Source of the DNA: Candidatus Nitrosopumilus sp.
GTDB lineage: Archaea; Thermoproteota; Nitrososphaeria; Nitrososphaerales; Nitrosopumilaceae
Assembly (NCBI GenBank): GCA_021268355.1
Contig: JAJETY010000009.1
Coordinates: 1-41,754 of the forward strand
Reading direction: 5' to 3'
Length of the DNA: 41,754 nucleotides
This document shows positions 1-41,754 of the stretch, in pieces (within the stretch, counting starts at the first letter, position 1; each line of letters starts with the position of its first letter). Under the pieces are notes generated by a model that had not been told where the DNA came from, did no database searches, and saw only the letters and a program-made list of their open reading frames with translations. Position numbers and translations under genes: made by a program.

Positions 1-792
1 AGAATTGGCATTTTCTTTTAATTTCAAAATAGTATTGAATCTACGTCTAAAGGCATGAACTAATAGATTAGGTAAAGATTCAGTATCTAATCCTGCAAGA
101 TGTTTGATTCTTCTAATCAATAATGAAATTGTTGTTTCGTTTAGAGGTTTTCCTTTATTTTCTTTCCAGGTACTAGCAAATACTAGAGATTCTGAAGTTA
201 GAATTTCTCCATCACGTTTTCTTTGATTATGATAATGACCTAAAGCTTCTGAAGCCTCTCTATTGATGAAAGTGATGTATTGTTCAGGTTCTCCCGAATA
301 TACTGTAACAGATAAACAACCATGAGTCATTTGTTTCAAATCTTTTAATTTCAAATTTGGGATAGCTCCACGTCTAACACCACTTGAAGAAAAGAATAAG
401 ATTAAGGCACGATTTCTAAGACTTTTTGTTACGCTTAGCATACGTTTGATTTCTTTTGTTGTGTAAGGTCTAGTTTCTTTAGGCTTTGCCAATCCACCAG
501 CTAAACGTCTAATCTTTTTCCAATTGATATCTTCCCTATCATTTGCTTCAAACAATGCTTGTAGTCCAAAAGTAATGTTTCTAATGTAGGAATTGGATTT
601 GTTTTGGTTTTTCAACATAATTACATAATCTTCGATTTTTTCTTTGAAATCCTTAGTTTTTAGGCTCAAAATTGAATCCCAAGTGGGTAAATTATGGTAT
701 TTTCGGAATAACTCAATATGTACAGAATATGTTTTGATTGTGTATTTTGAATGGAGATAATTCTCAAACAGCACAATACAGCGGGATTTCAT
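1..792 (-). CDS. Tyrosine recombinase/integrase, C-terminus cut by window edge
   Basis: The reverse strand is open from an ATG at 792 to base 1, giving about 264 residues without a stop. An N-terminal helical, SAM-like core-binding region is followed by a catalytic domain. The segment SSGVRRGAIPNLKLKDL carries the first conserved Arg of the family, and HAFRRRF near the edge is the HxxR box. The catalytic Tyr would lie beyond the left edge and cannot be checked. Such proteins are XerA-like chromosome-dimer resolvases or integrases of archaeal mobile elements; the sequence here does not decide between them. No tRNA or direct-repeat attachment site is visible beside it. The gene is tail-to-head with the UbiA gene, 57 nt away. 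Confidence 0.85.
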   Translation of the reverse strand, partial: MKSRCIVLFENYLHSKYTIKTYSVHIELFRKYHNLPTWDSILSLKTKDFKEKIEDYVIMLKNQNKSNSYIRNITFGLQALFEANDREDINWKKIRRLAGGLAKPKETRPYTTKEIKRMLSVTKSLRNRALILFFSSSGVRRGAIPNLKLKDLKQMTHGCLSVTVYSGEPEQYITFINREASEALGHYHNQRKRDGEILTSESLVFASTWKENKGKPLNETTISLLIRRIKHLAGLDTESLPNLLVHAFRRRFNTILKLKENANS

Positions 793-849
793 ACAAAAAC
801 TAGGTAGTTTTGGATATTTAATATCGAAAAGGTGAAATTGATTTTATGT

Positions 850-1740
850 TTAAGCTACGATCCCAATTAAAAAACTTAAAACAAATAGTATTCCAGTGAT
901 TCTACTAAACATTAGAGTTGACGACATGTATGGAATTAATTTTTCAACAGAGTCAAAAGATTTCTTAAGACCAAGTCCAGATTTTACCATAAGAGGCAAA
1001 CTAACAAGCGTAATCAAAGTTATCAAAGGAAACAAATTCAAACAGACTCCTGATATTATAGTTCCGTAAGAAACGAATGGGAATATCCAAAATAGTTTTG
1101 ATGCTTTTTCTTTTCCAACTGCAATAACAAGTGTCTTTCTACCTTTTGATTTATCAGCATCGTGATCAGGAAATGATGCGATGAACAGAACCAGTGAAGA
1201 AAGAGAGCCAACAACTACACCTGCAAGAACAGATTCCAATGTTAGTTGACCAGATTGAATAAAAAATGTTCCAAGTACAATCATAGAGCCTTTAACCCCA
1301 ACAAAAAATTCTCCTAATCCAGAATCAACAATTTTTGTAGAGTAAAAATAAATTGAAAGAATTGCAAAGCCCAAAATAATTGCAATTAGTATTCCGTCTG
1401 TAATTACAAAATAAGATCCTATGGTAGAACCAATTATCAAAAATGCAATTCCGGCACGATATACACTAGATGGTTTGAGTAATCCTTCTGGAAGAACACC
1501 AGTTCCACCACTCATCTTAGTTTTAGGAGTGTTTGTATCAATTCCACGTTTAAAATCCCAAAAATCATTCAGTAAGTCAACACTTGCATGCAATGCCATT
1601 ACACCTGCAAATGTCAATATTGCATCAAATGGTTCAATTGTAAAATTTTGCCACCAATTCAAAGATAGGCCTACAGAAACAGCAATTACTGATGCTAAAA
1701 GGAATCTAATCCTAATTACTCTAAACCATACAGAGAGCAT
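850..1740 (-). CDS. UbiA-family prenyltransferase (MenA-like)
   Basis: This 296-residue integral membrane protein has about eight or nine hydrophobic segments. It has both Asp-rich motifs of UbiA enzymes: LLNDFWDFKRGID near residues 56-68, and FPDHDADKSKGRKTL in the second half. These bind Mg-diphosphate of the prenyl donor. The first motif, followed by TNTPKTKMSGGTG, resembles 1,4-dihydroxy-2-naphthoate prenyltransferases. Thaumarchaeota make menaquinones, so a role in quinone synthesis is the best inference. Other UbiA roles (archaeal lipid or heme a/o synthesis) are not excluded. The ATG at 1740 opens directly into a hydrophobic helix. Confidence 0.85.
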   Translation of the reverse strand: MLSVWFRVIRIRFLLASVIAVSVGLSLNWWQNFTIEPFDAILTFAGVMALHASVDLLNDFWDFKRGIDTNTPKTKMSGGTGVLPEGLLKPSSVYRAGIAFLIIGSTIGSYFVITDGILIAIILGFAILSIYFYSTKIVDSGLGEFFVGVKGSMIVLGTFFIQSGQLTLESVLAGVVVGSLSSLVLFIASFPDHDADKSKGRKTLVIAVGKEKASKLFWIFPFVSYGTIISGVCLNLFPLITLITLVSLPLMVKSGLGLKKSFDSVEKLIPYMSSTLMFSRITGILFVLSFLIGIVA

Positions 1741-1825
1741 TAAGAATAATACAGTTTTTCAGTATAATATTCATAAGATTGAATGTAAGATCACTATTTA
1801 TTAAAAAAGTCAATTAAATTCATTC

Positions 1826-2035
1826 ATGATCATTGGAAGGGTTTTGGAAAATGAGAAGAGGGTAAAATTTGATGTGGAAATCCACTGCAATAATTGCGGT
1901 AAAAATGTTCCAGGAGGACTACAAACAGGAGAATCATATTTTCAAACACATGAGTTTAGAATAGAATTAGATAACTTTAAGAAAAATTATCTTTGTGGGA
2001 TTTGCAGAGATCACAATAGAAGAAATCAACAGTAA
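1826..2035 (+). CDS. Small Cys-pair (zinc-ribbon-like) protein, unknown function
   Basis: This 69-residue protein has an early CNNC pair (residues 21-24) and a late CGIC pair (57-60), spaced as in a single zinc ribbon. Between them is a charged strand-like region (YFQTHEFRIELDNF). The C-terminus is basic (RDHNRRNQQ). No family is recognised. It stands alone between the divergent UbiA gene and a convergent DUF2203 gene. The paired-Cys pattern and a complete ATG-to-stop frame support it as a real gene; the role is unknown. Confidence 0.65.
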   Translation: MIIGRVLENEKRVKFDVEIHCNNCGKNVPGGLQTGESYFQTHEFRIELDNFKKNYLCGICRDHNRRNQQ

Positions 2036-2080
2036 CCCGTCTTTAGCGAATAAGAGATTATTTTATATTAAATTTTTTAG

Positions 2081-2491
2081 TTATATTAGTGATTCATCAC
2101 TTACTTCTATTGGCTTTCGTCCCATAAACCCTGAATCTTTTTCATGCCAAAATTTTATTTCAGTCTCACCATATTTCCAACAGAGCCAAACTTCATCGTC
2201 AAACCGTTTAGAAGGAAAATCAAGTAGTCCCTGCTCTATACTTTTGACTACTACTCCAGTATTTTCAAGAATTTCAACGGATTCATAAAATTTTGTAACT
2301 GCTGAGTTTAGTTGTTGTTTAAGAGTAACGTATTCTTGAAATGAATTAGTGGTGGACATACTTACTTGCAACTGATGTTCTAATTTTTTAACTTCATTCT
2401 GTTTTGCCAAAGCATATTCAAATTTTTTAATAACATCAGGAAGTACATCATTTGCTTCATTTGTGGTAAAAAATGAAAACATATTCAACAT
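2081..2491 (-). CDS. DUF2203 family protein
   Basis: About 136 residues from ATG 2491. The N-terminal FFTTNEANDVLPDV resembles the opening of DUF2203 proteins. The middle is a helical coiled-coil-like stretch. The C-terminal half has the family hallmark GLLDFPSKR, then VWLCWKYGETEIKFWHE, then GFMGRKPIE. The family has no established biochemical role. The frame extends to a TTG at 2521, but ATG 2491 or 2482 places the start beside the conserved domain, and a T/A-rich box about 25 nt upstream suits a leaderless start. The exact start is uncertain. Confidence 0.8.
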   Translation of the reverse strand: MLNMFSFFTTNEANDVLPDVIKKFEYALAKQNEVKKLEHQLQVSMSTTNSFQEYVTLKQQLNSAVTKFYESVEILENTGVVVKSIEQGLLDFPSKRFDDEVWLCWKYGETEIKFWHEKDSGFMGRKPIEVSDESLI

Positions 2492-2615
2492 GTAAATTTC
2501 TTGATTAAAAATCTTAGGCAAGAATTTTGTTTTTTCATATAAGCATCAATTACCGATCAAAAATTTATGAAATTGAATAATTTTAAAATCTGGAAATAAG
2601 GCAGTTTGACTATAT

Positions 2616-2717
2616 TTAGAAAGATTGTTCGTTATCTGTTCTACAATCATCACAAGGGCAATGCCAATGACATTGAAGATTTTTACGTTTTTTTAGTTCT
2701 TTTTTCTTTCTTTCCAT
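2616..2717 (-). CDS. Cys-rich 33-residue microprotein
   Basis: A complete ATG-to-TAA frame of 33 codons lies on the reverse strand. The N-terminus is very basic (MERKKKELKKRKN). It is followed by the compact metal-ligand cluster CHWHCPCDDC and a short acidic tail. Four Cys and two His within ten residues are unlikely by chance in AT-rich noncoding DNA and suggest a small zinc or other metal site. It lies between DUF2203 (same strand, downstream) and the forward gene at 2797. Function is unknown; translation is inferred only from composition. Confidence 0.5.
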   Translation of the reverse strand: MERKKKELKKRKNLQCHWHCPCDDCRTDNEQSF

Positions 2718-2796
2718 AATGTAGAATTTTTTTTAAGATATTATTATTTTATCGAATAAAGTGCAAATTTATTAGTAAATATCTTGGATAATTAAC

Positions 2797-3075
2797 ATGA
2801 GTGAAGATCAACTAGAGGAATTGATAATTCAAACAATCAATGGTGCAGTTGCAACTATTCCAGCATATCTTGATGAAATTAAAGAAAATAAAGAAGTCCT
2901 AAAAGTCGAAGATCCGAAGGAGTTTGTCTACGGAATTGTAATGGGGATGGCGTTGGGAATGAGTGGAGCTATTCTTAGTGCACAAAAAGAAATGCCCACA
3001 GCAGAAGACCAAATTAAAGTCAGAGATATTGTCTATAAACACATTCCAGACATAAGAGAAAGAATTTTCAATTGA
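2797..3075 (+). CDS. Conserved-looking helical protein, unknown function
   Basis: This 92-residue acidic protein has predicted helices throughout. A Gly/Met/Ala-rich hydrophobic stretch (VYGIVMGMALGMSGAIL, about residues 44-60) may be a buried or weakly membrane-associated helix. No family is recognised. A TATA-like box (AATTTATTA, near 2766-2774) lies about 25 nt before the ATG, consistent with a leaderless transcript. Its stop codon overlaps the TTG start of the flavoprotein-like gene at 3072 (shared TTGA), so the two are probably translationally coupled. Confidence 0.7.
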   Translation: MSEDQLEELIIQTINGAVATIPAYLDEIKENKEVLKVEDPKEFVYGIVMGMALGMSGAILSAQKEMPTAEDQIKVRDIVYKHIPDIRERIFN

Positions 3076-3476
3076 CTGAATTCAAAAATAAAGAGATTGA
3101 ATTTCTCAATTCAATTGAAGAAGCAAGGATTTCAACATCACATGATGACATTCCACATGTTAAACCTGTTTCATTTGTATTAGTTGATAATTCAATTATT
3201 ATTGCTACAGATTATGAAACAAGAACATTCCAGAATTTGAAATCAAATCCAAAAGTAAGTCTTGCCATTGACATCTACAAGTCAGGTGATCATAAAGCTA
3301 TTGTGATACAGGGAATTTCAAAAATTATTGAAAACGGACCTGAATTTCAAAAATTTTACAAAATATTTTATGAAAAATTTCAATGGGTTAGAAAAGATCC
3401 TTGGAAAGAAAATGAAGCTCCATTTCTAAAAATAATTCCAAACAATAAGGTAAGTTGGGGAATTAATTCTAATTAA
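3072..3476 (+). CDS. Pyridoxamine 5'-phosphate oxidase-like flavin-binding protein
   Basis: The 134-residue protein has the PNPOx split-barrel pattern. It opens with EEARISTSHDDIPHVKPVSF. Strands follow around IIIATDYETRTFQNLKSNPKVSLAID, the usual flavin-phosphate region with 'T/K..NLK.NP.V'. A final GISKIIENG strand leads to a C-terminal helix. Members bind FMN, F420 or heme; the cofactor cannot be read from sequence. The start is a TTG that overlaps the TGA stop of the preceding gene, so the two form an operon. No ATG lies early enough to preserve the domain. Confidence 0.75.
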   Translation: MTEFKNKEIEFLNSIEEARISTSHDDIPHVKPVSFVLVDNSIIIATDYETRTFQNLKSNPKVSLAIDIYKSGDHKAIVIQGISKIIENGPEFQKFYKIFYEKFQWVRKDPWKENEAPFLKIIPNNKVSWGINSN

Positions 3477-3483
3477 ATTTAAA

Positions 3484-3747
3484 TTAATTTCTAATTCTAG
3501 TTTTAATTTTTTTTGCTCTTGGTTTTGATCTTAATAATCTCCCACAACAAGGACACCATAAACCATCCCAATTCAGAAATAATTCACATTCAGGACATCT
3601 CTTTTGACCAAGTTCATATCTACCACCTTCCATTCCGGTGGTTGTAGCCTTGTATGTTTTACATGAACCAATACAATGCATAAAGTTGATGAATGGAACA
3701 CATACAAAAAGAGTTTGTAGATTTTTAAACCCCAATTGATTTTTCAT
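3484..3747 (-). CDS. Small multi-Cys zinc-ribbon protein
   Basis: Up to 87 residues. The second half holds three Cys clusters: CIGSC near residue 25, then CPEC and CPCC about 20 residues apart in a ribbon-like spacing. The sequence ELFLNWDGLWCPCCGRLLR is characteristic of small archaeal zinc ribbons, and the tail is basic (KPRAKKIKTRIRN). ATG 3747 is used here. An internal ATG at 3681 (MHCIGSC) would keep all Cys pairs and is a serious alternative start. It is divergent from the parvulin gene. A nucleic-acid or protein-binding role is inferred only from the zinc-ribbon form and basic tail. Confidence 0.65.
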   Translation of the reverse strand: MKNQLGFKNLQTLFVCVPFINFMHCIGSCKTYKATTTGMEGGRYELGQKRCPECELFLNWDGLWCPCCGRLLRSKPRAKKIKTRIRN

Positions 3748-3783
3748 CCCAACAAATAAAGAGATGTATGTGAAAAATGCTTC

Positions 3784-4062
3784 ATGTCAAATAAGATCAA
3801 ATGTTCGCATATTCTTGTTGCCAAACAAAGTGAAGCACTTGCAATCATGGAGAAGTTAAAGAAAGGTGAAAAATTTGGAAAATTGGCAAAGGAATCATCT
3901 ATTGATTCAGGTAGTGCAAAAAAAGATGGAAATTTAGGGTATTTTACTAAAGGTATGATGGTAAAGCCATTTGAGGATACAGCATTCAAATTACAAGTGG
4001 GAGAAACGTCTGAACCAGTGAAATCTGAATTTGGCTACCACATAATCAAGAGATTTGGATAA
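3784..4062 (+). CDS. Parvulin-type peptidyl-prolyl cis/trans isomerase
   Basis: The 92-residue protein is a complete single parvulin domain. It contains CSHILVAK (first active-site His), FGKLAKESSIDSGSAKKDGNLGYF, then PFEDTAFKLQVGETSEPVKSEFGYHIIKRF with the second His of the fold. It has no signal peptide or anchor, as in the minimal parvulins described from thaumarchaeota (Cenarchaeum, Nitrosopumilus). It should accelerate Xaa-Pro isomerisation in protein folding. An AAATAAAG box about 25 nt before the ATG looks like its TATA element. It is a single-gene unit followed by an unknown small gene. Confidence 0.93.
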   Translation: MSNKIKCSHILVAKQSEALAIMEKLKKGEKFGKLAKESSIDSGSAKKDGNLGYFTKGMMVKPFEDTAFKLQVGETSEPVKSEFGYHIIKRFG

Positions 4063-4181
4063 ATATCAATTAAATTTTATATAAAGAAAGTTGTTCTACG
4101 TAGATTTTTCTTTTATGTGCAAAAATCTTAAATTTACAAAACCAAAATAAAATAAGTATCAATTTTTTCAAACTGGTTAAC

Positions 4182-4457
4182 ATGGTAGTATTTAGTGAGC
4201 AAACAATTTTAGAAATTTTAGAATATTTAGAAAAATCAATTAAAAATCTATCAAAAGATACATTTGAAAATTTAGAGTTAGAAGGAGGATTTCAAGGGAG
4301 GATGAATTTTCTTGGAAGTCAGTTTGACATAAGATTGGAAAATCTACTTGTTGCAAAGGGTTCAAGTACCCATCACCTTGAATCAGGAATGAAAAATAAA
4401 ATTATTCAGAGAAAACAATCAATATTGCAAGATATTGGTAATCAATATAAAAATTAG
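4182..4457 (+). CDS. Helical protein of unknown function
   Basis: This 91-residue protein has two predicted helical stretches. They are separated by a Gly-containing segment (LEGGFQGRMNFLGSQFDIRL) that also looks structured. There are no Cys, motifs or membrane segments, and no family is recognised. It is encoded alone, 120 nt after the parvulin. It converges on the Hef-like helicase, the two stop codons sharing the tetranucleotide TTAG at 4454-4457. The A-rich leader contains TATA-like sequence. Moderately good as a real gene from codon composition and uninterrupted frame. Confidence 0.6.
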   Translation: MVVFSEQTILEILEYLEKSIKNLSKDTFENLELEGGFQGRMNFLGSQFDIRLENLLVAKGSSTHHLESGMKNKIIQRKQSILQDIGNQYKN

Positions 4458-6037
4458 ATAAATGCATCCAGTCCTGTCTTTTTAGAAAATATTTCTTGAT
4501 TTTTTTCCAATACTTTAGTCATTTTATCACCCATTGATTTTGATGCGGTCATTTTTCGTTTTCCTATCCAATAATACGTTTCATCAATTGTATTTTTTGC
4601 TATCAGAACAACTAATTTTCCAGTATCTTTTCTTCCAGTTCTCCCTCTTCTTTGAATAAATCTTACAGAACTAGGAACATTATCATAAAAAATTACTTGG
4701 TTTACTTCAGCAATGTCTAATCCTTCTTCACCAACACGTGTTGCAATTAACACATCAAATAAGCCATCACGGAATTTTTGAACAGTTTCAATTTGCTCTT
4801 TTTGTTTTAGTCCAGTTTCGCCTGCCTTACCAATTAAAATTCCTGCAGAAACTCCTAATTCTGTAAGTTTACTGTGAATCAGATCAACAGAATCTCGATA
4901 ACTAGTGAATATCAAAGCCTTTCCAGGAACCGATTCTATAATATCTTTAAGTTTAGGAATCTTTGAATGTTCTATTCCTCTTGATTGTGCTTCTTTTGCA
5001 AGATGTATTGCACGAGTAAAATTGGGATCAATTTCAAAGAGTTCCTTCACCCCTGCGCCTTTTTTTACCTTGGCGCGGTCACAAAATTTCAAAAATGGTG
5101 TAATTCCATGTGCCTCTAAAATGTTTAGTGCATAATGAATTCGGATTGCGGTGAATAGTGGTTTTGCTGAACGTCTATTTTGATTTAAGACGAATTGACG
5201 AATTCGTAATAATGCAGATAATGATTGTTGTTCTGCAAGTTTTATTCCATTATCACGTAGAGTTTGATATCTTTGATCAAGAGCCAATTTTAACAATGTC
5301 TGTATTGCTTTTAATTCGGATGGAAGATCAACATTAATCCATTCAGTGTTGGTTTCTTGGGTATATGGTTTAACATCCGGACTATTTTCAGTTCTTTCAG
5401 CAACACTAGCAATTTTTAATTTGGTAAGAATTTCAGTTGCCTTTTCTTTTTCACTAGGCAAAGTGGCAGTCATTCCTACAATTCTAGCATCAGAATTAAC
5501 AAAACGTTCTGCAATACCAGAATACGCATAGTCTCCAACAGTTCTATGCACTTCATCAAAAATGACAAGATTGAATTGTTTTGAAGAAACTATGCCTCGA
5601 TCCAAATCATTTTTTGCAATTTCAGGAGTAGCACAAATTACACTATTGCTCCATAATTTACTTCTTTTTTGAATAGGATCCTCTCCAGTAATTAGCGAAA
5701 CATCATCTAGTGTTAGATTTTCTTTTAAGAATTCATAATGTTGATTGACAAGGACTCTTGTGGGTGCTAAAAATAGTGCACCTCCTGTTCCTTTTGAAAG
5801 ATATTCTGCAATGACCTGCAAGGCGATAGCGGTTTTACCAAGACCGGTAGGCAAAACAACTATACAATTCTCAGATATCGCTTGTTTTGCAAGATTATCC
5901 TGATAATCTCTTTTTTCGATTGAATTCTTTTTCACATATTTTTTTTCGATAAATTCGGTCAACGGTAGAGAAAATTTGTAATTAATCGATTTTATGCTTT
6001 CGTATAGTAAATAGTTGATTTCTTTATGCGTTACCAT
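4454..6037 (-). CDS. hef: Hef/FANCM-type superfamily 2 DNA helicase (helicase part only)
   Basis: The 527-residue protein has the full SF2 motif set: Walker A PTGLGKT (residues 63-69), APTRVLV, DEVH (161-164), MTATLP, then ALIFTSYRDSVDLI, TRVGEEGLDIAEV and the arginine finger QRRGRTGR. The long insertion between the two RecA lobes fits Hef/MPH1/FANCM helicases, which act on stalled forks. Euryarchaeal Hef carries a C-terminal XPF-type nuclease; here the protein ends at FSKKTGLDAFI, so any nuclease must be a separate protein. The ATG at 6037 is preceded by an AT-rich region shared with the divergent gene at 6216. Confidence 0.88.
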   Translation of the reverse strand: MVTHKEINYLLYESIKSINYKFSLPLTEFIEKKYVKKNSIEKRDYQDNLAKQAISENCIVVLPTGLGKTAIALQVIAEYLSKGTGGALFLAPTRVLVNQHYEFLKENLTLDDVSLITGEDPIQKRSKLWSNSVICATPEIAKNDLDRGIVSSKQFNLVIFDEVHRTVGDYAYSGIAERFVNSDARIVGMTATLPSEKEKATEILTKLKIASVAERTENSPDVKPYTQETNTEWINVDLPSELKAIQTLLKLALDQRYQTLRDNGIKLAEQQSLSALLRIRQFVLNQNRRSAKPLFTAIRIHYALNILEAHGITPFLKFCDRAKVKKGAGVKELFEIDPNFTRAIHLAKEAQSRGIEHSKIPKLKDIIESVPGKALIFTSYRDSVDLIHSKLTELGVSAGILIGKAGETGLKQKEQIETVQKFRDGLFDVLIATRVGEEGLDIAEVNQVIFYDNVPSSVRFIQRRGRTGRKDTGKLVVLIAKNTIDETYYWIGKRKMTASKSMGDKMTKVLEKNQEIFSKKTGLDAFI

Positions 6038-6215
6038 TTCTTATTAACCAAAAGTCAACATTAATTCAAATTTAATAGGCATAGAATGATAATTTATTGA
6101 ATTTTTAATCCAAATAAGTGTCAAAATGGGCAAGTAAAATTTTCAATATTTTAGAGAACATACAAAAAAATTAATGAGATAGTTCAGTATTCAGTTTTAA
6201 AAATCATCGATTTCT

Positions 6216-6503
6216 ATGGTAAATGTGGAGTTTAAACCCCTGAGTATTGGAATTGATTGGGAATTACAAATTAACGACAAAGATGAATTCAGAATATTAA
6301 ACAGAATTCAAAAAAAAGCCTTGATTATTTCAGGAGCTATAAAATTAATGATATTCAAAATGGACAGAGATGAGTTTTTAGAATATGTAGAAAATCAATT
6401 CTTCAAATTATCTGATGATGATAAAGAATCATTACTTTGGATCCATTTCAAACTATCCGGTGAAATCTACGATGAGATAATTCCTCCAAATAAGAGATTA
6501 TGA
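6216..6503 (+). CDS. Small acidic protein, unknown function
   Basis: This 95-residue protein has a mixed strand-helix N-terminus (VEFKPLSIGIDWELQIND) and a helical C-terminal half rich in Asp/Glu. No motif or family is recognised. It is divergent from the helicase gene and 37 nt before the GTG-started gene at 6541 on the same strand, so the two may be co-transcribed. It has no signal peptide or membrane segment. The complete frame and typical amino-acid composition support a real gene. Confidence 0.6.
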   Translation: MVNVEFKPLSIGIDWELQINDKDEFRILNRIQKKALIISGAIKLMIFKMDRDEFLEYVENQFFKLSDDDKESLLWIHFKLSGEIYDEIIPPNKRL

Positions 6504-6540
6504 GAACATTCAATATCATTAAAAATGAGACAGGTGGTTT

Positions 6541-6834
6541 GTGATCGTGGTAATTACTGATAATAAAAATAGATTTGTGATTTTAAAGGGATTACAGATA
6601 GATGTAATTCCTAAAAAATGCGCAAATTGTTTTAGTGCAGACATTCATGAGATTTTTAAGCATATTGACGGGAATAGTTGGATTTGTATGACATGTAATT
6701 ACCTGACATCATTTGAACCATCGTTGAAACTTTCTAGTCGTAATTTTCCTTTTGTCATGTCAGGAGAATACCTAAATCAAAAACCTCAAGAAATTTTTAC
6801 TTTTGATGGAGTTTTTGACTATGTAGGAACTTAG
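6541..6834 (+). CDS. Small Cys-pair protein, unknown function
   Basis: The 97-residue protein starts at GTG 6541. It has two Cys pairs, CANC (residues 32-35) and CMTC (51-54), in a zinc-ribbon spacing. They are flanked by a strand-rich N-terminus (VVITDNKNRFVILKGLQIDV) and a C-terminal segment without recognisable features. No family is recognised. The pattern resembles other small ribbon proteins in this window. The start is inferred, because no ATG precedes the first Cys pair in frame. Confidence 0.6.
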   Translation: MIVVITDNKNRFVILKGLQIDVIPKKCANCFSADIHEIFKHIDGNSWICMTCNYLTSFEPSLKLSSRNFPFVMSGEYLNQKPQEIFTFDGVFDYVGT

Positions 6835-6960
6835 ATTAGCAAATCATGGAAATTATTTTAAGATTCAAGTTTAGGCATAAAATTTAGGCCATCATAGATA
6901 TTTTTTCTATAAAATATGAAAAACAAGTCAATTTTTATCCCATTAATTTTTAATTTTATT

Positions 6961-7206
6961 ATGAGTGATAAAATATCAAATGAAGAATATTTTCAATCAT
7001 TATTAGAATCACTGAATAAAGATCCTAATTGGAGAATTGTTGAAGAGCAATTAGAAAAATATGAATTAATTAAAAAAGATTTAACAAAAGAACAACAAGA
7101 AATAATTTCTGAGATGGGAAGATCGATGTTAGCATTAGCAGATTCACAACCAAAAATAATTATTGATAAATTCTTAGAATTAGTTCAAGGAATTAACAAA
7201 AAATAA
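6961..7206 (+). CDS. Small helical protein, unknown function
   Basis: From ATG 6961 the product is 81 residues, acidic and almost wholly helical (NEEYFQSLLESLNKDPNW, then KDLTKEQQEIISEMGRSMLA). The frame extends to an ATG at 6916. The extra residues KNKSIFIPLIFNFI are hydrophobic and A/T-driven, so the internal ATG is preferred; the longer form would add a signal-like segment. No family is recognised. The 271 nt that follow hold no convincing gene or RNA, only T-rich tracts and a short TCAC/GTGA inverted repeat near 7400. Confidence 0.55.
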   Translation: MSDKISNEEYFQSLLESLNKDPNWRIVEEQLEKYELIKKDLTKEQQEIISEMGRSMLALADSQPKIIIDKFLELVQGINKK

Positions 7207-7477
7207 AAATTTAAAAAAAATAGTTTCATCTTTGATAGATTATACAAAGCCATTTCATCATCAAGATGCTTTTTAAAAAATTGCCATGTGTGTTTTTATG
7301 AAAACTGTGTTTTATTCAAGGGTTTTTTAATTTTCCATTTTTTCCGGCAGTCAAATTTTTTGTGAATAGTGCTACACCAGATGTATAGGTTCATCAAATT
7401 GTCACTTTTAGTGATCATGATTAAGTCAACAAATACAAATTCATGACCATATTGATCGCCAAAATTAAGAATTCAAC

Positions 7478-8035
7478 GTGATCCATATATTGAACAGACA
7501 AACAGAATTGTTGTTGAGTGTTTTTGAGAGACCAAATTGGGACGAGTATTTCATGTTGCAAGCAGAGCTTGCAAAACTGCGTTCAAACTGTGTTACAAGA
7601 CAAGTAGGAGCAGTTATTGTCAGAAATCACAGACAGTTGGCAACGGGATATAATGGAACTCCTCCAGGAATCAAAAATTGTTTTGATGGAGGTTGTAAAA
7701 GATGTCAATTAAGAATGGAAGGAAAAATAGAATCTGGAGCTTCCCTTGACAGATGTCTTTGTAATCATGCAGAAGCAAACGCGATAATGCATTGTGCAAT
7801 TCTAGGAATTGAGGCTGGAATAGAAGGAGCCGTATTGTATACAACATTTGTTCCATGCCTAGAATGTACTAAAATGGCCATTACTATTGGAATAAGAAAA
7901 TTTGTTTGTCTGGACTCATATCCAGAAACAGATTTTGATTTGCTTAAAGAAGCAGGAGTAGAAGTAATTCAGTTAGATAAAACAAAAATTGCCAAATGGG
8001 CTCAAGAACTTGTTAACAAATACAATTCTGGATGA
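7478..8035 (+). CDS. Deoxycytidylate (dCMP) deaminase
   Basis: The protein has about 185 residues. It carries the cytidine/deoxycytidylate deaminase zinc site: CNHAEANAI (His ligand and catalytic Glu) and FVPCLECTK (two Cys ligands). The segment RPNWDEYFM ... GYNGTPPG is typical of the ComEB/dCMP deaminase branch, as are the extra Cys and His near residues 63-75. It converts dCMP to dUMP, the substrate for thymidylate synthase. The start is uncertain: GTG 7478 is used, but TTG codons at 7490 and 7508-7514 also precede the conserved domain. It is 4 nt upstream of the polymerase gene, implying coupling of nucleotide supply and replication. Confidence 0.9.
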   Translation: MIHILNRQTELLLSVFERPNWDEYFMLQAELAKLRSNCVTRQVGAVIVRNHRQLATGYNGTPPGIKNCFDGGCKRCQLRMEGKIESGASLDRCLCNHAEANAIMHCAILGIEAGIEGAVLYTTFVPCLECTKMAITIGIRKFVCLDSYPETDFDLLKEAGVEVIQLDKTKIAKWAQELVNKYNSG

Positions 8036-8039
8036 TAAA

Positions 8040-10598
8040 ATGCAAGTCAATATGGAAGAAACCCAAAAAATTGAAACGATGCCACCATCCATGTTAGTAT
8101 CTGCAACATATGATAATAATTCAAAATCAGCAGTTTTAAAATTCTATGAACCAAAATCTCAAAAATTATTCTTATGGAAAGATGAAATCGGTCACAAGCC
8201 ATATTGTTATTCAAGACTATCTCCTGATGAATTAGACTTTCTTAAAGAGAGAGATGATGTTTTAGAAATTAAAACAATTCAGCGATATGATTTAATGAAA
8301 GATAAAGAAATCAATATGTCAAAAATTATTGTTGCGGATCCGCTTGCAATAGGAGGTACAACAGGGGATAAGAGTATCAGAAATTTGATTGAAACATGGG
8401 AATCTGATATTAAATATTATGAAAATTATCTTTATGACAGAAAATTAATTGTAGGAAAATATTATGAGATTAAAGATGGAAAAATTAAATCACATGATCT
8501 AGAAATTTCTGATGAAGTTAAGATTGCCCTAAAGAGTTTGTTGTGGGATAAAGTAGATAGTGAAAGCATGGTGGATGCTGAAGAATTTAAGAAATTTGTT
8601 TCAGAATGGGCAGACTTGTTAAATCAACCAATACCAAAAATTAAACGACTGAGTGTAGATATTGAAGTCGAAGCTGAGATTGGACGAATTCCTGACCCAA
8701 AAGTTGCAGAAAAGAAAATTACAGCAATTGGAATGAAAGGAAGTGATGGATTTGATCAAATTTTTGTGCTCAAAACAGAGGGAACTGAGCAAGGAATCAA
8801 CGAATTGGACCAAAATGTCAAAGTGACATTTTATGATTTAGACAAAGAAAAAGAAATGATTGAGGATGCATTTAACATTATTGAAGAATTTCCATTTGTT
8901 GTAACCTACAATGGTGATGAGTTTGATTTACCATATTTGTACAACCGAGCTGAAAGACTGGGAATAAAAAATTCTGAAAATCCATTTTATATGATGAGAG
9001 ATTCTGCAACACTCAAAAGAGGAGTTCATCTTGATTTGTATAGAACATTTTCAAACAGATCATTTCAAATCTATGCCTTTAGTCAAAAATATACAAATTT
9101 TTCATTAAACTCAGTTTCAAAGGCACTTCTTGACAAAGAAAAAATTGATTATGGGTTAGAATTTGACCAATTAACACTTTATCAGACTGCAAATTATTGT
9201 TATAATGATGCATTACTAACATACGAACTCACAAGTTTTAACAATGAACTGTTAATGCAATTACTAGTAATCATTTCAAGAATTGGAAGAATGCCAATTG
9301 ACGATATTGCAAGAATGGGGGTATCTCAATGGATTCGAAGTCTTTTGTATTATGAACATAGAAAAAGGAATTGTCTAATTCCAAAAAGACAGGAACTTGA
9401 AAGTAGATCTGAAGGAGTAATGTCAGATGCAGTAATCAAAGATAAAAAATACAGAGGGGGGTTAGTTGTTGATCCCAAAGAGGGAATTCATTTCGATGTC
9501 GTAGTCATGGACTTTGCAAGTCTATATCCAAGTATCATCAAAGTCAAAAATCTATCATATGAAACAGTGAGATGCCCTCATGATGAGTGTAAGAAAAATT
9601 CTGTTCCAGGAACAAATCATTGGACATGCGGTAAGAAAAACGGCCTCACATCAATGATTATTGGATCATTAAGGGATTTGAGGGTAAATTACTACAAAAG
9701 TCTCTCAAAAAAAGAGACATTGACAGAGGAACAAAGACAGCAATACACAGTAGTCAGTCAAGCACTCAAGGTAATTTTAAACGCCAGTTACGGAGTAATG
9801 GGAGCTGAGATATTTCCCCTGTATTTTTTACCAGCCGCAGAAGCAACTACAGCAATCGGCAGATATACGATTTTGGAAACAATCAAAAAATGCGAAGCCA
9901 CTGGAATCGAAGTTCTTTATGGAGACACTGATTCTTTATTCATTAAAAACCCAACTAAAGACCAAATTAAAACAGTAATTGAACAAGCAAAGAAGGATCA
10001 TGGTGTTGATTTAGAGATCGATAAAACATACAGATACTGTGTCCTAAGTAACAGAAAGAAAAACTATCTTGGAGTTACCAAAGAAGGAAAAGTGGATGTG
10101 AAAGGATTAACAGGAAAAAAGTCACACACCCCACCATTCATTAAGAAATTATTCTATGAATTACTCGAAGTGTTATCAAAAGTTCAAACTATTGAGGATT
10201 TCGAAAAAGCAAAAAGAGAGATATCTGAAAAAATCAAGATATGCGGTCAAAAAGTGGAAGCAAAAGATATTCCGCTAGAAGATCTAACATTTAATGTGAT
10301 GCTAAGCAAAGCACCGTCAGAATACACAAAAACAATACCACAACATATTCGTGCAGCAAAACAATTAGAAACCATAAGAGAAATAAAAAAAGGAGATAGA
10401 ATTTCATACATAAAAATCCTAAACAAACCAGGTGTCAAACCAGTAGAAATGGCAAAAAAAGAAGAAATAGATTCTAAAAAATATATGGAATTTATGGAAT
10501 CAACATTAGAGCAAATAACATCATCAATGGATTTAGATTTTGATACAATTTTAGGAAAGCCAAAACAAACAGGATTAGACGAATTTTTCTGGAATTAG
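8040..10598 (+). CDS. polB: Family B DNA polymerase
   Basis: The 852-residue replicative or repair polymerase has an intact 3'-5' exonuclease domain. It shows Exo I DIE (D207, E209), Exo II TYNGDEFDLPYL, and Exo III YCYNDALLTYE. The polymerase domain has motif A MDFASLYPSII (D491), motif B VILNASYGVMG, and motif C YGDTDS (D629, D631). All catalytic acidic residues are present. A Cys-rich insert in the palm (CPHDEC ... WTCGKKNG) may bind metal. The frame is open to 7989 inside the deaminase gene. ATG 8040, or 8052, avoids a long overlap and is preferred. The C-terminus GLDEFFWN resembles a PCNA-interacting tail. Confidence 0.96.
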   Translation: MQVNMEETQKIETMPPSMLVSATYDNNSKSAVLKFYEPKSQKLFLWKDEIGHKPYCYSRLSPDELDFLKERDDVLEIKTIQRYDLMKDKEINMSKIIVADPLAIGGTTGDKSIRNLIETWESDIKYYENYLYDRKLIVGKYYEIKDGKIKSHDLEISDEVKIALKSLLWDKVDSESMVDAEEFKKFVSEWADLLNQPIPKIKRLSVDIEVEAEIGRIPDPKVAEKKITAIGMKGSDGFDQIFVLKTEGTEQGINELDQNVKVTFYDLDKEKEMIEDAFNIIEEFPFVVTYNGDEFDLPYLYNRAERLGIKNSENPFYMMRDSATLKRGVHLDLYRTFSNRSFQIYAFSQKYTNFSLNSVSKALLDKEKIDYGLEFDQLTLYQTANYCYNDALLTYELTSFNNELLMQLLVIISRIGRMPIDDIARMGVSQWIRSLLYYEHRKRNCLIPKRQELESRSEGVMSDAVIKDKKYRGGLVVDPKEGIHFDVVVMDFASLYPSIIKVKNLSYETVRCPHDECKKNSVPGTNHWTCGKKNGLTSMIIGSLRDLRVNYYKSLSKKETLTEEQRQQYTVVSQALKVILNASYGVMGAEIFPLYFLPAAEATTAIGRYTILETIKKCEATGIEVLYGDTDSLFIKNPTKDQIKTVIEQAKKDHGVDLEIDKTYRYCVLSNRKKNYLGVTKEGKVDVKGLTGKKSHTPPFIKKLFYELLEVLSKVQTIEDFEKAKREISEKIKICGQKVEAKDIPLEDLTFNVMLSKAPSEYTKTIPQHIRAAKQLETIREIKKGDRISYIKILNKPGVKPVEMAKKEEIDSKKYMEFMESTLEQITSSMDLDFDTILGKPKQTGLDEFFWN

Positions 10599-10900
10599 TG
10601 AATTTTATGGAAATCGATGGAACCTTACTGACAATTTTAGGAGTTGCTGCAGGTATTTTAATTCTGACTGGTTGGGTTGACCAGATATACAAAGGCTATA
10701 AAACCAAAAGTCTCAAAGACATCTCTAAATTTTTGATGATTTTCATTTCTGCAGGAGCAATTTTGTGGTTAATTTACGGGGTTATTGTTGAGGATGTGTT
10801 TATTATTGGAACAAATATTGCGGCGATAGCATTAATGATGATAGTTTTAGTCATGAAGAAGACATATGATAAAAAATTAAGAAATCAAATTAAAGATTAA
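10598..10900 (+). CDS. SemiSWEET/PQ-loop membrane protein
   Basis: The protein of about 97-100 residues has three hydrophobic helices and a short charged C-terminus (KKTYDKKLRNQIKD), the size and topology of bacterial and archaeal SemiSWEETs. The segment after helix 1 (WVDQIYKGYKTKSLKDIS) matches the MtN3/PQ-loop consensus, in which a transporter dimer moves sugars or other small solutes. The substrate is not predictable. A GTG at 10598 overlaps the last base of the polymerase stop; ATG 10607 is the alternative start. It lies between polB and tpiA on the same strand, so it is probably co-transcribed. Confidence 0.8.
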   Translation: MNFMEIDGTLLTILGVAAGILILTGWVDQIYKGYKTKSLKDISKFLMIFISAGAILWLIYGVIVEDVFIIGTNIAAIALMMIVLVMKKTYDKKLRNQIKD

Positions 10901-10927
10901 ATACAATACAAAAAAGCTCAAAGAAAG

Positions 10928-11584
10928 ATGTTTGTCATTAATTGTAAAAACTATGAAGAAATTGCAGGTGAAAGAATTATTAAATTTGTAAAAACTGCTG
11001 AAAAAATTTCTAAAAAATTTAAAGTAAAAATAGCAATTTGTCCACCTCAACATCTGATTGGGGTTGTTGCAAATAGTTCAATTCTAATTTTTGCACAGCA
11101 CGTAGACGATTCTAAAGTTGGAAGTACAACAGGTTTCATGATTCCAGAATTACTAAAACAATCTAAAGTTAGCGGTTCTCTTATCAACCACAGTGAGCAC
11201 AGAATCTCAACAAAAGAGATCACAAACCTTGTTTGTAAATTAAAAGAATTGAAAATGATTTCAATTGTTTGTGTAAAAAATGTAGCAGAAGCAAGAAAAT
11301 ATGCGAAACTTAATCCAGATTATATTGCAATAGAACCTCCAGAGCTGATTGGTTCTGGAAAAGCAGTCTCAACAGAAAGACCTGAATTAATTGAAAAAGC
11401 TGCTAATGCAGTAAAAAGTGCTAAAAACAGTACAAAACTTCTGTGTGGAGCCGGAATAGTTTCTGGAGAAGATGTTTCAAAAGCTTTAGAATTAGGATCA
11501 TATGGGATCCTTGTAGCAAGTGGGATCATCAAAGCTAAGAATTGGGACAAAATAATTTCTGAATTTGCAAAGGCATTAGTTTAA
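10928..11584 (+). CDS. tpiA: Triosephosphate isomerase, archaeal short form
   Basis: The 218-residue length is that of archaeal TIMs, shorter than the bacterial form at about 250. Catalytic residues are visible: Lys7 in INCKNY, His88 in LINHSEHR and Glu136 in IAIEPPELIGSG. The phosphate-binding LLCGAGIVSGED and ILVASGI loops follow. It interconverts dihydroxyacetone phosphate and glyceraldehyde-3-phosphate, here most likely in gluconeogenesis, in keeping with the pyruvate phosphate dikinase gene 28 nt downstream. The ATG start sits exactly at the first beta strand. Confidence 0.96.
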   Translation: MFVINCKNYEEIAGERIIKFVKTAEKISKKFKVKIAICPPQHLIGVVANSSILIFAQHVDDSKVGSTTGFMIPELLKQSKVSGSLINHSEHRISTKEITNLVCKLKELKMISIVCVKNVAEARKYAKLNPDYIAIEPPELIGSGKAVSTERPELIEKAANAVKSAKNSTKLLCGAGIVSGEDVSKALELGSYGILVASGIIKAKNWDKIISEFAKALV

Positions 11585-11611
11585 AAAGCCAAAAAATTTA
11601 CGCTTTCTTGC

Positions 11612-14275
11612 ATGACAAAAACAAAACCAGTTTATGCATTTGAAGAGGCTGATAGTAAACAAAGAATGCTTCTAGGTGGAAAAGGGGCAGGATTGAGCGA
11701 AATGACTCGATTAAAACTTCCAGTACCACCAGGATTTACCATAACAACTGAGGTCTGCAACAAATACTATGAAAATAACAGAAAATTGCCTAAAGACGTC
11801 ATGCCAGCAGTTATGAAAAATATTGAGAAAATTGAAAAAAAGACAGGAAAGAAATGGAATTCTACAAAGAATCCATTATTGGTGTCTGTAAGATCAGGGG
11901 CAGCAATATCAATGCCAGGAATGATGGATACCATTTTGAATTTAGGGTTAAATGAGAAGACTTTAGAGGGATTAGCAACTCAAACAAAGAATCCACGTTT
12001 TGCATGGGATTCCTATAGAAGATTTATCCAGTTATTTGGCAAAGTTGTATTTGGAGTTAACGATGAAAAATTTGAACATGTATTAGAATCAGCAAAAGAT
12101 AAACAGAATGTTACTGATGATAGTCATCTTAATGTAGAATCACTCAAGAAGATTGTTTCAGAATATAAAAAAATCTGCGAAAATCATACTAAAAGAAAAT
12201 TCCCAGATTCACCAAATGAACAGCTTGGATTATCAATTGAGGCTGTTTTCAAAAGTTGGATGGGTGAAAGAGCCATAGTTTACCGTGAAAAGAACAACAT
12301 TACAAAAGACATTGCAAATGGAACAGCAGTGAATGTTGTGACGATGGTATTTGGAAATATGGGTGACGATAGTGCAACAGGAGTAGTTTTTACAAGAAAT
12401 GGTCACAATGGTAAAAAAGAGATGGAGGGAGAATACCTAATCAATGCACAAGGTGAAGATGTTGTTGCAGGAGTTAGAACGGGGAAAAATGTTGCTTTAC
12501 TTCAAAAAGAAATGCCAAAATCTTACAAAGAATTGAGTGACGCATGTGAAAAATTAGAAAGGCACTTCAGAGAACCACAAGATATTGAATTTACAATAGA
12601 ACAAGGTAAATTTTACTTGTTACAAACAAGAACTGCAAAAATGAGTGCTGCAGCATTAGTAAAAACTTCAGTAGATATGGTTAAGGAGAAACTAATTGAT
12701 AAGAATAAAGCTCTTACCAGAATTCCGGCACAACAATTAGAAGCATTACTTCACAGAACAATGGACGAATCAAAATTGAAAAATTATAAACAATTAGCAA
12801 AAGGAATTGCAGCATCTCCAGGTGCTGCTAGTGGAATGGCAGTATTTGATGTTAAAAAAGCAATTGAAATGGGAGAGTCAGGAAAGAAAGTAATTCTAAT
12901 TAGAAAAGAAACAAAACCAGAAGATGTTCCTGCATTCTTTTCAGCAGAAGGAGTTTTGACTAGTCTAGGTGGAAAATCATCCCATGCAGCTATTGTCTCA
13001 AGAGGAATGGGTAAACCATGTATTGTAGGGTGTTCTGAATTAAAAATTGATTATGATAATAATACATGTACTGCAAATGGAAATACGATAAAGGAAGGAG
13101 AAACAATTTCTATTAACGGAAGTGTTGGAACTGTTTTCATTGGAGAAGTTCCAACTGTAGAGCCAAAAGTTACCAAAGACTTTGAACAAATTCTAGAATG
13201 GGCACAAAAAACAAAGGTTCTAGGAATCAGAGCAAATGCGGACACTCCAGAAGCTGCTAAACTTGCTAGAAAGTTTGGCGGTCAAGGCATCGGGTTATGT
13301 AGAACAGAAAGAATGTTCAATGCAAATGACAGAATTGGTTTGTTTGTAGATATGATTATGGCTGAGAATGTGGAAGAAAGAGGAAAGGTGCTTAAAAAAT
13401 TAGGTCAGTTACAGAAAAGTGACTTTATTCAAATTTTAAAAGCAATGGAAGGTTACGAAGTAACAATCAGACTATTAGATCCTCCTTTGCATGAATTCTT
13501 ACCAAATCCAGAAGAATTATCAGAAAAAATTCAAAAATTAAAGGCAAAGAATGACATTAAAGAAATCAAAAAAGCAGAAATTGTTCTAAAAAGAGCAAGA
13601 GAATTAGCAGAAGTTAACCCAATGATGGGTCATAGAGGAGTCAGAGTAGGAGTAACATATCCAGAAATTTATGAAATGCAAATTCGTGCTGTCTTTGAAG
13701 CCCTAGTAGAATTAACAAAAAAGAAAGTAAAGGCTCATCCACAAATCATGATTCCACAAATTAGCAGTATTGCCGAGCTAAATCACATTAAGAAAATTTA
13801 TGATAAAATTAAGAAAGAAGTAGAAACCAAAAACAAAATGAAATTAACAATTAACTTTGGAACCATGATTGAAGTGGTAAGAGCAGCATTAACTGCAAAT
13901 GAACTTGCCACCACTGCAGAATTCTTTAGTTTTGGAACCAATGACTTAACTCAAGGTACATTTAGTTTCAGCAGAGAAGATGTCGAAGGAAAATTCCTTC
14001 CAGAATATATGGAAAAAGAACTACTTGAAAGAAGTCCATTCCAATCAATTGATGTTAACGGTGTGGGAAGTTTAATAAAAATTGGAATAGCCCATGGTCG
14101 CGGAGTTAGAAAGAATATGGAAGTTGGAATTTGTGGAGAACACGGAGGGGATCCAGATTCAATAAAATTCTGTCATGCTGCAAAACTAAGTTATGTCAGC
14201 GCATCCCCACATAGAATTCCTATCGCAATTGTTGCTGCAGCTCAGGCAGCAATTGAACAACCAAAAAGAAAGTAA
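11612..14275 (+). CDS. ppdK: Pyruvate, phosphate dikinase
   Basis: The 887-residue protein is full length. It has an ATP-grasp N-terminal domain (LLGGKGAGLSEM, VSVRSGAAISMPGMMDTILN). The phosphohistidine swivelling domain contains GGKSSHAAIVSRGMGKP, with Ser in place of the usual Thr beside the His. The C-terminal PEP/pyruvate TIM barrel has GQGIGLCRTERMF, FGTNDLTQ and GICGEHGGDP with the catalytic Cys. It interconverts pyruvate, ATP and phosphate with PEP, AMP and diphosphate. In an autotroph it makes PEP for gluconeogenesis. The upstream neighbour is tpiA and the downstream one an XRE-CBS regulator 42 nt away. Confidence 0.97.
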   Translation: MTKTKPVYAFEEADSKQRMLLGGKGAGLSEMTRLKLPVPPGFTITTEVCNKYYENNRKLPKDVMPAVMKNIEKIEKKTGKKWNSTKNPLLVSVRSGAAISMPGMMDTILNLGLNEKTLEGLATQTKNPRFAWDSYRRFIQLFGKVVFGVNDEKFEHVLESAKDKQNVTDDSHLNVESLKKIVSEYKKICENHTKRKFPDSPNEQLGLSIEAVFKSWMGERAIVYREKNNITKDIANGTAVNVVTMVFGNMGDDSATGVVFTRNGHNGKKEMEGEYLINAQGEDVVAGVRTGKNVALLQKEMPKSYKELSDACEKLERHFREPQDIEFTIEQGKFYLLQTRTAKMSAAALVKTSVDMVKEKLIDKNKALTRIPAQQLEALLHRTMDESKLKNYKQLAKGIAASPGAASGMAVFDVKKAIEMGESGKKVILIRKETKPEDVPAFFSAEGVLTSLGGKSSHAAIVSRGMGKPCIVGCSELKIDYDNNTCTANGNTIKEGETISINGSVGTVFIGEVPTVEPKVTKDFEQILEWAQKTKVLGIRANADTPEAAKLARKFGGQGIGLCRTERMFNANDRIGLFVDMIMAENVEERGKVLKKLGQLQKSDFIQILKAMEGYEVTIRLLDPPLHEFLPNPEELSEKIQKLKAKNDIKEIKKAEIVLKRARELAEVNPMMGHRGVRVGVTYPEIYEMQIRAVFEALVELTKKKVKAHPQIMIPQISSIAELNHIKKIYDKIKKEVETKNKMKLTINFGTMIEVVRAALTANELATTAEFFSFGTNDLTQGTFSFSREDVEGKFLPEYMEKELLERSPFQSIDVNGVGSLIKIGIAHGRGVRKNMEVGICGEHGGDPDSIKFCHAAKLSYVSASPHRIPIAIVAAAQAAIEQPKRK

Positions 14276-14317
14276 TTCAGTATAATTTAATAGAGATTAA
14301 GCCTTACTAAATCTCAA

Positions 14318-14875
14318 ATGCTTCCAAATATAGAATCCATAAAGCAAATGAGGCAAAAATTAGGCATTACTCAGAAAAAATTGGCAGGTATGGCAGGTGT
14401 AAGTACCTCAATGATTAATCAAATAGAATCAGGAAGGAGTCAACCAAGTTACGAAACTGCAAAAAAAATTTTTGAGAATCTATCAAATCTAGAAAGTAGA
14501 TCATCATCTCATAAAGCAGGAGACTTTTGTAGTCAGGATATCGTAAAAATGAAACCATCTAACACGCTACACGATGCAATCAAAAAGATGCATCAACTAT
14601 CAATCAGTCAGATTCCAGTATTTGATGGAAAGGAGATCGTAGGTGTTGTTTCAGAAGATGGAATTGTCAAACATTTAGCAGATGTGGGAGAAGCAGAATT
14701 AAAAAATGCAAAGCTTGCAGATACAATGGACCCAGTACCACCAATAGTAGATTTTGAAACGCCTGCAAATGTACTTGTCCCATTAATTAGATATTCCAAA
14801 TGTATTCTTGTAACAAAAAAATCAAAGATAATGGGAATTATCACTGCATCAGATACATTGAAAATGATGGAATAG
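14318..14875 (+). CDS. XRE-type HTH regulator with paired CBS domains
   Basis: The 185-residue protein joins two modules. Residues about 7-63 form an XRE/Cro HTH (MRQKLGITQKKLAGMAGVS, then SMINQIESGRSQPSYETAKK). Residues about 70-185 contain two CBS motifs (MKPSNTLHDAIKKMHQLSIS, IVGVVSEDGIVKHL; then MDPVPPIVD and IMGIITASDTLKMM). CBS pairs commonly bind AMP, ATP or other adenosyl ligands, so this is a likely energy-sensing transcription regulator. It follows ppdK, whose reaction yields AMP; that link is inference. It is convergent with the epimerase gene. Confidence 0.9.
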   Translation: MLPNIESIKQMRQKLGITQKKLAGMAGVSTSMINQIESGRSQPSYETAKKIFENLSNLESRSSSHKAGDFCSQDIVKMKPSNTLHDAIKKMHQLSISQIPVFDGKEIVGVVSEDGIVKHLADVGEAELKNAKLADTMDPVPPIVDFETPANVLVPLIRYSKCILVTKKSKIMGIITASDTLKMME

Positions 14876-14886
14876 TTTGTCTGAAT

Positions 14887-15282
14887 TTATTTTGAATGAG
14901 CACAGAGTTCAGCCAAGACACCATGAAGAGATTTTGGATGAATAAAGGTAACTTTAGTTCCTCCAGAACCAGGTCTAATCTGTCCTAGAAATTGAATTCC
15001 ACAGCCTTCCATTCTTTCTACTTCATCTTCGATATTATCAGTTTCAAGTGCCATATGATGTAATCCTTGGCCTTTTTTGTCCAAGAATTTTTTTATTGGA
15101 CTGTTATCATTTGTGGGTTGCATTAATTCAACACGGCCATTTTCCAAGTGAATAATTGCAACCTTTACACCTTCAGATTCAACAGTCTCAAACTCAACAG
15201 AGTCAACGCCTAAAGCTTCCTTGTAGATTTTAGCTGATTCTTCAACATCATTTACAGCAATAGCAATATGATCAATCTTCAC
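14887..15282 (-). CDS. mce: Methylmalonyl-CoA epimerase
   Basis: The 131-residue glyoxalase-fold protein starts MKIDHIAIAVNDVEES. Metal ligands are visible at His5, His76 (GLHHMALETD) and Glu125 (HGVLAEL), as in known epimerases. It interconverts (S)- and (R)-methylmalonyl-CoA so that the product of propionyl-CoA carboxylation can enter the mutase. The start is GTG 15282, directly abutting the TAG stop of the mutase large subunit (TAGGTG), so it is the third gene of a meaB-mutase-epimerase operon. Length and motifs are normal. Confidence 0.95.
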   Translation of the reverse strand: MKIDHIAIAVNDVEESAKIYKEALGVDSVEFETVESEGVKVAIIHLENGRVELMQPTNDNSPIKKFLDKKGQGLHHMALETDNIEDEVERMEGCGIQFLGQIRPGSGGTKVTFIHPKSLHGVLAELCAHSK

Positions 15283-16881
15283 CTAGAATACCTCCTTTGG
15301 ACGATATTCACCAAAAACTTGACGGAATGCATTGCTAATCTCACCGGTTGTCGCATAAGATTTTGCAGCAGTAATAATATACGGCATCAGATTTTCATCT
15401 GTTTCAGCAGCACTCTGCATTGCTGATAATGCGTTTTCCCATTTGTTTTTGTCTCGAGATGTACGTAATTGTTTTAGTGCTTTTTTCTGTTGAATCTCAA
15501 CTTTACCACCTATTCTAAGTAGTTCGGGTTGCTCTTCTACTTCATTATACTTGTTAACACCAACAAGAATCCTGTCACCATCATCTGTTTCTTTCTTTAA
15601 ACGATAAGCATTTTGTCTTATTTCAGATTGGAAGAAGCCTTTTTCTATTGCCTTAACAGAACCGCCCATTTTCTCAATTTTTTTAAGATATTTCCAAACA
15701 CCATCCTCAATTTGATCAGTTAATTCCTCAACATAATAGGAACCACCAAGAGGATCAGCAGTCTTTGTGATACCACTTTCATGAGCAACTATCTGTTGTG
15801 TTCTTAAAGCAATTTTTGCAGATTCTTGTGTAGGTAAAGCCAGTGCCTCATCTCTAGAATTTGTATGAAGTGATTGAGTACCTCCTGCAACCGCAGCCAT
15901 TGTTTGAATTGCAACACGAATAATGTTGTTATCAGGTTGCTGAGCGGTTAATGATTCTCCGCTTGTTTGAGTGTGGAATTTTAATTGGAGTGATCTTGGA
16001 TTTTTTGCATTAAACATTTCTTTTAGAATCTTTGCGTAAACCTTTCTTGCAACTCGGAACTTTGCAACTTCTTCAAAAAATTCTATTGTGCAACAAAAGA
16101 AGAACGATAAACGTGGTGCAAACTCATCAATTTTCAAACCTTTATCCAAACAAGTTTGAATGTATGCTATTGCATTAGCTAAAGTAAATGCAACTTCCTG
16201 GGTTGCAGTACATCCAGCTTCTCTCATATGATATCCAGAAATTGAAACAGGGTACCATGAAGGAACTTTTTCTGCACAATAACCAATCATGTCACCAATT
16301 AATCTCATTGATGGTTGTGGTGGATAGATGTAGGTATTTCTTGCAATGTATTCTTTTAAAATATCATTTTGTGTCGTTCCACGAAGATCATGGCTTTTGA
16401 ATCCTTGAGATTCCCCAACTGCAATATAGTATGCAAGAAGTGTAGATGCCGTTGAGTTAATTGTCATTGAAGAGCTAACCTTTCCAAGAGGAATTCCATC
16501 AAATGCAGTCATCATATCTTTAATTGAAGTAATGGAAACCCCAACTTTCCCAACTTCACCCTCAGCTTGAGGAGAGTCCGAATCATATCCAATCTGAGTT
16601 GGAAGATCAAATGCCATAGAAAGTCCTGTTTGACCTTTTTCCAACATAAACTTGAATCGTTCATTAGTTAACTTTGCATCGCCGAATCCAGAATATTGTC
16701 TCATGGTCCAAAATCTATCACGGAACATTCCGGGATGAATACCTCGAGTAAATGGATATTTACCAGAATCTTCTGCAGGTTTTTTCTTTGTTGATTTTTG
16801 ATAAATTCGTTTTACAGTAAAATTGGAATCAGTGAAAATTTTCTTTTCAGGTGATTTTGGTTTTGATTTTTTTGCGGCCAT
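15283..16881 (-). CDS. Methylmalonyl-CoA mutase, large (catalytic) subunit
   Basis: The 532-residue protein is the TIM-barrel half of a split B12 mutase and lacks the cobalamin-binding domain. Key substrate residues are intact: Tyr63 in WTMRQYSGFG, Arg193 in PSMRLIGD and His218 in SISGYHMREAG. They correspond to Tyr89, Arg207 and His244 of Propionibacterium MCM, and argue for methylmalonyl-CoA over isobutyryl-CoA as substrate. It isomerises (R)-methylmalonyl-CoA to succinyl-CoA with the small subunit encoded at 20852. In thaumarchaea this step belongs to the hydroxypropionate/hydroxybutyrate cycle. A Lys-rich N-terminal extension (residues 1-40) precedes the fold. Confidence 0.96.
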   Translation of the reverse strand: MAAKKSKPKSPEKKIFTDSNFTVKRIYQKSTKKKPAEDSGKYPFTRGIHPGMFRDRFWTMRQYSGFGDAKLTNERFKFMLEKGQTGLSMAFDLPTQIGYDSDSPQAEGEVGKVGVSITSIKDMMTAFDGIPLGKVSSSMTINSTASTLLAYYIAVGESQGFKSHDLRGTTQNDILKEYIARNTYIYPPQPSMRLIGDMIGYCAEKVPSWYPVSISGYHMREAGCTATQEVAFTLANAIAYIQTCLDKGLKIDEFAPRLSFFFCCTIEFFEEVAKFRVARKVYAKILKEMFNAKNPRSLQLKFHTQTSGESLTAQQPDNNIIRVAIQTMAAVAGGTQSLHTNSRDEALALPTQESAKIALRTQQIVAHESGITKTADPLGGSYYVEELTDQIEDGVWKYLKKIEKMGGSVKAIEKGFFQSEIRQNAYRLKKETDDGDRILVGVNKYNEVEEQPELLRIGGKVEIQQKKALKQLRTSRDKNKWENALSAMQSAAETDENLMPYIITAAKSYATTGEISNAFRQVFGEYRPKEVF

Positions 16882-16887
16882 AATTAT

Positions 16888-17808
16888 TCACTTTAACATA
16901 GATTTTGTTATTTTATCTCCTGCATCAAATGGATCAATATCCTTGGATTGTAATTTTTTCAAGTATTTTGTAAATGTTTTATCAGAATCCAACATATGAT
17001 CAATCTTTTCACGTATGTTATTTAAAACAATATCTTTTAGTTCTGCCTCTAATCGCTCTCTATCTTTCTGATTTTTTGATTCCTTTTTTAAGACCATCAT
17101 ATTTTTGAGAGTTTTTGCAAATTCAGTGATCCCAGTATTCTTTTTTACAGAAGTTTTAAGAATTATAGGATTACGGTCAGAATCACCAATGAAATCACGA
17201 ACAGCATCAAATAGTTGATTTGTTCCACTTAGGTCACTTTTGTTAACGAGATAGATATCCCCAATTTCTGTAAGACCAGCTTTGATGGTTTGAATACTAT
17301 CACCAGTATTTGGATTAAAAACAACTACAGTGATATCAGCAATATTAGAAATTTCAACTTCAGTTTGTCCAGCACCAACACTTTCAATAATTATAGGATT
17401 AAAACCAGCATACTCTAAAACACGAATACTATTTCTAAGTGATCTAGAAACTGCTCCAGTTGCACCACGAGATGCAATACTTCGGATATATGTTCCAGAA
17501 TCAGTAGATTCAGTCATTCTAACTCTATCGCCTAGAATTGCTCCACCAGTCACATGACTACTTGGATCAACTGCAAGGACAGCAGGTTTTGTGCCTAGTT
17601 GTTTCATTGCTACAGCAGTTTTGTTAATCAAAGAACTTTTTCCAGCACCTGCAGGACCCGTAATGCCAATAATTATAGATGTTCCAGTATTTTTGAAAAT
17701 TTTCTTTAAGAGTTTTTTAGATTCTTTTTGATCATTTTCAACGATTGTTATGGCTTTAGCGATAGCACCACGTTTTCCTTTCTTCAAATCAATAAGCAAA
17801 TCCAACAC
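16888..17808 (-). CDS. meaB: MeaB/ArgK-type GTPase, mutase chaperone
   Basis: The 306-residue G3E GTPase has Walker A GPAGAGKSSLI near residues 55-65. It also has switch regions DPSSHVTGGAILGDRVRM and SIASRGATGAVSRS, the Walker B region IIESVGAGQTE, and the base-recognition motif NKSD. MeaB proteins load and protect adenosylcobalamin in methylmalonyl-CoA mutase. The gene is six bases upstream of the mutase large subunit on the same strand and heads that operon. The start is GTG 17808, giving MLDLLIDLKKG, which matches the usual N-terminus. Confidence 0.95.
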   Translation of the reverse strand: MLDLLIDLKKGKRGAIAKAITIVENDQKESKKLLKKIFKNTGTSIIIGITGPAGAGKSSLINKTAVAMKQLGTKPAVLAVDPSSHVTGGAILGDRVRMTESTDSGTYIRSIASRGATGAVSRSLRNSIRVLEYAGFNPIIIESVGAGQTEVEISNIADITVVVFNPNTGDSIQTIKAGLTEIGDIYLVNKSDLSGTNQLFDAVRDFIGDSDRNPIILKTSVKKNTGITEFAKTLKNMMVLKKESKNQKDRERLEAELKDIVLNNIREKIDHMLDSDKTFTKYLKKLQSKDIDPFDAGDKITKSMLK

Positions 17809-17847
17809 AAATTCTTTTCATAGGTGCAATAAAATCTTGTTTCTGAT

Positions 17848-18255
17848 CTAAGGTCTTGAGTAAATCACTGTAGGTAGAGGATCACCTAATGGATGTATCT
17901 CAGTTTTTAGTTGAACATGACCTAATTCAGGGTGTTCAATTTCCAGAACAACAGGATGAATTGCCCAACCATATTTTGGTTCGTTTGGAAATGGTACAAT
18001 TTCAATAAATTGATAGTCTGAAAAAGATTTTTGAAATGTCTCTTCCATTCCAAGAATTTCCATCACTACTGAAGTAGTTTTTTCAGATTTATCAAAAAAG
18101 GCCACTTCTACATGTCCACTGTCATAATATACAGCGTCTACTTCAAATGTTTGACGAAGTTCATTCTTGTCATCATTAGCTCCACCAGTAAGAAAAACTA
18201 TTGCAATCACAGTGAATACTCCAAGAAATATTGGCGAAAGTATTTTTTTTGCCAT
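17848..18255 (-). CDS. Membrane-anchored extracytoplasmic protein, unknown function
   Basis: The 135-residue protein has a single N-terminal hydrophobic helix (ILSPIFLGVFTVIAIVFLTGG) followed by a strand-rich domain without Cys, so it is probably anchored and exposed outside the membrane. Short strands such as VYYDSGHVEVAFFD and WAIHPVVLEIEHP suggest a small beta-sandwich. No family is recognised. Its ATG is one base from the stop of the upstream M1 aminopeptidase, so it is very likely co-translated with it; a functional partnership is only a guess. Confidence 0.7.
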   Translation of the reverse strand: MAKKILSPIFLGVFTVIAIVFLTGGANDDKNELRQTFEVDAVYYDSGHVEVAFFDKSEKTTSVVMEILGMEETFQKSFSDYQFIEIVPFPNEPKYGWAIHPVVLEIEHPELGHVQLKTEIHPLGDPLPTVIYSRP

Positions 18256-18256
18256 A

Positions 18257-20749
18257 TTAACTAAATTCTTTTCTCATTTCACGTAAGAATTTTGAGTAAA
18301 TTCTGATTTTCTCTATGGTTTGTGCTTGGGTTCTCTCAGTTCCAGGAGTGGGATGAGTTTTGAAAAATGATTTGATATCTTTTTCCATTGTATCATCTGC
18401 AACTAATGCAATACTAGCAACTATTCTGTTAAACAATGGATTTCCATGTCCCACTTTTTTACTCAATCGAGTCCAATTCTTCTTGAGCCAAGGCCAAAGA
18501 ATCTTCTTACCATATGGATTTGCAGCTATTCGCATAATAGGTAATTGCATATTTTGTGATCGAACTTCAGAAGTTTGTGAAAATTGTAATGTTTTGATAA
18601 GCAATTTCTCATTTTGAAAACTACACATTGCACCTAAAAATCGTAATTTCTCTTCAGTAGTTTTTGCTTTTTTGTATAGAGAAACTAATTGAGAATGGGT
18701 TTTTGTGTTACCAGTCCAAGCAACCAGAGAAAAAATCGGCTCTCTAATATCAGGATGTAATGATGATGGGTTTTTTAAGAATGCCTTGAATTTTAATTGA
18801 GCTTGCTCAATTACATTTTCATCTCCATACTTACCTAATGCAAAAATTGCAAAACCTCTCATGAATGCATCTGTGTGTTTGTCTGTTTTTTGTGGAGTCC
18901 AACCAAGGTTAGATAAAATCTTTCTAAAGTAATTGATAGCATAGCTTCTAATTTGTTCTGAATAATCTTCAAAGAAAGTTAATGTTGCCAAAGAATTTAG
19001 ATTATTTGCAACATTTGTTTGTGGCAAGTAAGAATCTTCATCAAAATATGCATCTGAGAAATCCAGATAATTTTCAACATCTTCTTTTCCAGCAACACAC
19101 AATGCAAACAAATCATTTTGAATTGCCCATCTATCTACAGGGCCAATTTGTTTTTGATCAACTAGCATTTTAAGATCTAGTAAAATGCCATCATCATATT
19201 TAACACGATAAAATCCAGTTCTTCCAATATTTGCTACAAATCCAGGGCCTTTAGGTGCTTTGACAGTGATTGATTTTTTTGTAAGTAATTTTGTTTTAGT
19301 TTCATTTCCCAAACCATAAGTAATTGGAACATGCCATAATCCTCTTTCCGTTTTTTTGGTTTGTTCCATCAAAAAGCGATTTTGCTTAAAGACCAAACTG
19401 TCATTTTTTTGAGAAATGTCAATTTGAGGAAATCCTGGTTGTTTCAACCAAGAATTAACCATAGAACTAACTGGCATTTTAGATGCTTTTCCAATTGCAT
19501 CCCACAAATCTTGTCCTTTGGCATTACCATACTTGAATGTCGACAGGTATTTCTTAAGACCTGAGCGGAAGTTATTCTCACCAACATAATTTTCAAGCAT
19601 TCGTAAAACACATCCACCTTTATCGTAGGAAATTGCATCAAAAATTTCTCTGATTTCAGCAGGTGAATTTACGGTGACATCTATTGGATGTGTTGTTTTG
19701 AGAGAATCCAATCCCATTGCAGTGTTCATTGCATCTTCAATAAACTGGTCCCAGAGATTCCATTCTGGGTAAAATTTATCGACAAATTTTGTTGCCATAA
19801 ATGTTGCAAAACTTTCGTTTAACCACAAATCATTCCACCACTTCATGGTAACAAGATTACCAAACCACTGATGTGCAATTTCATGAGATATTACTTCAGC
19901 AATGAATTGTTTTGTTCTTGTAGAAGATGTTTTTGGATCATAAAGTAGAATTGTTTCTCTAAATGTAATTGCGCCCCAATTTTCCATAGCACCTGCTGCA
20001 AAATCAGGAATTGCTATCAAATCTAATTTTGGTAAGGGGTATTTTATTCCAAAATATTTTTCATAAGATGAAAGTAATTTCTTTCCCAAATCCAAAGAGT
20101 ATTTTCCTTTTGATTTGTTTCCTTTAGTTGTAACAACTCTAATCTCCACTTTACCAGTTTTTCCCGTGAGGTATTCAAATTCACCAACACCAAGATAGAT
20201 CAAATAAGTTGAAACGACGGGAGTTTTTGAAAATTTGTATAGTGTTTTATTTTTAATTTTTTTCTTTGATTGAACTGGCATGTTTGAGATTGCAGTAAAC
20301 TTATTTTCAGCAATAATGGAAATTTCAAATGTAGCCTTTGCTTCAGGCTCATCCCAACATGGAAAAGCACGTCTAGCATCTGCCGCTTCAAATTGAGTAG
20401 TTGCAAGATATTTTGTTTTTCCTCCTTGCTTGTATTGGCTACGATAGAATCCCAACAACCTGTCATTTAGAATGCCTTGAAATTCTAGGAAAATAGTTGC
20501 TTTTCCTTTAATCTTCTCCCCAAGTCTAATAGTCAATCTCTCTTTTTTCTCATCAGTTTTAGGAGTTGATTGTATTATTTTTGAACCTGATTTGACAGTA
20601 CAGGATTTTATTTTAATCTCAGCACAATCCAGGGAAATTGAATTTGTTAATTTGTTACAAGAAATTGTAATAACCTCAGTTCCTGAAAAAGTAAATTTTT
20701 TTAGATCTGGTTCAAAGGTTAACTCGTAATTTATGGGATTTATGTCCAC
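18257..20749 (-). CDS. M1-family zinc aminopeptidase
   Basis: The 830-residue protein has the four-domain M1 architecture. The exopeptidase motif GAMENWGAITFRE lies near residue 255. The zinc site HEIAHQWFGNLVTMKWW follows at about 290, with the third ligand Glu in WLNESFATF. A long helical C-terminal (ERAP1_C-like) region completes it. It resembles archaeal tricorn-interacting factor F2/F3 peptidases, which remove N-terminal residues from peptides left by the proteasome. There is no signal peptide, so it is likely cytoplasmic. The start is GTG 20749. It is divergent from the mutase small subunit; the downstream gene is separated by one base. Confidence 0.93.
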   Translation of the reverse strand: MDINPINYELTFEPDLKKFTFSGTEVITISCNKLTNSISLDCAEIKIKSCTVKSGSKIIQSTPKTDEKKERLTIRLGEKIKGKATIFLEFQGILNDRLLGFYRSQYKQGGKTKYLATTQFEAADARRAFPCWDEPEAKATFEISIIAENKFTAISNMPVQSKKKIKNKTLYKFSKTPVVSTYLIYLGVGEFEYLTGKTGKVEIRVVTTKGNKSKGKYSLDLGKKLLSSYEKYFGIKYPLPKLDLIAIPDFAAGAMENWGAITFRETILLYDPKTSSTRTKQFIAEVISHEIAHQWFGNLVTMKWWNDLWLNESFATFMATKFVDKFYPEWNLWDQFIEDAMNTAMGLDSLKTTHPIDVTVNSPAEIREIFDAISYDKGGCVLRMLENYVGENNFRSGLKKYLSTFKYGNAKGQDLWDAIGKASKMPVSSMVNSWLKQPGFPQIDISQKNDSLVFKQNRFLMEQTKKTERGLWHVPITYGLGNETKTKLLTKKSITVKAPKGPGFVANIGRTGFYRVKYDDGILLDLKMLVDQKQIGPVDRWAIQNDLFALCVAGKEDVENYLDFSDAYFDEDSYLPQTNVANNLNSLATLTFFEDYSEQIRSYAINYFRKILSNLGWTPQKTDKHTDAFMRGFAIFALGKYGDENVIEQAQLKFKAFLKNPSSLHPDIREPIFSLVAWTGNTKTHSQLVSLYKKAKTTEEKLRFLGAMCSFQNEKLLIKTLQFSQTSEVRSQNMQLPIMRIAANPYGKKILWPWLKKNWTRLSKKVGHGNPLFNRIVASIALVADDTMEKDIKSFFKTHPTPGTERTQAQTIEKIRIYSKFLREMRKEFS

Positions 20750-20851
20750 ATTTGGGATGTTTTTGATACTCTTTAAGTAGATTTTCCATTAAAAATCACA
20801 TACAGAAAAAAAAATAAAGCCTTTAAAATATACTAAATAAGTAATAATATC

Positions 20852-21274
20852 ATGAAGCAAAAAACACAAACAAGAAACATCAAGATTTTAGTTGCAAAAT
20901 TAGGCCTTGACGGACATGATAGAGGAGCACTTGTTTTGTGTAGAGCATTCAGAGATGCAGGAATGGAAGTTATCTATTCAGGATTATTTGCAACACCAGA
21001 AAGAGTTGCACAGATTGCGGAAGATGAAGATGTCGACGCAATTGCAATGAGTTTGCTCAATGGGGCTCATGGAACACTTTTCCCTAGAGTAGTCAAAGCC
21101 CTAAAAAAGAAAAAGATCAATGATGTTCTAGTTGTTGGAGGAGGAGTAATTCCAGAAATTGATCATAAAGATTTGATTAAAGCAGGAGTTGATCATGTAT
21201 TTGGACCAGGAACACCATTACCTACAATCATTGATCATATCAATACCGGTGTAAGTAAATTAAGAAAAATATAA
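20852..21274 (+). CDS. Methylmalonyl-CoA mutase, small cobalamin-binding subunit
   Basis: The 140-residue B12-binding Rossmann-like domain carries the base-off/His-on motif GLDGHDRG with His22 as lower cobalt ligand. SLLNGAHGTLFPRV and VVGGGVIPEID follow around the nucleotide tail. It should pair with the large subunit encoded at 15283-16881 to form the split mutase. It is encoded on the opposite strand, divergent from the aminopeptidase gene, rather than in the meaB operon. A TATA-like stretch (TTTAAAATATACTAAATA, ending about 15 nt before the ATG) precedes it. Confidence 0.95.
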   Translation: MKQKTQTRNIKILVAKLGLDGHDRGALVLCRAFRDAGMEVIYSGLFATPERVAQIAEDEDVDAIAMSLLNGAHGTLFPRVVKALKKKKINDVLVVGGGVIPEIDHKDLIKAGVDHVFGPGTPLPTIIDHINTGVSKLRKI

Positions 21275-21284
21275 GAAAAAAGAA

Positions 21285-22283
21285 TTATTCTGTGGAATCA
21301 GGCCACATCATTTTACGCATTTCTTTACCAACTTTTTCAATTTGGTGTTCGTCATATTGTTTCATGTATTTGTCAAATGCGTCTTTGCCATTTTTCTGAT
21401 ATTCAGAAATCCACTCGTTGTTGAATGTACCATCTTGAATCATGGTCAGAACTTTTTTCATGTTCTCCTTATTTGCAGAATCCATAACCATTGGTCCACG
21501 TGTCAAACCACCATATCTAGCAGTTTCACTTACACGTCTCCACATTCCATTGATTCCATATCTTTGAATCATATCCACAATGAGTTTTAGTTCATGTAAA
21601 ACTTCAAAGTATGCAATTTCTGGTTGATATCCTGCTTCAACTAGAGTTTCAAACGCATTTGTTACCATGGAAGCTGCACCACCACATAGGTCTGCTTGCT
21701 CACCAAACCAATCAGTTTCAACTTCTTCTTTGAAAGCAGTTTTGATTAATCCGGCTCTTGCACTTCCAATTGCTTTTGCAATTCCCAATGTTCGATCCCA
21801 AGCTTTTCCTGTAAAGTCTTGTTCAACTGCAACAATAGCTGGAGTTCCAAAATTATCAAGATATGTTTCTCTTACTTTTGAACCAGGGCCTTTTGGTGCA
21901 ATCATGATCAAATCAACATTGTTTGGAGCTTCAATCCATTTCCAATAGATTGCAGCTGCATGAGAAAATGACAATGCTTTTCCTTCAGAAAGATTTGGTC
22001 CGATTTCATCTTTGTATACTTGACCTTGAATCATATCTGGAATCAGTATGTGAATAATGTCTGCTTGTTTTGTTGCGTCAGAGACTGACATTACTTTGTG
22101 ACCATCTGCTTCAGCTTTTTTCCAGCTGTTACCGCCTTCTTTGAGACCAATTACAACATTTAGACCAGAGTCTTTCATATTGTTAGCTTGTGCATCACCT
22201 TGGATTCCATAACCAATTACAGCAATTGTTTGATCTTTAATTGGATCAAGGCTGATATCGGTATCTTTCCATGTTTGTGCCAT
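21285..22283 (-). CDS. ilvC: Ketol-acid reductoisomerase
   Basis: The 332-residue protein is a class I (short) KARI. It has the Rossmann motif IGYGIQGDAQANNMKDSG, then MIAPKGPGSKVRETY, and the knotted helical C-terminal domain with DLCGGAASMVTNAFETLVEAG and SETARYGGLTRGP. The Mg-binding Asp and Glu residues in the EQADLCGG and FEVLHELKLI helices are visible. It performs the alkyl migration and NAD(P)H-dependent reduction of acetolactate or acetohydroxybutyrate in branched-chain amino-acid synthesis. It is a single gene here, with no ilvB/N or ilvD adjacent, and converges on the mutase small-subunit gene. Confidence 0.97.
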   Translation of the reverse strand: MAQTWKDTDISLDPIKDQTIAVIGYGIQGDAQANNMKDSGLNVVIGLKEGGNSWKKAEADGHKVMSVSDATKQADIIHILIPDMIQGQVYKDEIGPNLSEGKALSFSHAAAIYWKWIEAPNNVDLIMIAPKGPGSKVRETYLDNFGTPAIVAVEQDFTGKAWDRTLGIAKAIGSARAGLIKTAFKEEVETDWFGEQADLCGGAASMVTNAFETLVEAGYQPEIAYFEVLHELKLIVDMIQRYGINGMWRRVSETARYGGLTRGPMVMDSANKENMKKVLTMIQDGTFNNEWISEYQKNGKDAFDKYMKQYDEHQIEKVGKEMRKMMWPDSTE

Positions 22284-22322
22284 GTTTTTGGCAGATTTTA
22301 TTGCAAATATTAACTATGAAAT

Positions 22323-22442
22323 CTAGATTTCAATGATTTTTTCACATGAACGGCATTTTACAGTTACCTTTTCTCCAGGCAATCGAATGAATCTCTTTGA
22401 GCCACATTCAGGGCAAATTGGACAAGCTCGTATAGGTTCCAT
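22323..22442 (-). CDS. 39-residue zinc-ribbon microprotein
   Basis: A complete frame of 39 codons has two Cys clusters, CPICPEC (residues 7-13) and CRSC (30-33), around a short hairpin-like strand pair (RFIRLPGEKVTVK). This is a minimal zinc ribbon. Its ATG overlaps the stop of the NMN adenylyltransferase gene by one base (TAATG), so it is translated by coupling from the same mRNA. Such tiny ribbons often bind RNA or larger complexes, but no function can be assigned. It is too short for most automated gene calls. Confidence 0.7.
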   Translation of the reverse strand: MEPIRACPICPECGSKRFIRLPGEKVTVKCRSCEKIIEI

Positions 22443-22978
22443 TAGTGTTTTGTAGGATTGGTATCAGATTTAGAAATTACGGACAATCTATTTTTGGCAT
22501 TAATCTTTCTTAGAAATTCATAAACTGCATTTGGCACAGAGTCTTTCCAGTTTTCATCAGAAATAATCATAGAACGAATTTTAGTTGCATTGTATTGAGT
22601 TCTATCTAAAAATTTTGGCTTCACAACCATAATTCCAGAATCTGCTAAAAGCATAGAGACATAATCATTACCACTGTACACTTTATCAAAATGAGGCAAT
22701 GCAGATTTCAAATAAGAACCCCAAGTTGCCACATTGAATTGATTTTCAATTGATATTAGAAAACATTTTTCCAGTTCCAAATTTGCTTCTTTTAATGAAT
22801 TGTGAATCATTTCAATTCTTTCACCAGCTGTAAAAGGATCTTTTTCGAGATAATTAAACTGAGCACTAGTAACAGCTATTATCACATCATCACACTGATC
22901 AAGAATTTGTCTAACTAATTCTAAATGACCTAAATGAAAAGGCTGAAACCGCCCCATCATCAATCCTCGCATAATCAT
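22442..22978 (-). CDS. nadM: Nicotinamide-nucleotide adenylyltransferase, archaeal type
   Basis: The 178-residue nucleotidyltransferase has the signature GRFQPFHLGHLE, with the HxGH histidines at 15 and 18, and the C-terminal NATKIRSMI in the position of the ISSTxxR box. It transfers AMP from ATP to NMN to form NAD. The archaeal family is about 170 residues long, matching this gene. The ATG at 22978 may be preceded functionally by the Met at residue 3. It is the first gene of a two-gene unit with the 39-residue zinc ribbon. The C-terminal tail (SVISKSDTNPTKH) is variable. Confidence 0.93.
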   Translation of the reverse strand: MIMRGLMMGRFQPFHLGHLELVRQILDQCDDVIIAVTSAQFNYLEKDPFTAGERIEMIHNSLKEANLELEKCFLISIENQFNVATWGSYLKSALPHFDKVYSGNDYVSMLLADSGIMVVKPKFLDRTQYNATKIRSMIISDENWKDSVPNAVYEFLRKINAKNRLSVISKSDTNPTKH

Positions 22979-23006
22979 TCAATAAATTCGATTTTATTAA
23001 ATCAGA

Positions 23007-23927
23007 CTATTTTATTTCGCCACTGCCAAGTATCCTGATTGAAGTTGACTCAGGTTTCAAGATGATTGCAATTTGTCCAGATTTGTACACGACAGGTTTT
23101 TCAAAAGCAAGTTTTAGTGGAGAGATTGAAGTAAATTTGGCAGCTTTAATTTGTAACCCAATGTTTACTAGACAGCCTTGATTTTCCGTGATTTCATTTT
23201 TGTAAAAAGGACTTTTCTTAAAATCAATTTCAATTTCGTTTTTAATATCCACTACACCCTCATTGCAAATTATATCTCCACGTCCTACTTCATCAGGTTT
23301 AGCACCTTTAACTGCCAATCCCACTCTAGCAGGACATATTGATTCTTCAACAGGGTCATCATGCATTTGGATGGATTTGATAAGAACATCAATTCCTGCA
23401 GGATATAGTTTTAGATTATCATATTGCTTTACTTTACCATTTGTAACTTTACCTAGAATTACAGTTCCAACACCCTTAACATCAAAACAATGATCTATTA
23501 CCATTTCAGGAGAGCCATCTGTTGAAATAGGTTCAAGTTTATCCATCTCTTCTTTAATTTTATCCTGATCAACTTTGAGATAGTTTTCAACAACAGTACC
23601 TTTGATCATCGCATCTAATTTTGATTCGTCAACTTCAAAGGTATGGGACAAAATTCCTTTTTCCTTTTTTAGAGAATCTAGTGCAATAATTTGTTCTCCA
23701 GTGAATTTATCTAATTTATCAACATGAAGAATTACATATTCTGCAAGATTGATTGCTTGAAACAGTGGTTGTATTTTGTCAGGAAATCCAGATGGAATTA
23801 CCCATGTTTTGATGACATCTGATTCTTTTCGATCATACAAAGTAAGATCAGTTTCAGTTCCTTTTTTTCCAAATTCAGACGCAATATCTTGTTTTCCCAA
23901 CACTACAAAATTGATTGATTTAACCAC
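23007..23927 (-). CDS. EF-Tu/SelB-like translation factor relative with degenerate G domain
   Basis: The 306-residue protein has a recognisable elongation-factor layout: a G-domain-like N-terminal half, then domain 2 (VIDHCFDVKGVGTVILGKV ... ARVGLAVKGAK ... GRGDIICNEG), then a domain 3-like barrel. In place of the expected P-loop it reads FVVLGKQDIASEFGKKG; no GxxxxGK[ST], DxxG or NKxD is evident, so GTP hydrolysis is unlikely. Its domain 2 motifs resemble SelB, but no selenocysteine machinery is seen in the window. A regulatory or tRNA/ribosome-binding role is conjecture. The start is GTG 23927. Confidence 0.75.
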   Translation of the reverse strand: MVKSINFVVLGKQDIASEFGKKGTETDLTLYDRKESDVIKTWVIPSGFPDKIQPLFQAINLAEYVILHVDKLDKFTGEQIIALDSLKKEKGILSHTFEVDESKLDAMIKGTVVENYLKVDQDKIKEEMDKLEPISTDGSPEMVIDHCFDVKGVGTVILGKVTNGKVKQYDNLKLYPAGIDVLIKSIQMHDDPVEESICPARVGLAVKGAKPDEVGRGDIICNEGVVDIKNEIEIDFKKSPFYKNEITENQGCLVNIGLQIKAAKFTSISPLKLAFEKPVVYKSGQIAIILKPESTSIRILGSGEIK

Positions 23928-24009
23928 AAAGAAATTTTAGATATAGGCACTAAAAACCATACGAAAAGTCTGCCATTCAGAATTAGATTAGTGATTAAAT
24001 GGTTTGATT

Positions 24010-24195
24010 TTATTCTGCTTGAAATTTTTCACAGCCAGAAGTACAAGGTTTATTCATTACCCCTTCACATTTTCCTATTTCATCATGCATTATCCTATGA
24101 TGACCACAAATTTTGCATTTTTCTCTAAAATGAGAAATTAATTCAGCAACAGATATTCTTGATTGTTGAATTTTAGATTCAGTTTCTCCAGCCAT
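24010..24195 (-). CDS. Small Cys/His zinc-binding protein
   Basis: The 61-residue protein has an N-terminal helix (ESKIQQSRISVAELISHFREK) followed by a Cys/His-rich module. CKICGHHRIMH is followed by C, CTSGC and a short tail. Four to five Cys and several His could hold one or two zinc ions. No family is recognised. The start is ATG 24195. The 269 nt upstream, before the gene at 24465, contain no convincing gene, RNA or repeat. Confidence 0.65.
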   Translation of the reverse strand: MAGETESKIQQSRISVAELISHFREKCKICGHHRIMHDEIGKCEGVMNKPCTSGCEKFQAE

Positions 24196-24464
24196 ATGGA
24201 TTCTAAATCAATGTACTTTAAAAATTATAAACACGTCGGGGAAGGATCATCGTTAAATTTGTTTTAAATTAGAGGGCTATTTCTAAACAAAATCAGTAAT
24301 TTATGGATTATTTTATAGTAAAAATCGGATGACTTTTCTCCCCTGTTGATTAGTTTTCTAAAGACTTTGGGGAATGCCATGTTTGGTTTAGTTAAACTTT
24401 GGATAAAAGATAGGTTATTCTCAAAGAGTTTAGATTTTAAAACACTAGATTCTCGATAAACATC

Positions 24465-24680
24465 ATGAAGAAAAATGAAATAGATGAAATTCTAGAGCAT
24501 TTAACTCAAAAGTTTGAAGATGATGTTCCATCACTAGCCAAAATGTTAGTACGAAAAAAGATTGGAAAATTCAAGTCATTTGATTCAGATACACTGCCAG
24601 AGCCTTTGAAAGCATGCACAGTTAAGGAACTAATTGATATTGTTCAAGAGGGATTAGAGTCAGGTAAATTCAAAATTTAA
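24465..24680 (+). CDS. Small helical protein, unknown function
   Basis: The 71-residue, charged, helical protein (IDEILEHLTQKFEDDVPSLA, then KACTVKELIDIVQEGLESGK) has a single Cys and no recognisable motif. The arrangement of two amphipathic helices with a basic turn (VRKKIGKFKSF) suggests a small soluble binding protein. It is followed 54 nt later by a two-helix membrane protein on the same strand. No family assignment can be made. Confidence 0.55.
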   Translation: MKKNEIDEILEHLTQKFEDDVPSLAKMLVRKKIGKFKSFDSDTLPEPLKACTVKELIDIVQEGLESGKFKI

Positions 24681-24734
24681 TTTGATTTAAAATTTGACGA
24701 TATACTCCATATAGGGGTATTATTATATGAAGAT

Positions 24735-24995
24735 ATGATTCAAGGAGCTCCAAAGTATATCATGATTGCATTTTTTGCATTAGGTGTGATCATAGTGGGT
24801 TTTTCAATATGGGCTTTGTTTCTAACTGAAATTCCTCAAGAACAATTTCAAGAAGATCCTAGGTTTGAAGAAGAGTATGTGAAATATTATGAGTGGAATA
24901 TCATATTTGGTTCATCTCTTATTGGTATTGGTTGGATTATTGCATTTTTAGGGCGTAAAATGAGAAATCAAGGTTCAAAACTTTCCGGAATTTGA
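24735..24995 (+). CDS. Two-helix membrane protein, unknown function
   Basis: The 86-residue protein has two transmembrane helices: residues about 9-31 (IMIAFFALGVIIVGFSIWAL) and about 55-73 (WNIIFGSSLIGIGWIIAFLG). They are separated by an acidic loop (QFQEDPRFEEEYVKYYE), and the C-terminus is basic, so both ends are probably cytoplasmic. No family is recognised. A tiny frame ATGAAGATATGA at 24727 ends on the start codon (shared ATG/TGA), a possible translational leader. A TATTATTATA box lies upstream. Confidence 0.6.
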   Translation: MIQGAPKYIMIAFFALGVIIVGFSIWALFLTEIPQEQFQEDPRFEEEYVKYYEWNIIFGSSLIGIGWIIAFLGRKMRNQGSKLSGI

Positions 24996-25074
24996 ACACT
25001 CATCTGAATTCATAATTAAATCATGTTTTTCATAAAATGGGTGGAAGATAGTGAGTGTCAAACATTTTTGTGAA

Positions 25075-25156
25075 CGCCGGGAAAGGGATTCGAACCCCTG
25101 CACGCTTGCGCGTAGCCGTTTTCGAGACGGCCGCCTTACCACTTGGCTACCCCGAC
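25075..25156 (-). tRNA. tRNA-Ser (anticodon CGA)
   Basis: The reverse strand folds as a class II tRNA of 82 nt without encoded CCA. The acceptor GTCGGGG pairs with TCCCGGC with two G-U pairs, and the discriminator base is G. The D arm is GCC..GGC with AGTGG in the loop. The anticodon stem GCCGT/ACGGC encloses loop CTCGAAA, so the anticodon is CGA, reading UCG. The long variable arm has stem ACGC/GCGT, diagnostic of tRNA-Ser. The T arm is AGGGG-TTCGAAT-CCCTT. There is no intron. It lies between convergent small genes with no adjacent integrase or element. Confidence 0.97.
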
Positions 25157-25196
25157 AATGGATATGAGAACATCTCCATAATAAAGCAAATCTGAA

Positions 25197-25460
25197 CTAG
25201 TGGTTTTCATCAATTTTAAATAATTCATCATTGAATTTTTTTTTGATTTGTTCCTTACTACGATTCCATTCTTCATCAGTAATATTATCAGAAAAAATTG
25301 AATGAAATTCAGAAAAATCATCATCGATAATTGATAGTATTTCCTGTTTTTCAAACTCAGTTAGAGGAAAATATGAAGTGATTTTTGAAACAGTTTCATC
25401 AGAGTAGTTTATTTCAAAAATTTTGTCTTCAATATAAGCAGGAAAAGATGATTTAGACAC
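25197..25460 (-). CDS. Acidic helical protein, unknown function
   Basis: The 87-residue acidic protein starts at GTG 25460. It is built from helices (YSDETVSKITSYFPLTEFEK, then EEWNRSKEQIKKKFNDELFK) with no Cys, motif or membrane segment. An overlapping frame on the same strand runs into the tRNA and is discarded. It is divergent from the FEN-1 gene across about 100 nt that includes AT-rich promoter-like sequence (TTTTAAAAGATAAACACAAAATAG). No family assignment can be made. Confidence 0.55.
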   Translation of the reverse strand: MSKSSFPAYIEDKIFEINYSDETVSKITSYFPLTEFEKQEILSIIDDDFSEFHSIFSDNITDEEWNRSKEQIKKKFNDELFKIDENH

Positions 25461-25559
25461 AGTACTCTGTGGACATCATCAATATTAAAATCGACTTTTT
25501 CAAATTTTGATCGATTTTAAAAGATAAACACAAAATAGCACAAAATTTCAATAAAAAAT

Positions 25560-26582
25560 ATGGGATTAAATCTAAAAGATTTAGTTGTTAGAGATAAAAC
25601 TACACTAGAGGCATTTTCAAATAAAGTGATTGCAATTGATGCATACAATGCAATCTACCAGTTTTTAGCCAGCATCAGAGGACCTGATGGATTACAGTTA
25701 TCAGATTCAGAAGGAAGGATCACTAGTCATCTTAGTGGATTGTTGTACAGAAATGTGAATTTTCTGTCTTTGGGAATTAAACCGGTTTATGTTTTTGATG
25801 GAAAACCACCATCTCTTAAAACAGCAGAGATTGAGCGTAGAAAACAAATCAAAATGGATGCGACCATCAAATATGAAAAAGCAATTGCAGAGGGAAACAT
25901 GGAAGATGCTAGGAAATATGCCCAACAGACTACGAGTATGAAAGATGGAATGGTAAAAGAATCAAAACAACTTTTGAAATGTTTTGGTATCCCGTATATT
26001 GAAGCACCTTCAGAAGGTGAAGCAACAGCAGCCCACCTTACAAATACAGGAGTAGCATATGCTTCAGCTAGTCAAGACTTTGATTCCATTTTGTGTGGAG
26101 CAAAAAGACTAGTAAGAAATTTTACAAACAGTGGAAGAAGAAAAATTCCAAATAAGAACTCATACATCGATATCGTTCCAGAAATTATAGAGACTCAAAA
26201 AACTCTAGACTTCTTGGAAATAACACGTGAAGAATTAATTGATGTTGGGATTTTGATTGGTACAGACTTTAATCCAAATGGATTTGAAAGAGTGGGTCCA
26301 AAGACAGCACTAAAAATGATCAAACAGCATTCAAGATTAGAGGACATTCCACAGATTCAAGAACAGTTAGAAGAAATTGATTATGAACAAATTAGAAAAA
26401 TATTTTTGAATCCGGAAGTTGCAGATGTTAAAGAAATTGTTTTTGATGTAATAGATTACGAAGGAATAACTAATTATCTGGTCAAAGAGAGAAGTTTTTC
26501 AGAAGATAGAGTTAGTTCAACATTAAATAGATTAAAAAAAGCAATAGAAAAGAAAAGTCAAAACTTGGATCAGTGGTTTTGA
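25560..26582 (+). CDS. fen: Flap endonuclease 1
   Basis: The 340-residue protein is a full-length archaeal FEN-1/XPG nuclease. It starts MGLNLKDLV, with the N-terminus of the mature enzyme preserved. Catalytic acids are visible: Asp27 (IDAYNA), Asp80 (VFDGKPP), Glu152 and Glu154 ([11 protein letters not shown]), and the later SQDFDS and GTDFNP motifs. It removes 5' flaps during Okazaki-fragment maturation and repair. The C-terminus SQNLDQWF is a PCNA-binding PIP-like box with Ser in place of the first Gln. It is a single gene with its own upstream AT-rich leader. Confidence 0.96.
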
Positions 26583-26623
26583 TAATATTTCAATTTAATA
26601 ACTAGTTACAACAATTTTAAAAA

Positions 26624-27148
26624 ATGCCACAAACAGAAGCACGGAAAACTCTCAAAGATGCTCCGGTCATGTGGAGAAGAATTAACTCCATTGGAGCAAT
26701 ACTTGACTGCAATTCCACATATGCAGCAAATCTAGGATATTCAAAAACAGAGATTTTAGGTAAGACAATCTTTGAACACGTGCCTAAAGAGGAGTGGCAG
26801 GACATGAACAACTCTCTCAAAACATGGTTTGAGACAGGAAAAGTTACTGATAGAAAAATCATCTTCAAGAGACAAGATGGTAGTACGTTTCCCGGAGTCC
26901 TACATGCAACCAGCCTTTATGATGAAAACAAAAATCTTCTTGGAAGTAATACTGTAATTTTTGATTTAACACAGATGAATGATACAAGGATAAAAGAATA
27001 TGAACAATTTTTCAAAGATGCAAATAACAGATTAGATGAAATTAAAGAAAAAGAGTATAAAGAATTAGATGAAGAATCAAAATCAGAATATGATGGTCTC
27101 AAAGATATGTTTGAGATGTTGTCCACAATTGATTTGAAAAAAATTTAG
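26624..27148 (+). CDS. Stand-alone PAS-domain protein
   Basis: The 174-residue protein has one PAS fold at about residues 15-125 (DCNSTYAANLGYSKTEILGK, then KIIFKRQDGSTFPGVLHATS). A charged C-terminal helical or coiled-coil tail follows (RLDEIKEKEYKELDEESKSE). There is no kinase, HTH or other output domain, so it probably acts through protein interaction. The sensed signal is unknown. It converges on acetyl-CoA synthetase; the stops share TTAG at 27145-27148. PAS-only proteins are common in thaumarchaea. Confidence 0.85.
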   Translation: MPQTEARKTLKDAPVMWRRINSIGAILDCNSTYAANLGYSKTEILGKTIFEHVPKEEWQDMNNSLKTWFETGKVTDRKIIFKRQDGSTFPGVLHATSLYDENKNLLGSNTVIFDLTQMNDTRIKEYEQFFKDANNRLDEIKEKEYKELDEESKSEYDGLKDMFEMLSTIDLKKI

Positions 27149-29061
27149 TTTGATTCTTTGATCGATTTTTGAATTTCATCAAAAGCAGTTTGTACTTCGG
27201 TAACAGCAGCCCCATCTTCTAAAGTACTGACATCACCAATCTTTTCATTATTTCCAATTGCCTTTAGTAAACGTCTCATAATTTTTCCACTTCTTGTTTT
27301 TGGTAATTTAGATACAAAGTAGATTTGTTTTGGTGTGGCAATGGCACCAATATCTGTTCTTATTTTTTCGACAATTTCTTTTTCTAAAACTTTGGTTTCA
27401 GTATCTACACCTTCTTTTAGAACAACAAATGCAATGATAACCTCCCCTTTCAATTCGTCAGGAATCCCACATACAGCTGATTCAGCAACATCATCATGAG
27501 ATACAATACAACTTTCAAGTTCTGCAGTTCCAATTCTATGACCTGCAACTTTTAGAACATCATCAGCACGACCAAGTAGCCAAAGATATCCATCTGTATC
27601 CTTTAGAGCATAATCACCAGGATAATAGCAATTTTCGTATTTTGACCAGTAGACTGTCTTGTATTTTTCATCATCATCCCATAATGTCAAAAGCATTCCA
27701 GGCCACGGATTCTTGACTACAAGATATCCCTTAGTGTTAGGCTCAACATCATTTCCATATTCATCTACAACTGTGATGTTTACGCCTGGAATGGGACGGG
27801 TTCCAGAACCAGGTTTGAGAGGAATCGTCTCTAAACCAGGTAGAGGGGAAATCAACATACCCCCAGTTTCAGTCTGCCACCAAGTATCGATGATAGGACA
27901 TTTTTCTTTACCAATAGTTTTGTAATACCATCTCCAAACCTCAGGATTGATTGGTTCACCAACTGTTCCAAGTAATCGTAATGTAGAAAGATCAAATGAA
28001 TTTGGAATGTCATCTCCAAATTTCATAAACATTCTCAATGCAGTAGGAGTAGTATAGAAAATTGTAGCTTTGTATTTTTCCAAGATATCCCACATCCTTG
28101 AGGCATCAGGAAAATCAGGTGCACCTTCATACATTATCTCGGTTGCGCCATGTAACAGTGGGGCATATACAACATAGCTATGTCCAGTCACCCAACCAAT
28201 ATCAGCAGTACAGAAAAAAACGTCAGTGTCTTTAATATCAAATGCCCATTTGAAAGTTGAATAAAGGTGAGTTAGATATCCACCAGTGCCATGTAAAACG
28301 CCTTTTGGTTTTCCAGTAGTTCCAGAAGTATACAAAATGTAAAGAGGATGCACACTGTCTAATTTTTCTGCAGGACAATTCTCAGATGCATCATTCATCA
28401 AATCAATCCAAAGTTTATCTTTAGAATTCATTATGATTTCATTTTTTGTTCTCTCAACAATCACCACATTTTTAACAAAATCAAATCCTTCAATTGCCTC
28501 ATCAACTACTTCTTTAAGTTTTACAATCTTTCCACGACGATAACCACCATCTGCAGTAACAATTACTTTGGATTTTGAATCATCAACTCGGTCTCGGATG
28601 GATGTTGCACTAAATCCGGAAAAAATAACAGTATGAGTTGCACCGATTCTTGCACAAGCAAGCATTGCAATGGGTAATTCAGGAATCATTGGGAGATACA
28701 AAGTTACACGATCTCCTTTTTCTACACCAAGAGATTTGAGTACATTTGAGAATTTTTTGACATGAGTTAGCATTTCCCCATATGTAATAATTCTGGAATC
28801 TCCATTTTCACCCTCCCATAGGATGGCCGCTTTTTGAGATTTTGTGTCCTGATTGACATCTAGTGCATTGTAAGAGGCATTAATCGTGCCTCCAACAAAC
28901 CATCTTGCAAAGGGAGGATTCCAATCCAAGGTCTTTTCCCAAGGAGAAAACCATGATAGGTTTTTTGCTTGATCATCCCAAAAAGAGACAAAGTCTGAAT
29001 CAGCCTTTTGTCGAGTATCAGTATCATTATTTCCAAGCCCAATATTGTATGTATCAGACAT
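27145..29061 (-). CDS. acs: AMP-forming acetyl-CoA synthetase family enzyme
   Basis: The 638-residue ANL-superfamily ligase has the ACS_N region (WDDQAKNLSWFSPWEKTLDW), the P-loop YTSGTTGKPKGVLHG, and DTWWQTETGG. The Trp there limits the acyl pocket to short substrates such as acetate. It ends with the Lys acetylation motif PKTRSGKIMRRLLK. It makes acetyl-CoA from acetate; close relatives in archaeal carbon-fixation cycles activate 3-hydroxypropionate or 4-hydroxybutyrate, so the true substrate is uncertain. The codon before the ATG at 29061 is a TTG in frame; ATG is preferred. Confidence 0.92.
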   Translation of the reverse strand: MSDTYNIGLGNNDTDTRQKADSDFVSFWDDQAKNLSWFSPWEKTLDWNPPFARWFVGGTINASYNALDVNQDTKSQKAAILWEGENGDSRIITYGEMLTHVKKFSNVLKSLGVEKGDRVTLYLPMIPELPIAMLACARIGATHTVIFSGFSATSIRDRVDDSKSKVIVTADGGYRRGKIVKLKEVVDEAIEGFDFVKNVVIVERTKNEIIMNSKDKLWIDLMNDASENCPAEKLDSVHPLYILYTSGTTGKPKGVLHGTGGYLTHLYSTFKWAFDIKDTDVFFCTADIGWVTGHSYVVYAPLLHGATEIMYEGAPDFPDASRMWDILEKYKATIFYTTPTALRMFMKFGDDIPNSFDLSTLRLLGTVGEPINPEVWRWYYKTIGKEKCPIIDTWWQTETGGMLISPLPGLETIPLKPGSGTRPIPGVNITVVDEYGNDVEPNTKGYLVVKNPWPGMLLTLWDDDEKYKTVYWSKYENCYYPGDYALKDTDGYLWLLGRADDVLKVAGHRIGTAELESCIVSHDDVAESAVCGIPDELKGEVIIAFVVLKEGVDTETKVLEKEIVEKIRTDIGAIATPKQIYFVSKLPKTRSGKIMRRLLKAIGNNEKIGDVSTLEDGAAVTEVQTAFDEIQKSIKESN

Positions 29062-29115
29062 CAAAAAGTCTATGAGCTATGATCTTTCTAAATGTTAAAA
29101 AAATAATTAAAAAAA

Positions 29116-29994
29116 TTATTGTGCTTCCATTCTAGCAAGCCAATCATTATCGTTGTCGTCTTTAGAAGTCTCTGCTGTCACCTGTTGGGGTGGTTCTGGA
29201 AATGCAAATGTTACTTCAGATTCTGTTGGAGGTTCTGGCACAGGGGATGCTCTAACCGCAATTGGTTCTGAATGTGTCGTAACGGGTTCTGTTGGTGCTA
29301 CGGGAAGACTTGTTTGAACTACTTGTTGTGGTTCATTTGTCTCCAGATATGAAACGGCTGATTCTTGGATGTCTGGTGTAGGAGGGGCTGTTATCTCTTG
29401 TACTTCTAATCCCAAGTCTGCAATTCTACTCTTAACATTCTCAATTTCTGCTACCTCGTGAGTTACATGCTCAATTATCTCAGTTGTGCATGATTTCACA
29501 GTTTCAAATGTTGTTTCAGAGATTTCATTGCTCTTGAATTGTACTTTTGCATCAAATGATAACATCTTTGCAGACTTCATTTGTTCATCTAACTCAGTCA
29601 ATCTTGCCTCAAGTTTGGCTTTGATTTCACTTTCTGTTTCATCTAATGATACAAGTTTTGACTTGTATTTTTCATGAATTATTTCTGCATCTTCTTTCAT
29701 GTCATCATTTTCTGAAACAATATCAATCAAGGCCTTTAGACGACGTAGAGTTAGTTGTTTTTCTCGAATGAGTCTTTGTGAGTCTAGTCTCCATTTTGGA
29801 ATGAAAATAACTACATCGCCTTGAACTACTAGTTGCTCATATTGGATTTGCTGTAATCCTTGAGAACCGCAGTCAACGCCAACGGATTGAATACTTCCGT
29901 CAATGTCAGTTATTGTTCCTGCGACTTTACCCATGAATGTTCCGTACATGTCTTTGACGTTTTTACCGATTATCTCGATATCGTCGTGGGTCAT
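29116..29994 (-). CDS. cdvA: CdvA, archaeal ESCRT-type cell-division protein
   Basis: The 292-residue protein has the CdvA plan. An N-terminal PRC-like beta barrel (about residues 1-70: VKDMYGTFMGKVAGTITDID ... GDVVIFIPKWRLDSQRL) is followed by a long coiled coil (about 75-205). A Pro/Glu-rich linker (about 208-275) leads to a conserved acidic end, DNDNDWLARMEA. CdvA binds membrane and recruits the ESCRT-III-like CdvB. In thaumarchaea it is encoded apart from cdvB and cdvC, as here. A TTATACAA box lies 20-27 nt upstream of the ATG, so the transcript is probably leaderless. Good match in length and order. Confidence 0.93.
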   Translation of the reverse strand: MTHDDIEIIGKNVKDMYGTFMGKVAGTITDIDGSIQSVGVDCGSQGLQQIQYEQLVVQGDVVIFIPKWRLDSQRLIREKQLTLRRLKALIDIVSENDDMKEDAEIIHEKYKSKLVSLDETESEIKAKLEARLTELDEQMKSAKMLSFDAKVQFKSNEISETTFETVKSCTTEIIEHVTHEVAEIENVKSRIADLGLEVQEITAPPTPDIQESAVSYLETNEPQQVVQTSLPVAPTEPVTTHSEPIAVRASPVPEPPTESEVTFAFPEPPQQVTAETSKDDNDNDWLARMEAQ

Positions 29995-30128
29995 GTCAAT
30001 AACTTAAGAGATTTGTATAACCGACAAAGTGTAAGTAATCTTTTTAGTTTTGGTAAGATTATTTTTACTAACTAAAAAATCCGGTATTTTGTAGAAATTT
30101 TAAAATTTAGAGGCTAATTAGTAGTCAT
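29995..30128. promoter_or_regulatory. Divergent promoter region of cdvA and the gene at 30129
   Basis: This 134-nt intergenic stretch separates two divergent genes. On the reverse strand, TTATACAA (30014-30021) lies 20-27 nt before the cdvA ATG. On the forward strand, AAATTTTAAAATTT (about 30095-30108) lies about 25 nt before ATG 30129. Both are placed as archaeal TATA boxes for leaderless transcripts. The middle is T-rich without a clear operator. The assignment is by position and composition only. Confidence 0.5.
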
Positions 30129-30422
30129 ATGATTCAAAGAGAAGAACTTGAACAAATTTTGAATTTTGTGTCAAGTAGATGGTCTGAAGTCGCTAAAGAA
30201 AAAGATAGCAAAGTTATGGAGAATCTTCCGAGTGATTTCTGGATGAATTCAGTTGGAGGAAAAACTGCTAACAAGGGCTATTGGGTAACCACTTTGATGT
30301 ATACGGAAAATGAAGCTGATGCAGCTTCATTCAAAGAAGTATTACTAAGATGGCAAGCAAAAGGTCAAGATAGTGACAAAGACAAAGCACCCGATCTAAT
30401 TCAAATTGGAAAAAAGAAATAG
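30129..30422 (+). CDS. Conserved-looking small protein beside cdvA, unknown function
   Basis: The 97-residue charged protein has a helical N-terminus (REELEQILNFVSSRWSEVAK) and a middle with aromatic residues (NLPSDFWMNSVGGKTANKGY). A further helix (EADAASFKEVLLRWQAKGQD) precedes a basic end. No family is recognised. It is divergent from cdvA, and its stop is 11 nt before the TTG start of the ThyX-like gene, so it is probably the first gene of that operon. A link to DNA synthesis or division is inferred from position only. Confidence 0.65.
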   Translation: MIQREELEQILNFVSSRWSEVAKEKDSKVMENLPSDFWMNSVGGKTANKGYWVTTLMYTENEADAASFKEVLLRWQAKGQDSDKDKAPDLIQIGKKK

Positions 30423-30433
30423 ACTATTAATAA

Positions 30434-32071
30434 TTGAATTACCTGACATCATTATTGTCAGAATTTTCAGTTGATGAAAAAAAGATTCTTTCAGATCATT
30501 TTTCAAATACTGAAGGTGATGTGTTTGCAATTACCACACCACAGCAAGTTGATCGTGGTGCATTGATGTCAAGATATAGTAGAACTGACAAAAGTATGAG
30601 ACGAATTTTCCTAGACGAATTTCTTAAAAACAAAAACAGAGGTGAAGAATTTTACAATAGAGTTCTTTTAGAGTATGGAGATGACTCAGTGGCAGAGCTC
30701 GGTGAAGCACAAATTGCAATTGAAGGATTATCAAATATTGCAGTAAAAAAGATTGAAGATAGAAGAATTGGATTATCATATTTAGAAAAATCATCAAGAT
30801 ACGTTGCATGGAATAAAAAAGAAAATGGAAAATACCGATTTTTCAGAGATCCAGAAATTATGAAATCAAAATTTGCAGATATTTATGAAGAAACATGTAA
30901 TTTTTCATTTGATGTTTATTCAAGAAATATAGAACCAATGATAAATTATGTTAGAGAAAAATATCCGATAGAAAAATACAATTTCAAAGATTCTCAAGAT
31001 GGAAAAGAAAAATCTTTTTCAAAATTAAAAAATGAAAGTGACATAAAATCTGCAAATTTGATTTACAGGGGTTCAACAAAAGCTAAAGCACTAGACATTC
31101 TGAGAGGATTGCTACCTGCATCTACTTTGACAAACGTTGGAATTACAGGTAATGGGAGAGCATTTGAGTACCTTCTAACTGTTTTAGCCTCGTCTGACCT
31201 CAAAGAAGAGCAAGATTTAGCCTCAAAAATTAAAAAAGAACTCGATAAAATCATCAAATCATTTGTTCGAAGAGCAGATGACAAACATGGAAAAGCATTT
31301 CAAAAATATCTCAAAGATGTTAAAAATAAATCAAAAACAGTTTCGTTAAAACAAATCAAATCAAATCCAAAAAAAGGTACTAGAACAAAACTTGTAGATT
31401 ACGAATCTGAGAAAAATGCAATAGACAAAATAATTACTAGTATAATATATGAGCAATCACCTAGTACATCCTACCAAGATATTTTTCTACATGTTAAAAA
31501 AATGTCAATGATAGATAAATCAAAAATTATAGATGAATTTACAAAACTACGAACAAATAGAAGACATAGACCATCACGTGCATTTGAAAATGTCTATTAT
31601 ACATTTGATTTGTGTAATAATTTTGGAATGTTCAGAGATTTTCACAGACATAGGGCACTGACACTAGAAAGACAACTACTTACAACTGATAACGGATACA
31701 ACATCCCAAAGGAGATAAAGATTCTTGGAATTGAGAAGGACTTTAAAGATTGTATGAACAAAACAAAAGATACGTTTGATAAAATTAGAAAAAAATATCC
31801 TGAACAAGGACAGTATGTTGTAAACTTTGCATACAATTATCCATACTTTATGAAATTTAATCTAAGAGAAGCATGTCATTTGCTAGAATTAAGAACAGTC
31901 CCTCAAGGACATGTTGATTACAGAAAAGTTGCACAGCAAATGTTTCAACAAATCAACAAAATTCATCCAAACTTGAGTAAAATAATGAAGTTTGTAGATA
32001 TGAAAGAATATGAATTAGAACGATTTGAATCAGAAAAAAGAACAGAAGAGAAAAGAAAGAAGTTAAAATAG
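30434..32071 (+). CDS. Long ThyX-like protein (tandem flavin-dependent thymidylate synthase folds)
   Basis: The 545-residue protein contains two ThyX-like halves. The first shows [20 protein letters not shown] then [16 protein letters not shown], the position of the RHRxxS nucleotide-binding motif with RHR changed to DRR (residues 109-111). The second shows [18 protein letters not shown] then [12 protein letters not shown], with RHR intact at 405-407. ThyX makes dTMP from dUMP with FAD and methylene-folate; ordinary enzymes are about 220-260 residues. A link with the dCMP deaminase of this window is natural. The start is TTG 30434; the first in-frame ATG is at about residue 45, inside the domain. 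Confidence 0.8.
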
Positions 32072-32106
32072 AATATATTCAAATAATTTTAGAAGGGGAT
32101 TAACAT

Positions 32107-32514
32107 ATGTCAGATAAAATCAGAAAATCACCAGATGAGTGGAAAGAGCAACTAACACCAGATCAATACGAAATTTGCATAAATCATGGAACTGAACCAC
32201 CTTTTTCAGGCAAATATAACAATACAAAACTTGAAGGGAAGTTCAAATGCACATGTTGTGGTGAGGAGTTATTCTCATCAGATGCAAAATTTGATTCAGG
32301 TTCAGGATGGCCTAGTTTTTGGGAGCCAATTTCCGAAGATAAAATCGAATATGTTTCAGATACAACATATGGAATGGTTAGGACCGAAGTAAATTGTAAT
32401 AAGTGTGGATCTCATTTAGGACATGTTTTTGATGACGGTCCCAAGCCTACAAATCAAAGATATTGTATTAACTCCATTTCTTTGCAACATGAAAAAGATG
32501 AAGATGGTCAATAA
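32107..32514 (+). CDS. msrB: Peptide methionine-(R)-S-oxide reductase
   Basis: The 135-residue MsrB has both structural zinc Cys pairs, C48/C51 and C97/C100. It also has the signature SGSGWPSFWEP and the catalytic Cys120 in NQRYCINS. It reduces methionine-R-sulfoxide in proteins with thioredoxin. A resolving Cys is not obvious. AGGGGATT 7 nt before the ATG is a plausible ribosome-binding site, stronger than at most genes here. It sits between the ThyX-like gene and homoserine dehydrogenase on the same strand, with its own AT-rich leader. Confidence 0.95.
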   Translation: MSDKIRKSPDEWKEQLTPDQYEICINHGTEPPFSGKYNNTKLEGKFKCTCCGEELFSSDAKFDSGSGWPSFWEPISEDKIEYVSDTTYGMVRTEVNCNKCGSHLGHVFDDGPKPTNQRYCINSISLQHEKDEDGQ

Positions 32515-32606
32515 TTTCAAAAATAATTAATAAAACACATTTAATCATAATAAAATCTAATGAAAAAGAAAATGTATAGTAATCATCTTACCAGGAATGA
32601 AGTGAT

Positions 32607-33617
32607 TTGAGAATCATATTATGTGGATTTGGCGTTGTTGGTCAAAGTTTGGTGAAGCTGTTTGATTCCAGAGCTGAGGACTTGTATGCAAAGTATGGCC
32701 TCAAGCCTAGAGTTGTTGGAGTTTTTGATAGTAAAGGAAGTGCAGTTGATAATTCTGGATTAGATTTAAACAAACTCATTGAAGTTAAGAAGAAATTTGG
32801 AACAGTAAAAAATTATTCAAATTCAAAAAATTCAATGTCAGGTATTGAGATGCTCAAAAATGTTGAAGCCGATGTACTGATTGAAACTACAGCTAGTAAT
32901 TATAAAGATGCAGAACCAGGAATGACCCACATTACAACTGCCATGAAAAAAGGAATGCACGTTATTTCGGTTAACAAAGGTCCACTTGCATTGGCATTTC
33001 CTTCACTAATGGAACTTGCAACATACAATCAAGTAATGTTCAAATTTAGTGGTACGGTAGGTGGTGGAACTCCAATTCTAGATTATGCAAAAAATAGCCT
33101 TAGTGGTGAGAGAATTACATCATTTGCAGGCATTCTTAATGGAACTACAAACTACATCCTAACGAATATGGGAAAAGGAATTTCATACGAGGAAGCACTA
33201 AAAGATGCCCAAGAAAAGGGCTATGTTGAAGCCGATGAATCTTTAGATTTGGACGGATTGGATGCTGCAGCTAAATTAGTAATTCTGGCAAATTGGGTTA
33301 TGGGAATGAAAGTTACAATGCCAGACATTGATTGTACTGGTATTCGGAAAGTAACAACAGAAGATATCAAAAAGGCGGCTAAAAACAATTGTTCAGTAAA
33401 ACTTATCGCATCATGCAACAAAGATCTCATAGTCTCACCAAAAGAAGTTCCTAATGATGATCCACTTTGTGTTAATGGTACACTCAATGCTATAGCATTT
33501 ACATCAGAACATTCAGGTACACAGACAATTATTGGTAGGGGTGCAGGTGGAATGGAGACTGCAAGTTCCATACTAAGAGATTTGCTAGACATTAGACAAG
33601 AGATTGCAAGAACTTGA
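32607..33617 (+). CDS. hom: Homoserine dehydrogenase
   Basis: The 336-residue protein has the NAD(P)-binding N-terminus RIILCGFGVVGQSLVKLF. The catalytic domain follows, with SVNKGPLALAF, FSGTVGGGTPIL, GILNGTTNYILTNM and KGYVEADESLDLDGLDAAAKL. There is no fused aspartokinase or ACT domain, so it is the simple archaeal form. It reduces aspartate semialdehyde to homoserine for threonine and methionine synthesis. The start is TTG 32607; no ATG lies before the Rossmann Gly-rich motif. Its TGA overlaps the TTG of the PUA gene (TTGA). Confidence 0.95.
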   Translation: MRIILCGFGVVGQSLVKLFDSRAEDLYAKYGLKPRVVGVFDSKGSAVDNSGLDLNKLIEVKKKFGTVKNYSNSKNSMSGIEMLKNVEADVLIETTASNYKDAEPGMTHITTAMKKGMHVISVNKGPLALAFPSLMELATYNQVMFKFSGTVGGGTPILDYAKNSLSGERITSFAGILNGTTNYILTNMGKGISYEEALKDAQEKGYVEADESLDLDGLDAAAKLVILANWVMGMKVTMPDIDCTGIRKVTTEDIKKAAKNNCSVKLIASCNKDLIVSPKEVPNDDPLCVNGTLNAIAFTSEHSGTQTIIGRGAGGMETASSILRDLLDIRQEIART

Positions 33618-34090
33618 AATCCAATTTAATTTCAAAGAGTGAGACATCTGCACTCTTAAAAACAGTTTCAGAAGAATGGGGAATTGAATTTCCTAAAATT
33701 AAAAATCTCAAGGTACATCAAATTTTAGATGATGCTCAAATCATCACAGGAAAAGGAATCAAAATACTTAAAATTAATGATGACTATTTACCGTTTTTAT
33801 CAGAAACAGAAACACTTGAAAAATTCCCTAGTGTCACAGTAGACATGGGCGCTGTTAAATTCATGTGTAAAGGGGCAAATTTGATGCGACCAGGGATTAG
33901 ATCATTTACAGAATTTGAAAAAAATAAACTAGTTTGTATTATTGAAGAGTCTCAGCACAAATTTTTGGCAATAGGAAAATCACTTGTTTCTAGCGAAGAG
34001 GCTGAAAAAATGGACAAGGGTGAGATTTTAAAGAACATTCACTACATTTCAGACAAATTCTGGGAAACTGGAAAAACCATTTATGATTAA
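33614..34090 (+). CDS. PUA-domain RNA-binding protein, MCT-1/Tma20-like
   Basis: The 158-residue protein has an N-terminal strand/helix domain (about residues 1-75) and a C-terminal PUA domain. VTVDMGAVKFMCKGANLMRP is the classic PUA entry seen in MCTS1/Tma20 and archaeosine transglycosylases, and KFLAIGKSLVSSEEAEKMDK follows. Eukaryotic relatives act in translation re-initiation and ribosome recycling; the archaeal role is less clear. It starts at TTG 33614, overlapping the stop of homoserine dehydrogenase by four bases, so it is probably translationally coupled. It converges on the Mut7-C gene with one base between stops. Confidence 0.85.
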   Translation: MKSNLISKSETSALLKTVSEEWGIEFPKIKNLKVHQILDDAQIITGKGIKILKINDDYLPFLSETETLEKFPSVTVDMGAVKFMCKGANLMRPGIRSFTEFEKNKLVCIIEESQHKFLAIGKSLVSSEEAEKMDKGEILKNIHYISDKFWETGKTIYD

Positions 34091-34091
34091 G

Positions 34092-34556
34092 TTAATTTTT
34101 TAATTTTTTAAAAAATACCCGAAGGTTTTTGATGTGGGTTCCTTCCCAATAGATTTTTTTACATTTAGTACATTTCCAAAACTTTTCGTTATTTTTGAGA
34201 ACTCCACTTGGAACTTGTTCAATAATCATTGATTTTTCAATTGGATTAGTTAGTGAATTGCATTTGGTACATCGGGCTATATCTCCAGAGACATCATTTA
34301 ATTTTAAATTAGTTTTAGAAAAAATTTCCAAAATTTGTTCAATTTCATTGTCTTTTGTAATTAGAAGAGATGAAGCATGATGTTTTTTTGCTCTAATGTG
34401 TAATTCGTTATCTTTTGTGAGGATCATTCTATTCTCATCTTTAGATTTTTTAATTAATTTTAAATCATCAATACTAGAGATATATTCGGAATTATATCCC
34501 AGCAATCTTAATTTTTTAGCAACATTGCCAAGCATTCCATCAACGTAAAACAGCAT
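34092..34556 (-). CDS. Mut7-C (DUF82) PIN-like RNase protein with zinc ribbon
   Basis: The 154-residue protein opens with LFYVDGMLGNVAKKLRLLGY, the Mut7-C PIN-like signature with its first acidic residue. RMILTKDNELHIRAKK and LLITKDNEIEQILEIF follow, containing further acidic active-site candidates. A C-terminal zinc ribbon (CTKCNSL ... WKCTKCKKIYWEGTHI) completes the family architecture. It is predicted to be an RNase or RNA-processing factor. It is encoded downstream of the proteasome beta gene on the same strand, 14 nt away, so probably co-transcribed. Confidence 0.9.
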   Translation of the reverse strand: MLFYVDGMLGNVAKKLRLLGYNSEYISSIDDLKLIKKSKDENRMILTKDNELHIRAKKHHASSLLITKDNEIEQILEIFSKTNLKLNDVSGDIARCTKCNSLTNPIEKSMIIEQVPSGVLKNNEKFWKCTKCKKIYWEGTHIKNLRVFFKKLKN

Positions 34557-34570
34557 TACTTTTAGAAATC

Positions 34571-35167
34571 TTATTTGATTTCTTCTGTAAATTCTTCAGT
34601 ACCGTCTTTGGTAATCACAAGAACATCCAATCCATCACCACTTGCAGAATCTCTAAGAGATGCTGCTCGTACTGCACGTTTTGCTAAATCTATTGCCTCA
34701 TCTTTACTCATGTTAGGTTTGAATTGAGGATCAAGTACACCCAGTGCCATTTCAGCTCCAGTTCCAACTGCAGCATATTCATCTGGCAATACAGAACCTA
34801 ATGGGTCAAGAGTATACATAATAGGTTTATCAACAACACCACCAACAATAACCTGAGTCAATAATGGGAAGTATCTTCTTTCATACATCATATTAGACAT
34901 CATTTTAGCAACAGTATTTGGAGGAACATCTCTTTTTAGTTCCATTTTTCTAATTTTGGCAAGGGCTGAAATTTGCAGGGATAGAATCTGCATATCTGCT
35001 ACTAGACCTGCACATGTTGCTCCAACTTTAGGGGTTATGGGAAATGTCTTTTTTGTGGTTTTACTTACCAAAAAATTTCCAAACGCGATCCTTTTTTCAC
35101 TGGCAAAAACTACGCCACCATCAAAAGTAATTCCAACAGCAGTTGCTCCTGGCATATACATGGACAT
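34571..35167 (-). CDS. psmB: Proteasome beta subunit, apparently lacking the catalytic Thr1
   Basis: The 198-residue protein has the Ntn-hydrolase beta-subunit fold (GGVVFASEKRIAFGN, SKTTKKTFPI, CAGLVADMQIL, and SLRDSASGDGLDVLVIT). The junction where an active subunit reads G-TTTVGI reads PG-ATAVGIT here, so Ala8 occupies the place of the nucleophilic Thr1. The Glu and Lys equivalents of positions 17 and 33 remain. It is therefore likely a structural or modulating subunit beside an active paralogue elsewhere. The short five- to seven-residue propeptide-like start is ATG 35167, with Met3 and Met5 as alternatives. It is divergent from the DoxX gene. Confidence 0.9.
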   Translation of the reverse strand: MSMYMPGATAVGITFDGGVVFASEKRIAFGNFLVSKTTKKTFPITPKVGATCAGLVADMQILSLQISALAKIRKMELKRDVPPNTVAKMMSNMMYERRYFPLLTQVIVGGVVDKPIMYTLDPLGSVLPDEYAAVGTGAEMALGVLDPQFKPNMSKDEAIDLAKRAVRAASLRDSASGDGLDVLVITKDGTEEFTEEIK

Positions 35168-35222
35168 ATTTCAAATAATTTTACAGCATAATAAAGGGCT
35201 TTCTACATTCTGCAAAGAAACC
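35168..35222. promoter_or_regulatory. Short divergent promoter between psmB and DoxX genes
   Basis: The 55-nt spacer contains CATAATAAAG (about 35185-35194), which reads as CTTTATTATG on the other strand. It can therefore serve as a TATA element in both directions. It lies about 20-28 nt from the psmB ATG and about 30-38 nt before ATG 35223. The assignment rests on position and composition. Confidence 0.45.
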
Positions 35223-35678
35223 ATGAGCAAAATAGTTATACTGAAAAAAAATGGTATCCGTATGACTACCAGCGAGATTAAAGGAAAAATTCTCAATGAT
35301 GTAGTCTTTATGGGTTTGAGATCTGCAATTGGGGTAATTTTCATACTTCATGGAATGATGAAATTCAATCCAGGGTTTGCAAATGCTCTGCCAAATATGG
35401 GATTACCTCCAGAGATGCAAATTCCAATTGCACTTGCAGAGTTAGTTCCTGGGATTATGTTGATCATAGGTGTTCTTAGTAGATTTTCTTCAGCACTATT
35501 ATCCATTATAATGGTTGGAGCAATTTTCCATGTGAAAGGTGCACAGAGTATTACAGGAGATGGTGGAGTAGAATTTGATTTGATTTTGCTAGCATCATCA
35601 TTAATAATTATGATTGCAGGTCCAGGAAGAATTTCATTCTCACAGGCAATCAAAAAAATTCCAAGATGCCTACATTAG
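35223..35678 (+). CDS. DoxX-family membrane protein
   Basis: About 151 residues, or 138 from the alternative ATG 35262. Four hydrophobic segments are visible, with the family features RSAIGVIFILHGMMKF, IPIALAELVPGIMLIIGVL, and FDLILLASSLIIMIAGPG. DoxX proteins are four-helix membrane proteins, sometimes linked to quinone/thiosulfate oxidation or redox stress; the substrate here is unknown. The frame upstream of 35223 overlaps psmB and is not credible. The gene converges on the M20 peptidase gene with stops sharing TTAG at 35675-35678. Confidence 0.85.
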   Translation: MSKIVILKKNGIRMTTSEIKGKILNDVVFMGLRSAIGVIFILHGMMKFNPGFANALPNMGLPPEMQIPIALAELVPGIMLIIGVLSRFSSALLSIIMVGAIFHVKGAQSITGDGGVEFDLILLASSLIIMIAGPGRISFSQAIKKIPRCLH

Positions 35679-37027
35679 GATTTTCCAAAATTCTCCATAA
35701 TCATACATGCGCATTTTGTCATTTTCTTTAGTAAGTCAACTCGTGCAAATTCATTTGGAGAGTGAATTCTTGAAAACATGTAGGTACTTCCAATTGAAAT
35801 ACAGGGAGCTTTTAGAATTTCAACAAATGGATGCATAGGGCCAGTACCAGCATTAGATACATTGAGAATAGATTTTCCATATGATTTCATAGCTGCGTCT
35901 TTAACCTGAGAAACAAATGGGTCTGAAGAACTTGTTCGTGCTGCAGCTTCTCCATGATACACCTTAACTGCAACATCAGAGAATCCTTTTGATTTAAGAT
36001 GTTTTTTCAAACGCAAGACTTGTTTTTTTGGGTCCATTTTAGGAACCAGTCTAAAATCAATTTTTACCATAGATTCTGAAGGAAGGACAGTTTTGGCACC
36101 ATCGCCAGTATATCCAGACACAAATCCTGCAATATTGCAGGTAGCACCTCCTACTAGGGCTTTTTTTGCATCTATTCCTTTCTTATTTCCAACAAAGGAT
36201 TTGATGCCAAACTCTTTTTTGAAATCATTTTCATCAAATGGTTCACTTTGAATTAATTTCAAATCTTGTTTGGATAATGGAGTTACCTCCTTGTACCAAT
36301 CTTTGATGAGTATTTTTCCATCAGAATTACGTAAAGTGTGAACTGCTTCAATTAATCTCCAAGCAGGGTTTTTGATCAAAACTGCCAAACTAGAGTGAGC
36401 ATCTCTAATGGATTCTTTTACAGATAATTCAACAAAAAGTAGTCCTTTCATTCCAAGTCCTATAATGGGCCTATTTTTAGCATCAACATATCCAAATTCC
36501 CAGATTACACCATCACATGAAAATTTCTTTTTGTATTTTTTCAGATAGTCTTCAATGTGTGCACTACCAGTCTCCTCCTCACCTTCAATTACAAATTTTA
36601 TGTTACATGGAACATCCCCCGTTGTTTTCAGACAAGCCTCAACTGCTTTGATTCTAGTAATTAATTCACCTTTGTCATCAGTCGCACCACGTCCAAAGAT
36701 TTTGTTTCCCTTTCGAGTTCCACTAAATGGTGGAGAATCCCACAAATCAAAAGGTTCAGCTGGTTGCACATCATAGTGATTGTAAAACATCAGAGTTTTG
36801 TTTGGGTTTTGTTTTGATTTCACTTCACCAAATACAATTGGAGCCACACCTTTTTTCAATCTTAAAATTTCAGATTTTACACCAGATTTTTTTAATAATT
36901 TTTGAACCAGTTTTGCGCATTCTTCAATTCCTTCATTTTTTGCAGATACGCTAGGTTGTCTTATCAACATCTGAAGATCTGAAATTAGATTTTCCATGTG
37001 AGTATCAACGTGTTTAAGAGGATTCAT
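35675..37027 (-). CDS. M20-family metallopeptidase (dipeptidase-like)
   Basis: The 450-residue protein has the two-zinc M20 site. It shows MFYNHYDVQPAEPFDLW (first His/Asp), GRGATDDKGELI (bridging Asp), FVIEGEEETGSAH (catalytic Glu pair), and SRIHSPNEFARV (last His). The lid or dimerisation domain lies between, and GTGPMHPF near residue 400 is typical of carnosinase/CNDP-like peptidases. It probably cleaves short peptides in the cytosol, complementing the M1 aminopeptidase and proteasome. It follows NAD(P)HX dehydratase with four bases between, so the two are probably co-transcribed. Confidence 0.92.
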   Translation of the reverse strand: MNPLKHVDTHMENLISDLQMLIRQPSVSAKNEGIEECAKLVQKLLKKSGVKSEILRLKKGVAPIVFGEVKSKQNPNKTLMFYNHYDVQPAEPFDLWDSPPFSGTRKGNKIFGRGATDDKGELITRIKAVEACLKTTGDVPCNIKFVIEGEEETGSAHIEDYLKKYKKKFSCDGVIWEFGYVDAKNRPIIGLGMKGLLFVELSVKESIRDAHSSLAVLIKNPAWRLIEAVHTLRNSDGKILIKDWYKEVTPLSKQDLKLIQSEPFDENDFKKEFGIKSFVGNKKGIDAKKALVGGATCNIAGFVSGYTGDGAKTVLPSESMVKIDFRLVPKMDPKKQVLRLKKHLKSKGFSDVAVKVYHGEAAARTSSSDPFVSQVKDAAMKSYGKSILNVSNAGTGPMHPFVEILKAPCISIGSTYMFSRIHSPNEFARVDLLKKMTKCACMIMENFGKS

Positions 37028-37031
37028 GTAA

Positions 37032-37895
37032 TCACACTATTTTATCAAAGGGTTTCATCACGAGTGGAATCTCAGATAAGAGATCCATCGAAGTCATATG
37101 TAATCCTAATTTCTTTTGTACTGTTTTTCCTGCCAGTCCATTAATGAAGGCAGCAGCAGCTGCAGATTCCAGGGGTTTTCTGTTTTTAGATAAAAGTCCA
37201 GCAACTAATCCAGACAAAACATCGCCAGTTCCACCTACAGTCATGGCAGGAATTTTTTTCTCATAAAGATAGGTAGTTCTTCCATCAGATATTACATCAG
37301 TTGAACCTTTTAGCAAAACTGTAATACCAAACTTTTTTGCTTTTTCTTCTACTAATTTGATTCTCTCAGTTTTAGAATTTGGAGGAGATTGTCCAAATAA
37401 TCGCTTAAATTCTCCAGCATGTGGAGTGACCACTACATTCTTGTTTGTCAGTAAAGGTAAAACTTCGGGAATTAGTGCGCTAGCATCTAGTGACAATCTT
37501 ACATCTCTATCTAAAAGAGATTTTACAAGATGTAAAAGAGCATTTTTTTCTTGAATCGAAAGTCCCATTCCAATTGTTGCAGAATCAAGTTTTCTTGGCA
37601 ATGCACCTAAGAGTTTGTTTACAGCCCCGCGAGTTAATTTTTGGTCTACCAGAGGAATTACAATTAGATTAGGAGAAACAGAACGAGTAGACGCCACATT
37701 GATTTTTGGAACAGATGTGTATACTAAATCAGTACCAGAACGTAATGCAGCTATTGAAGACAATATTGGTGCCCCATGGTAAATGTAACTGCCACCAACA
37801 ACTAGAACAATCCCATTCTCACCTTTTCTTGAATTGGACTTTCTGGCAGGAATAAATTTTTTTACAAGTGTAGTTGTTAGTGTTTTTTGTGCCAA
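37032..37895 (-). CDS. nnrD: ADP/ATP-dependent NAD(P)H-hydrate dehydratase
   Basis: The 287-residue ribokinase-like YjeF C-terminal domain has VLVVGGSYIYHGAPILSS, VVVTPHAGEFKRLFG, LLKGSTDVISDG, and the active-site loop TVGGTGDVLSGLVAGLL. It repairs hydrated NAD(P)H. The epimerase domain (NnrE) that is fused in many microbes is absent here, so it must be encoded separately or missing. The start is TTG 37895 (MAQKTLTTTL); no ATG is near. It lies between trmI and the M20 peptidase on the same strand. Confidence 0.93.
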   Translation of the reverse strand: MAQKTLTTTLVKKFIPARKSNSRKGENGIVLVVGGSYIYHGAPILSSIAALRSGTDLVYTSVPKINVASTRSVSPNLIVIPLVDQKLTRGAVNKLLGALPRKLDSATIGMGLSIQEKNALLHLVKSLLDRDVRLSLDASALIPEVLPLLTNKNVVVTPHAGEFKRLFGQSPPNSKTERIKLVEEKAKKFGITVLLKGSTDVISDGRTTYLYEKKIPAMTVGGTGDVLSGLVAGLLSKNRKPLESAAAAAFINGLAGKTVQKKLGLHMTSMDLLSEIPLVMKPFDKIV

Positions 37896-37939
37896 TATGA
37901 TACCCCTAAAGAATAGATGAATAAATCTTGTTTTGACAA

Positions 37940-38809
37940 TTATGCGGTTTTCTCGCTTGTTTTCTTCGCATTCTTCTTACTAGTGTTAGAATGAGGTTTA
38001 CTAGTTTTGGAGGAGGATTTGTTTGACTCTCTTCCAAAAAATGCTTTTCTTGCAAAGCAGAGGTATGTTGTATGACCAATTCCTTGAAAAGAGTGTCTTG
38101 TTTTTCCTTCACGAGCTTCAATAGTTCTCAAAATTTGTTCAGTTGATTCGATATCTGTAAACTCATTTTCAACTAGAGCCATAGTTAATTTCTCCAATTG
38201 ATTCATTGTAGGGCATATTGCAAAGATAGAACCACTTCCTTTTAGCATCTCGCGAACTTGTGGAATTACTACCCATGGATCACCAAGATCAATTAACGCA
38301 ACATCAATGTCTTTAAGCGGCATTTTCTTTGCTGTTTTTAAGTCCTGATTATGTTGTGTAACATATTTTGAAACACCTGCCTTTTCAATATTTTTTTCGG
38401 CAATCTTCATGAAATTCTCATCAACATCAAAAGTGTAAACATGTCCACGGGGTTTTACAATACTTGCCACACATGAAGTGAGTGAACCACTCCCAGTTCC
38501 AATCTCTAGAATTTTTTGACCACTTTCAATGCCTGCCCTTGCAATAATGTAACCAATATCTTTGGGATAAACAATCTGAGTTCCATGCTGAATTTTCATT
38601 ACATAATCATACATTGTGGGTTTGAGAAGATAGACGTACTTGTCCTTGTTGGTGATTAATCTAGAGCCATACTCTTTTCCAATTGCATCAGAATGTTTGA
38701 TTACGCCGATATGAGTATGAAGAGAATCCTTTTTTGAGATTTTGACAAGCCATTTTTTTGAATGATTAAAGTAGAATAATACAGGAGAATTTTGTTTAAT
38801 TTTATCCAT
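37940..38809 (-). CDS. trmI: tRNA (adenine-N1)-methyltransferase TrmI
   Basis: The 289-residue protein has an N-terminal small barrel, then the TrmI-specific stretch KIQHGTQIVYPKDIGYIIA. SAM motif I follows, ILEIGTGSGSLT (about residues 100-111), then YTFDVDENFMKIAEKN and VALIDLGDPW. It methylates A57/A58 of tRNA in archaea. The C-terminus has a lineage-type tail of Ser/Lys/Thr/Asn (about residues 258-289), probably disordered and basic for RNA contact. The start is ATG 38809. It is the first gene of a reverse-strand run with nnrD and the M20 peptidase. Confidence 0.94.
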   Translation of the reverse strand: MDKIKQNSPVLFYFNHSKKWLVKISKKDSLHTHIGVIKHSDAIGKEYGSRLITNKDKYVYLLKPTMYDYVMKIQHGTQIVYPKDIGYIIARAGIESGQKILEIGTGSGSLTSCVASIVKPRGHVYTFDVDENFMKIAEKNIEKAGVSKYVTQHNQDLKTAKKMPLKDIDVALIDLGDPWVVIPQVREMLKGSGSIFAICPTMNQLEKLTMALVENEFTDIESTEQILRTIEAREGKTRHSFQGIGHTTYLCFARKAFFGRESNKSSSKTSKPHSNTSKKNAKKTSEKTA

Positions 38810-39234
38810 AAATTTTGCTAAAAAATTTTAGATAAGAATCTATGGTTTATTGTTGACCTTTAAGATAATACTCAAGATAGTGACTGGAGATGCATATGCC
38901 CAAATGAAGTCACTAAAGAAAAGAATGTACTTACAGAATTCCTTTATGGGAAGGTTTTTCATTCCGTGTTTTGCCAACTTGGTTTTGCCTACAAACCTTT
39001 TGACGGCATCAAGACCTGACGAATCTTAAATTTAAGGCATAAATGAGTTGCATTAACCCCACGTGAATGAAAAAAACATCATTTCTTTATCTTATCAAAA
39101 AAACTAGCCCACGGTGAACCCCTTGGATAAAAAGAAAAAGTAATAGCTAAAAAATCCATTATCCCCAATAGGGTGCGATGTACCCTATCCCATTTTAATC
39201 AAAAATGAATTTAATTTCAGATGTTTCCTTATCT
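38810..39234. other. 425-nt region without a supported gene
   Basis: No convincing gene is seen between trmI and the small gene at 39235. A 49-codon frame at 38880-39029 on the forward strand (GTG start) is complete but has no recognisable feature. An imperfect direct repeat CCCACGTGAA/CCCACGGTGAA occurs at about 39058-39067 and 39108-39118. A perfect inverted repeat lies at 39168-39188 and is listed separately. Confidence 0.5.
39168..39188. repeat. 7-bp perfect inverted repeat (possible hairpin or operator)
   Basis: ATAGGGT and ACCCTAT flank a 7-nt spacer (GCGATGT). The arms are perfectly complementary and GC-rich against the AT-rich background. It lies 47 nt beyond the stop of the reverse-strand gene at 39235, so it could mark that transcript's 3' end. 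No U-tract follows, and a protein-binding palindrome is equally possible. Confidence 0.4.
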
Positions 39235-39426
39235 TTAGCAACAAGTTGGTTCAACGGGTTTATCTTCATTGAACTCATCATTGGCTTTTATGTTATATTG
39301 AATTACGCTTCTAATAATTTCAGAACTAGAGATTTCCTCATTATTTGACATATCTTGAAACCTATTGTTATTGGAATCATCTTTCATGCAGGTGTATTCA
39401 CGGTAGATATCAAAAATACTTTGCAC
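39235..39426 (-). CDS. Small acidic protein ending in Cys-Cys
   Basis: The 63-residue protein starts at GTG 39426; ATG 39387 is the alternative. It is acidic and Asn/Ser-rich (MKDDSNNNRFQDMSNNEE), with a central helix (SSSEIIRSVIQYNIKANDEF) and the terminal sequence PVEPTCC. Paired C-terminal Cys could bind metal or be lipidated or redox-active, but no family is recognised. It sits alone in a gene-poor stretch. The evidence for it as a gene is moderate. Confidence 0.45.
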   Translation of the reverse strand: MQSIFDIYREYTCMKDDSNNNRFQDMSNNEEISSSEIIRSVIQYNIKANDEFNEDKPVEPTCC

Positions 39427-39499
39427 AGGATATTATTCAAAAACAATTAGATCATCCATGTTTTGATAATTCAATCAGTATGCTTAAGTTTACTGCCAG

Positions 39500-39631
39500 A
39501 TGAAAACAGTTATGGATCTTACTGAAATTCATCAAAGAGAAATAGACTCACTTCGTGATGAAAATATAGAATTACGGAAAAAAATTAAAAATCTTGAGGC
39601 TAAAATCAAAGAATTAGAGAAAAAGAATTGA
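39500..39631 (+). CDS. 43-residue coiled-coil microprotein
   Basis: A complete frame from ATG 39500 to TGA 39631. After a short N-terminus the chain is a near-perfect charged coiled coil (DSLRDENIELRKKIKNLEAK, then IKELEKKN) with Leu/Ile at heptad a/d positions, resembling a leucine zipper. Its stop overlaps the TTG start of the C2H2 zinc-finger gene (TTGA). The two could form a dimerising unit encoded as separate chains. The function is unknown. Confidence 0.6.
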   Translation: MKTVMDLTEIHQREIDSLRDENIELRKKIKNLEAKIKELEKKN

Positions 39632-39816
39632 ATTTCAATTGTGTCTTTCCAGAATGTAATTTTAAAGAGAGTAATATCGAAGAGATAGAATTTCTTAAAC
39701 ATTTGAGGGGTGAGCATGAAAATCAATTATTATTAATTTCTCAGAAGGAAGAAATTCCAATTGAGATGGTGGAAATGATAACCATATCAAACTCCAAAGT
39801 ATTCATCAACTCATAA
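39628..39816 (+). CDS. Single C2H2-type zinc-finger-like small protein
   Basis: The 62-residue protein begins with a C2H2-like unit: CVFPEC (residues 4-9), a helix-forming stretch, then HLRGEH. The ligand spacing C-x4-C...H-x4-H is close to classical zinc fingers, although the interval between the pairs is longer than usual. A helical tail follows. The start is TTG 39628, overlapping the stop of the coiled-coil gene, so expression is coupled. DNA binding is possible but unproven. Confidence 0.6.
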   Translation: MNFNCVFPECNFKESNIEEIEFLKHLRGEHENQLLLISQKEEIPIEMVEMITISNSKVFINS

Positions 39817-39883
39817 TTATGCAATGTTGGCATCAGATGAAAATCAAGATCATTTTTAAATATCATTTTGACGTATTATTACT

Positions 39884-39984
39884 AACGAGAAAACCGTTTT
39901 TCTGCGTCGTAGATTAATGGTATGGAAAGCGTCTCATGTTAGGTCAACGTCCTAGTTTAAAACACGCTTTCCGTGTGTCTCGTT
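39884..39984 (+). ncRNA. Candidate structured RNA with alternative pairings
   Basis: About 100 nt can form nested helices. The outer AACGAGA (39884-39890) pairs with TCTCGTT (39978-39984). The 9-bp GGAAAGCGT/ACGCTTTCC pairs 39924-39932 with 39964-39972. An inner stem TTAGG/CCTAG (39939-39943 with 39951-39955) carries a 7-nt loop. A competing 5' hairpin (ACGA-GAAAA with TTTTC..TCGT, 39885-39893 with 39898-39910) uses the same bases as the outer helix, so two folds exclude each other. It lies 65 nt before the ATG at 40049. No known RNA family is recognised, and the strand is inferred. Confidence 0.5.
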
Positions 39985-40048
39985 GTTTTAAAAAACCAGA
40001 GTTACATCACAAATAGTATTTTAATAACTAAAAAAAGAACTATGTGAA

Positions 40049-40390
40049 ATGACAGAATTAAAAGTTCAAGGTTCAGGGGGTTATGTGATTGCAGACCTTA
40101 CTGAAGAACAAGCTAAAAAAGCAGACTTGGGTGTTGGAAAATTATTTTTGGCCCCAATTGGAAAAATTGAGACTGAAAAAATGCACAAGCATTATTGTAA
40201 TAATTGTGAAACAGAATTTGATAATCCGCCAAAAATTCAGTTAGAAGAAAGTCCAAATGAAGAAGTGGCAGATAATTTGATATTAATTGAAAGAGGTCAA
40301 TATGTCTGTGAAAAATGCAATGGCGTAATTGGCGAATATAGGGAATTCCAGAAAAAAGGCGAAGTAGGTAGCGCCAGACCAAGCGCATAA
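40049..40390 (+). CDS. Small protein with zinc-ribbon Cys pairs, unknown function
   Basis: The 113-residue protein opens with VQGSGGYVIADLTEEQAKKA and a strand-rich region (VGKLFLAPIGKIETEK). It then has CNNC (about residues 50-53) and, after an acidic linker, CEKC (about 91-94). The two pairs form one probable zinc ribbon. The C-terminus is basic (REFQKKGEVGSARPSA). No family is recognised. It follows the structured RNA candidate, which could be its leader. Confidence 0.7.
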   Translation: MTELKVQGSGGYVIADLTEEQAKKADLGVGKLFLAPIGKIETEKMHKHYCNNCETEFDNPPKIQLEESPNEEVADNLILIERGQYVCEKCNGVIGEYREFQKKGEVGSARPSA

Positions 40391-40428
40391 TCAGTATTCA
40401 ATAAATACAGCAATTTTTGATCAAATCC

Positions 40429-40566
40429 ATGGCAAATCAAAAATGCGTCTCTTGCGGAATAGGATTTTTCTCACCACACGGTTCAGATAAATGTTCTAGA
40501 TGTGCAGGAGAAGAGTCACAAGGTAGTCATGGACATGACTCTTGCGGTTGTGGACACAGCCACTAA
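40429..40566 (+). CDS. 45-residue Cys/His-rich microprotein
   Basis: A complete frame from ATG 40429 to TAA 40566. CVSCGIGFF (residues 6-14) and CSRC (22-25) form a minimal zinc ribbon. The tail GSHGHDSCGCGHSH adds four His and two Cys, a typical metal-binding end. It may store or deliver a metal ion (Zn, Ni, Cu), which is inference. It lies 38 nt after the preceding ribbon gene and 50 nt before the next, probably in the same transcript. Confidence 0.65.
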   Translation: MANQKCVSCGIGFFSPHGSDKCSRCAGEESQGSHGHDSCGCGHSH

Positions 40567-40616
40567 ATCCTTTTTTTCTATTACATGAATATATTACACA
40601 TATAGTGAGAGGTTTC

Positions 40617-41126
40617 ATGACAAAGACTTCAGATGAAATGAAAAATCTTGTTGAAGAATTCATCAAAGTAACTAACATCAACTATGAAGACCAAACAGAA
40701 AAAGTCAGAGAAAAAAGTAGTCTGATTGAATGGCAGTTTCGTGTTGGGGCAAATGTCATAGTTAGTAAAAATGCAAACAGGACAGACAGAATTCATTTGA
40801 ATGTTAACATGAGATTTCCGCCAGAAGATTCAAAATTATTGGTGATGAAAAACCCATCATTTTCAAAAGCAGTTATGGATATCAGCGAAATATGTACAGT
40901 TTGTGATGTAGGACATCAATGGGTTAAAGACAAAGAAAACATTGCAGGTCTGGCAATTTTTTCACATGTAGATGAACAGATTCTAGACAGAGTGTCATTT
41001 CATGATACTTGGGATAATGTTGCCAGAGTGGCAGCACATATTCAAAAAATTCTTCGTTCAAATTTCAGCGGTTTTTCAGCCCAAGCAAATTCTGATGAGA
41101 CCATTGAAAAATCAATGTACGGATAG
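40617..41126 (+). CDS. Soluble alpha/beta protein, unknown function
   Basis: The protein has 169 residues from ATG 40617. The frame extends upstream through the microprotein gene and is not credible there; GTG 40602 is another start. A helical N-terminus (DEMKNLVEEFIKVTNINYED) leads to strands (SSLIEWQFRVGANVIVSKNA; RIHLNVNMRF). A helical second half has two Cys (ICTVCDVGHQW). The strand-helix pattern resembles small chaperone-like or DUF2299-type folds, but that is only a suggestion. Confidence 0.65.
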   Translation: MTKTSDEMKNLVEEFIKVTNINYEDQTEKVREKSSLIEWQFRVGANVIVSKNANRTDRIHLNVNMRFPPEDSKLLVMKNPSFSKAVMDISEICTVCDVGHQWVKDKENIAGLAIFSHVDEQILDRVSFHDTWDNVARVAAHIQKILRSNFSGFSAQANSDETIEKSMYG

Positions 41127-41162
41127 GCATAATCATGAGAAGCAACCACGGAAAACATTTTC

Positions 41163-41187
41163 CAATCTTAAGTTGGAGATTGTTTTT
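41163..41187 (+). terminator. Hairpin followed by T-run
   Basis: CAATCT (41163-41168) pairs with AGATTG (41177-41182) across an 8-nt loop, followed by TTTTT (41183-41187). It lies 37 nt after the stop of the gene at 40617. Archaeal termination mainly needs the U-tract, so the hairpin is supportive rather than required. Confidence 0.45.
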
Positions 41188-41263
41188 CACAAAATTAAAG
41201 TAATTTGCTTAAAGAATACTAGAAAATATCCCTTAAATTTAGATTCAAATCTTTAAAAGCATA

Positions 41264-41754
41264 TTATGTAGTGTCAATAAAGAAATTTTTCACCGAAATT
41301 AACAGTTCATGATTCTGAGCAATCCAAGCATCAGTTAGTTCACGATTTTGCTCAACCAATAAATTTGCTACATCTTTATTTTGTCTAACTAACAATTCTG
41401 CAGATTCTTTATTTTGTTCAGATAATAATTTTGCAGCAGCCTGATTGATAGATTTTTGTTCATCTGTAAGGTTTAGTTTTTCTTGTTTAATTAATAATTC
41501 TTGAGCAGATGTATGTTGTGATTCAAGTAAACGATTAGCTTCTAATTCCTGCTCCTCAAATAATTGTTTAGCATCAGACAATTGCTGTTCCATTAAATTC
41601 TCAATAGTTTCAGATTGGTGTTTTGATATTTTTAAATTTAGTTGATTAAAAAGGGTAGAATTCAAATCATCCTCTGAAAAAATACTTTCTTCGATTAGAA
41701 TTTGAACCATATCCGTACGTCTTTGGAACAGCAGGTCTTTGGTGGATTTATCTC
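41264..41754 (-). CDS. Hendecad-repeat (coiled-coil) protein, N-terminus beyond window
   Basis: The reverse strand is open from the stop at 41264 to the right edge, at least 163 residues. An internal ATG at 41710 would give 148. Residues upstream of it (STKDLLFQRRTD) look coding, so the true start is probably outside. The body shows an 11-residue repeat, Q-xxx-A-x-x-LLxx, seen in QELEANRLLES, QHTSAQELLIK, QNKESAELLVR and QNKDVANLLVE. Hendecads form right-handed or straight coiled coils, known in LEA-type and cytoskeletal proteins. No family is recognised. Confidence 0.65.
   Translation of the reverse strand, partial: DKSTKDLLFQRRTDMVQILIEESIFSEDDLNSTLFNQLNLKISKHQSETIENLMEQQLSDAKQLFEEQELEANRLLESQHTSAQELLIKQEKLNLTDEQKSINQAAAKLLSEQNKESAELLVRQNKDVANLLVEQNRELTDAWIAQNHELLISVKNFFIDTT

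Follow-up and report, generated by a model that had tools for sequence, protein, structure and literature searches.

The window, that is, the whole stretch of 41,754 nucleotides analysed here, lies in contig 3 of an archaeal genome of 1.34 Mb. Its forward strand carries a predicted small RNA gene of about 105 nt (39882..39989), which we term type 1 and which the covariance model R1, built from 49 copies, matches with 97.8 bits (E 2.5e-23). A promoter precedes it (39848..39875), and the next gene on the same strand, a neighbour only, encodes a zinc-ribbon protein of 113 residues (40049..40390) that matches neither Pfam nor NCBIfam. The G+C content is 41% in 39900-39999, against 24-33% across the preceding 300 bases, and about 64 nt separate the RNA from the zinc-ribbon ATG at 40049; an earlier reading made from the letters of the window (the sequence-only reading) had described both the GC-richer island and this distance correctly.

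A short zinc-finger-like open reading frame (39628-39816, forward strand; CVFPEC...HLRGEH) lies directly upstream of the RNA promoter, is itself preceded by a short coiled-coil-like frame, and also adjoins the RNA in a single-contig genome of 1,645,259 bp. Between the zinc-ribbon gene and the gene that follows it, a small Cys/His-rich protein (MANQKCVSCGIGFFSPHGSDKCSRCAG...CGCGHSH) is encoded at 40429-40566 (forward strand); it is conserved together with both flanking genes in nine loci, and may bind metal. At 38821-38845, before a GCD14-like tRNA methyltransferase gene, stands the palindrome-containing AAAAATTTTAGATAAGAATCTA, which is conserved in many relatives and resembles a promoter or regulator site.

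At minimum energy (-37.0 kcal/mol), 39882-39989 of the forward strand folds into a three-way junction consisting of an outer helix and two arms, P1 and P2. The outer helix joins AACGAGA (39884-39890) to UCUCGUU (39978-39984), and 99% of its cells are paired across 101 copies. The left arm, P1 (39893..39921), pairs 39893-39898 with 39916-39921 and 39901-39905 with 39909-39913, and ends in the conserved tip UCUGC-GUC-GUAGA. The right arm, P2 (39922-39974), is built on a core helix between GGAAAGCGU (39924-39932) and ACGCUUUCC (39964-39972), whose nine base pairs grow to 11 in the minimum-energy fold, and bears a large apical region. Within that region the motif UCAUGUUA (39934..39941), a candidate contact site, is unpaired or weakly paired and is crossed by no conserved helix. 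Both loops are nearly fixed in sequence: the tip UCUGCGU[C/A]GUAGA is found in 88 of 100 type-1 copies, and the exact apical CAUGUUA in 97. The perfect 7-bp and 9-bp helices and the inner stem-loop described in the sequence-only reading are all present, whereas their simple nesting is not, the left arm in its conserved form having gone unmentioned. That observation is partly confirmed: it is real, and is to be redrawn as a three-way junction.

Single folds can mislead, and this general caution is what may be said for a chance fold, or a palindrome acting at the level of DNA with no RNA behind it, an explanation that we regard as scarcely credible. Against it, the 101-nt span 39884-39984 reaches -35.2 kcal/mol (z -5.2), a value equalled by none of 200 dinucleotide shuffles; the opposite strand gives z -3.0. 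When 49 copies are aligned, 93.6% of cells are paired and 13 pairs show changes on both sides; all five covariation measures lie above those of 500 shuffles as well as above slid controls. Because kinship among sequences can inflate such alignment-level counts, 101 copies were realigned from their sequences only, and substitutions were placed on the resulting tree and compared with simulations (n=100) preserving both the tree and the substitution counts. The outer helix showed 5 compensatory double substitutions, P1 16 and P2 8, against simulated maxima of 1, 5 and 2, respectively. A stricter per-pair G-statistic set against a tree null left no single pair significant, as clade-level changes dominate, and ranked real structural pairs among its highest; the structural support thus resides in the event counts per helix. 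The forward strand tolerates G-U pairs, which are common: at many pairs they occur in a large share of copies. Since these would read as A-C mismatches on the other strand, the forward strand is the one that corresponds to the RNA, and this one-sided covariation, together with the orientation of the promoter, also speaks against chance.

The second state advanced in the sequence-only reading, in which two mutually exclusive folds would share the 5' strand of the outer helix, fares differently. The alternative hairpin can be drawn in this one sequence, but in the full-length RNA its fold attains -26.2 rather than -37.0 kcal/mol, and only nascent chains no longer than about 35 nt have it as their optimum. 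Across the 101 copies its helix shows 0 compensatory events and a pair-keeping fraction within the simulated range. A bistable switch as a conserved feature was rejected on these grounds, the lack of compensatory change and a penalty of 10.8 kcal/mol; covariation in relatives speaks for the three-way junction and against the two-state model.

Comparison of the flanks shows that the RNA has a conserved promoter of its own. This comprises a GATCA box (39848-39852), a TATA box TTAAATAT (39856-39863) and a ATTTTGACGTA stretch (39865-39875), and its signature, GATCA..TTAAATAT.ATTTT.ACGTA, stands upstream of nearly every copy at near-fixed spacing. Among the 48 copies with enough flank, and counting from ACGAG, information is high at -37..-33 (GATCA), peaks at the TATA box (-29..-22) and persists in the ATTTT.ACGTA stretch (-20..-10); conservation then drops to background at -9..-3, recovers at the outer helix and stops past TTGTTTT. 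The spacing from TTAAAT to ACGAG is exactly 29 in 40 of these 48. Within the source genome a promoter 20-mer has its sole exact match at the RNA locus and, with three mismatches allowed, as few matches as the reversed control. Extended by ACRAG, the promoter pattern occurs in 64 of 250 family genomes, in nearly every case at a type-1 RNA, while the reversed control finds zero.

The other end is similarly marked. The 3' strand of the outer helix, UCUCGUU, runs into the U-tract GUUUU (39978..39989 in all), a probable 3' end to which the fold, the flank alignment and a terminator scan all point. The scan match at this place ends in CTCGTTGTTT, and no terminator-like site was found nearby other than this G+C-containing stem with CUCGUUGUUU after it. 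We infer from these signals a transcript of about 105 nt with its 5' end at about 39883-39885 and its 3' end in the U-tract at 39986-39989. Peptide coding from the invariant AUG was considered and rejected, as indels do not come in threes and the reading frames from this AUG vary from 2 codons upward; the RNA is therefore non-coding.

The promoter and the probable 3' end of the RNA are its own and independent of its neighbours, as is expected of a trans-acting small RNA. One of the two possibilities offered in the sequence-only reading was a leader in front of the zinc-ribbon gene, of riboregulator or riboswitch-like type, and the RNA does lie on the same strand shortly before that ATG, in an arrangement common to ten loci. 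It is also, like riboswitches, compact, covarying and multi-armed, with conserved loops. Unlike them it is tied to no gene family, has its own promoter and U-tract, and possesses no conserved switching fold: where a leader would invariably sit in the 5' UTR of a single gene family and be co-transcribed with it, we found varying neighbours, some of them convergent, and the alternative pairing is unconserved and energetically inferior, as described above. The gene, for its part, has a TATA-like element, TATTTTAAT (~40017-40025, forward strand), situated between the RNA and the ATG and outside the RNA gene. Most relatives without the RNA at this place keep TATTTTAAT just before the orthologous ATG, from which it follows that the zinc-ribbon gene has its own promoter. 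The gene is present in 19/19 Nitrosopumilus genomes tested, several of which have no RNA in front of it. Because the gene has its own TATA element and exists without the RNA in relatives, the RNA is probably an independent small RNA acting in trans, and not a leader or a bistable switch. A cis-acting leader or riboswitch with two mutually exclusive folds is already largely refuted and appears highly improbable. The earlier interpretation is accordingly supported in part, its independent-RNA half standing on the conserved promoter and the unrelated neighbours elsewhere, its riboswitch and two-state halves falling.

A different 100-nt element precedes the same zinc-ribbon gene family in relatives without a type-1 RNA there (L247:1322-1421, L248:1322-1421, L249:1925-2024 on the reverse strand, and L268:1340-1432). 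Its copies are 90-97% identical, it contains a GTCTCC..GGAGAC hairpin with seven T at the end, and it has no Rfam match; possibly it is another unannotated small RNA.

In a plain DNA search, homologues of the type-1 RNA were found in most of 60 genomes of the same genus (~45 at E < 0.01), and 40 genomes from other families in the order gave no significant match. The model R1 produced strong matches in 66/95 Nitrosopumilus genomes, as well as in one g31 genome, four Nitrosarchaeum (g37) and 12 Nitrosotenuis (g42), each with 1-5 copies, and over 400 genomes drawn from the order its matches were confined to the Nitrosopumilaceae. Among named GTDB genomes, a scan for the exact pattern returned Nitrosopumilus, Nitrosarchaeum, Candidatus Nitrosotenuis chungbukensis and Candidatus Nitrosomarinus. 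One copy, at 630615-630723, lies in the 1,645,259-bp genome mentioned above, which has the size of that of Nitrosopumilus maritimus SCM1. Several near-complete Nitrosopumilus genomes are without type 1, which can therefore not be essential everywhere.

The copies are spread over several neighbourhoods of unrelated genes, and the gene downstream may lie on either strand and is often convergent. The neighbourhood shared by the source contig and the 1,645,259-bp genome accounts for the ten loci already noted. A second, at ~16-18 loci, consists of small genes after an aminoacyl-tRNA synthetase gene, with a convergent isopropylmalate-dehydrogenase-like gene; in others the RNA lies beside a helicase or beside a convergent response regulator (gene names here were read from the sequences). 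Such dispersal may suggest a small mobile or repeated element, a unit of promoter and hairpin-rich RNA transposing without cellular function. The 1-5 copies per genome in different places, the homology that stops between places at the promoter and the U-tract, and the patchy absences would all agree with this. However, the RNA fold is maintained by compensatory evolution, a single copy is all that many genomes contain, and within lineages the RNA stays at orthologous positions. Moreover, no association with transposases was seen and a search of viral contigs, phages and plasmids gave no match to the type-1 RNA. We consider such an element improbable.

The type-1 RNA is an unclassified family of the Nitrosopumilaceae, as judged by comparison with the collections and known classes that follow. 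Rfam 15, at its gathering score, recognised in the source window only a tRNA elsewhere, and at E up to 1 it returned no match for eight homologous type-1 loci; the statement in the sequence-only reading that no known family was recognised thus holds for this release. ARAGORN and Rfam left the RNA unmatched as tRNA or tmRNA, the sole match being a tRNA-Ser at 25074-25157. With archaeal H/ACA and C/D guide RNAs it has in common that these are small, independently transcribed non-coding RNAs (transcription being inferred in our case) with several per genome. It differs in lacking their boxes: in place of an ANA 3' of the closing stem most copies have GUUUU(U/A)A, the ends carry the conserved ACGAG and CUCGU and neither a C box RUGAUGA nor a D box CUGA, and the fold is a three-way junction, not the expected single guide hairpin. 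Archaeal trans-acting regulatory small RNAs resemble it in their own TATA promoter, a length of about 100 nt, a U-tract and a conserved unpaired stretch, but the type-1 RNA is far more rigid, being a fully structured three-way junction with near-invariant loops in every copy.

Another parallel in kind is offered by the stand-alone candidate motifs found by comparative genomics (Weinberg et al. 2010), which are likewise intergenic, covarying, lineage-restricted, without a fixed downstream gene and likely trans-acting, although none matches the RNA in Rfam 15; the paper describing them does not mention Nitrosopumilus (PMC2864571). In the open-access literature we found no published description of the type-1 RNA, and almost nothing on small RNAs of ammonia-oxidising archaea.

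Ammonia-oxidising archaea, the drivers of nitrification, rank with the most abundant cells in the ocean. Their marine and soil members share this well-supported RNA gene family, and since homologues exist in cultured strains, its expression, structure and partners are directly testable.

Weak R1 matches also point to other RNAs, alike in promoter layout and outer stem but with different loops. A scaffold model, R2, places these type-2 RNAs in most Nitrosarchaeum and many Nitrosopumilus genomes, including genomes without type 1. Examples on this three-way-junction scaffold include L164:3511-3644 and L371:608-733 on the forward strand and L370:551-684 and L380:628-726 on the reverse strand. They measure ~100 nt in Nitrosarchaeum and ~133 nt in Nitrosopumilus, and in some genomes (G202, G018, G015, G185) lie close to type 1; none was found in the source genome. 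Their junction is formed by ACGAGG/CCUCGU, a GGAAAA/UUUUCC arm and a CGAA-hairpin-UUCG tip, with 15 pairs showing double changes in alignment A8 (a five-sequence alignment made with MAFFT only, in which the 3' strand was misaligned, was excluded). In Rfam the type-2 loci gave nothing beyond a chance match below threshold. R3, a model built from type 2 only, matches in 71/400 genomes of the order and recovers Nitrosarchaeum and Nitrosotenuis type-1 RNAs from outside its training set at E 1e-8 to 1e-11, so the two types are probably related. When the R1, R2 and R3 searches are combined, type 1 and/or type 2 is found in nearly all high-completeness Nitrosopumilus genomes.

The scaffold common to both types, an ACGAG(G)/(C)CUCGU outer stem and a GGAAAA/UUUUCC arm, invites a wider proposal, which is speculative and in our view rather unlikely. 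Ammonia-oxidising archaea may possess a lineage-specific, modular superfamily of RNAs with a dedicated promoter type, a three-way-junction scaffold and exchangeable loops, of which there would be at least two types. If so, it would constitute a ribonucleoprotein or regulatory system of a new kind, its scaffold recognised by one shared protein and its specificity determined by the loops. Covariance models and a promoter signature are now available for annotation; further gains are a correction of the leader or riboswitch reading and the related second type.

The reading that we prefer, and to which we would assign a probability of roughly 0.65, is that of a stand-alone small RNA gene whose product acts in trans through its fixed loops. 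RNA polymerase would start at the gene's own GATCA/TATA promoter and the transcript would end in the U-tract past the outer helix. The three-way junction would then expose two loops of fixed sequence, UGCGU[C/A]GUA at the P1 tip and UCAUGUUA in the apical region, and with these the RNA would act on a partner encoded at another locus, most likely through base-pairing or through contact with a protein. In one proposal, UCAUGUUA binds the complementary UAACAUGA at start-codon regions; such pairing could cover the start codons themselves.

The fixed loop sequences are as compatible with a protein partner as with an RNA target, and this is the basis of the main rival, an independent gene for a ribonucleoprotein scaffold whose loops and junction are protein-binding sites, with no base-pairing to mRNA. 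It has an appreciable, if minor, share of the probability. The near-invariance of both loops, with no conspicuous complementary target, speaks for it; so do the two types, which have the outer stem, the base of P2 and the promoter layout in common and differ in their loops, as expected if one protein reads the scaffold. Yet the differing loops are contrary to a single loop-binding protein, and the neighbourhoods vary, with no co-localised protein gene.

Searches for targets of the small RNA bear on both readings. In two genomes the apical complement CTAACATGA had 12 and 15 matches, no more than the reversed control, and complementarity between the RNA loops and the rRNA operon yielded nothing convincing. 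The single target common to both genomes, a small conserved protein (PKVPNMRWG), was rejected after comparison of ~65 genomes, the match being driven by protein coding: the codon position is free, the source genome itself carries CCCAACATG, and the picture is the same in genomes that lack the RNA. In 209/250 family genomes a conserved protein of small size (MKDINDIMPKVPNMRWGALMNKAPTS...; L289, L298, L301 and ~60 further loci) was recorded.
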